Assembly (NCBI RefSeq): GCF_003967075.1
Contig: NZ_AP018664.1
Coordinates: forward strand, 3,323,501-3,387,500
DNA from: Sphingobium amiense
Lineage (GTDB): Bacteria; Pseudomonadota; Alphaproteobacteria; Sphingomonadales; Sphingomonadaceae
DNA: 64,000 nt
Direction of reading: 5' to 3'
How positions within the stretch are numbered: position 1 is the stretch's first letter; each line of letters starts with the position of its first letter. The notes under the pieces were generated by a model. That model was not told the DNA's origin. It saw only the letters and a program-made list of their open reading frames with translations, and made no database searches. Of this stretch, positions 1-64,000 are shown in pieces. The position numbers and the translations under genes were made by a program.

Positions 1-149
1 AGGAAGCCGCCCTTCTGCGCCCGCAGCGCGCGATATTCGGGCAGATAGCGTCCCGCCTGCCGCATCAGCCACATCGGCGGGACGACGGGAATCTCTCCGC
101 GCAGGACGCCGAGCAGCGGCTTTTCGATCGGGCCGGACGGAGCGTCCAT
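1..149 (-). CDS. hemE: Uroporphyrinogen decarboxylase, N-terminal fragment (cut by window edge)
   Basis: Uroporphyrinogen decarboxylase removes four carboxyl groups from uroporphyrinogen III to give coproporphyrinogen III in heme synthesis. Only about the first 49 codons are present, running off the left edge. The visible protein begins [10 protein letters not shown] and reaches the family's N-terminal signature [14 protein letters not shown] at residues 27-40, which contains conserved substrate-binding arginines. The ATG at 147-149 is the only sensible start ahead of this signature. It is transcribed away from ppsR, and hemE flanking the origin is a known alphaproteobacterial arrangement (Caulobacter, Rickettsia). 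Confidence 0.93.
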
Positions 150-301
150 ATGCTCTCACTCTCTCTTCATTATTTAGATTCAAAGGATGATGGAGATAGA
201 TGCTCCGTTGGCAGCGGGGTTTATGCGCAGCGCCCGATTTTGCCAACAGCTTGACTCCCGCAGGGCGCGCTTTGCCGTCCGAGTCATGAGAGTTACCCCC
301 G

Positions 302-310
302 TTATCCACA
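302..310 (+). promoter_or_regulatory. DnaA box (perfect TTATCCACA)
   Basis: Exact match to the DnaA consensus TTATCCACA in the hemE-ppsR gap. It pairs with an oppositely oriented perfect box 34 bp further on. Confidence 0.85.
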
Positions 311-344
311 GCATGTGGATGGAAAAGTGGGTCTGTTGGGGGTC

Positions 345-353
345 TGTGGATAA
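345..353 (-). promoter_or_regulatory. DnaA box (perfect, reverse orientation)
   Basis: TGTGGATAA on the plus strand is the exact reverse complement of TTATCCACA. It directly precedes a GAATC (GANTC) site at 354-358. Confidence 0.85.
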
Positions 354-413
354 GAATCCCGGCTCCGGGGACAGGGCGATGGGGCAAAGCTGTCCACAAT
401 TTCATCCCTTGCT

Positions 414-422
414 TTATCCACA
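414..422 (+). promoter_or_regulatory. DnaA box (perfect TTATCCACA)
   Basis: Third exact DnaA box. It lies 21 bp upstream of the ppsR start, so DnaA binding here could also affect ppsR transcription (inference). Confidence 0.85.
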
Positions 423-443
423 GCCCCCTCACAGAGATGTCCC

Positions 444-1268
444 ATGGCGCGCATCCACCTGCACCTCCTCTCCGACTCCACCGGCGAGACGCTGGAGAAT
501 ATCGCCAAGGCGGCGATCGGCCTGTTCGAAAATGTCGAGGCGATCCGCCATTTCTGGCCGATGGTCCGGTCCGAAGTCCATCTCGACCGGATCATGGAGG
601 AAATCGCCGCCAATCCCGGTCTCGTCCTCTTCACCCTCACCAACCATCTGCTGCGCAAGCGGCTGGAGGCGCGGTGCCGGACGCTGGGCCTGCCGCATGT
701 CGCCGCGCTCGACAGCGTGGCGGACGCGCTGTCCAACATATTGGGGCAGGAAACGCGCACGCGGCCGGGGCGCAAACATATTCTCGACGAAGCCTATTTC
801 GCGCGGATCGAGGCGATCCAGTTCACCATCGCCCATGACGACGGCGTGGGGCACGAAAATTGGGAGGAGGCCGACATCGTGCTGGCGGGCGTGTCGCGCG
901 CGTCGAAGACGCCGACCTCCATCTACCTCGCCAATCGCGGTTACAAGACGGCGAATATTCCGCTGGTGCCCGAATCCCCGCCGCCGCGCTGCCTCTACAA
1001 TCTGCGGCATCCGATGGTCGTGGGCCTGACCGTCAGCCCCGAACGGCTGATCCAGATCCGGCGCAACCGGCTGCTGTCGCTCAATCAGGCGCCCGAGACC
1101 GCCTATGTCGATATCGACAAGGTACAGGCGGAACTGGCCTTTGCCCGGCGGATGTTCGCCGACAATGGCTGGCCGGTGATCGACATGACGCGCCGCTCTA
1201 TCGAGGAGGCTGCCGCCGCGATCATCAACCTGTTCAACGACCGCGAACTGGCGGAGGCGGAAGGATGA
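444..1268 (+). CDS. ppsR: PEP synthase / pyruvate phosphate dikinase regulatory protein (DUF299)
   Basis: Bifunctional kinase/pyrophosphorylase of the DUF299 family, which controls PEP synthase or pyruvate,phosphate dikinase by ADP-dependent phosphorylation and Pi-dependent dephosphorylation of a threonine. The 274-aa length is normal for the family. The N-terminal signature HLLSDSTGET is at about residues 7-16 and the nucleotide-binding loop GVSRASKTP at about 149-157. The ATG at 444 follows the origin region with only a weak purine-rich upstream sequence. The family is the conserved right-hand neighbour of alphaproteobacterial origins (RP001-type gene). Its stop overlaps the maf start by 4 bp. 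Which of the two targets it controls cannot be told from this window. Confidence 0.93.
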   Translation: MARIHLHLLSDSTGETLENIAKAAIGLFENVEAIRHFWPMVRSEVHLDRIMEEIAANPGLVLFTLTNHLLRKRLEARCRTLGLPHVAALDSVADALSNILGQETRTRPGRKHILDEAYFARIEAIQFTIAHDDGVGHENWEEADIVLAGVSRASKTPTSIYLANRGYKTANIPLVPESPPPRCLYNLRHPMVVGLTVSPERLIQIRRNRLLSLNQAPETAYVDIDKVQAELAFARRMFADNGWPVIDMTRRSIEEAAAAIINLFNDRELAEAEG

Positions 1269-1858
1269 TCGTGCTCGCTTCGCAGAGCGCGAGCCGCCGG
1301 GCGATGCTGACCGCCGCTCAGGTGCCGTTCGAGGCGCTGTCGCCGGGCGTGGACGAGGAAGCGGCGAAAGAAGCGCTGCGCGGCGATGGCATCGACGCGC
1401 GGGCGCTCGCCGATGCGCTGGCCGAACTGAAGGCGCTCAGGGTGTCGCGGCGGGTGCCGGGCGCGCTGGTGCTGGGATGCGACCAGACGCTCTCGCTCGA
1501 CGACGGGAGCATGATCGACAAGGCGGTGGACCGCGAGGACGCGCGCCGCATCCTGAAACTTCTTTCCGGGCGGGTGCATCACCTGCACAGCGCGGCGGTA
1601 ATGGCTCTGAACGGCGAAGCGATCTGGCGTCATGTCGAGCGGGTGCGGATGACGGTGCGGCCGCTGTCGGACGCCTTCATCGACGCCTATCTCGATGCGG
1701 ACTGGGACCAGTTGCGCTGGTGCGTGGGCTGTTACCGGATCGAGGGACCGGGGGCGCAGCTTTTCAGCAGGGTCGAGGGCAGCCAGTTCGCGATTCAGGG
1801 GTTGCCGCTGCTCGCTTTGCTTGACTTTCTGCGTGTGCGCGGCGTTCTGGCGGCATGA
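1265..1858 (+). CDS. maf: Maf-like nucleotide pyrophosphatase
   Basis: Maf/HAM1-fold nucleoside triphosphate pyrophosphatase that hydrolyses non-canonical or modified nucleotides to the monophosphate and PPi. The 197-aa protein opens with LASQSASRR at residues 4-12, the Maf phosphate-binding signature, and has GCDQT near residue 71. The start is the ATG at 1265, which overlaps the ppsR stop as ATGA; an open frame extends upstream but is only the shifted frame of ppsR. Its own stop overlaps the aroE start by 4 bp, suggesting coupled translation. Substrate class (m7GTP versus dTTP/UTP) is not assigned. Confidence 0.9.
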   Translation: MIVLASQSASRRAMLTAAQVPFEALSPGVDEEAAKEALRGDGIDARALADALAELKALRVSRRVPGALVLGCDQTLSLDDGSMIDKAVDREDARRILKLLSGRVHHLHSAAVMALNGEAIWRHVERVRMTVRPLSDAFIDAYLDADWDQLRWCVGCYRIEGPGAQLFSRVEGSQFAIQGLPLLALLDFLRVRGVLAA

Positions 1859-2682
1859 GCGACGCCCTTCCCTATGCTGAAGTCATCGGCGATCCGATTG
1901 CGCACAGCAAATCGCCGCTGATCCACAATTTCTGGCTCGACGCCCTCAACATCGAGGCGGAATATCGCAAGACCCATGTACGGGCGGAGGAACTGGGCAG
2001 CTATTTCCTGCGGCGGCGGGCCGATCCCGACTGGCTGGGGTGCAACATCACGATTCCGCACAAGATCGCTGTGATGGACTATGTCGACGATCCGGGCGGG
2101 GTTCGCGAGCGGATCGGGGCGGTCAACACTATCGCGAGCGAAACGGGCGGGCCGCTGATCGGCACCAATACCGATGCGGGCGGCTTCCTCCAGCCACTGC
2201 TGCGCGACAAGTGGAAGGGCGAGAGCGCGGTGCTGGTCGGTGCGGGGGGCGCGGCACGGGCGATCCTTTTTGCGCTGACGACTCTGGGCGTGTCCGACAT
2301 TACGATCATGGCGCGCGATGCGGGGAAAGGGCAGGCGCTGCTCGACCGGGCCGGGGTGAAGGGCCGGGTGATCGGCATGGCCGACGCGCTGCCGCCCGTC
2401 GATCTGCTGGTCAATTCCACCTCGCTCGGCATGGTGGGGCAGCCGGTGCTGGAGCTGGACCTGTCGCCTCTGCCCGCCAGCGCGACGGTCTACGACATCG
2501 TCTATGCGCCGCTGGAGACAGGGCTGCTGAAGGCGGCGCGGGCGCGTGACCTGAAGACGCTCGATGGCCTGGAAATGCTGATCGGTCAGGCGGCGCTCGC
2601 GTTCGACATCTTCTTCGACGCGCAGGCGCCGCGCGAGCTGGACGCGGAGCTGCGCGCGCTGCTGCTTTCGGGCGGGGAATGA
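1855..2682 (+). CDS. aroE: Shikimate dehydrogenase (NADP+)
   Basis: Reduces 3-dehydroshikimate to shikimate with NADPH in aromatic amino-acid synthesis. The 275-aa length is typical. Visible motifs are the shikimate-binding SKSPLIHN at residues 18-25, the catalytic lysine in NITIPHK (K70), and the NADP-binding glycine loop GAGGAARAI near residue 128. The ATG overlaps the maf stop and the TGA overlaps the coaE start, each by 4 bp, so the gene sits inside a tightly coupled ppsR-maf-aroE-coaE run. Confidence 0.96.
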   Translation: MSDALPYAEVIGDPIAHSKSPLIHNFWLDALNIEAEYRKTHVRAEELGSYFLRRRADPDWLGCNITIPHKIAVMDYVDDPGGVRERIGAVNTIASETGGPLIGTNTDAGGFLQPLLRDKWKGESAVLVGAGGAARAILFALTTLGVSDITIMARDAGKGQALLDRAGVKGRVIGMADALPPVDLLVNSTSLGMVGQPVLELDLSPLPASATVYDIVYAPLETGLLKAARARDLKTLDGLEMLIGQAALAFDIFFDAQAPRELDAELRALLLSGGE

Positions 2683-3272
2683 AGGTCTACGGCCTCACCG
2701 GCTCGATCGGGATGGGGAAGTCGGCGGTCGCCGCCATGTTCCGCCGCCTCGCCGTGCCGCTGTTCGACGCCGACGCCGAAGTGCATCGCCTGCAGGGACC
2801 GGGCGGCGCGCTGCTGACTGCGATCGAGGCGCGCTTTCCCGGCACGACCGGTCCCATGGGCGTCGACCGCGCGAAGCTGGGCGCGGCGGTGTTCGGCCAT
2901 GCGGGCGAGCGGCGCGCGCTCGAAGCCATCGTCCACCCGGCGGTGCGGGAATCGCGGGAAAAGTTCCTGCGCCGCAACCGCTCCCGCCCCTTCGTCATCC
3001 TCGACATACCGCTCTTGTTCGAAACCCATGGGCATAAATGGCTCGACGGCATCATCGTCGTGACCGCTCCGGCGTGGAAGCAGCGCAAGCGCGTGCTGGC
3101 GCGGCCCGGCATGACTCCCGGCAAATTCCGGCAGATCAGGCGGCTCCAGACCCCCGACGCGGAAAAGCGCCGCCGCGCCGACCATATCATCCATACCGGC
3201 ACCACCTTCGCCGCGACGCAGGCACAGGTTCGCCGTCTCGTCGCTTGCCTTGGGGCCAAGACAGGCCGATAA
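2679..3272 (+). CDS. coaE: Dephospho-CoA kinase
   Basis: Last step of coenzyme A synthesis: phosphorylates the 3'-hydroxyl of dephospho-CoA. The 197-aa protein carries the Walker A motif GSIGMGKS at residues 8-15, the family's LFDADAEVH stretch shortly after, and the VDIPLLFE-like segment ILDIPLLFET in the middle. The ATG overlaps the aroE stop as ATGA. It is followed at 31 bp by dnaQ, the usual coaE-dnaQ pairing of alphaproteobacterial origin regions. Confidence 0.96.
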   Translation: MKVYGLTGSIGMGKSAVAAMFRRLAVPLFDADAEVHRLQGPGGALLTAIEARFPGTTGPMGVDRAKLGAAVFGHAGERRALEAIVHPAVRESREKFLRRNRSRPFVILDIPLLFETHGHKWLDGIIVVTAPAWKQRKRVLARPGMTPGKFRQIRRLQTPDAEKRRRADHIIHTGTTFAATQAQVRRLVACLGAKTGR

Positions 3273-3303
3273 GGGTCAGCCATAGACTCGATGCGAAGAG
3301 GCG

Positions 3304-3996
3304 ATGCGCGAGGTTATTTTCGACACCGAAACGACGGGCTTCGATCCTGCTTCCGGCGACCGGATGGTCGAGATCGGCTGCATCGAACTGGTGAACCGGG
3401 TGCCCACCGGGCGCACATTCCACGCTTATTATCATCCCGAGCGCGACATGCCCGCCGCCGCTTTTGCCGTGCACGGTCTGTCGGCCGACTTCCTCGCCAA
3501 ACATCCGGTGTTCGCCAGAGGCGCGCTGGAGCTGCTCGACTTTCTGGAGGACAGCCCGCTGGTCGCGCATAATGCGCGGTTCGACTTCGGCTTCCTCAAC
3601 CATGAACTGCGCCTGTGCGGCCATCCCGAAGTTTCGATGGACCGGATGATCGACACCGTCGCCATCGCCCGGCAACTGCATCCGGGCGCCAAGCACAGCC
3701 TCGACGCGCTCTGCTCGCGCTATGGCATCGACCGCAGCCACCGCGTCAAACATGGCGCGCTGCTCGACGCCGAACTGCTCGCGCAACTTTACATCGAACT
3801 GACCGGCGGCCGTCAGATCGGCCTTGGTCTTGCACAGGAGGAAGGCATTGAGATCGTCAGGGTGGAACTGACGGCGGACGCCGTGGTTCGCCCTGTGCGT
3901 CCCGCGCGGGTCTTTACGGCCAGCGCGGCGGAGCTGGAGCGGCATGCAGCGTTCGTCGCGACGCTGAAAGAGCCGCTCTGGTTGCAGGAGGCATAG
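3304..3996 (+). CDS. dnaQ: DNA polymerase III epsilon subunit (3'-5' proofreading exonuclease)
   Basis: Proofreading exonuclease of the replicative polymerase. The 230-aa protein has the DEDDh exonuclease motifs: FDTETTGFDP (D7, E9), the ExoII region HNARFDFGFLNHE, and ExoIII HGALLDAELLA with its histidine and aspartate. The C-terminal tail after about residue 180 is the region that normally contacts the alpha subunit. An AAGAGG purine run lies close before the ATG. The gene is a standard member of the origin-proximal cluster. Confidence 0.95.
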   Translation: MREVIFDTETTGFDPASGDRMVEIGCIELVNRVPTGRTFHAYYHPERDMPAAAFAVHGLSADFLAKHPVFARGALELLDFLEDSPLVAHNARFDFGFLNHELRLCGHPEVSMDRMIDTVAIARQLHPGAKHSLDALCSRYGIDRSHRVKHGALLDAELLAQLYIELTGGRQIGLGLAQEEGIEIVRVELTADAVVRPVRPARVFTASAAELERHAAFVATLKEPLWLQEA

Positions 3997-4077
3997 ACCC
4001 TTATCGAAGTGGCCTATGCCTCCCGGAAGGAACCGGGCCGCCGTTCTGGCGGGCCGGCAAGAACAAGGAGAAGGCAT

Positions 4078-4671
4078 ATGGATATTCGTGTTTCCGGACA
4101 TCAGGTCGAAACGGGCGACGCGCTCAAGAGCCACGTCACCGATCGTTTGCAGGCCGTGGCCGAGAAATATTTTTCCCGCGCGCTTTCCGCCCAGGTCACG
4201 TTCCGCACCGCGCCGCACGGCGCTTTCCATTGCGACATCGTCTGCCATGTGATGACCGGGCTGATCCTCAAAGGCGCGGGCGAAGCGCAGGATGCGCATC
4301 CCGCCTTCGACCAGGCCGCCGACCGGATCGAAAAGCAGTTGCGCCGCTATATGCGCCGCCTCAAGGACCGCAGCGCGCAGGCCGCCGCCGCCGAGGCGCA
4401 GCGGGAGAACGGCTATAGCGTCGATGAGATAGACGGCGCGGGCTACACCATCTTCGCGGGCGGCAGCGAGGAGGAGGAAGCGCAGGACGCGCCCCTGATC
4501 GTCGCGGAAACGCGCGTCGACATCCCCGAAGCCAGCGTGTCGGACGCGGTGATGATGCTGGACCTGCGCAACACCAACGCGCTCCTGTTCCTGAATGCGG
4601 GCACGTCCGCCTATAATATGGTCTATCGCCGCCACGACGGCACGATTGGCTGGGTGGAACCCCGCGCCTGA
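4078..4671 (+). CDS. hpf: Long-form ribosome hibernation promoting factor (HPF/RaiA)
   Basis: Long HPF inactivates ribosomes as 100S dimers in stationary phase. The 197-aa protein has an N-terminal sigma-54 modulation/S30EA domain (about residues 1-105, starting MDIRVSGHQVETGDAL) and a C-terminal dimerisation domain containing NALLFLNAGTSAYNMVYRR. The start is set by AAGGAG at 4065-4070, 7 bp before the ATG at 4078; upstream in-frame codons lack such a site. It precedes ptsN, the same pairing as the rpoN-hpf-ptsN cluster elsewhere, but rpoN is not present here. Confidence 0.95.
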   Translation: MDIRVSGHQVETGDALKSHVTDRLQAVAEKYFSRALSAQVTFRTAPHGAFHCDIVCHVMTGLILKGAGEAQDAHPAFDQAADRIEKQLRRYMRRLKDRSAQAAAAEAQRENGYSVDEIDGAGYTIFAGGSEEEEAQDAPLIVAETRVDIPEASVSDAVMMLDLRNTNALLFLNAGTSAYNMVYRRHDGTIGWVEPRA

Positions 4672-4683
4672 TCTTCCCAGACC

Positions 4684-4704
4684 GGAGGGGCGATGCGCCC
4701 CTCC
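4684..4704 (+). terminator. Hairpin downstream of hpf
   Basis: Nine-base-pair perfect inverted repeat GGAGGGGCG/CGCCCCTCC with a 3-base loop, 13 bp after the hpf stop. It is followed by C-rich sequence rather than a T-run, so it may only slow or protect the hpf transcript rather than terminate it. Confidence 0.45.
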
Positions 4705-4822
4705 CCCGCCCGGCCCCGCTGTTGACCTGAACCCGCAGGCGGCTTATGGGGCCGGGCTTTCACAACCCGAGAACAAGCGCGCCCCTTTTTTGTCAGCGCG
4801 GCTCGGCGGTTTCGGATTGCTC

Positions 4823-5290
4823 ATGGTTGATTTCAACGACATCGTTTCACCCGAAGCGCTGGCTACGGGCGTTGCCGCCAATGGGAAGAAGGCGCTTTTC
4901 CAGAAGATCGCGTCGCTTGCGGCCTGCGCCTACGGCCTTGAGGCCGACGAGGTGGGCGACGCCCTGTTCGAGCGGGAGCGGCTGGGATCGACCGGTTTCG
5001 GCGGCGGAGTCGCCATTCCCCATGCCAAGATCGCGGGCCTCGACCGGATGTGCGGCGTGGTCGTGCTGCTCGATCCGGCGGTGCCGTTCGATGCGGTGGA
5101 CGATGCGCCGGTCGATGTCGTCTTCGCGCTCCTGTCGCCCGTCGACAGCGGGGCCGAGCATCTGAAGACTCTGGCGCGGGTGTCGCGCTATCTGCGCGAC
5201 GAGGCGGTGGTGACGCGGCTGCGCGGCGCGAAATCGACGGGCGCGCTGCATGCGCTGCTTTCGGGCGCGGGCGCGCGTGACGCCGCCTGA
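4823..5290 (+). CDS. ptsN: PTS IIA-like nitrogen regulatory protein (EIIA-Ntr)
   Basis: Phosphoacceptor of the nitrogen PTS chain (PtsP-PtsO-PtsN), a regulatory rather than a sugar-transporting protein. From the ATG at 4823 it is 155 aa, the usual length, with the phosphorylated histidine in GVAIPHAK (H67). An open frame extends much further upstream but lies in the hpf tail and intergenic region without family similarity. It sits 151 bp after hpf. The 3' end overlaps the next gene's probable GTG start. Confidence 0.93.
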   Translation: MVDFNDIVSPEALATGVAANGKKALFQKIASLAACAYGLEADEVGDALFERERLGSTGFGGGVAIPHAKIAGLDRMCGVVVLLDPAVPFDAVDDAPVDVVFALLSPVDSGAEHLKTLARVSRYLRDEAVVTRLRGAKSTGALHALLSGAGARDAA

Positions 5291-5738
5291 AGGCCTGTCG
5301 GGCGAGGAAGCGCATTTCCGCGCGCTCGAACAGCTTTACCGGTCCGCGCCGATCAATCGCCTGTTCCGGTCGGAGCTGACGATCCCGCAGGCTGGGCGGT
5401 CGGTCATCGACTTCGATGTGGATGAGACCCAGTTCCACGCGGCGGGCGCGGTGCACGGCACCGTCTATTTCAAGATGCTGGACGATGCGGCCTTCTATGC
5501 CGCCAACAGTCTGGTCAGCGACCGTTTCCTTCTGACCACCGCGTTCAACCTGCTGTTCACGCGCCCTATCGGGCCGGGCCGAATCCGCGCCGAGGGCCGA
5601 TGGATCAGCGGCAAGCGCCGCGTCTATGTCGCCGAGGCGAGTCTGATCGATTCGGACGGGGAAGAAGTCGGGCGCGGCACCGGCACTTTCATGCGGTCGC
5701 AATTCGCGCTGTCGTCGCTGCCGGGCTATGGCGGCTGA
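5277..5738 (+). CDS. PaaI-type hotdog-fold thioesterase
   Basis: Probable acyl-CoA thioesterase of the PaaI/YigI-like hotdog family. From the GTG at 5277 it is 153 aa. The central segment around HAAGAVHGTVYFKMLDDAA resembles the family's helix with its conserved HGG-like and aspartate positions, followed by beta strands ending GRGTGTFM. An ATG at 5250 in the same frame would add nine residues (MRCFRARAR) with no homologous look, so the GTG overlapping the ptsN stop is preferred. Substrate unknown. Confidence 0.8.
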   Translation: MTPPEGLSGEEAHFRALEQLYRSAPINRLFRSELTIPQAGRSVIDFDVDETQFHAAGAVHGTVYFKMLDDAAFYAANSLVSDRFLLTTAFNLLFTRPIGPGRIRAEGRWISGKRRVYVAEASLIDSDGEEVGRGTGTFMRSQFALSSLPGYGG

Positions 5739-6069
5739 GGCGCGGCTGACCAGCGCGATGCTGGTCGGCGCGCTGCGGCGGCGCGTGGGGGAGCAGGGCG
5801 GCTTTGCCACCGTGGTGGCGAAGGGGGATGAGTTAAGCGGCGTCATCCTCATCCAGGCACTTGAAAAGGGGCGCTATTGCGGGCTGTTCGAGCGGGTCGC
5901 GCGGGTCGACGGCGGCTATGAACTGATGCGCTGCGGACCGGGCGGGGATGAGGCGGCGGAGGCCGTCGATCAATATCTGGGGCGTCGGCGGCGGTCGGAC
6001 CCCGACCTGTGGATCGTCGAACTCGATATCCCGGATGCAGAACGGTTCGCCGCTGAAACGATCTGCTGA
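5728..6069 (+). CDS. DUF1491 family protein
   Basis: A 113-aa protein of the DUF1491 family, which is largely confined to alphaproteobacteria and has no established function. Visible features are the N-terminal TSAMLVGALRRRVGEQGG segment, a central ALEKGRYCGLFERV region and a C-terminal DPDLWIVELD(I/V)-type end. No signal peptide or membrane segment. It overlaps the preceding thioesterase by 11 bp and is probably co-transcribed with it. Confidence 0.85.
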   Translation: MAAEARLTSAMLVGALRRRVGEQGGFATVVAKGDELSGVILIQALEKGRYCGLFERVARVDGGYELMRCGPGGDEAAEAVDQYLGRRRRSDPDLWIVELDIPDAERFAAETIC

Positions 6070-6248
6070 TCGTTGACTCCCCGTCACGGTTCGTCCAGAG
6101 CGCCCGCCACGCCAACGCGCAGGTTGTCGCATTCGCCCAACGGGGGGCGGGCGCGGTAAACACGCAGACGGGAGGCGGCCTGACGTCGAACGGGAATATG
6201 GGTTAAGAATCGACGCCCCGGCCAAGAACCGCCTTATTTTGAGTAAAG

Positions 6249-6896
6249 ATGAGTTTCCGCCTGAAAGCCGCGATCACCGCGGCGTTTGCCCTGTCCGCCA
6301 TCGCTGCGGTCACGGCGTCCGACATGTCGATCGCAGGGGAAGCGATCCCGTCGGCCATTTCCCTTTCTACAGCGCTTCCGCAGGCGCCCGCAGCCGGATC
6401 GTCCGCTGTCGTCTTTGCCGCGCCGCGTGAAATCGCGCAGCCGCTTGGCAATGTAAACAATTCCACCCCTTCCGAAGTTCCCGCACGCAGCCTCGCTGCT
6501 CTGGTCGATGCGCAAGGCGCGCCCGAGGAGTTGGACGGCGACATGAAGTGCCTGGCCGGAGCGGTCTATTTCGAATCGAAGGGCGAAAGCCTCGAAGGCC
6601 AGTTGGCCGTTGCGCGCGTCATCATCAATCGCGCCCGGTCGGGCCGCTTCGCCAGCAGCCTGTGCGGCGTCGTCTATCAGCCCAGCCAGTTCAGCTTCGT
6701 GCGCGGCGGCGGGATGCCCCCGATCCGCACCGAGAGCCGTGACTGGCGCGAGGCCGTCGCCATCGCCCAGATCGCCGCAGAGGACGAATGGGACAGCCAG
6801 GCCGAAGGCGCGCTGTTCTTCCACGCGCGCCGCGTGTCGCCGGGCTGGGGCAAGACCCGGCTCGCGTCGATCGACAATCATATCTTTTACCGCTGA
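6249..6896 (+). CDS. SleB-like cell wall hydrolase (exported)
   Basis: A 215-aa exported peptidoglycan hydrolase of the SleB/Hydrolase_2 family (lytic transglycosylase-like). An N-terminal signal segment (about residues 5-30, AAITAAFALSAIAAV) precedes a low-complexity linker. The catalytic domain begins near residue 98 with CLAGAVYFESKGESLEGQ, including the family glutamate, then VINRARSGRFASSLCGVVYQ and QFSFVR. Non-sporulating proteobacteria carry such proteins for envelope remodelling. A likely intrinsic terminator follows at 6941-6974. Confidence 0.9.
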   Translation: MSFRLKAAITAAFALSAIAAVTASDMSIAGEAIPSAISLSTALPQAPAAGSSAVVFAAPREIAQPLGNVNNSTPSEVPARSLAALVDAQGAPEELDGDMKCLAGAVYFESKGESLEGQLAVARVIINRARSGRFASSLCGVVYQPSQFSFVRGGGMPPIRTESRDWREAVAIAQIAAEDEWDSQAEGALFFHARRVSPGWGKTRLASIDNHIFYR

Positions 6897-6940
6897 CCCG
6901 CTGCGCCCCGCCGCGCAACCTTTCGGCCCTGAAATGCGAC

Positions 6941-6974
6941 AGGCCGGTTCGGAGCGATCCGAATCGGCCTTTTC
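6941..6974 (+). terminator. Intrinsic terminator after the SleB-like gene
   Basis: Inverted repeat AGGCCGGTTCGGA / TCCGAATCGGCCT, 13 bp with one G-T wobble, loop GCGA, followed by TTTTCATTTG. It separates the SleB-like gene from mmcB. Confidence 0.8.
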
Positions 6975-6978
6975 ATTT

Positions 6979-6993
6979 GTTCCCATCCTGTTC
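6979..6993 (+). promoter_or_regulatory. LexA (SOS) box upstream of mmcB
   Basis: The sequence GTTC-CCATCCT-GTTC is an exact match to the alphaproteobacterial LexA box GTTC-N7-GTTC. It ends 12 bp before the mmcB ATG at 7006, a position that would block transcription. In Caulobacter mmcB is a known LexA-regulated gene, which agrees with this placement. Confidence 0.85.
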
Positions 6994-7005
6994 TAATGAT
7001 CGGGG

Positions 7006-7500
7006 ATGGACAGCGCCCTCCCCGATAGCTGCTCGCCGCTGACGGATGGCACCGCGCTCGCCGTGGCGCGGGGCACGCTGCGGCTTTTCTTCCGGCACGA
7101 CATGAGCGGGATACTGGAAGTGCCGCTGCCCAACGGGCGGCGCGCCGACATCATGGCGATCGACGGGGCGGGGCGGCTGACCATCGTCGAGATCAAGTGC
7201 AGCCGCGCGGACCTGTTGGGCGACATGAAGTGGCCCGACTATTTCGACTATTGCGACCGTTTCTTCTGGGCGGTGCCGGCGGGGTTCGACATCGCCCTGT
7301 TCGACAGCGAGGCGCTATGGCCGGGGCGCACCGGCCTGATCGTCGCGGATCAATATGACGCCGAACTGGTCCGCCCCGCCCCGGTCGAACCGCTGGCGGC
7401 GGCGCGGCGCAAGGCGGAAACGCTGCGCTTCGCGCGGCGCGCGGCCCGGCGGCTGACCGCGATCGGCGATCCCGATCATGCCGCGGAGCTGGGCTGGTAG
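7006..7500 (+). CDS. mmcB: MmcB family DNA repair protein
   Basis: A 164-aa protein of the MmcB family (restriction-endonuclease-like fold), linked in Caulobacter to mitomycin C resistance under SOS control. The nuclease-like core is visible as RRADIMAIDGAGRLTIVEIK, giving an acidic residue followed by an ExK motif (VEIKCSRADLLGD). Part of the family's C-terminal segment, ETLRFARRAARRL, is also present. The start at 7006 sits immediately behind a perfect LexA box (6979-6993). The gene is monocistronic, facing the convergent ankyrin gene. Confidence 0.9.
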   Translation: MDSALPDSCSPLTDGTALAVARGTLRLFFRHDMSGILEVPLPNGRRADIMAIDGAGRLTIVEIKCSRADLLGDMKWPDYFDYCDRFFWAVPAGFDIALFDSEALWPGRTGLIVADQYDAELVRPAPVEPLAAARRKAETLRFARRAARRLTAIGDPDHAAELGW

Positions 7501-7516
7501 AGCGCGCCGACCGCCC

Positions 7517-8128
7517 TTAAAAGACCGGACCCTGCACCGGGCCGCTGGGCTTTTTGCTGGCCTTCGCCGCGTCGAGCGCTTCGACGAGGCCGGGGGTGCG
7601 ATTGTCGCGCTGCGCATAGTCGCGCGCGGACATGCCCGCGATGGTGTCGCGCTTGGCCGGGTTCGCGCCCTGCGCCACCAGCAGGCGGACGAGGCCGAGA
7701 TCACGCAACTGCACCGCCCGGATCAGCGGGGTTTCGCCGCTGTCATTCGCCTTGTCGACCTGCGCGTTGAAGGTCAGGAGCGTGCGCACCCCTTCCTCGA
7801 ACCGGCCCTGCACCGCATCCATCAGCGGCGTGTTGCCGCCATTGTCGGTCAGGTTGGGATTGGCCCCCTTCGCCAGCAGGAAGGCAAGCCAGGTCGCGTC
7901 GCGCCGGGCGACGACGATGTGCAGCGCATTTTCGCCGCTGTTGACGTCACGGCTGTTGACCACGGTGGAGCCGGGCTTCTGGAGCAGGTCGGTGGCTTTC
8001 TGCCCGTCCTTGTCCTTCACGGCCTTGAGGAAATTATAGGCGTCGGAAAATTGCGCCTGCGCCGGGGCGGGCGCCAGCAGCGCCAGGGCGATCGACCCCA
8101 AGAAAGCGGAAAGGATGCGGTTCTTCAT
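7517..8128 (-). CDS. Exported ankyrin-repeat protein
   Basis: A 203-aa protein with a signal peptide (MKNRILSAFLGSIALALLAPAPAQAQ) and about four ankyrin repeats between residues 50 and 175, recognisable from repeated blocks such as GENALHIVVARRD, GANPNLTDNGGNTPLMDAV and GETPLIRAVQLRD. The start at 8128 is chosen over an in-frame ATG ten codons upstream because it begins the signal peptide cleanly. The repeats predict protein binding in the periplasm; partner unknown. It converges on mmcB. Confidence 0.88.
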   Translation of the reverse strand: MKNRILSAFLGSIALALLAPAPAQAQFSDAYNFLKAVKDKDGQKATDLLQKPGSTVVNSRDVNSGENALHIVVARRDATWLAFLLAKGANPNLTDNGGNTPLMDAVQGRFEEGVRTLLTFNAQVDKANDSGETPLIRAVQLRDLGLVRLLVAQGANPAKRDTIAGMSARDYAQRDNRTPGLVEALDAAKASKKPSGPVQGPVF

Positions 8129-8168
8129 GATGCGTCCCACTGGATTGCAAATGCCCACCTAGCAGGGC

Positions 8169-8819
8169 ATGGCTGGCCTTGCCATGAACAAACACGTCAC
8201 CGCCGCGCTGATGCCCGCCCTCGCCCTGCTTGCCGCCTGCAATATGGGAGGCGCGGGCAACGCATCAAGCGACAGCGCGCCGGGCGAACTGGTCGGCGCG
8301 AAGATCGGCGCGCCCTTCACCCTCACTAATCAGGACGGGAAGCCGACCCGCTGGAACGATTTCACCGGCCAGTGGCGCATCGTCTATTTCGGCTACACCT
8401 ATTGCCCGGACATCTGCCCGGTCGACCTGCAACGCATCATGCAGGGCTTTGCGCGGTTCGAGAAGGAAAAGCCCAAGCTCGCCGCCAAGGTGCAGCCGAT
8501 GCTGATCTCCGTCGATCCCGAGCGGGATACGCCCGCCGTGCTCAAAAATTATGTCGCCGCCTTCCACCCGCGCCTCATCGGCCTTACCGGCACGAAGGAC
8601 GAGATCGCGAAGGTCGCGAAGGATTTCGTCGTCGTCTATTCGCCCGAACGGCAGAAGGGCGCGAGCGACTATCTGGTCAGCCACAGCCGCACCCCCTATC
8701 TGTTCGATCCCCAAGGCAAGCCGGTGGCGCTGGTGCCCGTGGACGATCCGGCGACGGCGGACGTGGACGAAGGCGCGCCGGAGAAGGTTCAGGCGTTTCT
8801 CGACACATGGATCAAGTGA
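8169..8819 (+). CDS. SCO1/SenC family copper chaperone lipoprotein
   Basis: Thioredoxin-fold SCO protein that delivers copper to the CuA site of cytochrome c oxidase or acts in periplasmic thiol/copper homeostasis. The copper ligands are visible: CxxxC in YTYCPDICP (C79, C83 counting from 8169) and the distal histidine in VSHSRTP (H172). A lipobox LLAAC near residue 24 predicts a membrane-anchored lipoprotein. ATG 8184 (MNKHVTAAL) is an alternative start that leaves a shorter signal sequence. No oxidase genes are nearby. The 3' end overlaps the next gene by 13 bp. Confidence 0.93.
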   Translation: MAGLAMNKHVTAALMPALALLAACNMGGAGNASSDSAPGELVGAKIGAPFTLTNQDGKPTRWNDFTGQWRIVYFGYTYCPDICPVDLQRIMQGFARFEKEKPKLAAKVQPMLISVDPERDTPAVLKNYVAAFHPRLIGLTGTKDEIAKVAKDFVVVYSPERQKGASDYLVSHSRTPYLFDPQGKPVALVPVDDPATADVDEGAPEKVQAFLDTWIK

Positions 8820-9244
8820 CGCCCTTCTGGGAAAAACCCCTCGACCAGCTCGACCGCGCGCAATGGGAAGCGCTGTGCGACGGGTGCGGCAAATGCTGCC
8901 TGCACAAGGCCGAGGACGAGGATACGGGGCGCATCTATCCGACCAATGTCGCCTGCCGCCTGCTCGACCGGCAATCGGGGCAATGCTGCAACTATAAGGA
9001 CCGGCGCAAATTCGTGCCCGACTGCGTGCGGCTGACCCCGGCCAAGGTGAGGCAGATCGGCTGGCTGCCCCGGACATGCGCCTATCGGCTGCGCGGCGAG
9101 GGATTGCCGTTGCCGGAGTGGCATTACCTGATCTGCGGCGACCGCGAAGCGGTGCATCGCGCGGGCGAATCGGTGCGCGGCTGGACGGTCGCGGAAGCCG
9201 ATGCGGGCGACTGGGAGAATCATCTTGTCGACCGCGAGCTTTGA
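8807..9244 (+). CDS. YcgN family cysteine cluster protein
   Basis: A 145-aa member of the YcgN/UPF0260 (YkgJ-like) cysteine-cluster family. Cysteines that could bind a metal or Fe-S centre are in CDGCGKCC at residues 24-31, with further ones in CRLLD, CCNYKDR, PDC and RTCAYR. The ATG at 8807 lies within the end of the SCO gene in another frame. The biochemical function of the family is not established. It is followed by an overlapping SprT/YgjP-like peptidase gene. Confidence 0.9.
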   Translation: MDQVTPFWEKPLDQLDRAQWEALCDGCGKCCLHKAEDEDTGRIYPTNVACRLLDRQSGQCCNYKDRRKFVPDCVRLTPAKVRQIGWLPRTCAYRLRGEGLPLPEWHYLICGDREAVHRAGESVRGWTVAEADAGDWENHLVDREL

Positions 9245-9941
9245 GAGCGGCGCGACCATCCTGATCGACGGCGCGGCGATGCCGGTGCGCGTGCGGCGCT
9301 CGGCACGGGCGCGCTTCTATCGTCTGACCATCGACAGCGCGCGGGGCGAACTGCGCCTGTCGATGCCGACGCGGGCGAACCTCAGGAAAGCGCTGCTCTG
9401 GGCGCAGGACCATGAAGGCTGGGTGCGCGCGCAGATGGCGCGGCAGCCCGCAGCGATGCGGCTGATCGACGGGGCGACATTCCCGCTCGAGGGGCGGGAG
9501 GTGCGCATCTGCTGGATCGCAGGGGCGACCCGGACGATCCGGCTGGAGGGCGACCGGCTGATGCTCGGCGGCGCGGCGGAGTCGGTGGGCGCGCGGGTGA
9601 TGCGATGGCTGCGGGCGCGGGCGAAGGCGGTGCTGGAGGCGGAAACGCGGGCGATGGCGCGCGAATATGGCCTCACTGTCGCATCGGTGGGTGTGGGCGA
9701 TCCGCGCAGCCGCTGGGGCAGTTGCACTTCGTCGGGCGCGATCCGCTATAGCTGGCGGCTGATCCTCGCCCCGCCCGACGTGCGCCGCGCGACGGTGGCG
9801 CACGAACTGGCGCATCTGCTCCATATGGACCACAGCCCGGCCTTCCACGCTGCCCACGCCCGCATATTGGGCGGCGATCCCCGCCCCGCCCGCGCCTGGC
9901 TGCGTGCGCAGGGCGCGGGGCTGCACCGCTACAGCGAGTGA
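9201..9941 (+). CDS. YgjP-like/SprT-family metallopeptidase (DUF45)
   Basis: A 246-aa zinc metallopeptidase-like protein of the YgjP/DUF45 (M48-type) family. The zinc site HELAH is at residues 201-205 in VAHELAHLLHMDHS, with a further histidine in PAFHAAH. The upstream segment DPRSRWGSCTSSGAIRYSWRLILAP is the family signature. The ATG at 9201 overlaps ycgN by 44 bp; a TTG at 9225 is a plausible alternative. No signal peptide, so cytoplasmic. Some relatives are restriction-modification associated, but nothing of that kind is nearby. Confidence 0.87.
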   Translation: MRATGRIILSTASFESGATILIDGAAMPVRVRRSARARFYRLTIDSARGELRLSMPTRANLRKALLWAQDHEGWVRAQMARQPAAMRLIDGATFPLEGREVRICWIAGATRTIRLEGDRLMLGGAAESVGARVMRWLRARAKAVLEAETRAMAREYGLTVASVGVGDPRSRWGSCTSSGAIRYSWRLILAPPDVRRATVAHELAHLLHMDHSPAFHAAHARILGGDPRPARAWLRAQGAGLHRYSE

Positions 9942-10207
9942 GACAGGTGGCGCGGCGCAAACGCTATCTCACGGCGACGATGCCCGATGGCTATGTGAAG
10001 CGGATCGGCCCGACCGCCGACGCGCTCACCCATTACTGGCGCATCGTCGCCGTGCTGGAAAACGGGAAGACCGAAGTCTTCTGGGGCCACAGCCGCTCGC
10101 TGGCGGAAGCGAAGAAGCTGCAGGGACCGGCGGCGGACGGGGCGCGGATGCGGGGCTGGAAAAGCTATGCGTTCGAGATCGCCGAACTGGTGGAGAGCGA
10201 CAGCTAG
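9938..10207 (+). CDS. Small conserved hypothetical protein
   Basis: An 89-aa protein starting at a GTG that overlaps the preceding stop (GTGA). It is basic at the N terminus (RQVARRKRYL), then reads like a small mixed alpha/beta fold with DGYVKRIGPTADALTHYWRIV and KTEVFWGHSRSLAEAKKL. I do not recognise a family with an assigned function. Coupling to the YgjP-like gene and codon use like its neighbours support a real gene. It converges on trhO with a 4-bp overlap. Confidence 0.7.
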   Translation: MRQVARRKRYLTATMPDGYVKRIGPTADALTHYWRIVAVLENGKTEVFWGHSRSLAEAKKLQGPAADGARMRGWKSYAFEIAELVESDS

Positions 10208-11022
10208 GCCCGATGCGGCCATGCGCCGTCGCCGGGGCAGTCATGGACGGCGTCGCGCGGGTGCGGCAGGCCGCACGCGCGGCAGGTGACGTGATCGCCG
10301 GGGACGAGGCCGTGGCCGACGCTCACCCGCTCGTCGAAAACATAGCATTGGCCCTGCCAGCGGCTCTCGCTTTCGGGCATTTCCTCCAGATAGCGCAATA
10401 TGCCGCCGTTCAGATGATAGACCTCGTCGAAGCCGCGCGCTTTCACCAGAGCGGTCGATTTTTCGCAACGTATGCCGCCGGTGCAGAACATCGCGATCTT
10501 CGGCGTGCGTCCCTGCGCGCGCAGATCCCCGGCGAAGGCGTCGAACCATGACGGAAAGTCGCGGAAGGAGCGGGTTTCGGGGTCGATTGCGCCCTCGAAC
10601 GTGCCGCAAGCGACCTCATAGGCGTTGCGCGTGTCGATGACGACCGTGTCGGGATCGGCGATCAGCGCGTTCCAGTCGACGGGATCGAGGTGAATGCCCG
10701 CCTGCGTCGCGGGATCGAGGTCGCCTGCGCCCAGCGTCACGATTTCCGCCTTCACCTTCACCTTCATGCGGGCGAAGGGCGCATCGTCGCTGTGGCTATA
10801 TTTGACGTCGAGGTCGGCGCAGCCGGGGAGCGCGCGGATATGATCGACCAGCGCGGTAATCGCGTCGCTGTCGCCCGCGACGGTGCCGTTGATCCCCTCC
10901 CCCGCGACGATCAGCGTGCCGCAGGTGCCGAGCGCGGCTGTCCGCTCGCGCAGGCCGGCGGCGATGGCCTGCGGATCGGGGAAGCGGGCGAAGCGGTAGA
11001 GGGCGGCGATGGTGAAGGACAT
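10204..11022 (-). CDS. trhO: tRNA uridine(34) hydroxylase TrhO (rhodanese domain, YceA)
   Basis: Oxygen-dependent hydroxylase that makes 5-hydroxyuridine at the tRNA wobble position. The 272-aa protein has the family N-terminal domain (LGTCGTLIVAGEGINGTVAG at about residues 31-50) and a rhodanese domain whose active-site cysteine lies in MFCTGGIRCEKSTA. The C-terminal half includes GQCYVFDERVSVGHGL and a CRACGLP pair of cysteines. It is somewhat shorter than the E. coli protein. Convergent with the small gene at 9938. Confidence 0.92.
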   Translation of the reverse strand: MSFTIAALYRFARFPDPQAIAAGLRERTAALGTCGTLIVAGEGINGTVAGDSDAITALVDHIRALPGCADLDVKYSHSDDAPFARMKVKVKAEIVTLGAGDLDPATQAGIHLDPVDWNALIADPDTVVIDTRNAYEVACGTFEGAIDPETRSFRDFPSWFDAFAGDLRAQGRTPKIAMFCTGGIRCEKSTALVKARGFDEVYHLNGGILRYLEEMPESESRWQGQCYVFDERVSVGHGLVPGDHVTCRACGLPHPRDAVHDCPGDGAWPHRA

Positions 11023-11087
11023 GAGGCGCGCTATAGGGGCAGCTGCGCCCTCTTGAAAGGCGGGACGGACGGGCGCATAGGCGGGGC

Positions 11088-11747
11088 ATGGTTCCCCTTT
11101 CGTTCGCCGGTCAGGAGTTTCTCGCGCTGCCCGAGGCTGCGCTTTACTGGCCCGCGCAGAAGGCGCTGCTGGTCGCCGATCTCCATTTCGAGAAGGCGAG
11201 CTGGTTCGCGCGCTTCGGCCAGTTCCTGCCGCCGCATGACAGCGCGGCGACGCTGGACCTGATCGAGATGCTGGTGGCGCGGACGGGCGCGCGCCGGGTC
11301 TGGTCGCTGGGGGACAGTTTCCACGATGCCGATGGCGCAGCGCGGCTCGACAGGCGCTCGCGCGACCGGCTGGGGGCGCTGACGGCGGGTCTGGACTGGG
11401 TGTGGATCACCGGCAACCATGATGCGGGCGTGGCGGCGATGCCCGGCGGGCGGCGCGTCGCGGAAGCGGAGGTGGCGGGCATCCGGCTGCGGCACGAAGC
11501 CGACCCGGCCGATCCCGCACCGGAAATTTCGGGTCATTTTCATCCGAAACTGCGCCTGTCGCTGCGCGGGCGGCATGTGTCGCGGCGCTGCTTCGTAGGG
11601 TCGGCGACGAAGCTCATCCTGCCCGCGCTCGGCGCTCTGACCGGGGGGCTGGACGCGGGCCATGGCGAGATTCGCCGGGCGGTGGGGCCGGGTGCGGCTG
11701 CGTTGGTGCCGGTCGCCGACCGGCTGCTGCGCTTTCCGTTGGCGTAA
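11088..11747 (+). CDS. pdeM: Ligase-associated DNA damage response endonuclease PdeM
   Basis: A 219-aa calcineurin-like metallophosphoesterase. All metal-binding motifs are visible: VADLHFEK (residues about 26-33), GDSFHDADG, TGNHDAG and SGHFHPKL. This matches PdeM, which in other bacteria is encoded beside an ATP-dependent DNA ligase and an Lhr-like helicase. Here neither is adjacent; the helicase lies about 33 kb away at 44697. No LexA box is seen upstream. The stop TAA sits next to the TonB-receptor promoter region. Confidence 0.9.
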   Translation: MVPLSFAGQEFLALPEAALYWPAQKALLVADLHFEKASWFARFGQFLPPHDSAATLDLIEMLVARTGARRVWSLGDSFHDADGAARLDRRSRDRLGALTAGLDWVWITGNHDAGVAAMPGGRRVAEAEVAGIRLRHEADPADPAPEISGHFHPKLRLSLRGRHVSRRCFVGSATKLILPALGALTGGLDAGHGEIRRAVGPGAAALVPVADRLLRFPLA

Positions 11748-11754
11748 ACTTCCC

Positions 11755-11792
11755 TTACGTAAAGCGGCGAAACGCTGTTGCCGCTGTGCAAC
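11755..11792. promoter_or_regulatory. Palindromic elements upstream of the TonB-receptor promoter
   Basis: TTACGTAA at 11755-11762 is an 8-bp palindrome, and GTTGC-N6-GCAAC at 11777-11792 is an inverted repeat. Both lie just upstream of the receptor's predicted -35 box and could be operators for a local regulator. No regulator gene adjoins, so this is only a candidate. Confidence 0.3.
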
Positions 11793-11849
11793 GGGTGGCG
11801 CAGATTATGTGCCGCACTTGCGGAAAAAGCGCAGAAATGCGCCAATCTC

Positions 11850-11878
11850 TTGCACTTAGTTTGTTGTATCAGCATAAT
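11850..11878 (+). promoter_or_regulatory. Sigma70-type promoter of the TonB-dependent receptor
   Basis: TTGCAC at 11850-11855 and CATAAT at 11873-11878 are separated by 17 bp, a good -35/-10 pair in an AT-rich pocket of otherwise GC-rich DNA. The coding start at 11933 leaves a leader of roughly 50 nt. Confidence 0.65.
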
Positions 11879-11932
11879 CCTTCCTCAACCTTGACGTGGC
11901 AGAAAGCCATGCGGGCAGGAGAGGATGCAAAG

Positions 11933-14767
11933 ATGATGACCGACAAGAGTCTCTGGTTGACGACCGTGGCGGCTGTGGCGCTGGGTGCGGGCGCGCCCGC
12001 GATGGCGCAGGATGCCGCGCCTCAGTCCGCGCCGCAGCAGGCCGCCGACGACAATGGCGACGCGCAGATCATCGTCACCGCCACCCGCCGCGCCAGCCCC
12101 TTGTCCGATGTGCCGATCGCGGTGTCGGCGGTCAGCGCGCAGGCGATGCAGAACAGCGGCGCGAGCGACATCCGCACGCTGAACCAGCTTGCCCCCTCGC
12201 TGCTCGTGTCCTCGACCGGATCGGAAGCCAATGCGTCGGCGCGTATCCGCGGCATCGGCACGGTGGGCGACAATCCGGGCCTCGAAAGTTCGGTCGCGGT
12301 GTTCATCGACGGCGTCTATCGCTCGCGCACGGGCGCGGGCCTCAACGAACTGGGCGAGATCGAGCGGGTCGAGGTGCTGCGTGGGCCGCAGGGCACCCTG
12401 TTCGGCCGCAACGCGTCGGCGGGCCTCATCAACATCATCAGCAAGGCGCCGGAAAAGACCTTCAGCGCGCGCGGCGAAGTGACCTACGGCAATTATGATT
12501 ACTGGCGCGTCGCCGGACGCGTGACCGGCCCGATCAGCGACAGCATCGCGCTGGCGCTCGACGGGGTGTGGAGCAAGCGCGACGGCTTCTACAAGCTGCT
12601 CGACAATGCGGGCAACAAGGTCGGCGACACCAACGACCGCGACCGCTACTTCCTGCGCGGGCAGGCGCTGATCGAACCGAACGACGCGCTCTCCATCCGC
12701 CTGATCGGCGATTACACCAATCGCGACGAAAGCTGCTGCGGCGCGGCCTATATCGAAACGCGCGAGCGGCGGCCCGTCGCGGGCGGCGGATACAGCACCG
12801 CGCCGTTCAACCGCATCTCGGCCATATTGGCGGGTCAGGGCGGCGTGTTCCCCGACGATCCCTATGACCGCGAACTCACCATTACGCCCGGCCGCGACTA
12901 TGTCAGCAAGCTCAAGGACTGGGGGCTGTCGGGCGAGGTCAATTATGATTTCGGCGGAGCGAAGCTGACCAGCATCACCGCCTATCGCGACTATCATTCG
13001 CGCGACTATGGCGATTATGACTATAACCGCGCCGACCTGCTCTACCGCGATCCCAACACGCAGCGCCGGTTCAAGACCTTCACGCAGGAACTGCGCCTGC
13101 AGGGCAGCGCGTTCGGCGATGCGCTCGACTGGCTGGTGGGCGGCTATTATGCCGACGAGAAGCTGACGTTGCAGGACAATATCCGTTTCGGCGCGGACTA
13201 TGGCCGGTTCGCGGCGTGCCGCCTGATGGCGGGGGCGAGCGTCAACAGCAACCTCACCGCGCAGCAGCTTGCCGCCTGCGGCAGCGGTCTTGCGACGCAG
13301 GCGCTGATTACCGGCACGCAGGCGCAGCTCAATGCGGGTCTCGCGCCCGCGATCCGCGCCAGCCTGATCGCGCAGGGCGTTCCGGCGCCTCAGGCAACCG
13401 CCATCGCCAATGGCCAGGCGGCGGCGATCTCCACCGGTCTCGGCAACGGGCTGCGGGCGCTGGCGGCGATCCCCGCCGGGACGGGCGACACCGGGTCGCT
13501 CTATTATCAGCGGAGCAAGAACTGGGCGCTCTTCACGCACAATATCGTGCATATCACCCGGCAGCTCGATCTGACGCTGGGCCTGCGCTACACGCATGAG
13601 AGCAAGCGATTTTCCGCCGATCTCAACAACAACAATGCGACCTGCGCGGCGCTTCAGCCCGCCCTTGCCCCCATCGCCACCAACCCGGCGCTGGGCAGCG
13701 CGGCGACGCTGGCGGGCGGTATCCTGACGCTGGGCTGCCTCGGCAACGGATCGACCAGCCTCAATGCGCTCGACCTCAACGACCGCATCAGCGACGGCGA
13801 GTTCAGCGGTACGGCGGTGCTGTCGTGGAAACCCATTGAGGACCTGCTGCTCTATGGCAGCTATTCGAAGGGCTATAAGGCGGGGGGCTATAATCTCGAC
13901 CGCTTCCAGCTCGGATCGACCGGCCTCAACGCCATTCCGGCGGTCTTTTCGCCGCGCACCAATGCCGATGCGGCCAGCCTGCGCTTCGCGGCGGAAAAGG
14001 TCGATGCGTTTGAAATCGGCCTGAAATACGCCCAGCCCAAATGGAGCGCGAACATCGCGGCGTTCCGGCAGGAGTTCAAGAATTTCCAGCTCAACACCTT
14101 CAACGGCACCAGCTTCGTCGTGCAGAATATCAACGGGTGCGACAGCGCGCTGTCGGCAACGCGGACCTGCGCGAAGGACGATGTGTCGCCGGGCCTCATC
14201 AGCCAGGGCGTCGAGCTGGAGCTGACCGCCAGCCCCGCGCGCAATTTCCGCGTATCGGGCGGCCTGACCTATGCGCGGGCCAAGTTCGCCAATCGCCTCG
14301 TCGGCAGCAGCGACGGGCGCGTCCCGCTCGACCCGGCGCTGTTCCTGCTGCCCGGCTCGATCAACTCGAACGCGCCGCAGGTGGTGACGACGGCGAGCGC
14401 CTCATGGACGCCTTCGCTGGGGTCGAGCGGCCTGTCCGCCCTCTTCTACGTCGACGGGCGCATGACGAGCGACTTCAACACCGGGTCCGACCTGTTCCCC
14501 GAAAAGCGGCAGGACGGCTTTGCGGTGGTGAATGCGCGCGTCGGCATCCGCGGCCCGGACCAGCGCTGGGCGGTCGAGTTCTGGGGACAGAATGTCTTCA
14601 ACGAGAAATATACGCAGGTCGCCTTCTCCAGCCCGCTCCAGTCGAGCAGCCCGGCGACATCGACGACCGGCCAGTTCGCGCTGGGCGCGCCGATGGCGAA
14701 CCAGTTGATCTCCGCCTACTTCGCCGAGCCGCGCACCTACGGCATCACGCTGCGGGCCGGTTTCTAG
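11933..14767 (+). CDS. TonB-dependent outer-membrane receptor
   Basis: A 944-aa TonB-dependent receptor. The signal peptide MMTDKSLWLTTVAAVALG runs to AMAQ. A TonB box QIIVTATRR follows at about residues 43-51, then the plug domain (VRGIGTVGDNPG-like region; GVYRSRTG, RVEVLRGPQGTLFGRNA) and the beta barrel ending in ITLRAGF with a terminal phenylalanine. An Ala/Gln-rich insertion near residues 430-520 looks like a large surface loop. The start is set by AGGAGAGG at 11917-11924. The substrate is unknown; no siderophore, vitamin or sugar genes adjoin. Confidence 0.95.
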   Translation: MMTDKSLWLTTVAAVALGAGAPAMAQDAAPQSAPQQAADDNGDAQIIVTATRRASPLSDVPIAVSAVSAQAMQNSGASDIRTLNQLAPSLLVSSTGSEANASARIRGIGTVGDNPGLESSVAVFIDGVYRSRTGAGLNELGEIERVEVLRGPQGTLFGRNASAGLINIISKAPEKTFSARGEVTYGNYDYWRVAGRVTGPISDSIALALDGVWSKRDGFYKLLDNAGNKVGDTNDRDRYFLRGQALIEPNDALSIRLIGDYTNRDESCCGAAYIETRERRPVAGGGYSTAPFNRISAILAGQGGVFPDDPYDRELTITPGRDYVSKLKDWGLSGEVNYDFGGAKLTSITAYRDYHSRDYGDYDYNRADLLYRDPNTQRRFKTFTQELRLQGSAFGDALDWLVGGYYADEKLTLQDNIRFGADYGRFAACRLMAGASVNSNLTAQQLAACGSGLATQALITGTQAQLNAGLAPAIRASLIAQGVPAPQATAIANGQAAAISTGLGNGLRALAAIPAGTGDTGSLYYQRSKNWALFTHNIVHITRQLDLTLGLRYTHESKRFSADLNNNNATCAALQPALAPIATNPALGSAATLAGGILTLGCLGNGSTSLNALDLNDRISDGEFSGTAVLSWKPIEDLLLYGSYSKGYKAGGYNLDRFQLGSTGLNAIPAVFSPRTNADAASLRFAAEKVDAFEIGLKYAQPKWSANIAAFRQEFKNFQLNTFNGTSFVVQNINGCDSALSATRTCAKDDVSPGLISQGVELELTASPARNFRVSGGLTYARAKFANRLVGSSDGRVPLDPALFLLPGSINSNAPQVVTTASASWTPSLGSSGLSALFYVDGRMTSDFNTGSDLFPEKRQDGFAVVNARVGIRGPDQRWAVEFWGQNVFNEKYTQVAFSSPLQSSSPATSTTGQFALGAPMANQLISAYFAEPRTYGITLRAGF

Positions 14768-15495
14768 GCGAGGGAGTTGCGGGCCATCCCCCGCCCGCTC
14801 CCCGGCACCGGGCGAGCGGGCGGGGGGCGGTCGCCGAACAGGGCGCTCCCGACGCGAATGTCGGTCGCGCCCAGCATGACCGCGGTTTCATAGTCCGACG
14901 ACATGCCCATCGACAGGCGCGGGAGGCCTTCTTCCCGCGCCATTTTTGCGAGCAGCGCGAAGAAGGGCGCTGGCTCCACATCGGCGGGCGGCACGCACAT
15001 GAGGCCGAGGAGCGGGATGTCCGCATCGCGCGCCGCCGCGATCAGCGCGGGGGTTTCCGCGATGGGGCATCCGCCCTTCTGCTCCTCCGCGCCGATATTG
15101 ACCTGAATGAAGCAGGGGATGCGCCGGTCGGCCCTGTCCATGGCTTTGGCGAGCGCGGTCAGGAGCGAGGGGCGGTCGAGGCTGTGGATCGCGTCGAAGA
15201 GGGTGACGGCGTCGGCGGCCTTGTTCGACTGAAGCTGGCCGACGAGGTGCAGTTCGATGCCGGGCTGTTCCTCGCGCAGGGCGGGCCATTTGTCCTGCGC
15301 TTCCTGCACGCGGTTTTCGCCGAAGACGTGCTGGCCCGCGGCGATCAGCGGGCGGATGGCGGGGGCGGCGTGGGTCTTCGATATGGCGATCAGGCGGATG
15401 TCGTCGCCCTGCCGCTGCGTCAGGCGGGCGGCGCGGTCCACGCCTTCGCGCACGGCGGCGAGGCGGTCGGCGGCGATATGGGTGTCGGTCGTCAT
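14764..15495 (-). CDS. YggS family pyridoxal phosphate homeostasis protein
   Basis: A 243-aa PLP-binding protein of the YggS/PROSC family that buffers cellular PLP and influences amino-acid balance. The PLP lysine is in LIAISKTH (K40), followed by HVFGENRVQEAQDKW, HLVGQLQSNK and the C-terminal LSMGMSSDYETAVMLGAT phosphate-binding segment. The start at 15495 (MTTDTHIAADR) is preferred because the longer open frame upstream is proline/alanine junk antisense to the next gene. It is convergent with the TonB receptor, stops overlapping by 4 bp. Confidence 0.93.
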   Translation of the reverse strand: MTTDTHIAADRLAAVREGVDRAARLTQRQGDDIRLIAISKTHAAPAIRPLIAAGQHVFGENRVQEAQDKWPALREEQPGIELHLVGQLQSNKAADAVTLFDAIHSLDRPSLLTALAKAMDRADRRIPCFIQVNIGAEEQKGGCPIAETPALIAAARDADIPLLGLMCVPPADVEPAPFFALLAKMAREEGLPRLSMGMSSDYETAVMLGATDIRVGSALFGDRPPPARPVPGSGRGMARNSLA

Positions 15496-15518
15496 GCGGG
15501 CTGCTATAGGCGAGGGCC

Positions 15519-16145
15519 ATGGACGCCCGCCACCGCAAAAATCCGCCGCGCCTCTGGCTGATGACCGACGAGCGGGTCGATGCGGCGGCGCTGATCGCGG
15601 CGGCGGAGCGGCTGCCCAGGGGAGGCGCGGGGATCGTGTTCCGCCATTATCGCACGGCGGCGGCGGAGCGGCGCGCGCTGTTCCAGGCGCTGCGCCGGGT
15701 GGCGCGGCGGCGGCGGCTGGTGCTGATGCTGGGCGGCACGGCGCAGGCGGCGGCGGCATGGCGGGCGGACGGGGCGCATGGACGCGATGCGAGACGCGCC
15801 GCCCGGCCGATGCTGCGCAGCCGTCCGGTGCATGATGCGACGGAGGCGCTGGCTGCGCGCGGCGCGGATGTGGTTTTCGTTTCCCCGCTTTTCCCCACGC
15901 GCTCGCATCCGGGGGCGCATGCTTTGGGGCGGGCGCGTTTCGCGGCGCTGGCCCGGCAGTCAGCGCCGCCGGTGATTGCGCTGGGCGGGGTCAGGCCTTG
16001 CCACCGCCGCCTGCTGCGCGGCATCGGCGCTGACGGCTGGGCGGCGATTGACGGGCTGACGCTTCAGGACCAGTCGACGCGCGGCCAGCCCCGCTCGGCC
16101 GCCAGCTTCGCCAGCGGCCGGTGCGGGTTGGCGGCGAAGGGCTGA
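15519..16145 (+). CDS. Divergent ThiE/TenI-like protein
   Basis: A 208-aa protein related to thiamine phosphate synthase/TenI. The N terminus PPRLWLMTDERV and the later GADVVFVSPLFPTRSHPG and PVIALGGVRPCHRRLLRGIGADGWAAIDGL resemble ThiE's TIM-barrel segments. The usual magnesium/pyrophosphate motif (GVHLGQ-D type) is replaced by a degenerate, very Ala/Arg-rich stretch, so synthase activity is doubtful. The last 27 codons or so overlap the HAD gene on the other strand and look non-homologous. It is divergent from the YggS gene with a 23-bp gap. Confidence 0.7.
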   Translation: MDARHRKNPPRLWLMTDERVDAAALIAAAERLPRGGAGIVFRHYRTAAAERRALFQALRRVARRRRLVLMLGGTAQAAAAWRADGAHGRDARRAARPMLRSRPVHDATEALAARGADVVFVSPLFPTRSHPGAHALGRARFAALARQSAPPVIALGGVRPCHRRLLRGIGADGWAAIDGLTLQDQSTRGQPRSAASFASGRCGLAAKG

Positions 16146-16741
16146 TCGGCATATTCCAGCATCGGCGCGTCCGACACATGATCGGAATAGGCGCGGATGT
16201 GGGCATGGGCGCGGTCGATGGCCTCCGCCGTCATCCACCCCTTTATCATCCGCAGCTTGCCGGTGTCATAGCAGTTCTCGCCCGCGATCTTCGCCCGCAC
16301 ATAGCGCAGATCCTGACTGAGATGATCGGTTGCGATCACTGCGTCGAAACCCAGCCGCCGCGCGATGGGTTCGACATAGAGGCGGTAGGAAGCGGTGGCG
16401 AGCACCAGCCGGCAGCCGTCCGCCCGATCGTGCGCGATCTGCGCCAGCGCGCCCTGCCGCACGTTGGTGGCCATCACCTTGTCGGCATAGCTTTCGACAT
16501 GGGGCATCAGCTTCGCGCGCTCGACGTTGAAGCCGATCATCAGCGCCTGATTGAGTTCCTTCAGCCGCTGGCGCGTCACAAGTTTCAGCACATAGGCCAG
16601 CATCAGCAGGATGACGCCGGGAAACAGCGCCAGACGCCACGGCGCCATGCGTCGCGCGACGTGGATCAGGAACCCGGTGTAGGTGCCCGTCACCGTCACC
16701 GTGCGGTCCATGTCGTAGATCGCCAGCCTGTGCACCATCAT
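16064..16741 (-). CDS. HAD-superfamily phosphatase (subfamily IB, SerB-like)
   Basis: A 225-aa HAD-IB hydrolase. Motif I is YDMDRTVT (nucleophile D10, D12), with threonine/serine motif II in VLATASYRLY, and a late acidic region YSDHVSDAPMLEYAD matching motif IV. A hydrophobic stretch LALFPGVILLMLAYVLKL at about residues 37-54 sits in the cap and may associate with membrane. Members hydrolyse small phosphoesters; this one may act on a phospholipid or phosphoserine-like substrate, but that is inference. Its 3' end overlaps the ThiE-like gene by 82 bp. Confidence 0.85.
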   Translation of the reverse strand: MMVHRLAIYDMDRTVTVTGTYTGFLIHVARRMAPWRLALFPGVILLMLAYVLKLVTRQRLKELNQALMIGFNVERAKLMPHVESYADKVMATNVRQGALAQIAHDRADGCRLVLATASYRLYVEPIARRLGFDAVIATDHLSQDLRYVRAKIAGENCYDTGKLRMIKGWMTAEAIDRAHAHIRAYSDHVSDAPMLEYADQPFAANPHRPLAKLAAERGWPRVDWS

Positions 16742-16839
16742 GCCGTTTCCGAAACTTTTCCGCTTACCCTTCGTTCTGGCTTGCGGATGGGCCGTTTCGG
16801 CTTGCCGCGCAACCGATAATGGACCACTAATCCCATCGC

Positions 16840-17949
16840 ATGAACAAGGCCGCCGATCTTGCCGAGGAAGTGCGCGAAGGCGGCAGCGTGCTGCGCCTGT
16901 CCGGGTCGCTGGCGATCGCCTGTCTGCATGACCTTCCCGACCGTCTCGACGCGGTGTCGGGGCCGGTGGCGGCGATTGATCTGGCGGACGTCACGCACAT
17001 GGACACCATCGGCGCGTGGACGGTGCATCGCGCCGCGACGCGCCTCAGCGCGGAGATCACAGGCGCGAGCGGGGACGCGGGGCGGCTGATCGACGCGGTG
17101 GGCGCGCTGGACGAGCCGGTCGCGATCCGCCCGGATCATGTTCCCGCGCTGCGCCGCGTCGTCGGCCAGATCGGCGAGGCGGTGATCAATTCATTCGCCA
17201 CGCTGCTGGGGCTGATCGGTTTCTTCGGCGGCACGCTGGTGGCGACGTGGAACGTCATCCGCCATCCCCGCCGCTTCCGCATCAACGCCGTGGTCCAGCG
17301 GTTCGAGGTGGTGGGCGTTTCCGCGCTCGGCATCATCGGCCTCATGAGCTTCCTCATCGGCATCGTCATCGCCCAGCAGGGTTCGGTTCAGCTCCGCCAG
17401 TTCGGCATGGAGATGCTGACGATCAACCTCGTCGGGCGGCTGACGTTTCGGGAACTCGGCGTTCTGATGACCGCGATCATGGTCGCGGGCCGGTCCGGCT
17501 CCGCCTTCGCCGCGCAGCTCGGCACGATGAAGCTGACCGAGGAGGTGGACGCGATGCGGACCATCGGCGTGTCGCCGATGGAGGCGCTGGTCCTGCCCCG
17601 CACGCTCGCGGTGGTCATCATGATGCCGCTGCTGGGCTTTTACGCATCGGTCATGGCCGTCATCGGCGGCGGGTTTCTGTGCGCGGTGGCGCTGGAAATT
17701 CCGCCCATCACCTTCGTCCAGCGGCTGCGGGAAGTCGTGCCGATCACGGACCTGTGGGTCGGCCTGATCAAGGCGCCGGTGTTCGGCATCATCATCGCGC
17801 TCGCCGGCTGTTTTCAGGGCTTGCAGGTCGAGGCCAACGCCGAGGAAGTCGGCCTGCGCACCACGGCGGCGGTGGTTCAGGCGATCTTCCTCGTCATCGT
17901 CATCGACGCTTTCTTCGCGGTGTTCTTCACCTGGGTCGGGTGGGTATGA
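16840..17949 (+). CDS. mlaE: MlaE-type ABC transporter permease with N-terminal STAS domain
   Basis: Permease of an Mla-type phospholipid transporter between inner and outer membrane. The 369-aa protein has an N-terminal STAS-like domain (about residues 10-100, with IDLADVTHMDTIGAW), the role played by separate MlaB in E. coli. The MlaE domain follows with its helices, the FRELGVLMTAIMVAGRSGSAFAAQLG segment, and the EVDAMRTIGVSPMEALVLPR coupling segment. It is the first gene of mlaE-mlaF-mlaD-lipoprotein; its stop overlaps the mlaF start by 4 bp. Confidence 0.93.
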   Translation: MNKAADLAEEVREGGSVLRLSGSLAIACLHDLPDRLDAVSGPVAAIDLADVTHMDTIGAWTVHRAATRLSAEITGASGDAGRLIDAVGALDEPVAIRPDHVPALRRVVGQIGEAVINSFATLLGLIGFFGGTLVATWNVIRHPRRFRINAVVQRFEVVGVSALGIIGLMSFLIGIVIAQQGSVQLRQFGMEMLTINLVGRLTFRELGVLMTAIMVAGRSGSAFAAQLGTMKLTEEVDAMRTIGVSPMEALVLPRTLAVVIMMPLLGFYASVMAVIGGGFLCAVALEIPPITFVQRLREVVPITDLWVGLIKAPVFGIIIALAGCFQGLQVEANAEEVGLRTTAAVVQAIFLVIVIDAFFAVFFTWVGWV

Positions 17950-18821
17950 TGAGCGAGGAGGAGCTGCGCGAGATCGAGGAAACCCGCGTCGAGCAGGCGA
18001 TCGAGGGCGAGGACATCGCGATCAAGGTGCGCGGCCTCAAAAACAGCTTCGGCGACCAGACCGTGCACGAACATCTCGACCTCGACGTGCGCAAGGGCGA
18101 GATATTGGGCGTGGTGGGGGGATCGGGCACCGGCAAATCGGTGCTGATGCGGTCGATCATCGGGCTTCAGACGCCCGACGAAGGCGACATCCATGTGTTC
18201 GGCGAATCCATGATCGGGCGGCTGGACGATGAGGCGCTGGCCGTGCGCAAGCGCTGGGGCGTGCTGTTTCAGGGCGGCGCGCTTTTTTCGACGCTGACGG
18301 TGGCCGAGAATGTCGAGGTGCCGATCCGCGAATATTATCCCAATATCGGGCCGCAACTGCGCGACGAGATCGCCGCCTACAAGATCCGCATGACGGGCCT
18401 GCCGACCGAAGCCGGTCCCAAATATCCCGCCGAACTTTCGGGCGGCATGAAGAAGCGCGCAGGCCTCGCCCGCGCGCTGGCGCTGGACCCCGACCTTCTT
18501 TTTCTCGACGAGCCGACGGCGGGCCTCGACCCCATCGGCGCGGCGGCGTTCGACGATCAGACGCGCAAGCTGCAACAGACGCTTGGCCTCACCGTTTTCC
18601 TCATCACGCACGATCTGGATACGCTCTATTCGATCTGCGACCGCGTGGCGGTGCTGGCCGACAGGAAGGTGATCGCGGTCGGGACCATTCAGGAACTGCT
18701 GGCGACGGACCATCCGTGGATTCAGGAATATTTCAACGGCCCGCGCGGCCGGGCCGCGACGGCCGCAGTCGAACGCGAGAAGAACAGGGCCGCCGACGGC
18801 GCGCCGGACGGAAGGCGATAG
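17946..18821 (+). CDS. mlaF: Mla-type ABC transporter ATP-binding protein
   Basis: ATPase of the lipid transporter, 291 aa. Walker A GGSGTGKS is at residues 58-65, the ABC signature ELSGGMKKRAGLARAL near residue 164, Walker B LLFLDEPTAGLDP near 185 and the switch histidine in LITHDLDT. An N-terminal acidic segment of about 30 residues precedes the ABC domain. The ATG at 17946 overlaps the mlaE stop; a second ATG follows directly. Confidence 0.95.
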   Translation: MMSEEELREIEETRVEQAIEGEDIAIKVRGLKNSFGDQTVHEHLDLDVRKGEILGVVGGSGTGKSVLMRSIIGLQTPDEGDIHVFGESMIGRLDDEALAVRKRWGVLFQGGALFSTLTVAENVEVPIREYYPNIGPQLRDEIAAYKIRMTGLPTEAGPKYPAELSGGMKKRAGLARALALDPDLLFLDEPTAGLDPIGAAAFDDQTRKLQQTLGLTVFLITHDLDTLYSICDRVAVLADRKVIAVGTIQELLATDHPWIQEYFNGPRGRAATAAVEREKNRAADGAPDGRR

Positions 18822-18824
18822 GAT

Positions 18825-19787
18825 ATGGAAACCCGCTCCAACCATGTGCTGGTGGGCACCGTCACGCTGCTGCTGATCGCGGCGATCATGGCCGCCGCCT
18901 TCTGGTTCTCGCGCCTGTCGCAGGGGGACAGCACCGAATATGACATCTTCTTCAAACAGTCGGTGAATGGCCTCGCGAAAGGATCGTCGGTCAACTATTC
19001 GGGCGTGCCTTCCGGGCAGGTCGAGAAGATCGAACTGTGGAAACGCGATCCGAGCTTCGTGAAGGTGCGCATTTCCGTGAAGGAAGGCACGCCCGTGCTT
19101 CAGGGCACGACCGCCACCATTTCGGGCGTGGGCTTTACCGGCGTCAGCGAGATCGTGCTGGACGGCGCGGTCAAGGGCGCGCCGCCGATCATCTGTCCGG
19201 TCGAGAATGTCCTCGCGGCCTGCCCTGACGGCGTGCCGGTGATCCCGACCAAGCCGGGTGCGCTGGGCGAACTGCTCAACAATGCGCCGCAACTGCTGGA
19301 GCGGCTGTCGACGCTGACCGAGCGGCTGACCGAACTGCTCAATGACAAGAACCAGCAGTCGATTGCGGGCATCCTCGCCAATGTCGAACGGGTGTCGGGC
19401 GCGCTGGCCGACCGCAGCCCCGAAATCGCCGCGACGCTGGCCGAAGCGCGCATCGCCGTGCAGCGCACCGGCGTCGCCGTCGAACAGATCGGCAAGCTCG
19501 CCGACACCACCAACACCATGCTGAACGAGGAAGGCCGTCCGCTGATGGGCGACCTGCGCAAGAGCGTGCAGGCGGCGACGCGCAGCATCGACACGCTCGA
19601 CAAGACCATCGCCGAAGCGCAGCCGGGCGTGCGCGCGTTCAGCACGCAGACCATGCCGGAGGTCAACCAGTTGGTCCGCGATCTGCGCGAAATGTCGCGG
19701 TCCTTCCGCGGCGTCGCCGAAAAGCTGGATCAGCAGGGCGCGGGTTCGCTGGTCGGATCGCCCAAGCTGCCGGATTACAAGCCATGA
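18825..19787 (+). CDS. mlaD: MlaD-type MCE-domain substrate-binding protein
   Basis: Membrane-anchored MCE protein that forms a hexameric lipid channel in the periplasm. The 320-aa protein has one transmembrane segment (about residues 8-29) and an MCE domain through about residue 120, with NYSGVPSGQVEKIEL and ISGVGFTGVSEIVLDG. A long helical region (about residues 145-305), rich in heptad-like Leu/Val spacing, probably forms the needle or coiled coil. It lies 3 bp after mlaF and overlaps the lipoprotein gene by 4 bp. Confidence 0.93.
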   Translation: METRSNHVLVGTVTLLLIAAIMAAAFWFSRLSQGDSTEYDIFFKQSVNGLAKGSSVNYSGVPSGQVEKIELWKRDPSFVKVRISVKEGTPVLQGTTATISGVGFTGVSEIVLDGAVKGAPPIICPVENVLAACPDGVPVIPTKPGALGELLNNAPQLLERLSTLTERLTELLNDKNQQSIAGILANVERVSGALADRSPEIAATLAEARIAVQRTGVAVEQIGKLADTTNTMLNEEGRPLMGDLRKSVQAATRSIDTLDKTIAEAQPGVRAFSTQTMPEVNQLVRDLREMSRSFRGVAEKLDQQGAGSLVGSPKLPDYKP

Positions 19788-20410
19788 CGAGAGAGAGGCG
19801 GACGATGTTCCCCATGAAACAAGCGAGCGCGCTGGGCGCTCTGGCTGCTGCCCTGCTAGTGTCGGGATGCGTGTCCATCGGGCCGAAGCCGCCGCAGCGC
19901 CTGCTGACGCTCGACGCCGCTCGGAAGGTTCCGGCGGGGGCGGCGCAGGACGGAACGGGCCGCACGCTGATCGTGGCCGATCCTGAAGCGCCGCGCGCGC
20001 TGGATACGGTGCGGGTGCCGGTGCAGCTCAGCCCCACCTCCGTCGCCTATGTGATGAAGGTGCAATGGTCGGATACGCCGCGCCACCTGTTCCGCCGCCT
20101 GGTCGCCGAAACGATTTCCGCGAGCACCAGCCGCGTCGTGCTGGACAGCGGGCAGTTTTCGGACGAGGCGGGAGAGCGGCTCACCGGGGAACTGGTCGCC
20201 TTTTCCATAGATCAGGCGAGCAACAGCGCGGTCGTCACCTATGACGCGGCGCTGACCAACCCCGGCGGCAAGGTGCTGGCGCGGCAGCGCTTCACCGCGA
20301 GCGCGCCCGTGGGCGGAAAGATCGACGCCGCGACGGTGGGCGCGCCGCTCAACGCCGCCGCCAACAGCGTCGCCGCCGAAGTGGCGGCGTGGGTTGCCGC
20401 GCGGAACTGA
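19784..20410 (+). CDS. ABC-type transport auxiliary lipoprotein (PqiC-like)
   Basis: A 208-aa lipoprotein of the PqiC/ABC_trans_aux family that works with MCE transporters at the outer membrane. The signal peptide ends in the lipobox LLVSGC with the lipidated cysteine at about residue 29. The mature part contains VPVQLSPTSVAYVMKVQWSD, a family-typical stretch. The ATG at 19784 overlaps the mlaD stop; ATG 19805, behind a GAGAGAGG run, gives a more compact signal peptide and is a serious alternative. Confidence 0.87.
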   Translation: MTRERRTMFPMKQASALGALAAALLVSGCVSIGPKPPQRLLTLDAARKVPAGAAQDGTGRTLIVADPEAPRALDTVRVPVQLSPTSVAYVMKVQWSDTPRHLFRRLVAETISASTSRVVLDSGQFSDEAGERLTGELVAFSIDQASNSAVVTYDAALTNPGGKVLARQRFTASAPVGGKIDAATVGAPLNAAANSVAAEVAAWVAARN

Positions 20411-20416
20411 CGGGGT

Positions 20417-23017
20417 TCAGTCGAGGCTCTTGCCCGCCTGTTCCATCACGTCCTTCGAAAGGCCGGGCGTCGCCAGGATGCGCTGCAACTGTTCGCGCAT
20501 CATCGCCGCCCGCGCGCCGTCGAAGCGCCGCCAGCGACCCAGCGGCGGCACCAGACGGGCGGCGGTCTGGGGATTGATCCGGTCAAGCGCGACGATGCAG
20601 TCCGCCACCAGCGCATAGCCTCTGCCCGATGCCTGATGGAAACCCCACTGGTTCGCCGCGAAAGCGCCAATCAGCGCGCGGACGCGGTTGGGGTTGGCGA
20701 GCGTGAAGTCCTTGTGACGGCCAAGCTCGGCGACCTGATCGACGATGGCGGGATGGAGCGCGAACGCCTGCGTCTGGAACCATTTGTCGAGCGTCAGCGG
20801 GTCGGATGCATAACGGTTATAGAAGATGTCGAGCGCGGCTTCGCGTTCCTCGCTGCCGCCATTGGCAAGCGTGGCGAGCGCTGCCTGCCGCTCAGTCATA
20901 TTGTCAGCCTCGCTGAACTGGGCGAAGGCGATGGCGGGACCGTCCGCAGCGCCTGACGCCACCAGATAATGCAGCGCGGCGTTGCGCAGCTTGCGCGCGC
21001 CCTTGGCGGCCGGGGAGAGGGAGAAGCTGGCGGCTCCGGTGCGCGCATGGATGTCGCGCCACAGAGGCTCCAGCGCCGCGCCGATCCGTTGCTGAAGCGC
21101 GTCGCGGGCGGCATGAATCGCGTCGGGATCGACCCGCTCCATCTGGTCGCCGAGATAGGCTTCGCTCGGCAGGCGCACGGCTTCCGCCACGAACGCCGCG
21201 TCGAGCGCCGGATTGGTGATTGCGCCGCGGACGGCTTCGATCACGGCATCCTCGCCGACAGGGCTGCCCGCGATTCGGCCGATGAGGACGTTGACCATGA
21301 GCTGCTGCATCGCCTCATAACGGGCGAAGGGGTCGTCGTCATGCGCGGCGAGGAAGGCGAGATCGGGCTGGCTGAGGTTGGTTTCGACGATCACCGGCGC
21401 GGAAAAGCCGCGATTGATCGACAGGATCGGGCCGTGGGCGACATTTTCGAACAGGAAGCTCTGCCGCGCTTCGGTCAGCATCAGCACTTCGTCCCTGCCA
21501 TGCGCGCCCGTCGCGGAATCGAACAGGGCTGTGCGCAGCGGGATCGCCATCGGCTTCTTGTCCGGCTGGCCGGGCGTGGGCGGAATCTGCTGCTCCAGCG
21601 TCAGCGTGGCGGTGGCTGTGGCCGGATCATGCGACAACAGCGCCTTGACGCGCGGTGTGCCGGCCTGTTCATACCAGAGGCGGAACTGCCGCAGGTCGAG
21701 ATCGGCCCCCTCCTCCATCGCGACGACGAAATCCTCGCAGGTTGCCGCTTCCCCGTCATGCCGGTCGAAATAGAGGTCGGTCCCTGCGCGGAACCGCTCC
21801 GGCCCCGCCATCAGGGCCATCATTCGAATCAGCTCCGCGCCCTTGTTATAGATGGTGGCGGTGTAGAAGTTGCTGATTTCCATATAGGATTCGGGTCGCA
21901 CGGGGTGAGCGAGCGGGCCGTTATCCTCCTGGAACTGACCGGCGCGCAGGATGCGGACATCCTCGATCCGCTTGACCGCATGGCTGCCCATGTCGGCGGA
22001 GAAATTCTGATCGCGAAAGACGGTGAAGCCTTCCTTGAGGCTGAGCTGAAACCAGTCGCGGCAGGTGACGCGGTTGCCCGACCAGTTGTGGAAATATTCG
22101 TGTGCCACCACCCCTTCGACGCCATCGTAATCGAGGTCAGTCGCGGTTTCCGGGTCGGCCAGAATGTAGCGCGAATTGAAGATGTTGAGGCCTTTATTCT
22201 CCATCGCGCCGAAGTTGAAATCGTCGACCGCAACAATGTTGAAAACATCGAGATCATATTCGCGGCCATAGACGCGTTCGTCCCACGCCATGCTGTTTTT
22301 GAGCGCCTGCATCGCGTGCGCCGTGCGCGGAATATCGGCTTCCTTGACCCAGATGCCGAGCCTGACCTGCCGCCCGCTCATCGTTACGAACCGGTCGGCA
22401 TTGCAGGCGAGGTCGCCCGCCACCAGCGCGAAAAGATAGCAGGGCTTGGGATAGGGATCGGTCCATACGGCATAATGGCGGCCATCGCCCAGATCGCCGC
22501 TTTCGACCGGGTCCCCGTTGGCGAGCAGGATGGGGTAGGCCGACTTGTCCGCGACCATCCGCACGCGATAACGGGACAGCACGTCGGGGCGATCGGGGAA
22601 GAAGGTGATGCGACGGAAGCCTTCCGCTTCGCATTGGGTGCAGAGCAGGCCGCCGCTGGCATAAAGGCCCATCAGCTTGCTGTTGTCCTGCGGCGCGATT
22701 TCGACCAGCGTTTCGACTTCATGCCGGTCGCCGCACAGGGGCAGCACCAGCGTGCCGTCCTCCAGATGCCACTGATCCTGTTTCAGCACCTTGCCATCGA
22801 CGCGGATCGCCACCGGAACCAGCCCGTCTCCATCCAGCCGCAGCGGCCCGTCATGCGCGCCGTTGCGCTCGACGGTCAGGGTCGCGCGAACCTGCGTCCG
22901 GGCAGGGTCGAGGGCGAAGTCGAGTTCGATGTCCGGCACCAGCCATGCGGGCGGCCGATAGTCGGAACGGCGGATGACAGCGGGGGAGGCGGTTTGGGGA
23001 GCGATGATGTCGGCCAT
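20417..23017 (-). CDS. pepN: Aminopeptidase N (M1 family zinc peptidase)
   Basis: Broad-specificity aminopeptidase for cytoplasmic peptide turnover. The 866-aa length is typical. The exopeptidase motif GAMEN is at residues 270-274, and the zinc site HEYFH at 306-310 with its third ligand E329 in KEGFTVF. The C-terminal alpha-helical domain is complete. The start at 23017 (MADIIAPQTASP) is chosen over an in-frame ATG nine codons upstream because it fits the family N terminus better. It is convergent with the Mla operon. Confidence 0.95.
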   Translation of the reverse strand: MADIIAPQTASPAVIRRSDYRPPAWLVPDIELDFALDPARTQVRATLTVERNGAHDGPLRLDGDGLVPVAIRVDGKVLKQDQWHLEDGTLVLPLCGDRHEVETLVEIAPQDNSKLMGLYASGGLLCTQCEAEGFRRITFFPDRPDVLSRYRVRMVADKSAYPILLANGDPVESGDLGDGRHYAVWTDPYPKPCYLFALVAGDLACNADRFVTMSGRQVRLGIWVKEADIPRTAHAMQALKNSMAWDERVYGREYDLDVFNIVAVDDFNFGAMENKGLNIFNSRYILADPETATDLDYDGVEGVVAHEYFHNWSGNRVTCRDWFQLSLKEGFTVFRDQNFSADMGSHAVKRIEDVRILRAGQFQEDNGPLAHPVRPESYMEISNFYTATIYNKGAELIRMMALMAGPERFRAGTDLYFDRHDGEAATCEDFVVAMEEGADLDLRQFRLWYEQAGTPRVKALLSHDPATATATLTLEQQIPPTPGQPDKKPMAIPLRTALFDSATGAHGRDEVLMLTEARQSFLFENVAHGPILSINRGFSAPVIVETNLSQPDLAFLAAHDDDPFARYEAMQQLMVNVLIGRIAGSPVGEDAVIEAVRGAITNPALDAAFVAEAVRLPSEAYLGDQMERVDPDAIHAARDALQQRIGAALEPLWRDIHARTGAASFSLSPAAKGARKLRNAALHYLVASGAADGPAIAFAQFSEADNMTERQAALATLANGGSEEREAALDIFYNRYASDPLTLDKWFQTQAFALHPAIVDQVAELGRHKDFTLANPNRVRALIGAFAANQWGFHQASGRGYALVADCIVALDRINPQTAARLVPPLGRWRRFDGARAAMMREQLQRILATPGLSKDVMEQAGKSLD

Positions 23018-23086
23018 GCCGCAACCTAGGTGGCGGGTCGCCAAAACGCCAGAGCATCCGACGCAAAAGCTCCGCTTGCCTCGCCC

Positions 23087-24016
23087 CTAGATACGTTCGC
23101 CCGACAGGCGCTGGCACAGCATGTCGAGCTGGTCCAGATTGGAGTAGCGGAGCGACAATGCGCCGCCCCCGCCGCCTTCATGCACGATGTCGACGCGCAG
23201 GCCCAATATGTCGGCCAGATGCTGTTCGAGCGCGGCGATGTCCGGATCTTTCGCGGTTCCCGTTGCGCTTTTCGTGGTGCGCGGGGTCGAGGCATCGGAG
23301 CCGGTCTTGACGCGGCGAACCAGTTGCTCTGTATCGCGGACGGACAGCCCCTTGGTTTCGACCTGCTGCGCAAGGCGCTCGCAATCGGGCGCGCCGATCA
23401 ATGCGCGGGCATGGCCCATGCTGATCCGGCTGTGCATGACCTGCGTCTGCACCGCCTGCGGCAGTTCGAGAAGGCGCATCAGGTTGGCGACATGGCTGCG
23501 CGACTTGCCGACGATCCGGCCCAGCGCTTCCTGACTGTGATGAAATTCGGCGATGAGCTTGCGATAGGCCTCGGCTTCCTCGATGGGATTGAGGTCTTCG
23601 CGCTGGATATTTTCGATGAGCGCGATTTCGAGCGTTTCCTGCTCATCGAAGTCGCGGACGATTGCCGGGATGCGGTGCAACTGCGCGCGCTGCGCTGCGC
23701 GCCAGCGCCGCTCACCGGCGATGATCTGGAACCCCCCGCCATGGGGCCGGACGATGATCGGCTGAATGACGCCGCGCTTGGCGATGCTGTCAGCCAGTTC
23801 CTGCAGGGCGGCATCATCGAAATGGCGGCGAGGCTGCTCGGGGTGCGGATGGATCAAAGCGACTTCGATGCTCTGGACGGTTTTCCCGTTCGCCTGAGCA
23901 GGATTGGCGGCAACCGGCTCGTCCCGCGTCGCGTCGCCCAGTAGCGCGGACAGTCCTCTGCCCAGCCCCTGCGGACGTTTGGCGCTCTTGGGCTTTTCGG
24001 TCGTTTCGTCGCTCAA
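23087..24016 (-). CDS. parB: Chromosome partitioning protein ParB (CTPase/DNA-binding)
   Basis: Binds parS, loads and spreads as a CTP-dependent clamp, and drives origin segregation with ParA. The 309-aa protein has the N-terminal ParA-stimulating motif GLGRGLSALLGD (residues 17-28). The CTP-binding ParB/Srx domain includes QPRRHFDD and the GERRWRAAQ motif, followed by the helix-turn-helix around RIVGKSRSHVANLMRLL and a C-terminal dimerisation domain. The start is a TTG at 24014-24016 with GGAGG at 24024-24028, 7 bp upstream; no ATG or GTG fits. It overlaps the parA stop. Confidence 0.95.
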   Translation of the reverse strand: MSDETTEKPKSAKRPQGLGRGLSALLGDATRDEPVAANPAQANGKTVQSIEVALIHPHPEQPRRHFDDAALQELADSIAKRGVIQPIIVRPHGGGFQIIAGERRWRAAQRAQLHRIPAIVRDFDEQETLEIALIENIQREDLNPIEEAEAYRKLIAEFHHSQEALGRIVGKSRSHVANLMRLLELPQAVQTQVMHSRISMGHARALIGAPDCERLAQQVETKGLSVRDTEQLVRRVKTGSDASTPRTTKSATGTAKDPDIAALEQHLADILGLRVDIVHEGGGGGALSLRYSNLDQLDMLCQRLSGERI

Positions 24017-24795
24017 GCGGCAACCTCCTGCTGGGGCAGCCGGGCGATGAGTTCGCGCGCGAGCCGCATATAGGCTTCCGATCCCGAGCAGCGGAAGTCG
24101 TAGATCAGTGCCGGGACGCCATGGCTGGGCGCTTCGGACAGGCGAACGTTTCGCGGGATCACGGTCGAGAAGACGAGATCGCCCAGACATGCGCGCACAT
24201 CGTCGGCGACCTGATCGGTCAGACGGTTGCGCCGGTCATACATGGTGAGCGCCACCCCCATGATCGACAGGGTCGGATTGAAACGCCCGCGAATCCGGTC
24301 GACCGTAAGGAGCAGTTGCGACAGTCCCTCCAGCGCGAAAAATTCACATTGCAGCGGCACCAGCAGCGACTGGGCCGCGACCATCGCATTGATCGTGAGC
24401 AGGCCGAGCGAAGGCGGGCAGTCGATCAGGCAGATGTCCCACCGGCCGGGCTGCGCCTCCGCAAGGACGCGCTCCAGACGGTGCGTGCGCTCCTCATATT
24501 CGATGAGTTCGATCTCGGCGCCGGAGAGATCCTGTGTTGCGGGGACGATGTCGAGCTTGGGCACGCGGGTGGAGACGATGCTGTCTTCCAGCGCGCAATT
24601 GCCGACGAGCAGATCGTAACTGGACTGCGTCCGCTGCGACTGGTCGATGCCAAGGCCGGTGGACGCATTGCCCTGCGGGTCGAGATCGACCAGGAGGACG
24701 CGCAATCCCGTGGCGGCCAGCCCGGTGGCGAGGTTGATCGCCGTGGTCGTCTTGCCCACGCCGCCTTTCTGATTGGCGATGGCGATGCGGATCAT
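24013..24795 (-). CDS. parA: Chromosome partitioning ATPase ParA
   Basis: Deviant-Walker ATPase that forms a gradient on the nucleoid and pulls ParB-parS complexes apart. The 260-aa protein carries the deviant Walker A KGGVGKTT at residues 10-17, the switch region DLDPQGNASTGLG, and DICLIDCPPSLG. The start at 24795 (MIRIAIANQ) fits the family exactly; upstream in-frame codons belong to rsmG in another frame. It overlaps rsmG by 4 bp and parB by 4 bp. Confidence 0.97.
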   Translation of the reverse strand: MIRIAIANQKGGVGKTTTAINLATGLAATGLRVLLVDLDPQGNASTGLGIDQSQRTQSSYDLLVGNCALEDSIVSTRVPKLDIVPATQDLSGAEIELIEYEERTHRLERVLAEAQPGRWDICLIDCPPSLGLLTINAMVAAQSLLVPLQCEFFALEGLSQLLLTVDRIRGRFNPTLSIMGVALTMYDRRNRLTDQVADDVRACLGDLVFSTVIPRNVRLSEAPSHGVPALIYDFRCSGSEAYMRLARELIARLPQQEVAA

Positions 24796-25436
24796 GAACG
24801 ACCTTTCTTCCTGCCTTGAGGGACGACGCCCCGCGCAACGATGATCGAGCTTTCCGGATCGGTGACGCTCGGTTCCACGTGGAACACACCTTGCCACGCC
24901 GGGCGCGCCGCCTCCAGTTCATTTTGCGCATTTCGGCCCTTTGGCAGAACCCAGACCGTTTTTGCATTAGAAAGATGGAGCGCGGACGCCCATAACTGCG
25001 GCAGCGGCGCATAGGCGCGGGCGCTGACGATGGCTGCGTTGCATGGCGGTGCATTTTCGACGCGGCCGCCGAATATTTTCGCATGCCCAAGGCCCACGTC
25101 GTCGATCACATGCTGGAGGAAGTCTATACGCTTGCGCCGGCTTTCGATCATCAGGATGGGGCGGTTAGACAGGCAGGCCACCACGATGCCGGGAAGCCCT
25201 GCGCCGGAGCCGAGATCGATCCAGGCGCCATCGCCGTCGTTGCGCGCGTGTGTCAAAAGCTGGGCCGAATCGACGATGTGGCGCGCCCAGAGATGCGGCA
25301 CGGTGGAAGCGGAAATGAGGTTCTGCTCCGCCATGCCTTTCAGAAGCAGGTCGACATAGCGTTCCAGCTTTGCCGCTGTTTCACGTGAAACATCAAAGTT
25401 GCTATCGAGCCATGCCCTCGCTTCGTCTTCGGTCAC
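24792..25436 (-). CDS. rsmG: 16S rRNA (guanine(527)-N7)-methyltransferase RsmG (GidB)
   Basis: Methylates G527 of 16S rRNA using S-adenosylmethionine. The 214-aa protein has the family segment NLISAST...[12 protein letters not shown] and the SAM-binding loop [12 protein letters not shown], followed by [11 protein letters not shown]. The start is a GTG at 25434-25436 that overlaps the mnmG stop as GTGA; no ATG fits. Codons 15-20 (DVSRET) encode a perfect parS site, and a GTTCC-type parS-like palindrome lies under codons for VFHVEP near the 3' end. Confidence 0.95.
24871..24886. promoter_or_regulatory. parS-like palindrome inside rsmG (3' part)
   Basis: GGTTCCACGTGGAACA is a 14-bp perfect palindrome GTTCCACGTGGAAC, differing from consensus parS only at the symmetric T-to-C/A-to-G positions. 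It lies about 75 bp upstream of the parA start, so it could be bound by ParB and possibly affect parA expression (inference). Confidence 0.65.
25377..25392. promoter_or_regulatory. parS: parS centromere site (perfect 16 bp) in rsmG 5' end
   Basis: TGTTTCACGTGAAACA matches the consensus chromosomal parS exactly over all 16 bp. It is embedded in rsmG and read as codons for the residues VSRET. It lies about 25 kb from the predicted oriC and 1.4 kb from parB. Confidence 0.93.
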
Positions 25437-27283
25437 GCCGCCTGCCGCCTGACATGGACAAGGATCGCCGCCAGCGCGGCGGGGGTGACACCACGCACCC
25501 GCCCGGCCGCGGCAAGGCTGTCCGGACGCGCGGCGTCGAGGCGTTCGATCATTTCGGTCGACAGGCCGCCGACGGACGCGAAATCGAAATCGGGGGAAAT
25601 GATGACGCGCTCGTTCCGCCGAAGCTCGGCAATCTCCGCTTCCTGCCTTTCGAGATAGGGCGCGTAATGGGCGTCCTCCAATATTTCGGCGCGAAGGCCG
25701 GGCGAAGCAGCACGCAGGGCGGGGCTGGCGTGCATGAGCAGTTCGGGAGTTACTTCCGGAAACCGCGCCCACTCAAAAAGAGATCGCCGCGCGCCGTCCT
25801 GTCGCACGGCCGCGCCCGCGCGCGCCATTTCGGTGGCCGTCGCCATCCTCGCCAGATCGGCCTCCACCCGCCCGCGCTCTGCCTGCCGCCGCTCGATCCG
25901 CGACTGCCGCTCCGGTCCGATCAGGCGATGATCCAGCCCGATGTCGGCGAGCCGTGTTTCCGCATTGTCGGCTCTCAGGCGGAGCCGATACTCCGCGCGC
26001 GCTGTAAGCATCCGATAGGGTTCCGGCACGCCCTGCAGCACGAGATCGTCGATCATGACGCCGATGTAGGAGCTGGCCCGGTCAAGGATGAGCGGCTCTT
26101 CGCCCGCAACAGATGCGGCAGCGTTGGCCCCCGCGATCAGGCCTTGCGCTGCCGCTTCTTCATAGCCGGTCGTGCCGTTGATCTGTCCTGCGCAGAACAG
26201 TCCGGAAATGGCGCGCGATTCAAGCGTAGCGGTCAGCGCACGAGGATCGACATGGTCATATTCGACCGCATAGCCCGGAACGACGATGGCCGCCCGTTCA
26301 AGGCCAGCCATCGACCGCACCATCGCGGTCTGCACATCGGCGGGAAGCGACGTGCTGATGCCGTTGGGATAGACGAGGGGGTCGTCCAGCCCCTCCGGTT
26401 CGAGAAATATCTGATGGCCGTCGCGGTCGCCGAAGCGCAGCACCTTGTCCTCGATGGACGGGCAGTAGCGCGGCCCCCGCCCCTCAATGGCGCCGCTGAA
26501 CAGGGGCGACCGGTCCAGCCCGTTGCGGATGATGTCATGCGTGGCGGCGGTGGTGCGGGTGATGGCGCAGGCGAGTTGCGGCAGCGGGCGGCCCGCCGAC
26601 ATGGACGACATCGTCCAGTCCAGCCCGTCCGACGGCTGGGCTTCAAGCGCGCCCCAGTCGATAGTGCGGCCGTCGATGCGCGGCGGCGTTCCCGTCTTCA
26701 GGCGAGCGATGGGGAGGCCGAGCGCACGAAGCTGAAGCCCGAGGCGAGTCGCCGCCCGCTCACCGATGCGACCGCCCTCCTCGCGCTCACTGCCGCGAAA
26801 CATGCGCGCCGCCAGAAAGGTGCCGGTGGCGAGGACGACTGCGCCGCTGTGCATCCGCCGTCCGTCCGAGAGGTCGACACCCACTACTCGGCCGTTATGC
26901 ATCACGAGTTCTGCGGCTTCGCCCTCGACGCTATGAAGATCGGGGAAATCGTCCAGCAGAGCATGAATGGCCTGACGGTAACGCTTCCGGTCGGCCTGAA
27001 TGCGCGGACCTTGAACCGCAGCGCCCTTGCTGCTGTTGAGCATGCGATAATGGATGGCAGCTGCATCGGCGGCGCGCGCGATGAGGCCGTCCAGCGCATC
27101 GACTTCCCGGACGAGGTGGCCTTTGCCAAGGCCGCCAATGGCAGGATTGCAGGACATCGCTCCCACGGTTATGCGGTCGAAAGTAACGAGCGCCACTTTC
27201 GCGCCTTTCCGCGTCGCCGCTGCTGCGGCTTCGCATCCGGCATGGCCGCCACCGACCACGATCACGTCATAGCTTGTCTGCAT
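25433..27283 (-). CDS. mnmG: tRNA uridine-5-carboxymethylaminomethyl(34) synthesis enzyme MnmG (GidA)
   Basis: FAD-dependent partner of MnmE that installs the (carboxymethyl)aminomethyl group at wobble U34. The 616-aa length is typical. The FAD-binding GGGHAG is at residues 11-16, followed by [30 protein letters not shown] and the C-terminal ALLIHVRR-type end ([11 protein letters not shown]). The ATG at 27283 is followed directly by [13 protein letters not shown] parS-like site occupies the 55-bp gap to mnmE, and the 3' end overlaps rsmG by 4 bp. Confidence 0.97.
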
Positions 27284-27322
27284 GACGTGCCCTTACCAGA
27301 ACAGCGGCCATCGGGTCAAAAG

Positions 27323-27338
27323 CGTTCCACGTGGAACA
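27323..27338. promoter_or_regulatory. parS-like palindrome between mnmG and mnmE
   Basis: CGTTCCACGTGGAACA contains the same 14-bp palindrome GTTCCACGTGGAAC seen at 24872-24885. It directly abuts the mnmE stop codon (27339-27341) and lies in the short mnmE-mnmG gap. Confidence 0.65.
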
Positions 27339-28622
27339 TTATTTGCCGATGCAGAAGCTCCCGAACAGGCGGTCGAGCATGTCTTCGGTGCCCGCCTGTC
27401 CCGTCAGCGCGTCGATTGCGGCGCGCGCGAGGCGCAGTTCTTCGGCGATGACGAGGAGGTCCGTGTGCCGCGCGGCTGCGGTGAGATGGCCATGAAGCTG
27501 TCGCACGCGCTGTCTCTGCCGCGCATGAAGGGCGACATCGCCCGGCCCCGGAAGCAGGTGGCTTGCCCGGTCGAGGAGTTGCGTGATCAGCCTGTCCATC
27601 CCCTCACCGGTGACAGCGGACAGGTTGAGACCGGGGCGATCGGCGGGCTGCCGGTCCCGCTGCGCGGAAATCAGGATCGCGTCTTCGCGCGGCAGATCCT
27701 TGCCGTCGCCCAGCCACAGGATGATGTCGGCGGCTTCGAGCGCGGCGCGCGCGCGGGCGATGCCGATGGCTTCGACCGGATCGTCGCTGTCGCTTCGCAG
27801 ACCGGCGGTGTCCGTCAGCAGAAAGGCGACGCCACCGATGGCGGCGGGCACCTCGATCCGGTCGCGCGTCGTTCCGGCGATGTCCGATACGATGGCGGCG
27901 TCCCTGCCGACGAGGGCGTTGAGGAGGGTCGATTTGCCCGCATTCGGTGGCCCTGCCAGCACCACCCGCACGCCGTCGCGCAGCCGTTCGGCAGAGGGCG
28001 CGTCGAGCGCCTGCCCAACCTCGCGCTCCAGAGCTGCGATGCCGTCGCCTATCCGATCCCCGATGGCGGCATCGGGCACGTCATCCTCGTCCGAAAAGTC
28101 GAGCGCCGCCTCCGCCATCGCCGACAGTTGCAGCAACGCCTCCCGCCAGGCCGCGATCCGGCGCGAGAAGTGGCCTTCCGCCATCATCAGCGCGGCGCGG
28201 CGTTGTCCCTGCGTTTCCGCCGCGAGCAGGTCGGCGAGGCCTTCGACGGCGTTAAGGTCCATGCGTCCGTTTGCAAAAGCCCGGCGCGTAAACTCCCCCG
28301 CCTCTGCCCGGCGCAGGCCCGGCATGCCGGCAAGCGATTTTTCCACCGCTGCAATGACCGCCCGGCCGCCATGGCAATGAAGCTCGACCATATCCTCGCC
28401 GGTCACGGTTGCGGGGCCGGGCATCCAGAGGACGAGCGCGCGGTCGAGAGGCTCCGCCGCCGCGTCGCGCAACAGACGCAGGCTGGCGGTGCGCGGCGGC
28501 GGCAGCGCCCGGCCCGACAGGCGGCGCAGCGCCTCTCCGGCGAGCGGCCCGCTGACGCGGATGATGGCGATCCCCGCCGGCGGCGCGCCGCTCGACAGGG
28601 CGAAGATGGTGGCGTCCGGCAC
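27339..28622 (-). CDS. mnmE: tRNA modification GTPase MnmE (TrmE)
   Basis: GTPase partner of MnmG in wobble-uridine modification. The 427-aa protein begins with the folate-binding domain (DATIFALSSGAPPAGIAIIRVSGP), has VELHCHGG, the G domain with P-loop AGPPNAGKSTLLNAL, IVSDIAGTTRD and LLTDTAGLR, and ends with the catalytic FCIGK (C424). The start is the GTG at 28620-28622; the open frame continues upstream into DUF6489 sequence in a different frame. It is 10 bp downstream of that gene. Confidence 0.95.
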   Translation of the reverse strand: MPDATIFALSSGAPPAGIAIIRVSGPLAGEALRRLSGRALPPPRTASLRLLRDAAAEPLDRALVLWMPGPATVTGEDMVELHCHGGRAVIAAVEKSLAGMPGLRRAEAGEFTRRAFANGRMDLNAVEGLADLLAAETQGQRRAALMMAEGHFSRRIAAWREALLQLSAMAEAALDFSDEDDVPDAAIGDRIGDGIAALEREVGQALDAPSAERLRDGVRVVLAGPPNAGKSTLLNALVGRDAAIVSDIAGTTRDRIEVPAAIGGVAFLLTDTAGLRSDSDDPVEAIGIARARAALEAADIILWLGDGKDLPREDAILISAQRDRQPADRPGLNLSAVTGEGMDRLITQLLDRASHLLPGPGDVALHARQRQRVRQLHGHLTAAARHTDLLVIAEELRLARAAIDALTGQAGTEDMLDRLFGSFCIGK

Positions 28623-28632
28623 GGGGTAGACG

Positions 28633-28890
28633 TTACTTCCTGTCTTCCTTCGCGGGGGACCCCATGCCCGAAAGACCCAGATTGACCATCTGCTGAAACA
28701 GCCGCATGCCTGCGTCGCCCATGGGCGAGAAGCTTTTGAACAGCGTCTCCATCTGCTCCGCGCTGCCGATGCCATCGAAGCCGTCGAGCATGGTCTTGAT
28801 ATATTTGTCGTGGATCGGCGTTACGTCGGGCAGGCCGAGAAAAGCCCGCGCCTCCGCCGGGGAGCAATCGACATCGACGGTAACTTTCAT
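28633..28890 (-). CDS. DUF6489 family small protein
   Basis: An 85-aa protein starting MKVTVDVDCSPAEARAFLG and containing HDKYIKTMLDGFDGIGSAEQM, matching the DUF6489 family found mainly in sphingomonads and relatives. No signal peptide or membrane segment; function unknown. It is the first gene of a probable DUF6489-mnmE-mnmG-rsmG-parA-parB transcript. Amphipathic helices rich in Met and Phe suggest an oligomeric or membrane-surface protein, but this is only inference. Confidence 0.85.
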   Translation of the reverse strand: MKVTVDVDCSPAEARAFLGLPDVTPIHDKYIKTMLDGFDGIGSAEQMETLFKSFSPMGDAGMRLFQQMVNLGLSGMGSPAKEDRK

Positions 28891-29040
28891 AGCCAGACCC
28901 TTCCTGCACCGGCGCGAGTGCCGACCTCCTCATGCCGCAAATCGCGCAGGAAACGCAAATTTTTAACATCGACCCGTGGTTGCAAGCCCGCGCCGTTCGG
29001 CCAATATGCGGCAATGCATTCATGGCGAGAGGCGATTTCA

Positions 29041-29742
29041 ATGGGCGAATTCAAACCGATCAGGACGCTGGCGGGCGACGAGAGTTTCGATATCTATGTG
29101 GCCCTGCCGGAAGGGGAAGCGACCGCAGCCATCGTCGTCATTCAGGAGATTTTCGGCGTCAACGAAGGTATCCGCCGCAAATGCGACAGCTGGGCAAAGG
29201 CGGGCTATGCCGCCTATGCGCCGGACCTCTTCTGGCAGTTCGAACCGCATATCGAGCTGGACGCGGATGTGCCGGAAGAAATGCAGACGGCGCTCAGCTA
29301 TTTCCCGAAGTTCAATCAGGATCGGGCGATCCGCGACATCGAGGCGACGATCAGGGTCGCGCGGGACGCGCTGGGCGGGGAAGGCAAGGTCGGGGTCGTC
29401 GGCTATTGTCTGGGCGGACGACTGGCCTTCATGTCGGCCTGCCGCACCGATGGCGACGCTTTTGTCGGCTATTATGGCGTCGGCATCGACAATCTGCTGG
29501 GGGAGCAGCACGCCATCGGCAAGCCGACGATGCTGCATATCCCGACCGATGACGGATTCGTGCCCGCGGATGTGCAAAGGGCGATGCACGAAGGGCTGAA
29601 GGACAATCGCCATGTGACGCTGCACGATTATCAGGGGCTGGACCACGGTTTCGCGGCAGAAATGGGCAAGCGGCGGGTCGAGGAGGCCGCGCAACTCGCC
29701 GACCGCCGCACGGCCGATTTCTTCGCGCGGGCGCTGGCATGA
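29041..29742 (+). CDS. Dienelactone hydrolase family protein
   Basis: A 233-aa alpha/beta hydrolase of the dienelactone hydrolase family. The nucleophilic cysteine is in VGYCLGGR (C123), the acid in IPTDDGF (D170 or D171) and the histidine in LDHGFA (H202), so the Cys-Asp-His triad is complete. The ATG at 29041 (MGEFKPIRTL) is chosen over longer upstream frames that only mirror DUF6489. No aromatic catabolic genes are close, so the substrate is unclear. It overlaps the quinone oxidoreductase gene by 4 bp. Confidence 0.9.
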   Translation: MGEFKPIRTLAGDESFDIYVALPEGEATAAIVVIQEIFGVNEGIRRKCDSWAKAGYAAYAPDLFWQFEPHIELDADVPEEMQTALSYFPKFNQDRAIRDIEATIRVARDALGGEGKVGVVGYCLGGRLAFMSACRTDGDAFVGYYGVGIDNLLGEQHAIGKPTMLHIPTDDGFVPADVQRAMHEGLKDNRHVTLHDYQGLDHGFAAEMGKRRVEEAAQLADRRTADFFARALA

Positions 29743-30710
29743 GCGGCACGGGCCTGCGGATCGTCGTCCGCTCCCACGGCCGGCCAGAGGTGATGGAGCA
29801 GGAGCGGTTCGATCCCGCTCCCCCGCCGGCTGGCCACATCCTTATTCAGACCGAAGCGATCGGGCTGAACTATATCGACACCTATTTCCGGAGCGGCCTT
29901 TACCCGACCGCCCTTCCGCTGACGCTGGGGTTCGAGGCGGCGGGCCGCGTCGCGGCGGTCGGGGACGGCGTGAATGCGTTCCGCGTCGGCGACCGCGTGG
30001 CGAGCGGCACGTTGCAGGGCAGCTATACGACCCACTGGACCGTGCCCGCCGCGCAGGTGATCGCCCTCCCCGACGCAGTGTCTGCGGAAGATGCCGCCGC
30101 GCTGATGCTGAAGGGCATGACCGCCTGCTTCCTTGCGGAAGATATATTGCCGCTCAGGGCGGGGCAGGTGGCGCTGGTTCATGCGGCGGCGGGCGGCGTG
30201 GGATCGGTGCTGGTTCCCTGGCTGCGGGACAAGGGCGTGAAGATCATCGCGCATAGCGGTTCGGCGGCCAAGGCCGCTGCCGTCGACGCGGACCACAGCC
30301 TGCACGGCGATCTGGCCGATCTTGCGCCTGCGGTGCGGGAACTGACCGGGGGGCTGGGCGTCGACATCGTCTATGACGGGGTGGGCAAGGATAGCTGGCC
30401 CGCATCGTTCGCCAGCGTCAGGCGGCGCGGCATGATCGTCAGCTACGGCAATGCGTCTGGCGCGGTGCCGCCGATCAGCCTGCTCGATCTCAGCCGTGGC
30501 GGATCGCTCTTCGTAACGCGGCCGACCATGTTCGATTATGTCGGGACGCGCGAGGAACTGGAGCGGACAGCGGCGCGGCTGTTCGACCGGATCGAAAGAG
30601 GCGTGGTGCGCGCTGCGGTCAATCAGCGGTTCGCGCTGACCGATGTCGCCGATGCCCATCGCGCGCTGGAATCACGGCAGACGACAGGCGCTACCATATT
30701 GATTCCCTGA
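29739..30710 (+). CDS. Quinone oxidoreductase-like medium-chain reductase
   Basis: A 323-aa NADPH:quinone oxidoreductase of the zinc-independent medium-chain dehydrogenase/reductase family. The GLNYIDTYFRSGLYP segment at about residues 43-57 and the NADPH-binding HAAAGGVGSVLVPWL loop near residue 148 are typical of Qor; zinc-ligand cysteines are absent. Its ATG overlaps the preceding hydrolase stop, so the two are probably co-expressed as a small detoxification pair. An inverted repeat follows at 30718-30749. Confidence 0.92.
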   Translation: MSGTGLRIVVRSHGRPEVMEQERFDPAPPPAGHILIQTEAIGLNYIDTYFRSGLYPTALPLTLGFEAAGRVAAVGDGVNAFRVGDRVASGTLQGSYTTHWTVPAAQVIALPDAVSAEDAAALMLKGMTACFLAEDILPLRAGQVALVHAAAGGVGSVLVPWLRDKGVKIIAHSGSAAKAAAVDADHSLHGDLADLAPAVRELTGGLGVDIVYDGVGKDSWPASFASVRRRGMIVSYGNASGAVPPISLLDLSRGGSLFVTRPTMFDYVGTREELERTAARLFDRIERGVVRAAVNQRFALTDVADAHRALESRQTTGATILIP

Positions 30711-30749
30711 CGAAAAAGGACGCCGCCGACCACCAGGCGGGCGGCGTCC
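30711..30749 (-). terminator. Intrinsic terminator of the TerC gene
   Basis: Perfect 10-bp stem GGACGCCGCC/GGCGGCGTCC (30718-30727 with 30740-30749) and a 12-base loop. Read on the minus strand it is followed by CCTTTTTCG, giving the U-run of a Rho-independent terminator for the TerC-family gene. It may also slow transcription from the convergent oxidoreductase gene. Confidence 0.85.
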
Positions 30750-30754
30750 GGCCA

Positions 30755-31477
30755 TCAGGCGAACAGGGTCAGAAGCCCGACATTCTGGTCGACGATGCCT
30801 TCGTAGATCATCTTGCCGGCGACATAGACGATGACGGCAAGGCCGATATAGGCGATCCAGCGGAAGCGCTCGATATAATGGGCGATGACGTTGGCGGCGA
30901 TGCCCATCAGCGCCACGGACAGGACCAGCCCGATCATCAGGATGCCCGGATGATCGCGCGCCGCGCCCGCGACGGCGAGCACATTGTCGAGGCTCATCGA
31001 CACGTCCGCGACGGCGACGGCCCATGCCGCCCCGGCAAAACTCTTGGCGGGGCGCAGGCCCGATATGTCGTCGTCGCTCGGGTCGTCCGGCGTGTCCGCG
31101 CCGCGCCTGGGATGTAGTTCGCGCCACATCTTCCAGCTTACCCACAGCAGCAGCAGCCCGCCCGCCAATATGAGGCCGACGATCTGCATCAACTGGCTGA
31201 CCACCAGCGCGAAGGCGATGCGAAGGACCAGCGCGGCAAGGATGCCGATCAGGATCACCTTCTTGCGCTGCTCGGCGGGAAGGCCTGCGGCCAGCGCGCC
31301 GACGACGATGGCGTTGTCCCCCGCCAGCAGCACGTCGATCATCAGCACCTGCACGAAGGCGGACAGGGCCGATGGTGACGTGATGTTGCTGAAATCGTTG
31401 AGGATATGCTGCCAGATCTCGGTCGGAGAACCGAGACCCTGCGCCGCGGACGCGGCAGTGGCGAGAAGATCGAACAT
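30755..31477 (-). CDS. TerC family integral membrane protein
   Basis: A 240-aa protein with about seven transmembrane helices. The family signature LLAGDNAIVVGALAAGLP (about residues 51-68) and a second acidic helix motif ADVSMSLDNVLAVAGAA (about 155-171) supply the paired aspartates/asparagines thought to bind metal. TerC/Alx-type proteins are linked to manganese export or tellurite resistance. It follows rho on the same strand with a 21-bp gap and ends at a strong terminator, so it may be co-transcribed with rho. No yybP-ykoY riboswitch is visible. Confidence 0.9.
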   Translation of the reverse strand: MFDLLATAASAAQGLGSPTEIWQHILNDFSNITSPSALSAFVQVLMIDVLLAGDNAIVVGALAAGLPAEQRKKVILIGILAALVLRIAFALVVSQLMQIVGLILAGGLLLLWVSWKMWRELHPRRGADTPDDPSDDDISGLRPAKSFAGAAWAVAVADVSMSLDNVLAVAGAARDHPGILMIGLVLSVALMGIAANVIAHYIERFRWIAYIGLAVIVYVAGKMIYEGIVDQNVGLLTLFA

Positions 31478-31498
31478 CGCGGCTGACGTCCTTCGCGC

Positions 31499-32755
<1,257 letters not shown>

Positions 32756-33009
32756 GGTCGAATGGGTCCGATAGGGAAGAGGAGAGAGCGGCCGGAAAGG
32801 AAGGAGGGATGCGGACGCTGAAGGCCCGAGGCGCACCCCGCTCCGGACGGGCGGGATGGTCGCTGGGGCATTTACCGGCGGCCGCCATCCCAAGTCAAGG
32901 CGGGAGCGCGGCGACAGGGCGGGAAATCGCGGCGCCATGTGCGGCTGCTATGGCTAGAGGCGGCCCGGCGGTGGTATAAGGCGGCGATAACAGGTCGAGG
33001 GACGAGGAT

Positions 33010-33966
33010 ATGGGACGGTTGCACCTCCTGATCGGGCTGGCCATGGCCACCGCCGCTTCGGTCTGCGCGGCGCAGGATACGGCCTCGCCCGATCCCGTCG
33101 ACCCGCCCGCGGTGGTCCGCACCGGCCCTTCCCATGACGAGCGGGTCACGATTCCCATCCGGATCGACGGCAAGGGGCCGTGGAACTTCGTCATCGACAC
33201 CGGGTCGCAGCGCACGGTGATCGCGCGCGATCTGGCGCAGCGGCTCGCTTTGCCGGCGCGCGCCAGTGTCACGATCCTCAGCATGACGGGCCGGTCCGAA
33301 GCGGGCACGGTCGCGCTGCCCGACATCGACTTCGGCGGCGGACGCGTCCGCGACATCGAAGCGCCGGTGCTGGAAGGCGAAAATCTGGGCGCGCCCGGCC
33401 TGCTCGGTCTCGACAGCCTGCATGAAAAGCGGGTGACGCTGAATTTCCGCACCGGGCAGATGGAAATTGCGCGCAGCGGCGGACCGTTGCGCACTGCCCC
33501 GGCCGACCGCGACACCATCGTGGTTGAGGCGCGGCGCAAGCGCGGGCAGCTCATCCTGCTTCATTCCGATGTGAACGGGATGCGGGTCAACATCATGCTC
33601 GACACCGGCGCGACCGTCAGCATCGGCAATCTGGCGTTGCGCGACCGGCTGGTGGCGAAGAAACGCGCGCCCGAGCTGCTGACCGCGGTCCTGACGAGCG
33701 TGACCGGGGGAACGCTGGTGGGCCAGGTCGGGCGGATCAAATCGGCGCGCATGGGGGGCGTCACGCTTGTCGACCTGCCGGTGCTTTTCGCCGACGCCAG
33801 CCCGTTCGCGGAACTCGGGCTGGAGGACAAGCCAGCGCTGCTTCTGGGCATCAGCGCATTGCGGGTGTTCGACCGGGTGGCGATCGACTTCGGGCGGGGC
33901 AGGGTCGATTTCCTGATGCCCGACGCCATGGCGCCAGTGACGACGCGGCTGGCGTCGGCGGACTGA
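33010..33966 (+). CDS. Exported two-domain retropepsin-like aspartyl protease
   Basis: A 318-aa protein with a signal peptide (residues 1-21, ending VCAAQ) and two aspartyl-protease domains. Active-site motifs are FVIDTGSQRTVI near residue 60 and IMLDTGATVSIG near residue 200, so both lobes of the catalytic site are present in one chain, unlike single-domain retropepsins that must dimerise. The C-terminal FDRVAIDFGRGRVDFLMP is typical of this family. Location is presumably periplasmic. Target unknown; it lies between rho and a penicillin-binding protein gene. Confidence 0.87.
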   Translation: MGRLHLLIGLAMATAASVCAAQDTASPDPVDPPAVVRTGPSHDERVTIPIRIDGKGPWNFVIDTGSQRTVIARDLAQRLALPARASVTILSMTGRSEAGTVALPDIDFGGGRVRDIEAPVLEGENLGAPGLLGLDSLHEKRVTLNFRTGQMEIARSGGPLRTAPADRDTIVVEARRKRGQLILLHSDVNGMRVNIMLDTGATVSIGNLALRDRLVAKKRAPELLTAVLTSVTGGTLVGQVGRIKSARMGGVTLVDLPVLFADASPFAELGLEDKPALLLGISALRVFDRVAIDFGRGRVDFLMPDAMAPVTTRLASAD

Positions 33967-33973
33967 GGCCGGG

Positions 33974-36052
33974 TCAGGGGTTGGTCGCGGGGCGCGGAGG
34001 CTGCTGTTGGCGCTGGCGGTCGCGGCCCAGCACATTGTCGATCCACTGCTGGTCGATGCGGGGCGGCTGCGGGCGGTCCTGCGGATCGACGTCCATCTGG
34101 GGTTCGTCATCCTGCGGCTCCGCATCACGCGGCTGCGACCGTTCGATGGGCAGGCCGTTTTCATCGACCATCATGCCGGGATCGGGCGTGTTGTAATAGG
34201 CCTCCTCGTCCGGTTCCAACTGCCATTCGGGCAGCGTCACTTCGGTTTCGAACTGTTCGACCGGGCGTCTGGCGACCGCGACCTTCATATAATCGGCAAA
34301 GGCGCGGGCGGGGGCGCGGCCCCCCTGCAGCACCGACACGGCGCGGGCGTCGTCGCGGCCCATCCAGACGCCGGTCGTGATACCGCTGGAAAAGCCGAGG
34401 AACCAGCCGTCCTTGTTGCTGCTGGTTGTGCCGGTCTTGCCTGCGACGGGCCGTCCGATCTGCGCGGCGCGGCCGGTGCCGGTGGACACGGCGGTCTGCA
34501 TGAGGTCGGTCATCCCCGCCGCCACCCATGGCGCGACCAGCACCCGGCTGGTGTCGTCCTGATGACTGTAGAGCAGGCGGCCATCGGCGGTCGTCACCCT
34601 GGTGATGCCATAGGGCGTCACCGCGATCCCCTTGCGCGCGATGGAGGCGAAGGCGCGGGTCATGTCGATCAGGCGCACGTCCGATGTGCCCAGCACCATG
34701 GATGGATGGGTGTTGACCGGCGTCGTGATGCCGAACCGGCGCGCCATGTCGGCGACGGTCGGGAAGCCGACTTCCACGCCCAGCTTCGCCGCGACGGTGT
34801 TGATCGAATAGGCGAAGGCGGTGCGCACGTCGATGTCACCCGCGAACTTGCCATTGCTGTTACGCGGACTCCAGCCGTTGATCGTCACGGGCTCGTCCGT
34901 GACGCCGGTGTCGGGCGTGTAGCCCGCTTCGAGCGCGGCCATATAGACGAAGATCTTCCACGCCGATCCGGGCTGGCGCGTCGCGGTGGTGGCGCGGTTA
35001 TAGTTGGAGGTCACATAATCGAGGCCGCCGACCATGGCGCGCACGGCTCCGTCGCGGTCGAGGCTGACGAGCGCGCCCTGCGTGCCCGAAGGCACATTCG
35101 CCTTGATCGCGGCGGTCGCGGCATTCTGCATGCCAAGGTCGATGGTCGTGTAGACTTCGAGCGGCTCATTGGGTTCGTCGATCAGCACGTCGAGCTGCGG
35201 CAGCGCCCAGTCGGTGAAGTAGCGCACGCTGTTCTGCGGCGGCTCGGGCGCCATCTTCACGGAGGACAGATTCGCGTCTGCACGCTGCGACGCCGAAATC
35301 TTGCCATTTTCCTGCATCAGGTCGAGCACCACGCTCGCGCGCCCGATCGCGGCGTCTGCGTCGGCGGTGGGCGAATAGCTGGACGGCGCCTTGACGAGGC
35401 CCGCGATAATGGCGGCTTCGGGCAGGCTGAGGCCGGTGGCGGGATGACCGAAGAATTTGCGGCTGGCGGCGTCGATGCCATAGGCGCCGCCGCCGAAATA
35501 GACCTTGTTGAGGTAAAGTTCGAGGATCTGGCGCTTCGAGAATTTGCGCTCCATCGCCATCGCCAGCACCATTTCGCGCAGTTTGCGCCCGAAACTGTAG
35601 CTGTTGTTGAGGAAGATGTTGCGCGTCACCTGTTGCGTGATGGTCGACGCGCCCTGCCAGCGGCGGCCCGATCCGCGCCGCTCGACGGCGACCCATGCCG
35701 CGCGCGCCATGCCGACCGGATCGACGCCGGGGTGCAGGTAGAAGCGCTTGTCCTCGGTGGAGATCATGGCGTCGACCATCACCTGCGGGATCTGGTCATA
35801 GGAGAGCCATTGGCCAAAGCTCGGCCCGAGGGACACGATCACGCTGCCATCGGCGGCGTGGACGCGGATCATCTGGCCGTTGGGGGAGGATTTGAGGCTG
35901 TCGTAACCGGGCAGCGACTGCATCGCGATCACCACGGCGATGACGATCGCAAGCAGCCCCGCGACCGCCGCGCCAAGGGCGATCTTGGCCCCGCGCACCA
36001 GCCATTTCCTGACGCCCGTGCGCGCCGCCTTGCTCTTGCCTGATCCAGCCAT
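33974..36052 (-). CDS. Class A penicillin-binding protein (PBP1A-type)
   Basis: A 692-aa bifunctional peptidoglycan synthase. One N-terminal transmembrane helix (about residues 24-47) precedes the GT51 glycosyltransferase domain with MISTEDKRFYLHPGVDP (catalytic glutamate), GASTITQQVTRN and RKLREMVLAMAMERKFSK. The transpeptidase domain has SxxK in QPGSAWK, SxN in YSINT and KTG in VAGKTGTTSSNKDGW. The C terminus is Pro/Gln/Asp-rich and disordered. Convergent with the aspartyl protease gene, 7 bp apart. Confidence 0.95.
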   Translation of the reverse strand: MAGSGKSKAARTGVRKWLVRGAKIALGAAVAGLLAIVIAVVIAMQSLPGYDSLKSSPNGQMIRVHAADGSVIVSLGPSFGQWLSYDQIPQVMVDAMISTEDKRFYLHPGVDPVGMARAAWVAVERRGSGRRWQGASTITQQVTRNIFLNNSYSFGRKLREMVLAMAMERKFSKRQILELYLNKVYFGGGAYGIDAASRKFFGHPATGLSLPEAAIIAGLVKAPSSYSPTADADAAIGRASVVLDLMQENGKISASQRADANLSSVKMAPEPPQNSVRYFTDWALPQLDVLIDEPNEPLEVYTTIDLGMQNAATAAIKANVPSGTQGALVSLDRDGAVRAMVGGLDYVTSNYNRATTATRQPGSAWKIFVYMAALEAGYTPDTGVTDEPVTINGWSPRNSNGKFAGDIDVRTAFAYSINTVAAKLGVEVGFPTVADMARRFGITTPVNTHPSMVLGTSDVRLIDMTRAFASIARKGIAVTPYGITRVTTADGRLLYSHQDDTSRVLVAPWVAAGMTDLMQTAVSTGTGRAAQIGRPVAGKTGTTSSNKDGWFLGFSSGITTGVWMGRDDARAVSVLQGGRAPARAFADYMKVAVARRPVEQFETEVTLPEWQLEPDEEAYYNTPDPGMMVDENGLPIERSQPRDAEPQDDEPQMDVDPQDRPQPPRIDQQWIDNVLGRDRQRQQQPPRPATNP

Positions 36053-36173
36053 CTGTGCCGCCCCGAATAGGCGCTAATCCCCGCGCTCGCCAGCGCAAAT
36101 CACGCGGCGGGCGAAAGTCGCGCCGGGCGTCTTCATGCGCCATGGCGCTTTATGCAGGCTGAACGATCCCGGT

Positions 36174-36578
36174 TCAGGCGGTCTCGTCGCGCGGCTTGAA
36201 GTCGAGGCTGGCGCTGTTCATGCAGTAGCGCAGGCCATTGACGCCCGGACCGTCGGGAAAAACATGGCCCAGATGCCCCTCGCATTTGGCGCAGCGCACC
36301 TCGGTGCGGATCATTCCATGGCTGCTGTCGCGGATTTCCTCCACCGCGTCGATGTCCACGGGAGCGGTGAAGCTGGGCCAGCCCGATCCGCTGTCATATT
36401 TTTCGTCCGCGTCGAACAGTTCCGCGCCGCAGCCCGCGCAATAATAGACGCCGTCCGCCTTATTCCCGTTATATTTGCCGGTGAAGGCGCGTTCCGTGCC
36501 CGCTTCGCGCAGCACATGATATTGTTCGGGAGAGAGGCGGTCGCGCCATTCGGCTTCGGAAAGGGTCATCTTGTCCAT
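36174..36578 (-). CDS. msrB: Peptide-methionine (R)-S-oxide reductase
   Basis: Reduces methionine-R-sulfoxide in proteins. From the ATG at 36578 ([11 protein letters not shown]) it is 134 aa. Two zinc-binding CxxC pairs are visible, CAGC and CAKC, and the catalytic cysteine is in [10 protein letters not shown] (C119). SGWPSFTAP is the substrate-binding segment. The ATG twelve codons upstream would add a non-homologous tail. It is on the same strand as holA and could share its transcript. Confidence 0.95.
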
Positions 36579-36610
36579 GCGCGGCAATATGGTGCCGTGC
36601 GAAGGAACGA

Positions 36611-37639
36611 TCAAGCCCGCTCCCTCGCTGCCTGCCGGGCGATGGCGAGCAGTTCGTGCCGGACCATGAGGTCGCCCGCCCCGCGCCCGCCCCGGCTGGC
36701 GCGTTCGGCTTCCAGCAGGCGCTGGATCACTCGCGCGGCGCCCGGCGCGTCCCAGATGCGCACCTGCCGCGATACGGTGCCCTTCTCCTTCCAGAACACC
36801 GCCTTGCCTGCCGATTCGACCGCCGTCTCCAGCCGCCCGCTTTCGTCGAAATCGGCGCGGATATTGGCGATCAGCATCGCGCGGGTCAGCAGCGGCCGGA
36901 TCACCGACGCCATCGCCGCGCCGGTTTCGGTCAGGCGCAGCATTTCCTTGTGCATCGCCTTCATGTCGCCGCCGAGCACAGCGTTCACCAGCGGGCCGAT
37001 CTCCGTGTCCGGATTGTCGGCGGAGAGCGCGTCGAGCGCTTCTGCCGTCGCTTCGCGCGGGCGATCGGGCACGGCGTCGAGGTAGAGGATCAGCTTTTCG
37101 ACCTCGCCCGCCATCAGCGCGCGGTCGCCATTGGCAAGGTCCACGATGCGGCGCGCCAGTTCGGTAGACAGGCGCAGCCCCCCTTCCCGCGCGATGCCGA
37201 TGGCGATCTGCTCCGCTTCCCGCGCGTCGGGCTGGTAGGAGATGCAGGCCATCGCGCCCTTGTGGTCGAGCGCGAGCTTCAGCAGCTTCGACGTGGGCTT
37301 GAGCGCGCCGGTGACGGCGATAACCGGATTCCCCGCCGCTTCCGCCTCCAGCAGCGCGGCCAGCGCGGGGGCGGATTCGTCGCCCATGCTGCTGACCCGC
37401 ACCCAGCGTTTGTCGCCGAACATGGAAAAGGAGGCGGCCTCGTCGGCCAGCCGGGCAGGGTCGTCCTTCAGCGTTGCCCCGTCGAGATCGACGCGCTCGG
37501 CCTGCGGTCCCATGGCGCGCTCCAGCCTCTTGGCAATGGCGGCGCTGCCCGCTTCGTCAGGGCCGTAAAGCAAGAAGAAGCGGATGTCGGGCGGCGGGGC
37601 GTCGAGCGCGCGCTCGATCTGCCCGCGATTGGCTTTCAC
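36611..37639 (-). CDS. holA: DNA polymerase III delta subunit (clamp loader)
   Basis: Clamp-loader subunit that opens the beta sliding clamp. The 342-aa protein starts [13 protein letters not shown] and has [18 protein letters not shown], the degenerate nucleotide-fold region of delta (no functional Walker A), KTLVRVS-type [11 protein letters not shown], and [12 protein letters not shown]. The start overlaps the lptE stop by 4 bp. The order leuS-lptE-holA is widely conserved near alphaproteobacterial par loci. Confidence 0.93.
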
Positions 37640-38133
37640 TGCCCGGCTCGGCGCGAAAAAAGCGCGAGCCGGGTCACGATCTGGTCCGCCACCGTCTGAG
37701 ACAGGCGTTCGAGCGCCGTGTCCTCCGCTGCGATGGTCGCATATTCGCTGGAGGTCACGTCGATGCCCGCGTCCGACCCGGCGGTGTCGTCCAGCACCTG
37801 AGCGCCCGTCGCTTCGTCGATAAGCTGGTAGCGCGCGCGCAGCGTCCGCCGCTCGCGCGTGATGGCGGCGTCGGCGCGCAGGCCGAAGCCGCTGATGTCG
37901 TCGTCCAGCTTCACCACCAGCCGGTAGCGCGGGCCGCTGCCGCCCTGCATCGCCGCCAGCCGGTCGTGGAGCGCATTGCGCACCAGCCAGCCGCCCTTCC
38001 CCTGAATCGGCGCAACCTCGACATTGCCGAGCGCCTGCGCCACCGGACCCTGACCCCCGCCGCCATAGACCGGGCGAAGGCCGCAGGCGGTGAGGATCAT
38101 CGGCAGGACGAGCAGGGGAAGGATGCGCTTCAT
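37636..38133 (-). CDS. lptE: LPS-assembly lipoprotein LptE
   Basis: Outer-membrane lipoprotein that plugs and assembles the LptD LPS translocon. The 165-aa protein has a signal peptide with lipobox LILTAC (lipidated C17), then GLRPVYGG, the family's first conserved element, and the central RYRLVVKLDDDISGFGLR strand pair. It is located directly after leuS and overlaps holA, the standard arrangement. Confidence 0.92.
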   Translation of the reverse strand: MKRILPLLVLPMILTACGLRPVYGGGGQGPVAQALGNVEVAPIQGKGGWLVRNALHDRLAAMQGGSGPRYRLVVKLDDDISGFGLRADAAITRERRTLRARYQLIDEATGAQVLDDTAGSDAGIDVTSSEYATIAAEDTALERLSQTVADQIVTRLALFSRRAGQ

Positions 38134-38148
38134 GACGCCAGTCCTATA

Positions 38149-40692
38149 TCAAATGACCAGATTGACCAGACGGTCCGGCACGACGATCACTTTCTTCGGC
38201 GTCGCGCCATCGAGGATGCGCGCGACATTGGGTGCGGCCATCGCCAGCTTTTCAAGCTCTTCCTTCGCCGTTCCCTTGGGCACGGTGATGGTGTCGCGCA
38301 GCTTGCCCATCACCTGACAGGCGATGGTGACTTCATCCTCGACCAGCAGGGCGGGATCGACGGCGGGCCATGCTGCTTCGGCGATCAGCCCCTCGCCGCC
38401 CATCTCCGCCCAACCTTCCTCGGCCAGATGCGGCGTCATCGGCGCGACCAGCAAAGCGAGCGCGCGGATCGCGGCGGTGCGGCTGGCCGAAGGCTGCGCC
38501 TTTTCGATGGCGTTCACCAGTTCGTAGATCTTGGCGACGGCCTTGTTGAAGCCCAGCGCCTCGATGTCTTTCGCCACGCCGTCGATGGTCTGGTGCAGCT
38601 TGCGGTCGAGCGCCTTGTCCTGACCTTCCGCGCCCGCGTCGGCTTCCCCGAACAGCCGCCAGACGCGGTTGACGAAGCGCCAGCTCCCCTCGATGCCGCT
38701 TTCGGTCCACGGCAGGTCTCGCTCGGGCGGGCTGTCGGACAGCATGAACCAGCGCACCGCGTCCGCGCCATATTGGGCGATGATATCGTCGGGATCGACG
38801 ACATTCTTCTTGGACTTGGACATTTTCTCGACGCGGCCGACCGTGACCGGTGCGCCGCTTTCGATATGGGTGTAATCGTCGCCCGACTTCTTCACCTCGC
38901 CGGGTGACAGCCAGCTTCCGTCCCCGGCCCTGTAGGTCTCATGCGTCACCATGCCCTGCGTGAAGAGGCCCGTGAACGGCTCGGCAAAGCCCAGTTGCCC
39001 CATATGCCGGAGCGCGCGCGTCCAGAAACGCGCGTAGAGCAGGTGCAGGATCGCATGTTCCACGCCGCCGATATACTGCCCGACCGGCAGCCATTGCTCG
39101 ACCGTCGCCCGGTCGAACGGCCTGTCGTCCGGCTGGCTGGCGAAGCGGATGAAATACCAGCTCGAATCGGCGAAGGTGTCGAGCGTATCGGTCTCCCGCC
39201 GCGCGGGCTTGCCGCATTGCGGGCAGTCGACATGCTTCCAGGTCGGATGCCGGTCCAGCGGGTTGCCGGGAATGTCGAAGCTGACGTCCTCGGGCAGCAC
39301 CACCGGAAGCTGCGCCTTGGGCACCGGCACCACGCCGCAGTCCTCGCAATGGATGACCGGGATCGGCGTGCCCCAGTAACGCTGGCGCGACACGCCCCAG
39401 TCGCGCAGGCGAAACACGGTCTTGCCCTGCCCCCAGCCTTCGGATTCGGCTCGCGCGATGACGGCGGCCTTGGCTTCTTCCACGCTCATGCCGTCGAGGA
39501 AGCGGCTGTTCACCAGTTTGCCGGGGCCGGTATAGGCCTCGTCATGGATGGGCCTGTCCGCTTCACCCTCTGCGGCGACCACGCGTTCGGCGGGCAGCAT
39601 ATATTTGCGCGCGAAGTCGAGGTCGCGCTGGTCGTGCGCGGGTACGCCCATGACAGCGCCCGTGCCATAATCCATCAGCACGAAATTGGCGATGAAGACG
39701 GGCAACTGCCATTCGGGATCGAAGGGATGCGTGACCGAAAGCCCGGTGTCGAAGCCGAGCTTTTCCGCCGTTTCCAGTTCCGCCGCTGTGGTGCCGCCTT
39801 CCTTGCACTTTTCGACGAACGCGGCGGCGTCCGCATCGTTCGCCGCCACCGCCTGCGCCACCGGATGATCGGCCGCGATGGCAACGAAGCTCGCGCCGAA
39901 GATGGTGTCGGGGCGGGTTGAATAGACCTCGATCCCCGCGCCCGCGTCCAGTCCCTCCAGCGCCTCGCGCTCCGGGAACGGCGCGAAGTCGAAGCGGAAC
40001 TGAAGCCCGACCGACTTGCCGATCCAGTTTTCCTGCATGGTCCGCACCTTGTCGGGCCACTGGTCGAGCGATTTCAGCCCCTCCAGCAGGTCGTCGGCGA
40101 ACTGGGTGATCTTGAGGAACCACTGGGAAAGCTTGCGCTTTTCCACCAGCGCGCCGGAGCGCCAGCCGCGACCGTCGATCACCTGTTCGTTCGCCAGCAC
40201 GGTCATGTCGACCGGGTCCCAGTTGACCGCGCTCTCCTTGCGATAGACGAGGCCTGCTTCCAGCATGTCGAGGAACAGCGCCTGTTCGTGGCCGTAATAG
40301 TCCGGCTCGCAGGTCGCGAGTTCGCGGCTCCAGTCGATCGCGAAACCCAGTTTCTTCAACTGCGCGCGCATGTTGGTGATGTTGGACCGCGTCCATTCGC
40401 CGGGATGCACCTTCTTTTCCATCGCGGCGTTTTCCGCCGGCATCCCGAACGCGTCCCAGCCCATCGGGTGAAGCACTTCATGCCCCGTCATCCGGCGGAA
40501 TCGGGCCAGCACATCGCCCATCGAATAGTTGCGGACATGGCCGATATGGATGCGCCCGGACGGGTAGGGGAACATCTCCAGCACATAGGAGCGGGGCTTG
40601 GGCGACCCGTCGTCCGCCCGGAAGCTCTGCCGTTCGTCCCAGACCGCCTGCCAGCGGGCGTCCGCCTCCAGCGGGTTGAAGCGCCTCTGCAT
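38149..40692 (-). CDS. leuS: Leucyl-tRNA synthetase
   Basis: Class I aminoacyl-tRNA synthetase charging tRNA-Leu. The 847-aa length is typical. The HIGH motif is in [15 protein letters not shown] near residue 50, the KMSKS motif in [16 protein letters not shown], and the CP1 editing domain lies between with [13 protein letters not shown]. The C-terminal anticodon-binding region is complete. It is 15 bp upstream of lptE and 104 bp downstream of the DUF3576 gene. Confidence 0.97.
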
Positions 40693-40717
40693 GTATCGTC
40701 CTTGTCAAAATACGAAC

Positions 40718-40746
40718 GGGCCGGGCCTTGTCGCAAAGCCCGGCCC
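40718..40746 (-). terminator. Hairpin between the DUF3576 gene and leuS
   Basis: Perfect 9-bp stem GGGCCGGGC/GCCCGGCCC with an 11-base loop. On the minus strand it is followed after a few bases by TATTTTG, a weak U-run. It may partially terminate the DUF3576 transcript before leuS. Confidence 0.5.
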
Positions 40747-40796
40747 CGGATCATGTCGGTCGCGAAAAGCGCCTGCGCCTTCCGCCGGGGCGGGAA

Positions 40797-41246
40797 TCAG
40801 CCCGCGATGGCCGAGCGGCGCAGATCGCGCGCCTTGGTGAGGATGATTTCCTCCAGCTTCTGCGTCGTCGCCGCCTGAACCGGGGCGTCGATCCACTGGC
40901 CGTTCTGGTTCACCTGACGGCTGGCGGCCACGCGCACCGCGTCGGCGCGCAGATCCTGATCGAGGATCGACACGGTCAGCTTCATCCGTTCACCCGGCGA
41001 GTTGGGATTGGCATACCAGTCGGTGACGATGACGCCGCCGTTCGAATCGGTCTGCACCATCGGCATGAAGGACAGGGTGTCGAGCGCCGCGCGCCACAGA
41101 TAGGCGTTGACGCCGATCGTCGTCACCTTCGACGCGGCGAGATCCGCCTTCGGGCGATCCTTCGATCCGCCGCCGCACGCGCCAAGCGGCAGGAGCGCGG
41201 CCAGCAGCAGGCCGGTGGAAAGGGCATTGGAAGGGCGGCGGACCAT
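40797..41246 (-). CDS. DUF3576 family lipoprotein
   Basis: A 149-aa predicted lipoprotein. The signal sequence MVRRPSNALSTGLLLAALLPLGAC ends in the lipobox LGAC. The mature part carries the DUF3576 signature IGVNAYLWRAALDTLSFMP and DPNGG-like DSNGGVIVTDWYANP. The start at 41246 is chosen because upstream in-frame codons run through GC-rich intergenic DNA. DUF3576 beside leuS is a conserved alphaproteobacterial pairing; function unknown but probably envelope-related. Confidence 0.9.
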   Translation of the reverse strand: MVRRPSNALSTGLLLAALLPLGACGGGSKDRPKADLAASKVTTIGVNAYLWRAALDTLSFMPMVQTDSNGGVIVTDWYANPNSPGERMKLTVSILDQDLRADAVRVAASRQVNQNGQWIDAPVQAATTQKLEEIILTKARDLRRSAIAG

Positions 41247-41479
41247 CAGGCATGTCCTAGCTTGAAAAGACGAAAAACTGCCCGCTTCTATAGTGGGCGT
41301 GCGGGGAGGAGCAAGGGGGCGCAGCACGGGAGGCGCGACAGGGGCGCGCTGGCCACGCCGCGGGGTTGTGTGTTCCATGCAACAGCCTGACAAAAAAGGC
41401 GTTGGAGGCACTAGTCATTGGCGGCTTTGTGGGTGTAGTGCGTTATGAGATATGTGTGAGCGGGGACGGATTCGGTAAC

Positions 41480-42208
41480 ATGCGGCTGAAACGGGGACAT
41501 CTGGCAGGAACGGGAGCGGCAATCGCCGTGGCCGGATTCATGCTGTCTCCCGCATTCGGCGCGGCAACCGACCTTGTCCGCACACGCGGCGAAGCCGTTT
41601 CGCTCGGCGCGCTCGGCAGCATTTCCTCCTTCACGCCCACGATCCGCGATCCCCGCCTTGCCGCTGCTTATGCGCGCATCGCTGCGCGCGCGGGTAATGA
41701 CGGCTTTCGTTTCACGCCGACCAGCGGATCGCTGAGCGGGCAGCGCTCGATCACCGTGATGGTGCGCGCCAGCGAGGACCGGACCGTGAACCGGCCGCTG
41801 GCGCAACTGGACATCAAGCCTTTCGCCTTCAGCCTGAACGGCGGGGGCCATAACTGGCGCAAGTTCGCCCTGCCCGACAGCATGGGCCGCAAGGCGCTCG
41901 ATCCGGTGCCGGTCGAAACGCTGGCGAGCGCGAAGAATTTCGCGCTGGAAGACGGCAAGAAGGACCGTTTCAGCACCAAGGTGCTGCTGGAAACGCGGCG
42001 TGAGCCGGGCGCTGCCCCGACCGTTCGCAATCCGTCGGCGGACAAGGATTATTCGCTCGATCTGGCCAGCTCCTATTCGCTGACCCGCAATCTCAACGTG
42101 ACGGCGGGTGTGCGCTACAACAACAGCGTTGCGGGCCGCCTCGCGCCGATGACCGACGAGCGGCAGGACAGCCAGGCCGTCTATCTCGGCACCATCTTCA
42201 AATTCTGA
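41480..42208 (+). CDS. Exported hypothetical protein, candidate small outer-membrane barrel
   Basis: A 242-aa protein with a signal peptide (MRLKRGHLAGTGAAIAVAG to PAFGA). The C-terminal third reads as alternating beta strands (YSLDLASSYSLTRNLNV, TAGVRYNNSV, DSQAVYLGTIFKF) and ends in phenylalanine, the outer-membrane insertion signature. The middle has FTPTSGSLSGQRSITVMVRA. I do not recognise a named family. The ATG at 41480 is chosen because it begins the signal peptide; the open frame continues upstream. Divergent from the DUF3576 gene. Confidence 0.75.
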   Translation: MRLKRGHLAGTGAAIAVAGFMLSPAFGAATDLVRTRGEAVSLGALGSISSFTPTIRDPRLAAAYARIAARAGNDGFRFTPTSGSLSGQRSITVMVRASEDRTVNRPLAQLDIKPFAFSLNGGGHNWRKFALPDSMGRKALDPVPVETLASAKNFALEDGKKDRFSTKVLLETRREPGAAPTVRNPSADKDYSLDLASSYSLTRNLNVTAGVRYNNSVAGRLAPMTDERQDSQAVYLGTIFKF

Positions 42209-42218
42209 TAGCATGACC

Positions 42219-42242
42219 GCTCTCTCCTGACAGGGAGAGAGC
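42219..42242. terminator. Hairpin between convergent genes
   Basis: Perfect 9-bp inverted repeat GCTCTCTCC/GGAGAGAGC with a 6-base loop, between the outer-membrane candidate and the hydroxyacid dehydrogenase. No T-run follows on either side, so termination strength is uncertain. Confidence 0.45.
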
Positions 42243-42261
42243 GCCGTCATCGTCCCCGGCA

Positions 42262-43197
42262 TCAGGCCATTTCCGGCACGGGGGACGGCAGCTTCTGGCC
42301 CGCGAAATGCGCCGCCAGATTGCCCATCATGGTGTCCGCCATCTGCGCCACCGCTTCATGCGTGGCACCGCCCGTATGCGGCGTCAGCACCACATTGGGC
42401 ACATCGCGCCAGCGGCCCGGATCGGTGGGTTCCGGATCGAAGACATCGAGTGCCGCGCCGCCCAGCCTGCCCGCCCTGAGCGCCGCGATCAGTGCAGCTT
42501 CATCCACCAGTTGCCCGCGCGCGACATTGACCAAAAGCCCCTGCGGGCCGAGCGCATCGAGCACGGCGGCGTCGATGAAGCCGCGATTGCTCTCATCCGC
42601 CCGCGCCGCGATCACCATGACGTCGCTTTCCTTCGCCAGTGCGATCAGGCTGTCGGCGCGGGGCCAGACCAGCCCCGGTTTTTCGTGGGGCGCCCACCAG
42701 CGCACGGCCATCTTCATGGTCTGCGCCCGCTCCGCGACCGCGACGCCGATCGAACCCATGCCCACGATGCCGAGCCGCGCGCTGCGCATGGAATGCGTGC
42801 GCGTCTTCGCCTCGATCGTCCATTGGCCCGCGCGCAACTGGCGATCGCCTTCGACGATCCAGCGCCGGTACGCGATCATGAGGCCGATGGCATGGTCCGC
42901 CACATCCTCCGCATTGGCGCTGCCGCCATGCGCGACCATGATGCCGCGCTCCCTCGCAAGGGCGAGATCGACGCCATCATAGCCCACGGTGAAGCAGGCA
43001 ATGAGGCGCAGGGCGGGCATGCGGTCGAGCAGCGCCCGTTCAAGCGGAAATTCGCCCGCCCAGACGACCGCATCGACCCGCGCCAGCACGTCGTCATCGG
43101 GCTGTTCCCACAGCGCCATGACGTCATAGGCGGAGCGCAACAGCGGCACTATGGGGGCCAGCAAGGGCTGGCCCACCAGCACAACGGGTTTCGCCAT
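42262..43197 (-). CDS. D-isomer-specific 2-hydroxyacid dehydrogenase
   Basis: A 311-aa NAD(P)-dependent reductase of the glyoxylate/hydroxypyruvate reductase type. The Rossmann loop GMGSIGVAVAERAQ is near residue 147, the catalytic arginine lies in DESNRGFI, VNVARGQLVDEAAL follows, and the catalytic histidine is in LTPHTGGATHEA near the C terminus. Substrate specificity is not readable. It lies 4 bp after the PLP enzyme gene and is probably co-transcribed with it. Confidence 0.92.
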   Translation of the reverse strand: MAKPVVLVGQPLLAPIVPLLRSAYDVMALWEQPDDDVLARVDAVVWAGEFPLERALLDRMPALRLIACFTVGYDGVDLALARERGIMVAHGGSANAEDVADHAIGLMIAYRRWIVEGDRQLRAGQWTIEAKTRTHSMRSARLGIVGMGSIGVAVAERAQTMKMAVRWWAPHEKPGLVWPRADSLIALAKESDVMVIAARADESNRGFIDAAVLDALGPQGLLVNVARGQLVDEAALIAALRAGRLGGAALDVFDPEPTDPGRWRDVPNVVLTPHTGGATHEAVAQMADTMMGNLAAHFAGQKLPSPVPEMA

Positions 43198-43201
43198 CGC
43201 T

Positions 43202-44527
43202 TCAGCCCACCTGCCGCAATGCCTGCGCGAAGTCGGCGATCAGATCGTCGGCATCCTCGCATCCGATGGAAATCCGCACCATATTGTCGCCGATGGCGAG
43301 CGCTTTCTTGCGCTCGGCCGGAACCGACAGATGCGTCATGGCGGCCGGATGGCTCGCCAGCGTTTCGGTTCCGCCCAGACTGACCGCCAGCTTCGCGATC
43401 TTGAGGGCGTCGAGGAAGGCGAAGGCTTCCGCCTCGCCGCCCTTGAGGTAAAGCGAGAAGGTCGATCCCGCGCCGGTGCAATGGCGACGATAGATGTCCG
43501 CCTGCCGCTCCGTTTCCGGGAAGCCCAGATACACCACCTTCTCCACCTGAGGCTGGTCCTTGAGCCAGGCGCAGACCTTCGCCGCATTCTCCCCCGCGCG
43601 GCTCATCCGCAGCTCCAGCGTTTCGAGGCTGCGCAGCAGCATCCATGCGCTGTGCGGGTCGAGGATCGTGCCGATGGTATTCCGCATCAGCCGGATCGCA
43701 TTGATGAGCGCGTTGCTGCCGAGCACCCCGCCCGCCACCAGATCGCTGTGCCCGCCCGCATATTTGGTGAGGCTGTAGATGACGAGATCGGCGCCGTGCG
43801 CGAGCGGCCTGTGCCAAAGCGGCCCCAGAAAAGTGTTGTCGATGGCGATAGGCGGGACATGGGTATCGCCGTCGAACAGCGAGTCGCGCCGCGCAACAAC
43901 GGCCTCAAGATCAACGAGCACGTTGGTGGGATTGGCGGGGCTTTCCAGATAGATGAGCGCCACGCGCCCCAGTCCCCTGGCCTTTTCGATGACTGCGCCG
44001 ATGTCCTCTTCCGTCGCGCCGGCCGGAAAATCGAGCCACTGCACCCCGAACTTGCCGAGGATGCGGCCGATCAGCGATTCGGTCGCCGCATAGAGGGGAG
44101 CGGAATGGACGATCACGTCGCCCGGCTGCACCAGCGCCAGCAGGGTGGTGGCGATGGCGGACATGCCGCTGGAAAAGAGCAGCGCGTCCTCCGCCTCTTC
44201 CCAAACGGACAGGCGATCCTCGCAGATTTCCTGATTGGGACCGTTGAAGCGCGAATAGACCAGTCCTTCGGCACCGCCGGGACGGATGCCCGTAACGCCT
44301 TCGAAATGGCGCTTGCCCGCCGCCGCGCTCTCGAAAGCGAAAGTAGAGGTGAGGAAGATCGGCGGCTTGAGCGACCCTTCCGACAGCGTGGGATCATAGC
44401 CATGGCCCATCATCAGCGTCGCGGGCTTCAGCCTGCGGCCTTCGATTTCCATAATTGGAGCCTTGGGGCGGCGGCGGTTGTGGGTCGGCTCGACGCCGGT
44501 CAGATCGGCTTCGGTTTCGCCAGTCAT
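43202..44527 (-). CDS. Cystathionine gamma-synthase family PLP enzyme
   Basis: A 441-aa PLP enzyme of the Cys/Met metabolism family, acting on homoserine- or cysteine-derived substrates. Visible are YSRFNGPNQEICEDRLS, FSSGMSAIATTLLALVQPGD, PANPTNVLVDLEAV and the PLP-lysine motif YSLTKYAGGHSDLVAG. A 60-residue N-terminal extension (MTGETEADLTGVEP...) precedes the core. The start is supported by AGGAGA 6 bp upstream of the ATG at 44527. Whether it acts as a gamma-synthase, beta-lyase or gamma-lyase cannot be decided here. Confidence 0.9.
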   Translation of the reverse strand: MTGETEADLTGVEPTHNRRRPKAPIMEIEGRRLKPATLMMGHGYDPTLSEGSLKPPIFLTSTFAFESAAAGKRHFEGVTGIRPGGAEGLVYSRFNGPNQEICEDRLSVWEEAEDALLFSSGMSAIATTLLALVQPGDVIVHSAPLYAATESLIGRILGKFGVQWLDFPAGATEEDIGAVIEKARGLGRVALIYLESPANPTNVLVDLEAVVARRDSLFDGDTHVPPIAIDNTFLGPLWHRPLAHGADLVIYSLTKYAGGHSDLVAGGVLGSNALINAIRLMRNTIGTILDPHSAWMLLRSLETLELRMSRAGENAAKVCAWLKDQPQVEKVVYLGFPETERQADIYRRHCTGAGSTFSLYLKGGEAEAFAFLDALKIAKLAVSLGGTETLASHPAAMTHLSVPAERKKALAIGDNMVRISIGCEDADDLIADFAQALRQVG

Positions 44528-44696
44528 GTGATTCTCCTGCATCCGGGTTCGCGGCGTCTGATGCGCCGCTCCTATAGGCGGAGTGTAACGCAGGCGGCCG
44601 GATCGATGCCAGAGGGGTGAGACATAATATTTCGCCGGACGGCATCTATGTTGCACGACCGCCGATGATCTTTGCGCTGCCCTGCCCGCACCCTAC

Positions 44697-47114
44697 ATGC
44701 GGTCTATGACGGCTCTCCCCCCGATTGTGCAAAGCTGGTTCGAGAGCCGGGGATGGAAGCCACGGCGGCACCAGATCGCCATGCTGGAGGCAGCCGGTCG
44801 CGGCGAGCATGCGCTGCTGGTCGCGGCGACCGGAGCGGGCAAGACGCTGGCGGGATTTTTGCCGACCCTGACCGACCTTATCGACGATCCTGCCGAAGGA
44901 CTGCACACGCTTTATGTGTCGCCGCTCAAGGCGCTCGCCGTGGACGTGCGGCGCAACCTGCTGACGCCCATCGAGGAAATGGGCCTGCCCATCCAGGTCG
45001 AAACGCGCACGGGCGACACGCCGTCCGACCGCAAGGCGCGCCAGCGCGTCCGGCCGCCGCACATCCTGCTGACGACCCCGGAGTCGCTGTCGCTGCTGCT
45101 CAGCTATCCCGACGCAGCGCTGCTGTTCGAGCGGCTGAAGACAGTGATTGTCGATGAGGTCCATGCCTTTGCCACGCAGAAGCGGGGTGACCTGCTCAGC
45201 CTGTCGATGGCGCGATTGCAGGCGATCAATCCGGATCTGCGCCGCGTGGCGCTGTCGGCGACGGTCGCCGATGTGGACGCCTATCGCGCGTGGCTGGCCC
45301 CCGATGGCGACATCGACCGCGTGACTCCGGTGATGGGCGAAGACGGCGCGGACCCGAATGTCACCATCCTCATCCCCGAAGGCCGCGTGCCATGGTCCGG
45401 CCATTCGGGCAAATATGCCGCGGCGCAGGTCATGGCGGAAATCGAGGCGCGGCGCACCACGCTCGTCTTCTGCAACACGCGGGGGCTGGCCGAACTCATC
45501 TTTCAGGAACTGTGGCAGGCGAACGAGAATAATCTGCCTATCGCCATCCACCATGGCAGCCTGTCCATCGAGGCACGGCGCAAGGTTGAATCGGCCATGG
45601 CGGCGGGCAGGCTGCGCGCGCTGGTTGCAACGGCGTCGCTCGATCTGGGTGTCGACTGGGGCAATGTGGATTGTGTGATCCAGATGGGCGCGCCCAAGGG
45701 CAGTTCCCGCCTGCTCCAGCGCATCGGCCGCGCCAATCACCGGCTCGATCAGGCGAGCGAGGCGATCCTGATTCCCGGCAACCGCTTCGAATATCTGGAG
45801 GCCCGTGCGGCGCTCGATGCGGTCGAGGCGGGGGAGCGCGATGCCGATGACTTCCGGCCCGGCAGTCTCGACGTGCTGGCGCAGCATGTCATGGGCCTTG
45901 CCTGCGCCGGTCCCTTTCGCGCGGAGGCGCTGCTGGCGGAGGTTCGTTCAGCGACGCCCTACAGCGCGCTCACCGACGAAGCCTTCGACCATGTGCTGCA
46001 CTTCATCGAGGGCGGCGGCTATGCCCTGCGCGCCTATGACCGGTTCAAGCGGCTGACGCAGGAGGGGGATGGCACCTGGCGCGTGTCCCACCCGCGATTC
46101 GTTCAGCAGCACCGGCTCAACGCCGGCATCATCGTCGATCAGCCCGTGCTCAATGTCCGTTTCGCCAATGGGCGGAAGCTCGGCACGGTGGAGGAAGGCT
46201 TCGCGTCGCAGTTGCGCCCCGGCGACAGCTTCTTTTTCTCGGGCGCGGCGCTGGAGGTGGTGCGGATGGACACCACCGACCTTCTCGTGCGTGCGACGTC
46301 GAAGCAGGCGCGCATCCCTAGCTGGGGCGGCACGCGCATGGCGATGTCGACGCGGCTGGCCGACCGGGTCCGTCATTTCCTCGCCGAACCGGATGAATGG
46401 CACCGCTTCCCGCAGGATGTGCGCGAATGGCTGGAGATGCAGAAGCTCCGTTCCGCCCTGCCCCAGCCCGGCCAGCTCCTGATCGAGACATTTCCGCACG
46501 AGGGGCGGCATTATCTGGTCTGTTACAGTTTCGAAGGATGGAACGCGCATCAGTCGCTGGGCATGCTGCTGACCCGCCGCATGGAGAGCCAGGGTCTGAT
46601 GCCGCTGGGCTTCGTGTCCAACGACTATGCGCTGGCGGTCTATGGGCTGAAGCCCGTCACCGATCCCCAAAGCCTGTTTTCCGCCGACATCCTCGACCAT
46701 GAGTTCATCGACTGGGTAGAGCAGTCCAGCCTGTTGAAGCGCGCCTTTCGCGACGTGGCGGTAATCTCCGGCCTGATCGAACGGCAGCATCCGGGCAAGC
46801 GCAAGACGGGGCGGCAGGTGACGTTTTCGACCGACCTCATCTACGATGTGCTGCGCAAATATCAGCCCGATCATCTGCTGCTGAAGGCCGCATGGGCCGA
46901 CGCGCGCGCGCGCATGACCGATGTGGGGCGGCTGGGCGACCTGATCGACCGGGCGGCGAACACGATGCTGCATGTGACGCTCGACCGGGTCAGTCCGCTG
47001 GCGGTGCCGGTGCTGATCCTGATCGGGCGAGAGCAGGTGGCGCAGAGCGCGGCGGAGGACGCATTGCTGATGGAGGCCGAAGCGCTGGTGAACGAAGCGA
47101 TGCGCGCCGATTAA
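44697..47114 (+). CDS. Ligase-associated DNA damage response DEXH-box helicase (Lhr-like)
   Basis: An 805-aa superfamily 2 helicase of the Lhr-core type. Walker A VAATGAGKTLAGF is near residue 45, the DEVH box in VIVDEVHAFAT, SAT motif in RVALSATVADVD, and motif VI in LLQRIGRANHR. The Lhr winged-helix and DUF175-like C-terminal region (RMESQGLMPLGFVSNDYALAVYGL) is complete. An ATG three codons downstream (44706) is an alternative start. Its usual partners, an ATP-dependent ligase and PdeM, are not adjacent; pdeM is at 11088. Confidence 0.93.
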   Translation: MRSMTALPPIVQSWFESRGWKPRRHQIAMLEAAGRGEHALLVAATGAGKTLAGFLPTLTDLIDDPAEGLHTLYVSPLKALAVDVRRNLLTPIEEMGLPIQVETRTGDTPSDRKARQRVRPPHILLTTPESLSLLLSYPDAALLFERLKTVIVDEVHAFATQKRGDLLSLSMARLQAINPDLRRVALSATVADVDAYRAWLAPDGDIDRVTPVMGEDGADPNVTILIPEGRVPWSGHSGKYAAAQVMAEIEARRTTLVFCNTRGLAELIFQELWQANENNLPIAIHHGSLSIEARRKVESAMAAGRLRALVATASLDLGVDWGNVDCVIQMGAPKGSSRLLQRIGRANHRLDQASEAILIPGNRFEYLEARAALDAVEAGERDADDFRPGSLDVLAQHVMGLACAGPFRAEALLAEVRSATPYSALTDEAFDHVLHFIEGGGYALRAYDRFKRLTQEGDGTWRVSHPRFVQQHRLNAGIIVDQPVLNVRFANGRKLGTVEEGFASQLRPGDSFFFSGAALEVVRMDTTDLLVRATSKQARIPSWGGTRMAMSTRLADRVRHFLAEPDEWHRFPQDVREWLEMQKLRSALPQPGQLLIETFPHEGRHYLVCYSFEGWNAHQSLGMLLTRRMESQGLMPLGFVSNDYALAVYGLKPVTDPQSLFSADILDHEFIDWVEQSSLLKRAFRDVAVISGLIERQHPGKRKTGRQVTFSTDLIYDVLRKYQPDHLLLKAAWADARARMTDVGRLGDLIDRAANTMLHVTLDRVSPLAVPVLILIGREQVAQSAAEDALLMEAEALVNEAMRAD

Positions 47115-47623
47115 GGCGCGGCGTCGGGATCGACCCGCTCTCCGCCGCAACCCTTGAGCGCTCCGTCCGCGAAGGCGATCTGCGCGCGATCCGACCAGAT
47201 GCTGTCGCTCATGCCGTCGCTGCACGGTCCTTCCGTCACGGTCATCGTCATGCCATCTCCGACATAGCGAAGGGCGCGTCCGTCATCGTCGAGCGCGACC
47301 CGATAGCGGCGCGCGGGTTGACCGGGCCGCTCCAGAATCAGCGTATCGCCCCGAACGGTGACGGCCCAGAAGGGTTCGGTCCCGATGGCGCGATAGTTCG
47401 GGGTTGGCCGTTGCGATTCTGGCGTTTCACGTGAAACCGGTGACCTGGCGAGTGGTGGAGGCGTCGGACGGGGCGGTTGCGTTGCGACGGCGGGTGAGGG
47501 CGCGGCAGCGATCGGCGCTTTGATCGCCTTGCCCGCCCCCGGCGCGGTTGCATTCGTCGTGGGGAGCGGCGATTCTCCGCCGCAGGCCGAAAGGCACAGG
47601 GCGACGAACGCCGCGCGCCTCAC
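47111..47623 (-). CDS. COG3650-type putative lipoprotein with internal parS
   Basis: A 170-aa predicted lipoprotein: VRRAAFVALCLSAC gives a lipobox with the lipidated cysteine at about residue 14, followed by a Pro/Ala/Thr-rich linker. A beta-rich domain starts near residue 78 (YRAIGTEPFWAVTVRGDTL) and ends EGPCSDGMSDSIW...GALKGCGG, resembling COG3650/META-like proteins. The start is the GTG at 47621-47623, overlapping the tag stop by 4 bp. The linker codons SPVSRETPES contain a parS core. It is convergent with the helicase gene. Confidence 0.8.
   Translation of the reverse strand: MRRAAFVALCLSACGGESPLPTTNATAPGAGKAIKAPIAAAPSPAVATQPPRPTPPPLARSPVSRETPESQRPTPNYRAIGTEPFWAVTVRGDTLILERPGQPARRYRVALDDDGRALRYVGDGMTMTVTEGPCSDGMSDSIWSDRAQIAFADGALKGCGGERVDPDAAP
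47423..47438. promoter_or_regulatory. parS: parS site inside the COG3650-type gene
   Basis: CGTTTCACGTGAAACC contains the 14-bp palindrome GTTTCACGTGAAAC at 47424-47437, identical to the core of the perfect parS at 25377-25392, with only the outermost bases differing. It lies about 22 kb from that site and is again read as VSRET in the host gene. Confidence 0.85.
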
Positions 47624-48180
47624 CTTTGAAGCTCCGTCCGGCGGAAGCAGTCCGCTGCGTGATCGTTGACCATGCCGATTGCCTGCATCCACGCATAGAC
47701 GATGGTCGGCCCGACGAACTTGAAACCGCGCTTCTTGAGATCTTTCGAAATGGCGGCTGACAGGTCTGTCTGCGCCGGAACGTGGATGCCGTCGCCTTCA
47801 ATCGGCTTCCCATCGACGAAGGACCAGACATAGGCGCTGAAATCCTTCCCCGCCTCCCGCATGGCGCAGAAGATGCGGGCGCCCGCAATCGTGGCCTCGA
47901 TTTTCGCCCGTGCGCGCACGATGCCCGGATCGCCCATCAGCCGCTCGACATCCTCCGGGCCATAAGTCGCCACCCTGTCCGGGTCGAATCCGGCGAAAGC
48001 CGCACGGAACGCCTCGCGCTTGCGCAGGATCGTGATCCACGACAGCCCGGCCTGAAAGCCTTCCAGCATCAGCATTTCCCACAGCATGCGCGAATCATGC
48101 TCCGGGACGCCCCATTCCGCGTCATGATAGGCGCAGTAAAGCGGGTCGCTTCCGGCCCAGCGGCAACGGACGCGCTCCAC
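47620..48180 (-). CDS. tag: DNA-3-methyladenine glycosylase I
   Basis: Base-excision glycosylase removing 3-methyladenine from DNA. The 186-aa protein matches Tag closely: CRWAGSDPLYCAYHDAEWGVPEHD near the N terminus (zinc ligands C and H), LEGFQAGLSWITILRKREAFRAAF, and the C-terminal KFVGPTIVYAWMQAIGMVNDHAADC with the remaining zinc ligands. The start is a GTG at 48180, 3 bp after the gyrB stop. It is probably co-transcribed with gyrB. Confidence 0.95.
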   Translation of the reverse strand: MERVRCRWAGSDPLYCAYHDAEWGVPEHDSRMLWEMLMLEGFQAGLSWITILRKREAFRAAFAGFDPDRVATYGPEDVERLMGDPGIVRARAKIEATIAGARIFCAMREAGKDFSAYVWSFVDGKPIEGDGIHVPAQTDLSAAISKDLKKRGFKFVGPTIVYAWMQAIGMVNDHAADCFRRTELQR

Positions 48181-48183
48181 GGC

Positions 48184-51257
<3,074 letters not shown>

Positions 51258-51351
51258 AGCGATCAGGCTGGTTGTGCGCAACTGGCCTTTTCCTCAAAAG
51301 CCATTTTCCGCTAAGTGGACGCGCGAAAGCCTGATGGCAGGAGCCAGTCCG

Positions 51352-52815
51352 ATGTCCACTTCGCTGCTACGTCCCCCATCCCTTCTCCGCCTGCTGGGTG
51401 CATGGCGCGCGCATGACAGCGCGGAGCCTGCCTATCGCCAGCTCGCGCAGGCGCTGCGGATGCTGGTGCTCGACGGGCGCGTAGGCCTCAATGTCCGGCT
51501 GCCCGGCGAGCGGGAACTGGCCGCAGCCCTGGGCCTTTCGCGCACCACGGTGGCCGCCGCCTTCGACCGGCTGCGCGACGAGGGCTTCCTCGAAAGCCGT
51601 CAGGGATCGGGCAGCGTCACGCGGCTGCCGGCGGGCGGCGTCGCGCCGCCAGCCATCGACATCGACATGGCGCCGGGGGGCAACATCCTCAACTGGACCC
51701 ATGCCGCCCTGCCCGCCGCGCCCGGCGTTGCGCGCGCCTATGCCCATGCGGTCGAGGCACTGCCCGCCTATCTCGGCGATCTGGGCTATGACGCGCTGGG
51801 CCTCGCGGTGCTGCGCCGTTCCATCGCGGCCCATTATGAGCGGCGCGGCTGTCCGACCTCGCCCGATCAGATCATGGTGACGAACGGCGCGCAGCAGGGC
51901 TTTTCGCTGATCCTCAAATGGCTGGCCGGGCCAGGCGACCGCGTCGTCATCGACCATCCGACCTATCACAATGCGATTCAGGCGTTGCAGCGGAACCATG
52001 TCGTGCCGGTTCCAGTGGGCCTGCCCCGCATCGGCTGGGACGTGGACGCGATGGAAGCGGCGTTCCGCCAGACCAGCCCGCGCTTCGCCTATGTGATCGC
52101 GGATTTCCATAATCCGACCGGGCGCAGCATGGACCCGGCCACGCGCCGCGCGCTGGTCGCCGCCGCGACCCGGACCCACACGCCGCTCGTCATCGACGAA
52201 ACGATGGTGGCGATGGGTCTCGATTCGGCGCCCCCGCCCCCTGTCGCGATCCACGATCCGGCGGGACGGCAGGTCATTTCGATAGGGTCGGCGAGCAAGA
52301 TCTTCTGGGGCGGCCTTCGCGTCGGCTGGGTTCGGGCCGATGCGCAGACCGTCGCGGCGCTGGGCCGCCTGCGCACCACGACGGACATGGCCAGCCCGGT
52401 CGTGGAGCAGATCGCAGCGGCGCATCTGATCGACGCCGATGTGGGGCTGGGCGACCGTGCGCAGAGCCTGCGCGCGCGGCGGGACCATCTCGTCCGCCTG
52501 ATCGAGCAGCGTCTGCCGCACTGGCAGGTCGATGTGCCCGCGGGCGGCCTCTCGCTCTGGGCCGAACTGCCGCGCGCCGAAGCGACCGCGCTGGCGGCGC
52601 TGGCGGAGAGCATGGGCGTGCGCGTGGCGGCCGGGCCGAAATTCGGCGTCGGCGGCGCGTTCGAGCGTTTCCTGCGCCTGCCCTTTACGCTCGACGAGCC
52701 GATGCTGGAGGTCGCGGTCGAGCGGCTGGCGGAGGCGGACGCCCGCCTGCATGCGCGGATGCCAAGGATGCGCGATTCGCTGGCGATGGCGCTGGAGGCC
52801 GACCGGCTGATCTGA
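51352..52815 (+). CDS. MocR/PdxR-type regulator (GntR helix-turn-helix fused to aminotransferase fold)
   Basis: A 487-aa PLP-dependent transcription regulator. The N-terminal GntR winged helix spans about residues 25-90 (YRQLAQALRMLVLDGRV, LPGERELAAALGLSRTTVAAAFDRLRDEGFLESRQGSG). An aminotransferase domain follows, with NGAQQGFSLILKWLAGPGDRV and the PLP lysine in SIGSASKIFWGGLRVGW. The start at 51352 is favoured by a GGCAGGAG tract 8 bp upstream. The target gene is not evident; no vitamin B6 or transporter gene adjoins. An intrinsic terminator follows. Confidence 0.9.
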   Translation: MSTSLLRPPSLLRLLGAWRAHDSAEPAYRQLAQALRMLVLDGRVGLNVRLPGERELAAALGLSRTTVAAAFDRLRDEGFLESRQGSGSVTRLPAGGVAPPAIDIDMAPGGNILNWTHAALPAAPGVARAYAHAVEALPAYLGDLGYDALGLAVLRRSIAAHYERRGCPTSPDQIMVTNGAQQGFSLILKWLAGPGDRVVIDHPTYHNAIQALQRNHVVPVPVGLPRIGWDVDAMEAAFRQTSPRFAYVIADFHNPTGRSMDPATRRALVAAATRTHTPLVIDETMVAMGLDSAPPPPVAIHDPAGRQVISIGSASKIFWGGLRVGWVRADAQTVAALGRLRTTTDMASPVVEQIAAAHLIDADVGLGDRAQSLRARRDHLVRLIEQRLPHWQVDVPAGGLSLWAELPRAEATALAALAESMGVRVAAGPKFGVGGAFERFLRLPFTLDEPMLEVAVERLAEADARLHARMPRMRDSLAMALEADRLI

Positions 52816-52824
52816 ACACAACAG

Positions 52825-52863
52825 AAAAGGCCGCGCGAACCCTCAAGGTCCGCGCGGCCTTCT
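52825..52863. terminator. Bidirectional intrinsic terminator (MocR gene / ppa)
   Basis: Perfect 11-bp stem AAGGCCGCGCG/CGCGCGGCCTT (52827-52837 with 52851-52861), loop 13. Read toward ppa's downstream side (minus strand) it is followed by TTCTGTTGTG with a T-run; read on plus it is followed by CTCATCC. It best serves ppa, and probably also the MocR gene. Confidence 0.75.
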
Positions 52864-52884
52864 CATCCGGTCACAGAAAGCGGA

Positions 52885-53427
52885 TTACGCCGCCTTCTTG
52901 TTCGCCTGATAGCGTTCGATGGCCTCGATCGTGATGCGCTTGGCATCCTCGGCCCCGCCCCAGGTGCCGACGCGGACCCATTTCTTCTTCTCCAGATCTT
53001 TGTAGTGGGTGAAGAAATGTTCGATCTGCTCCATGACGATGCCGGGCAGATCGTCCTTTTCCGACACGTTGGAATAATAGGGGAAGACCGAGTCGGCAGG
53101 CACGCAGACCAGCTTTTCATCGCCGCCCGCTTCGTCTTCCAGATTGAGCACCGCGATGGGGCGCGCGGCCACGACCGCGCCGGGGATGAAGGGCGAGCGC
53201 GCGATCACCAGCGCATCGAGCGGATCGCCATCGGGCGAGAGCGTGTGCGGCACGAAGCCATAATTTGCCGGATAGCGCATCGGCGTGTGCAGGATGCGGT
53301 CCACGAACAGTGCGCCCGACGCCTTGTCGAACTCATATTTTACCGGCTCGCCGCCGGTCGGCACTTCGATGACGACGTTGAGGCTGTTGGGCGGATCGTC
53401 GCCGACGGGAATCAGTTCGATATTCAT
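52885..53427 (-). CDS. ppa: Inorganic pyrophosphatase
   Basis: Soluble family I pyrophosphatase hydrolysing PPi to phosphate, which drives biosynthetic reactions forward. The 180-aa length matches the family. Active-site features are EYDK-type KYEFDKASGALFVDR, YPANYGFVPHT and the DGDPLDALVI motif, then ADSVFPYYSNVSE and HYKDLEKKKWV. The ATG at 53427 (MNIELIPVGDDP) is clear. Monocistronic, with the terminator at 52825-52863 downstream. Confidence 0.96.
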   Translation of the reverse strand: MNIELIPVGDDPPNSLNVVIEVPTGGEPVKYEFDKASGALFVDRILHTPMRYPANYGFVPHTLSPDGDPLDALVIARSPFIPGAVVAARPIAVLNLEDEAGGDEKLVCVPADSVFPYYSNVSEKDDLPGIVMEQIEHFFTHYKDLEKKKWVRVGTWGGAEDAKRITIEAIERYQANKKAA

Positions 53428-53466
53428 GGAAAAACGCCCTTGTCCTACCTGTTGCGTTAAAAGCGA

Positions 53467-55386
53467 TTATGTCCTTGGCTTGAGCAGCCGGTCGAGACTG
53501 CCTTCGCCCCCTCCTGTCTTTTCGAGGCGCGGATAGCGCAGGCCACCCGAATAATCGAGCGTCAATGTGCGGTAATATTTGTCCTGTTTGAGGATAATCT
53601 GGATGGGTGACTTGGCGCTGATCGCCGCTTTCCATGAATCGCCAGAAAATTCGTCGCCATTGACCGCGATGATCTTGGCACCCGTCGCCAGCCCTGCCCT
53701 GAACGCTGCGCTGTCCCAGACGACGCTCGCTACCTCACCGTCATTCTTGACGACCGCGCCGATGCCGAAGCTCTGGTCGACGACCTTGTTCGCGCTTTCC
53801 GATGCCTTGGTGATGCTGTTCGGCTCCTCCCCGTAGACGAGATTATATCCGCCGAGGATGAATCCGCCCTTGGGCGTCTCACGTGTGGGCTGGTCGACAT
53901 ATTTGTCGAAGAAGCCCGCCCAGTCATAGGGCGCGATGCCGTTCAGCGTCCGGATGACGTCGCCGCGATTATAGACGACCTGTCCCCAGTCGCCCGGATT
54001 GATACCGAAAAAGGCCTTGGCGAAATCGTCCAGACCCTTCCGGCCCCGCGTCGCCTTGGCGATGATCGCGTCGGCCTCCAGCCAGATCATCAGCCCTTCG
54101 TTATAATAATCCTCCGACCGCTGCCAACTCACCCAGCCCTTGGGCCGCCGGGCGGAGATGATGGGATCGTGCGTGGTATCCTCCATCGGACGCCACTGGC
54201 GGCCGACCGCCGTGTCGAGCTTCGCCGCGATCTGGGCATAGGCGTCGAGCGTCTCCTGCTTGGAGAACAGCCCCGACCGCGCGCCGAGCACATAGCCCCA
54301 GAACTGCGTCTGCCCTTCGTAGACCCAGAGGAGATTGTCCTGCATCGGCACATTGAAGTCGGGTGTCCAGAGCAGGTCGGGGCGGCGGAACTTGCCGTCC
54401 CAGCTATGGGTGAATTCGTGGGGAAGCAGGTTGCGGTCGAGCAGCGCGTCGCCCGCATCCCATTTCTTGAAATAGCCCGGCTCGACCTGATTTTCGGACG
54501 AGCGATGATGTTCGAGGCCGATGCCGCCCATCTCGTCGGTGATGGCGAGCAGAAAGTCATAATGGTTGAAGTGATATGCGCCGAACAGCGCACCCGCCTC
54601 ATCGACCAGCTTTTTGTGCTTCGCGATCTGGTCGGGCTTGAAGGCCAGTTCATCCGCATCGTCCGCCACGATGTTGAGCGTCACATTGTGGCCAAGGTCC
54701 ACCGGCTTGAAATAGCGGCCTGCGAAGACCGGCGAATCCTGCAACGCTTCATAGTCGATCGTTTCATAGGCGACGGCATTGCCCTGCCGCGTGCCGCGCA
54801 GCGCGGTCGCCGCCTGCCAGCCCGCCGGATAGGTGACGGTCGCCTGCACCGGGATCTGCCGGGTATAATAGCCGGCCGGATAGAGCGAGACGCTTTCCCA
54901 CTGGATATTGAGCATCTTGGGCGTGACGACGACGCGGCCCTGATTGCCTGCGGTCGCCGAGAGGAACTGGAACTGCGCGACGACCTCGGTCGCGCCCTGC
55001 GGCACGTCGATCCGGAAGGCGTAGACATTCAGCGGATCGCGCTTCCACGCTACCGGCTGGCCGTTGGCGGTGAAGGTGAGGCCGGTCAGTTTCTCGATCT
55101 GCCCGCGCGGCGCGTGATTGCCCGGCAGCCATTGCGGCATCAGCAGCGCCAGGGGACCGGACTGCGCGACGGGAATCGTTTCCCTGACGCGGAAGATGCG
55201 CTGGGTCGTGTCGCTGGCGTCCACCTCCAGACGGATGGTGCCGCCGGGATAGGCCATGTCCTTTGGTGCAGGTGCGGCGTTATCGACCGGCAGGGCGGTG
55301 GGCCTGGACCGTATCGCATCCTGCGCCAGCAGCGGCGCGGCGATGGCGGTGGACAGGAAGAAAGCGGCAGCAAGGCTGCGGATCAT
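53467..55386 (-). CDS. M61 family metallopeptidase with PDZ domain (exported)
   Basis: A 639-aa exported zinc aminopeptidase of the M61 (glycyl aminopeptidase) family. The signal peptide ends LLAQD at about residue 22. The zinc site HEFTH is at residues 323-327 in LLPHEFTHSWDGKFRRP, with the VYEGQTQFWGYVLG segment supplying the third ligand glutamate. A PDZ-like domain lies at the C terminus (GIGAVVKNDGEVASVVWDSAAFRAGLATGAKI). It lies on the minus strand, upstream of ppa with a 39-bp gap. Confidence 0.93.
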   Translation of the reverse strand: MIRSLAAAFFLSTAIAAPLLAQDAIRSRPTALPVDNAAPAPKDMAYPGGTIRLEVDASDTTQRIFRVRETIPVAQSGPLALLMPQWLPGNHAPRGQIEKLTGLTFTANGQPVAWKRDPLNVYAFRIDVPQGATEVVAQFQFLSATAGNQGRVVVTPKMLNIQWESVSLYPAGYYTRQIPVQATVTYPAGWQAATALRGTRQGNAVAYETIDYEALQDSPVFAGRYFKPVDLGHNVTLNIVADDADELAFKPDQIAKHKKLVDEAGALFGAYHFNHYDFLLAITDEMGGIGLEHHRSSENQVEPGYFKKWDAGDALLDRNLLPHEFTHSWDGKFRRPDLLWTPDFNVPMQDNLLWVYEGQTQFWGYVLGARSGLFSKQETLDAYAQIAAKLDTAVGRQWRPMEDTTHDPIISARRPKGWVSWQRSEDYYNEGLMIWLEADAIIAKATRGRKGLDDFAKAFFGINPGDWGQVVYNRGDVIRTLNGIAPYDWAGFFDKYVDQPTRETPKGGFILGGYNLVYGEEPNSITKASESANKVVDQSFGIGAVVKNDGEVASVVWDSAAFRAGLATGAKIIAVNGDEFSGDSWKAAISAKSPIQIILKQDKYYRTLTLDYSGGLRYPRLEKTGGGEGSLDRLLKPRT

Positions 55387-55530
55387 GGGGATCTCCGACA
55401 GGAAAATGGAGGCGGGGGCGCCTTATAGGCTTTAGCATGGCGTGGGCGGCCGCCCCTTGTCCACCCCCCGATGGACGCCCGTAAAAAGCGCGTTTCCTTA
55501 AGGGTGCTTTGACGCTAAAGGCGCTGCCCC

Positions 55531-56778
55531 ATGGCAAGACAAGAAACGCCGCGTCCGGTGCGCGGCACGCAGGACATGCTGGGGGGCACCGCAGATGCGT
55601 TTGCGGAGAGGTTCGCGCATGTCGCCGCGACCTTCGACCGGGTGCGCCGCCTCTACGGCTTTCAGCGTGTCGAGGTGCCCGTGTTCGAGCAGACGGCGGT
55701 GTTCGCGCGCTCGCTCGGCGAAAGCACCGATGTCGTCTCCAAGGAGATGTATACGTTCGATGATCGCGGCGGCGACAGCATCACGCTGCGCCCCGAATTT
55801 ACGGCCGGCATCAGCCGCGCCTACATCACCGAAGGCTGGCAGCAATATGCGCCGCTGAAGGTTGCGACTCACGGCCCGCTGTTCCGCTACGAACGCCCGC
55901 AAAAGGGCCGGTTCCGCCAGTTCCACCAGCTCGATGCCGAGATCATCGGCGCCGCCGAGCCGGGCGCGGACGTGGAACTGCTGGTGATGGCCGACCAGTT
56001 GCTCAAGGAACTGGGCGTGAGCGACGGCGTCACCCTGACGCTCAACACGCTGGGCGATGCGCCGAGCCGCGAAGCGTGGCGCGCCGCGCTGATCGCGCAT
56101 TTCGAGGCGCATCGCGGCGCCCTGTCCGAAGAAAGCGTCGAGCGGCTGGCGAAGAACCCGCTGCGCATCCTGGACAGCAAAGATCCGCGCGACCGCCCGG
56201 TGGCCGACAGCGCGCCTGACATCGACGCCTATCTGACGGACGAGGCGCGCGGCTTCTTCGAGAAGGTGACGGCGGGCCTCGACGCGGCGGGCGTGGCGTG
56301 GGAACGCAACGCCCGGCTGGTGCGCGGTCTCGACTATTATCGCCACACCGCGTTCGAATTCGTGACCGACCGCCTTGGGGCGCAGGGAACGGTGCTGGGC
56401 GGCGGGCGCTATGACGGGCTGATCGAGAATCTGGGCGGCCCGAGCACGCCCGCAGTCGGCTGGGCGGCGGGGATCGAGCGGCTGGCGATGCTGGTGGAAG
56501 GCGACTTTAGTCAAAAGCTCGATGTCATCATCGCGCTGGAGGATGATGCGCTCACTGCCATGGCGATCCGCGCCCTTAAGACGCTGAGGAACGGCGGCTT
56601 CTCCGCCGACATCGTGGCCTCCGGTTCTCCCCGGAAGCGCTTCGATAAAGCGGCGAAGATAGCCGCGCATGTGTTGCTTTCGATCTCGCACCGCGACGGA
56701 CAGGCTCATCTGAACGCTCGCGGCGACGGGACCGAGCGGGCGCTGCAAGCCGAAGCATTGGCGCGGTCTATCGGCTGA
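55531..56778 (+). CDS. hisS: Histidyl-tRNA synthetase
   Basis: Class II aminoacyl-tRNA synthetase. The 415-aa protein has motif 1 region [17 protein letters not shown], motif 2 [20 protein letters not shown], the HisA loop [13 protein letters not shown] and motif 3 [28 protein letters not shown]. The C-terminal anticodon domain is shorter than in some species. Its TGA shares one base with the prfA ATG, so hisS-prfA-prmC are translated as a block. Confidence 0.96.
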
Positions 56779-57863
56779 TGCACATCTCCGCCGAACGCAT
56801 CGCGCAGATCGAGGCGCGCCGGGATGAGGTGCAGGCGTCGATGACGCGCGCCGATCTGCCCGCCGATGCGTTCGTCAAACTGTCCAAGGAATATGCCGAG
56901 ATCGAGCCGGTCGCGGCGGCCGCGCGCGAACTGCGCCGGTTGCGGCAGGAGCTTGCCGCGCTTGAAACGATGACCGGCGGCGAGGAAGCCGATCCCCTGA
57001 TGCGCGAGATGGCGCAGGAGGAGATGCAACTCCTGAAGAGCCAGCTTCCCGCTGCCGAGCGCGCGCTGGCGCTGCAACTCCTGCCGCGCGATTCCGCTGA
57101 CGCCCGCCCCGCCATGCTCGAAATCCGCGCCGGGACGGGGGGCGACGAAGCCGCGCTCTTCGCGGGCGACCTTTTCCGCATGTATCAGCGCTATGCCGAT
57201 GCGCAGGGCTGGAAGATCGAGCTTCTGTCCGCCAACGCGTCCGAACAGGGCGGCTTCAAGGAAGTCGTCGCTTCGATCAACGGCACCGGCGTGTTCGCCA
57301 AGCTGAAGTTCGAGAGCGGCGTTCACCGCGTCCAGCGCGTGCCCGTGACCGAAAGCGGCGGGCGCATCCACACCAGCGCCGCCACCGTCGCGATCCTCCC
57401 CGAACCGGAGGAAGTTGACGTGCAGATCGCCGATGCCGACCTCAAGATCGACATCTACCGCGCATCCGGCGCGGGCGGGCAGCATGTCAACACCACCGAT
57501 TCGGCGGTGCGCATCACGCACCTGCCCTCCGGCATCGTGGTGACGCAGCAGGACGAACGGTCCCAGCACAAGAACAAGGCGAAGGCGATGCAGGTGCTCC
57601 GCGCCCGCCTCTACGAAGCGGAACGCGAACGCACGCACAGCGAGCAGGCGGGCGCGCGCAAGGCGATGGTCGGATCGGGCGACCGGTCCGAACGCATCCG
57701 CACCTATAATTTCCCGCAGGGCCGCGTCACCGATCACCGCATCAACCTGACGCTGCACCGCCTGCCCGAAATCCTCGAAGGTCCGGGCCTTGCCGAAGTG
57801 ATCGACGCGCTGGTGGCGGAGGATGAGGCCGCGCGCCTCGCCCAACTGGACGGAGCGGGGTGA
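56778..57863 (+). CDS. prfA: Peptide chain release factor 1
   Basis: Terminates translation at UAA and UAG. The 361-aa protein has the GGQ catalytic motif in [17 protein letters not shown] (G233-G234-Q235) and the codon-reading tripeptide as PVT in [15 protein letters not shown], where E. coli has PAT. Both belong to RF1 rather than RF2, and no programmed frameshift is seen. The GGQ glutamine is the target of the PrmC enzyme encoded next; the prmC start overlaps by 4 bp. Confidence 0.97.
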
Positions 57864-58681
57864 GCGTCGCCGACGCGATCCGCGCCGCAACTGTCCACAT
57901 CGCTGTCGCAAGCGACACGCCCCGCCTCGACGCTGAACTGCTGATGGCTCATGCGCTGGGCCTGTCCCGCACCGACATGCTGCTGCGCCAGCGCGATCTG
58001 GATGTCCCTGCGGCCTTTACCGCGCTGGTGGAGCGTCGCTGCGCGGGCGAACCGGTCGCGCATATCGTGGGCACGCGCGATTTCTGGACCATCACTCTCG
58101 CCGTCACGCCCGATGTGCTGATCCCGCGCCCGGACAGCGAGACGCTGATCGAGGCGGCGGTCGCGCATTTCGGCGGGCGCGGGCCTGCGACCGTCCTCGA
58201 CCTTGGCACCGGGTCGGGCGCGTTGCTGCTCGCGGCGCTCGCCGAATGGCCGCAGGCGACCGGCATCGGCGTGGATGCCTCGCCTGCCGCGCTGGCGGTG
58301 GCGCAGGAGAACGCCGCCCGGCTCGGGCTGGCGTCCCGCGCGGCGTTTCGCCTCGGCGACTGGGCTGCGGGCGTAGAAGGCCCGTTCGACCTGATCCTCG
58401 TCAATCCGCCCTATATCGGGACGGACGAGCCGCTTTCCGGCGACGTGCTGCGCGATCCGCCCTCCGCTCTCTTTGCCGGGAGGGACGGGCTGGACGATTA
58501 TCGCCGGATCGTTCCCGACCTACAGCGCCTGATCGCGCCGGGCGGTTTCGCCGCGATCGAGATCGGCCACCGGCAGACGTCGGATGTCAGCGCGCTCCTC
58601 GCCGGGCAGGGGCTGAAAGTGGCGGTGCGACAGGATCTTGGGCAGCGCGACCGCTGTCTGGCCGTCACCCGGCCCGGATGA
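57860..58681 (+). CDS. prmC: Release factor glutamine N5-methyltransferase PrmC
   Basis: Methylates the GGQ glutamine of release factors RF1 and RF2. The 273-aa protein has the N-terminal helical domain and the methyltransferase domain with [15 protein letters not shown] and the NPPY motif at residues 182-185 ([12 protein letters not shown]). The GTG start at 57860 overlaps the prfA stop as GTGA. This prfA-prmC coupling is standard. Confidence 0.95.
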
Positions 58682-58993
58682 AAAGCGCGCCCTTGGGCAA
58701 GAATGCGCGAAAATGGCTTGGTTTATGGTGCGAAAGCCACTACATCTGGCGATGAGACGGTTCCTCTCGTGACATGGCTGGCCCAGGCCGTTGAAGGAAA
58801 AGGCCGTTTTCCAAGCTCCTTAAAGTCATGACGGCGCTCGCTGCGCAGGCGCCGCTGGCGGCCGGGGTAATGGCCGGGGACGGTCATGCCATGGCGGAGC
58901 CGTATCCGGCCCCATCGGGTCGGCCATGCGTGAGGATGGCGACTGAACGGTGTTTTCAGTGAATTTTGACAAAGCGAACGCAAGGATCATGTC
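58682..58993. other. 312-bp non-coding gap between prmC and the DUF4167 gene
   Basis: No convincing gene on either strand. It contains two copies of AGGCCGTT, a short hairpin GGAAAA-GGCCG-TTTTCC (58796-58812) that could slow transcription after prmC, and a TTGACA at 58966-58971. That hexamer has no good -10 partner before the TTG start at 58994. The stretch may hold the DUF4167 promoter and leader. Confidence 0.5.
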
Positions 58994-59758
58994 TTGATCA
59001 ACAATCGGCAGGCCGGCCGCCGCAATCGGGGCCGGAATAATAATAATGGCCGCCCCAACGGCAACAACCGAGGTGGCGGCGACAGTGGCAACCGCATCGA
59101 CAACCGCTCGCGCGGAAACGCGGCCCAGCTTCTTGAAAAATACAAGAATATGGCGCGCGACGCTCAGATGGCGGGCGACCGGGTGAACGCCGAATATTAT
59201 TTCCAGTTCGCCGACCATTATTTCCGCGTCCTTGCCGACAATCGCGCGCGTCAGGAGGAGCAGCAGCAGCGCTTCCGCCCCCGCGACGACAATTATGACG
59301 ACGATGCGGACGATTTCGACGGCTCCGACGACGCGACCGACGATTTCCGCGCCGAGGCTCCGGTGCAGGACCGCGCGCCGCGCGAGCAGGATCGTCGCCC
59401 TGACGAGTATCGCGAGCGCCGGGATGACGGCCGGGCCAATCGCCGCGACCGCAACCGCCGCGACCGCTTCGCGCCGCAGGGCGATGCGCCCGGACAGGAG
59501 ATAGGGTTCGAAGGCGAGGCGGGAACCCCCGCCGAAGCCGCGCCTGCGCCGGAAGCCGGGGAGGAAGCGCCCCGCCCGCGCCGCGGTCGCCCGCGCAAGA
59601 CGCCCTTGGTCGCCGATGCTGCGGAAGGCTTCGACGCCGCGATCCTGCCGCCGGCCATCGGTCGCGCGGACAATGATTCGGATGCTTCGGCCGAACCGGA
59701 AGCACCCAAGAAGCGTGGCCGCCGTCCGCGTGCCGCCGCCGCCGAAGCGGCCGAATAA
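58994..59758 (+). CDS. DUF4167 family protein (basic N terminus)
   Basis: A 254-aa DUF4167 protein common in alphaproteobacteria. The first 40 residues are Arg/Asn/Gly-rich (NNRQAGRRNRGRNNNNG) and look RNA-binding; the conserved core is LLEKYKNMARDAQMAGDRVNAEYYFQFADHYFRVLADN. The rest is disordered and acidic/basic, ending KKRGRRPRAAA. The start is a TTG at 58994 with AAGGA at 58982-58986; an ATG at 58989 is out of frame and stops at once. A terminator follows. Confidence 0.87.
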   Translation: MINNRQAGRRNRGRNNNNGRPNGNNRGGGDSGNRIDNRSRGNAAQLLEKYKNMARDAQMAGDRVNAEYYFQFADHYFRVLADNRARQEEQQQRFRPRDDNYDDDADDFDGSDDATDDFRAEAPVQDRAPREQDRRPDEYRERRDDGRANRRDRNRRDRFAPQGDAPGQEIGFEGEAGTPAEAAPAPEAGEEAPRPRRGRPRKTPLVADAAEGFDAAILPPAIGRADNDSDASAEPEAPKKRGRRPRAAAAEAAE

Positions 59759-59773
59759 TCCGCGTTCGAACAG

Positions 59774-59811
59774 AAAAGGGGGGCTGGCGCGCGGTCGCCG
59801 GTCCCCTTTTT
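59774..59811 (+). terminator. Intrinsic terminator after the DUF4167 gene
   Basis: AAAAGGGG / CCCCTTTT stem (59774-59781 with 59803-59810) around a GC-rich loop that itself can pair, ending in a run of T residues at 59807-59811. A-tract upstream and T-tract downstream make it plausible in both directions. Confidence 0.8.
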
Positions 59812-59875
59812 CATGCCCGCTTTCCAAGCTGCCCGCGATCCGGCACAAGGCATGTTCCATGCTGGAGAGATGCCG

Positions 59876-61276
59876 ATGAGACATGCGCGCCTGCTGCCCC
59901 TTCTGGCCACATTGCTGCCCGCTGCCGTGCTGGCGCAGGACAGCAACGATCCCACCGGCGGCACGGCGCAGGGCGATCTCGCCGTCACCATCTATAACAA
60001 CGGTCAGTCACTGGTGCAGGACGACCGGCAACTCAGCCTCAATGTCGGGCGCAACCGCATCGAATTTCCCGATGTGTCAGCGCGCATCCGCCCCGAGACG
60101 GTCAATCTGTCCGGCCCAGGCCTGTCCATCGTCGAACAGAATTTCGATTATGACCTGCTGTCGCCGGACAAGCTGATGGACAAGGCGGTCGGACAGGAAG
60201 TGACGCTGGTGCGCACCAATCCCGCCACCGGCACCGAAACGCGCGAGCGGGCGAAGGTGCTGGCGGCCAATGGCGGCATCGTACTCCAGATCGGCAACCG
60301 GATCGAGGTACTGCGCGACGACGGGCTGCCCGTGCGCGTGGTGTTCGACCGGGTGCCGCCGAACCTTCGCGCGCGCCCGACGCTGTCGGTGACGGTCGAG
60401 GCGGCGCGGGGCGGCACTACTCCGGTCCGCCTTTCCTATCTGACGCCCAATCTCGGCTGGACCGCCGATTACGTCGCTCTGTTCGACGCGGCCAAGGGGG
60501 CGATGGACATGCAGGGCTGGGTGACGCTCACCAACAATAGCGGCACCAGCTTCACCAGTGCGAAGACCCTGCTTGTCGCGGGCGATCCCGCCAGTGGCGA
60601 AGGGCGGCGAAACTGGTGGACCCCGTCGAGCGGCGCGATGGATCAGGCCGGAACCGAAAGCAGCGGGCGGGAGCGGCTCGGCGACTATTATCTCTATCCC
60701 CTGCCCCAGCGCACGACCATCGCCAACGCCCAGCAGAAGCAGGTGAGCTTCCTCGACGTGAAGGGAGCACCGGCGCGCGCGACATATGAATATGTGAATG
60801 GCTGGCTCGGCAGCTCACCCGAACCGATGAGCGCGTCCAGCGTGCTCAAATTCTCAACATCGAAGCAGGGCGGGCTTGGAGATCAACTGCCCGCCGGGAC
60901 GATCCGCGTCTATATGCGCGACGCGCGCGGCGACCCGCAGTTCATCGGCGAGAATCGCATCGACCATACGCCCATGGGTTCGTCGATGGCGCTCCGCACG
61001 GGCGAGGCGTTCGACGTGAAGGTGCGCACCACCGTCGACCAGCGCAGCCGCAAGGGCGACCGGCGCTGGGAAACGCGGATGCGCTATACGATCAGCAATG
61101 CGCGGCCCGAGGCCGTCACGGTCGACATTGCCCAGCAGGGCTTATGGGGCGACACCCGCGTCACTGCGCAGAGTCTGGAAGGCAGGCGCGTGTCGGCTGA
61201 TCGGATGGAATGGAGCGTGCCGGTTCCCGCCAACGGATCGGTCGATCTCACGGTCACATTCGACTCGCGCTATTGA
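59876..61276 (+). CDS. DUF4139 domain-containing exported protein
   Basis: A 466-aa exported protein of the DUF4139 family (related to mucoidy inhibitor/IG-like beta proteins). The signal peptide is MRHARLLPLLATLLPAAVLAQ. The N-terminal domain has DLAVTIYNNGQSLVQDDRQLSL and NRIEFPDVSARIRPETVNL, and the DUF4139 core has VRLSYLTPNLGWTADYVALFD. The C terminus is Ig-like (NGSVDLTVTFDSRY). Start 59876 is preferred because TGGAGAG lies 7 bp upstream. It precedes a paralogue. Confidence 0.87.
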   Translation: MRHARLLPLLATLLPAAVLAQDSNDPTGGTAQGDLAVTIYNNGQSLVQDDRQLSLNVGRNRIEFPDVSARIRPETVNLSGPGLSIVEQNFDYDLLSPDKLMDKAVGQEVTLVRTNPATGTETRERAKVLAANGGIVLQIGNRIEVLRDDGLPVRVVFDRVPPNLRARPTLSVTVEAARGGTTPVRLSYLTPNLGWTADYVALFDAAKGAMDMQGWVTLTNNSGTSFTSAKTLLVAGDPASGEGRRNWWTPSSGAMDQAGTESSGRERLGDYYLYPLPQRTTIANAQQKQVSFLDVKGAPARATYEYVNGWLGSSPEPMSASSVLKFSTSKQGGLGDQLPAGTIRVYMRDARGDPQFIGENRIDHTPMGSSMALRTGEAFDVKVRTTVDQRSRKGDRRWETRMRYTISNARPEAVTVDIAQQGLWGDTRVTAQSLEGRRVSADRMEWSVPVPANGSVDLTVTFDSRY

Positions 61277-61284
61277 CGGCCGCG

Positions 61285-62841
61285 ATGGCCCGGCTGCTCC
61301 TTTTTCTGGCACTGCTGCTGAGTGCGCCGGGCGCTGCCGAGGCGGGGACGGTCGTGTCCGACCGGGCCGACAGGGTTTCGGTCACGGTCTATCGGCAGCC
61401 TGGCCGCGTCCGAGGGGCGATGGACCGGCTGTGGCCCGGCGGCTACGCGCTCATCAGCGAGACGCGCACGGTCGATCTGCCCGCGGGCGAATCGACGCTG
61501 CGGTTCGAAGGCGTGGCGGAAGGGCTGATGCCTGAAACCGCCGTCCTGTCGGGAATGCCGCGCGGCGTGCGGGAAAAGAACCGGGACGCGCGTCTGCTGT
61601 CGCCCGCCGGGCTTGTCGACGCCTATCTCAAGCGCCGCGTCACGCTCCAGCGCACCAACCGCAAGACCGGAAAGGTGATCCAGGAAGACGCCATCGTCAG
61701 CGCGGGGCCGATGGGCGGTGTCATCGTGCAGACGCAGGCGGGCTATGAGGCGTTGGGATGCAGTGGCCTGCCCGAACGGATGCTCTTGCCCGCCGTTCCC
61801 GCCGGACTGTCGGCGCGCCCGACCCTGTCAGTGATCGCGTCTGCCGACCGTCCGATCCGCGCCACGCTGCAACTCACCTATCTTGCCGAGGGGTTCGACT
61901 GGTCGGCGGACTATGTCGCCGATGTGCAGGCGGATGGAAAGACGCTTGACCTCATGGCCTGGCTGACGGTCGCGAACGGGGGCGTCACCGCTTTTCCCGA
62001 TGCACGCCTGTCGGTCATCGCCGGGCAGCCAAACAAGGGGGCCAGAGCGCCGCAGCCGCGCCCCGGCGGCGGGCCGCTGCGCCTTTCGTGCTGGCCGATG
62101 GACATTACGAGCACGCACCCCGTCTGGGCGCTGTTTCCGGTGCAGATGGCTTCACGGGCGATGGAGCAGATGGACGGGCTGGAGGATGTTGTCGTCACCG
62201 CGCAGCGTCGTTCAGTGCCGATGATAATATCGGTAGCAGCAGCGCCGGCGCCCCCTCCCGCGCCACCGCCGCCTCCTGAAGATGTCGGCGATCTCAAACT
62301 CTACCGCGTGCCGGTGCCGGTCGATATTTCCGCCAGCGGCCAGAAGCAGGTCGTCCTGCTGCGGCAGCCTGGCGCCGCGGTAGAGCGGCTTTATGCTGGC
62401 AGGGTGGAGGCTGGCGACGGGTCGTCCCGCCCCATGACGCTGCGCCTGCGTTTGCAGAACCGCAAGAGCGATGGCCTGGGCCTGCCCCTCCCGTCCGGCA
62501 AGGTGGCGGTATTCGAGCAGGTCGATGGCGCGAGGATGCTGGCGGGCGAGGCCGACGTTGCCGACAAAGCGGAAGGCGAGCGGGTCGATTACGACATCGC
62601 ACAGAGCGCCGACGTCCGGCTGACGACGCGCGTGTCGTCGGGCGGTCGCAAGACGCGCCGCTGGTCGCTCGGCATCAGCAACGCGCGCCCTTTCGATGTC
62701 GTCGCTGAAGTGACGATCGCGCAGGACATCCAGCCCCGGCCTGCAGCCATGGAACGGCGCGGCGATAGCTGGATATGGCGCATCACCGTCCCGGCCAATG
62801 ACAGCCGTACGCTGGATTATGAGGAGCGCCTGCCGCGCTGA
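61285..62841 (+). CDS. Second DUF4139-type exported protein, with internal TonB-box-like segment
   Basis: A 518-aa paralogue of the preceding protein. Signal peptide MARLLLFLALLLSAPGAAEAG; N-terminal RVSVTVYRQPG and TLRFEGVAEGLMPETAVLSG parallel the first protein, and LQLTYLAEGFDWSADYVADV is the DUF4139 core. Unlike its neighbour it carries an extra linker (about residues 290-335) with EDVVVTAQRRS (residues 300-310), which looks like a TonB box, followed by a Pro/Ala-rich stretch. It ends SRTLDYEERLPR. The gap to the first gene is 8 bp, so the two form one operon. Confidence 0.83.
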   Translation: MARLLLFLALLLSAPGAAEAGTVVSDRADRVSVTVYRQPGRVRGAMDRLWPGGYALISETRTVDLPAGESTLRFEGVAEGLMPETAVLSGMPRGVREKNRDARLLSPAGLVDAYLKRRVTLQRTNRKTGKVIQEDAIVSAGPMGGVIVQTQAGYEALGCSGLPERMLLPAVPAGLSARPTLSVIASADRPIRATLQLTYLAEGFDWSADYVADVQADGKTLDLMAWLTVANGGVTAFPDARLSVIAGQPNKGARAPQPRPGGGPLRLSCWPMDITSTHPVWALFPVQMASRAMEQMDGLEDVVVTAQRRSVPMIISVAAAPAPPPAPPPPPEDVGDLKLYRVPVPVDISASGQKQVVLLRQPGAAVERLYAGRVEAGDGSSRPMTLRLRLQNRKSDGLGLPLPSGKVAVFEQVDGARMLAGEADVADKAEGERVDYDIAQSADVRLTTRVSSGGRKTRRWSLGISNARPFDVVAEVTIAQDIQPRPAAMERRGDSWIWRITVPANDSRTLDYEERLPR

Positions 62842-62848
62842 CCGGCGC

Positions 62849-63223
62849 TCAGACGGGCAGCGGCCGCGGCTTGTGATTCGCGTCCAGCGCCACGAAAGTG
62901 TAGACGCCGCTCGTCACCGGCACCTGCTCCTGCGCGATGCCGCGCGTGGCGATCACCTCGATGCGAATCGCGACGGATGTCCGCCCCCGCCGCTCTTCGG
63001 TTGCATAGACCGATACGATGTCGCCCAGCAGGATCGGGCTGATGAACTTCATCCCCTCGATGGCGACGGTCGCCACCGCGCCGTGTGCGATCCGGTGCGC
63101 GACGATGCCGCCTGCGATGTCCATCTGGCTCAGCACCCATCCGCCGAAGATATGGCCGTTGGCGTTGATGTCCCTCAGGCGCGGGACGACCCGCAGCACC
63201 GCTTCGTTGCGTTCGTCAGTCAT
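62849..63223 (-). CDS. Acyl-CoA thioesterase (YciA/ACOT hotdog family)
   Basis: A 124-aa hotdog thioesterase that hydrolyses acyl-CoA. Key segments are DINANGHIFGGWVLSQMDIAGGIVAHR (active-site N/D region), VAIEGMKFISPILLGDIVSVYA and the C-terminal FVALDANHKPRPLP. Length is typical of YciA. The start overlaps the upstream membrane-protein gene by 8 bp. It is convergent with the DUF4139 pair, 7 bp apart. Confidence 0.93.
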   Translation of the reverse strand: MTDERNEAVLRVVPRLRDINANGHIFGGWVLSQMDIAGGIVAHRIAHGAVATVAIEGMKFISPILLGDIVSVYATEERRGRTSVAIRIEVIATRGIAQEQVPVTSGVYTFVALDANHKPRPLPV

Positions 63224-63515
63224 CCAGCGAAACCTCGTCCTTCAACCTGTCCATCACCTGTTCGTCATGCCCGGTTCCGCTCGACAGGAAAGCGAGCGCC
63301 ATGAGACCCGTCCCCAGCATGAACGTCGTCCATACGCCCAGCACCGTCGCGATCACCATGTGCAGCGGCAACGGGCCCGCGCGCCAGTAAAGGAACAGCA
63401 GCGCGAGGCCCACGCACAGCGCGCCGCCCAGCGCCATCCACGCCATGATGCGGCGGAACCGCGCCCAGGCGGTTGCCGCGATCGCAGGATCGTCGAGAGC
63501 TTCTCTGCGCGTCAT
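63216..63515 (-). CDS. Small two-helix membrane protein, hypothetical
   Basis: A 99-aa protein with two predicted transmembrane helices (about residues 23-44, MAWMALGGALCVGLALLFLYW, and 54-76, VIATVLGVWTTFMLGTGLMAL), a basic N terminus and an acidic C-terminal tail (DEQVMDRLKDEVSLDD). I do not recognise a characterised family. It overlaps the thioesterase start and is probably co-transcribed with it. Confidence 0.75.
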   Translation of the reverse strand: MTRREALDDPAIAATAWARFRRIMAWMALGGALCVGLALLFLYWRAGPLPLHMVIATVLGVWTTFMLGTGLMALAFLSSGTGHDEQVMDRLKDEVSLDD

Positions 63516-63590
63516 CCCTTTTCATTGGGGCGGGAAAGTGGGATCATCAAGTCCCGACGCAGGGATGAAAGACAATATAGGAGAGCAGCC

Positions 63591-64000
63591 ATGACCATCG
63601 CGGCGATTTTGCAGCGCAAGGGGAGCGACGTGATTCAGGTCGGTCCCGGTGACAGCGTGCTCGACGTGGTGCGCCTGCTCGCCGATCAGCGCATCGGATG
63701 CGTGCCAGTGGTGGAAGCGGGCCGGGTCGTGGGCATTTTTTCCGAACGCGATTTCGTCCACCGTGTCGCGCAGGACGGCGCGTCCGCATTCGATCATAGC
63801 ATTGGCGAGGTGATGACGACTCCGCCCATCACCATCGACGAGGACACGCCTGTCATGCACAGCCTTTCGCTGATGACGAAGCGGCGTATCCGCCATCTGC
63901 CCGTGGTCACGGACGGGCGGCTCGTCGGCATGATCTCCATCGGCGATCTGGTGAAGTTCCGCATCGACGCAATCGAATCGGAAGCGGCTTCGCTGCGCGA
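63591..64000 (+). CDS. CBS-domain protein (cut by window end)
   Basis: The frame from the ATG at 63591 runs open to the window edge (about 136 codons). It encodes two CBS domains: RLLADQRIGCVPVVEAGRVVGIFSERD near residues 28-54 and MTKRRIRHLPVVTDGRLVGMISIGDLVK near 92-119. CBS pairs bind adenine nucleotides and act as energy or redox sensors. AGGAGAG at 63579-63585 sets the start. Family members are about 143 aa, so only a few C-terminal residues are missing. It is divergent from the small membrane protein. Confidence 0.93.
   Translation, partial: MTIAAILQRKGSDVIQVGPGDSVLDVVRLLADQRIGCVPVVEAGRVVGIFSERDFVHRVAQDGASAFDHSIGEVMTTPPITIDEDTPVMHSLSLMTKRRIRHLPVVTDGRLVGMISIGDLVKFRIDAIESEAASLR

Follow-up and report, generated by a model that had tools for sequence, protein, structure and literature searches.

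A probable chromosomal replication origin between hemE and ppsR in Sphingobium amiense and its spaced pair of GANTC sites

Genes and sequence features at the hemE/ppsR locus

The stretch of DNA analyzed here, which we refer to as the window, is 64 kb long and corresponds to C1:3323501-3387500, where C1 (4,221,764 bp) is the contig of chromosome size among the 7 contigs of a 4.77 Mb assembly. The closest named relatives of the ppsR gene product belonged to Sphingobium, with up to 96% protein identity among the best 80 of 565 confirmed relatives, a set from which records of the source genome itself were possibly left out. The intergenic region between hemE and ppsR spans 294 bp (150-443) and has a GC content of 54%, compared to 66% for the whole window. 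Adjoining the right end of the window is a stretch of 20 kb (C1:3387501-3407500) with a GC content of 47.9%, compared to about 66% around it, which is possibly a foreign island.

The features of the window are given below. The DnaA boxes were compared across 25 same-genus sequences, source genome included, and the counts refer to the sequences that covered each box.

1-149, minus strand: 5' part of hemE, which encodes uroporphyrinogen decarboxylase and has its start codon at 147-149; the gene extends past the left edge of the window
162-201: AT-rich stretch, candidate DNA-unwinding element, 30% GC, the 40-mer with the lowest GC content in the 64-kb window
177-181: GATTC, a GANTC site inside the AT-rich stretch; the column is GANTC in 15 of 25 same-genus sequences and gapped in 2
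207-247: GTTGGCA...TGCCAAC block, kept in the congener alignment
251-285, plus strand: GANTC pair, TTGACTC (251-257) and GAGTC (281-285), with GANTC starts 28 bp apart
293-301, plus strand: possible very weak DnaA box TTACCCCCG, abutting the box at 302; in 24 sequences, 0 mismatches in 1, 1 in 2, 2 in 8 and 3 in 13
302-310, plus strand: exact DnaA box; of the 24 covering sequences, 11 have it exact, 11 with one mismatch and 2 with two
314-322, minus strand: degenerate DnaA box CCATCCACA, 2 mismatches; of 24 sequences, 4 have it exact, 8 with one mismatch, 9 with two and 3 with three
345-353, minus strand: exact DnaA box; of 24 sequences, 17 have it exact and 7 with one mismatch
354-358: GANTC site (GAATC) adjoining the box at 345; GANTC in 18 of 25 sequences, gapped in 1
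390-398, plus strand: degenerate DnaA box CTGTCCACA, 2 mismatches; of 24 sequences, 7 have it exact, 1 with one mismatch and 4 with two, and 12 have lost it (5-6 mismatches)
414-422, plus strand: exact DnaA box and the best conserved of all, with no mismatch in any of the 25 same-genus sequences
444-1268, plus strand: ppsR (DUF299/RP001/COG1806 family); NF003742, 320 bits, above cut-off
1265-1858, plus strand: maf-like gene; NF002690, 189 bits, under the cut-off of 269
1855-2682, plus strand: aroE; TIGR00507, 207 bits, above cut-off
2679-3272, plus strand: coaE; TIGR00152, 107 bits, above cut-off
3304-3996, plus strand: dnaQ; TIGR01406, 260 bits, above cut-off
23603-23881, minus strand: ParB N-terminal domain (C1:3347103-3347381); PF02195, 125 bits, the top score among 12 matches in the assembly
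25377-25392: perfect parS TGTTTCACGTGAAACA, the sole perfect match in the assembly

The first-pass annotation had proposed the gene order hemE-oriC-ppsR-maf-aroE-coaE-dnaQ. This order was upheld for hemE, which in a profile search matched TIGR01464 with 393 bits, above the cut-off (L025:169-1206, minus strand), and for ppsR, aroE, coaE and dnaQ, which also scored above the model cut-offs, but the gene named maf can only be called Maf-like, its score being below the cut-off.

All three exact boxes claimed from the first reading of the sequence, at 302-310, 345-353 and 414-422, were present, and so were the two degenerate boxes at 314-322 and 390-398, while a further match with 2 mismatches, at 221-229, is unlikely to be a box. 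The box TTATCCACA had 12 exact matches in the assembly, 8 of which were located on C1, and 3 of these 8 were clustered within 121 bp between hemE and ppsR. According to an arithmetic estimate, the chance expectation of such a triplet from 8 sites on 4.22 Mb is about 1e-7. If up to one mismatch was accepted, the window contained 8 matches compared to 3.0 expected, a number that was reached by 1 of 100 shuffles. The assembly as a whole contained 291 such matches compared to 372 for the reversed pattern, which means that the box is not generally enriched and that the clustering alone is notable.

The dnaA gene is located about 0.9 Mb from the hemE/ppsR locus, and a single box with one mismatch was found around it, in the span from -4000 to +2000 relative to the contig start. 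An origin at dnaA was rejected because a box cluster is absent there. Nor did the search of the assembly reveal a second cluster of exact boxes. Among the matches listed, other close pairs with one mismatch were located at C1:403928/403942 and C1:1462615/1462625, and clusters of weak boxes may exist elsewhere in the assembly. The AT-rich patch previously noted at 168-181 is real and forms part of the longer stretch at 162-201, for which the aligned congeners, judged by eye, are AT-rich at the corresponding position and which is the predicted site of unwinding.

With the sequence that we take to be the parS consensus, the perfect parS site was identified about 25 kb from the hemE/ppsR intergenic region, at much the same distance as the top-scoring ParB gene. 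A second parS-like site with 2 mismatches was observed at 47423-47438, 22 kb past the perfect site. Two other readings of the region were discarded: a hairpin formed by two inverted repeats folded no better than shuffled sequences (z = -0.58), and a structured RNA gained no Rfam match at the gathering score in positions 1-4000.

Conservation of the locus, GC skew and placement of the origin

A match to ppsR was obtained in all 41 genomes of a first set, consisting of the source genome, 24 genomes of the same genus and 16 of the order, and in 115 of 119 family genomes, source genome included. The 4 family genomes without a match (G060, G061, G113 and G144) are all 2.1-2.3 Mb in size, and in these either the origin flank must differ or ppsR has been lost or missed. 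Besides the source genome, 114 family genomes contained ppsR, and 89 of these loci were read, the 25 omitted being mostly lower-scoring, with an upstream span of 700 bp in 60 loci and of up to 1 kb accepted in 29. Of the 89 loci, 87 had a divergent hemE gene within the upstream span. The exceptions were L200, in which hemE was about 1,045 bases off and thus beyond the accepted range, and L260, which had no hemE within 700 bases upstream. A box with at most one mismatch was present in 80 of the 87 hemE-bearing loci and an exact box in 27, and the box layout was largely conserved across the 25 same-genus genomes. We also noted that the contigs G011:C1 and G037:C1 start 32 and 59 bases ahead of the ppsR match, the former being cut exactly ahead of the 414-type box, as if the depositors had opened the circle at this origin.

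GC skew, which has been described as insufficient for finding origins in several alphaproteobacteria (PMC1914354), was counted as supporting evidence and not as a strict definition of the origin. The skew minimum that the first-pass annotation anticipated at the locus was not observed, as 22 of 44 sampled stretches of C1 had the expected sign. The skew was positive on both sides of the hemE/ppsR locus, and leftward it stayed at or above zero, except for a value of -0.010 at 3.22 Mb, until it reached -0.041 at 3.10 Mb. For 26 of the sampled stretches, those at round 100-kb marks, the best origin fit was obtained near 3.65-3.70 Mb, with a correlation of 0.42 compared to 0.26 at the locus. The congener G011 agreed in 17 of 20 samples, with the best fit 0.05-0.15 Mb left of the locus; here, the skew was +0.011 in the last 20 kb, about zero at 0.09 Mb and -0.068 at about 0.19 Mb from the locus. 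The 20 kb beside hemE were positive in the congeners G021, G016 and G001, and in G007 the hemE side had a skew of -0.066 and the ppsR side of +0.002, followed by -0.035. Given these mixed values in the source genome and its congeners, the skew neither confirms nor places the origin in this genus. In G037, which belongs to another family of the order and whose contig begins at ppsR, 20 of 20 samples fitted an origin at ppsR, and the skew switched across the locus from -0.088 in the last 20 kb of the contig to +0.061 in the first.

The true origin could be located elsewhere, for instance 0.1-0.4 Mb off or at dnaA, in which case the box cluster would represent a hemE/ppsR promoter region under the control of DnaA or a site of DnaA titration. 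The weak fit near 3.65-3.70 Mb argues for this alternative, as does the clear sign change to the left of hemE, and not at hemE, in the source genome and in G011. It is opposed by the lack of a comparable exact-box cluster in the assembly, including at dnaA, by the location of parS and the best ParB gene near hemE/ppsR and by the sharp switch at ppsR in G037, and we consider it very unlikely. In addition to dnaA, the assembly contained 28 weak matches to PF00308 (20 on C1, and others on C2, C3, C4 and C6) in groups of identical or near-identical score, which we presume to be IstB-like helpers of several IS families. The genome seems rich in IS elements, which makes it plausible that the skew was scrambled by transposon rearrangement, and such scrambling would be our likely explanation of the irregular skew on C1.

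The origin region contains the boxes, the AT-rich stretch and the flanking genes, has parS and parB in its vicinity and is conserved. Based on the sole cluster of exact boxes, the flanks, parS and ParB, the retained layout and the skew switch in G037, we conclude, as the first-pass annotation had proposed, that the region at 150-443 is very probably the chromosomal oriC in a bacterium of the Sphingobium type, an alphaproteobacterial origin with hemE and ppsR as flanks. If events proceed as at the well-studied bacterial origins, DnaA would occupy the three strong boxes (302, 345 and 414) plus the weaker ones between them and oligomerize toward the hemE side, the AT-rich stretch at 162-201 would melt and the helicase would be loaded there, after which ParB bound at the nearby parS would separate the new origins. 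The least certain part of this scheme is that the GANTC methylation state left by the last round of replication may be coupled to origin firing or to hemE transcription. A reliable oriC is useful in this genus, since GC skew fails in the sampled genomes.

The spaced pair of GANTC sites

The methyltransferase CcrM methylates GANTC. The region at 150-443 contained four GANTC sites (177, 253, 281 and 354) compared to 1.1 expected, and 175 other intergenic gaps in the same genome, defined by a crude ORF rule, contained 104 sites in 54,933 bases, which corresponds to 0.55 per 293 bases; one of the 175 gaps was equally dense. Across 80 GTDB loci, 345 sites were counted compared to 95.6 expected, whereas the 2.5 kb downstream contained 464 compared to 656.7. 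The 87 family origins, which partly overlap with the 80 GTDB loci, contained 433 sites compared to 102.7 expected. The assembly encodes a CcrM homolog (NF050803, 616 bits, under the model cut-off of 830), by which the sites are presumably methylated, and GcrA (PF07750, 85 bits). Methylation of GANTC has been measured in a different strain, Sphingomonas sp. AAP5 (PMC8067484).

Both GANTC columns of the pair at 251-285 were kept in 22 of the 25 same-genus sequences and were gapped in 2. Of the 25 same-genus genomes, 23 carried the pattern TTGACTC-N22-24-GAGTC at oriC, and all 25 together contained 2 further copies (in G005 and G016), compared to 7 matches to a reversed control pattern. In G011, GATTC replaces GAGTC at the same distance of 28 bp, and G017 is without the pair. 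TTGACTC was identified in 25 of the 87 family loci, and in every one of these a GANTC site followed 27-29 bp on (28 bp in 15 loci, 29 bp in 9 and 27 bp in 1). The motif on the other strand, GAGTCAA, was identified in 21 different family loci, with a GANTC site 17 bp upstream in 18 and 16 bp upstream in one. Of the 87 loci, 25 had the strict form of the 28-bp class and 19 that of the 17-bp class, with no overlap, compared to 0.05 and 0.01 in shuffled sequences; 43 had neither strict form, and 21 were without any of the pair forms counted. The spacings of the 28-bp and 17-bp classes differ by 11 bp, which is about one helical turn.

Outside the family, 28 ppsR loci were examined among the 37 genomes with a match, and the 26 loci with readable flanks contained 76 GANTC sites compared to 43.4 expected and, for the 28-bp form, a single pair at 26-30 bp. 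In 16 genomes from other families, the pair pattern was found only in G035, on contig C7, while ppsR in this genome is on C3. The weaker enrichment across the class and the single pair suggest that the strong enrichment and the 28-bp pair are traits of the family.

One interpretation is that the pair mediates CcrM-dependent control of replication, whereby a factor reads the hemimethylated state and delays re-firing. In E. coli, SeqA together with GATC sites delays re-firing of the origin. In favor of such control in the sphingomonads are the density of GANTC at the origin, both relative to other gaps in the genome and across the family, the near confinement of the pair to oriC in the genus, the exact spacing (25 of 25 and 19 of 21 loci) and the presence of CcrM and GcrA homologs. 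We know of no SeqA-like reader for GANTC, however, and the 43 family loci with neither strict form, the 21 with none of the forms counted and the weaker class-wide enrichment all speak against this interpretation. Several family loci have moreover lost the second GANTC site yet retain GTCAA (as GCGTCAA), which indicates that what is conserved may be a contact with a protein or a promoter, with methylation as an addition, and that TTGAC may outweigh methylation. Control by hemimethylation has been proposed for Agrobacterium ori2 (PMC11514494), but in Caulobacter the DNA-content profile after rifampicin was normal in the absence of ccrM, from which the authors concluded that CcrM is not required there (PMC3973325, repeated in PMC6090056). 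Overall, we regard replication control by the pair as rather unlikely.

The GTTGGCA/TGCCAAC block next to the pair was initially considered a binding palindrome. A looser form of the whole repeat was present in 34 of 80 GTDB loci, mainly in Sphingobium, whereas 32 of the 87 family loci contained TGCCAA. With these frequencies the idea of a palindrome was dropped, and the right arm is now read as possibly part of a hemE promoter. On the minus strand, TTGGCA (246-241) and CATAAA (225-220), with a spacer of 15 bp, would constitute a weak hemE promoter. The pair could be an operator or part of a promoter that responds to methylation and serves hemE (or ppsR), read by GcrA and the housekeeping sigma factor, in which case replication would be affected only via transcription. 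GCCAA, the reverse of the -35-like TTGGC of the putative hemE promoter, was located directly 5' of TTGACTC in 23 of the 25 TTGACTC loci, the TTGACTC of the 17-bp class points toward hemE, and GcrA is reported to prefer promoters with fully methylated or hemimethylated GANTC (PMC8116508). Against this are the lack, by eye, of a good -10 element after TTGACTC on the plus strand in the window and the assignment of the hemE promoter, which was likewise made by eye. We tentatively regard the operator or promoter role as a realistic possibility, at somewhat less than even chance.

In one version of the replication-control interpretation, the pair of CcrM sites would be lineage-specific, with a spacing of 27-29 bp or, on the opposite strand, of 17 bp, and would time the firing of oriC through its methylation state, as an alphaproteobacterial counterpart of Dam/SeqA sequestration in place of the CtrA sites of Caulobacter; we consider this unlikely. 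The pair makes it testable how replication is restricted to once per cycle in alphaproteobacteria with origins that lack CtrA sites, and also whether CcrM participates at oriC. A published description of a GANTC pair at sphingomonad origins was not found in a search with supplements and most of the subscription literature outside its scope. The spaced GANTC pair is the single item in the region that deserves specialist attention.

Comparison with known origins

The Caulobacter origin, Cori, relies mainly on weak DnaA boxes, unlike the Sphingobium origin with its three exact boxes. In agreement with the first-pass annotation, it is in print that hemE and the RP001/DUF299 (COG1806) gene flank the origin of Caulobacter and the predicted origin of Rickettsia prowazekii (PMC1914354). 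Cori of Caulobacter crescentus, which was identified experimentally between hemE and COG1806 (PMC1914354), likewise occupies the hemE-DUF299/COG1806 interval and contains DnaA boxes and an AT-rich stretch (PMC1914354, PMC4468827, PMC3973325), and it is also reported to contain GANTC motifs (PMC3973325). However, five CtrA sites and one IHF site are described for Cori, whereas in the Sphingobium region at 150-443 neither the strict CtrA consensus TTAA-N7-TTAA, nor the looser TTWW-N7-TTWW, nor the IHF consensus WATCAN5WTR was matched. Of the 25 same-genus sequences, source included, 3 matched the strict CtrA consensus, 7 the looser one and 2 the IHF consensus, and outside the family the strict form was matched in 2 of the 26 loci with readable flanks. 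The predicted oriC of Rickettsia prowazekii shares the hemE/COG1806 flanks but is 82.55% AT (PMC1914354), compared to 46% in the Sphingobium region, which lacks the CtrA consensus.

Most Sphingomonadaceae listed in DoriC have their predicted oriC at hemE (PMC4741004). The predicted origins of Sphingopyxis granuli TFA and other Sphingomonadaceae are located beside hemE, with boxes, a putative DUE and a conserved gene order (PMC4741004), and the main text of that paper provides a box consensus and the gene order, with no mention of GANTC or CtrA. A putative origin with three boxes near hemE has also been described for Novosphingobium PP1Y (PMC4059872). The dnaA gene is reported not to be conserved near ori in Sphingomonadales, for which parAB has been suggested as an anchor (PMC8116508). 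With regard to methylation, the origins of repABC chromids are rich in GANTC, and overexpression of CcrM upsets the chromosome content (PMC6090056).

The location of the origin beside hemE has thus already been published for sphingomonads, and the less ordinary feature is the precisely spaced GANTC pair. In E. coli, oriC has methylation sites clustered among the DnaA boxes. The Sphingobium origin shares such clustered methylation sites, with GANTC and CcrM in place of GATC and Dam and with a function that is hypothetical there.
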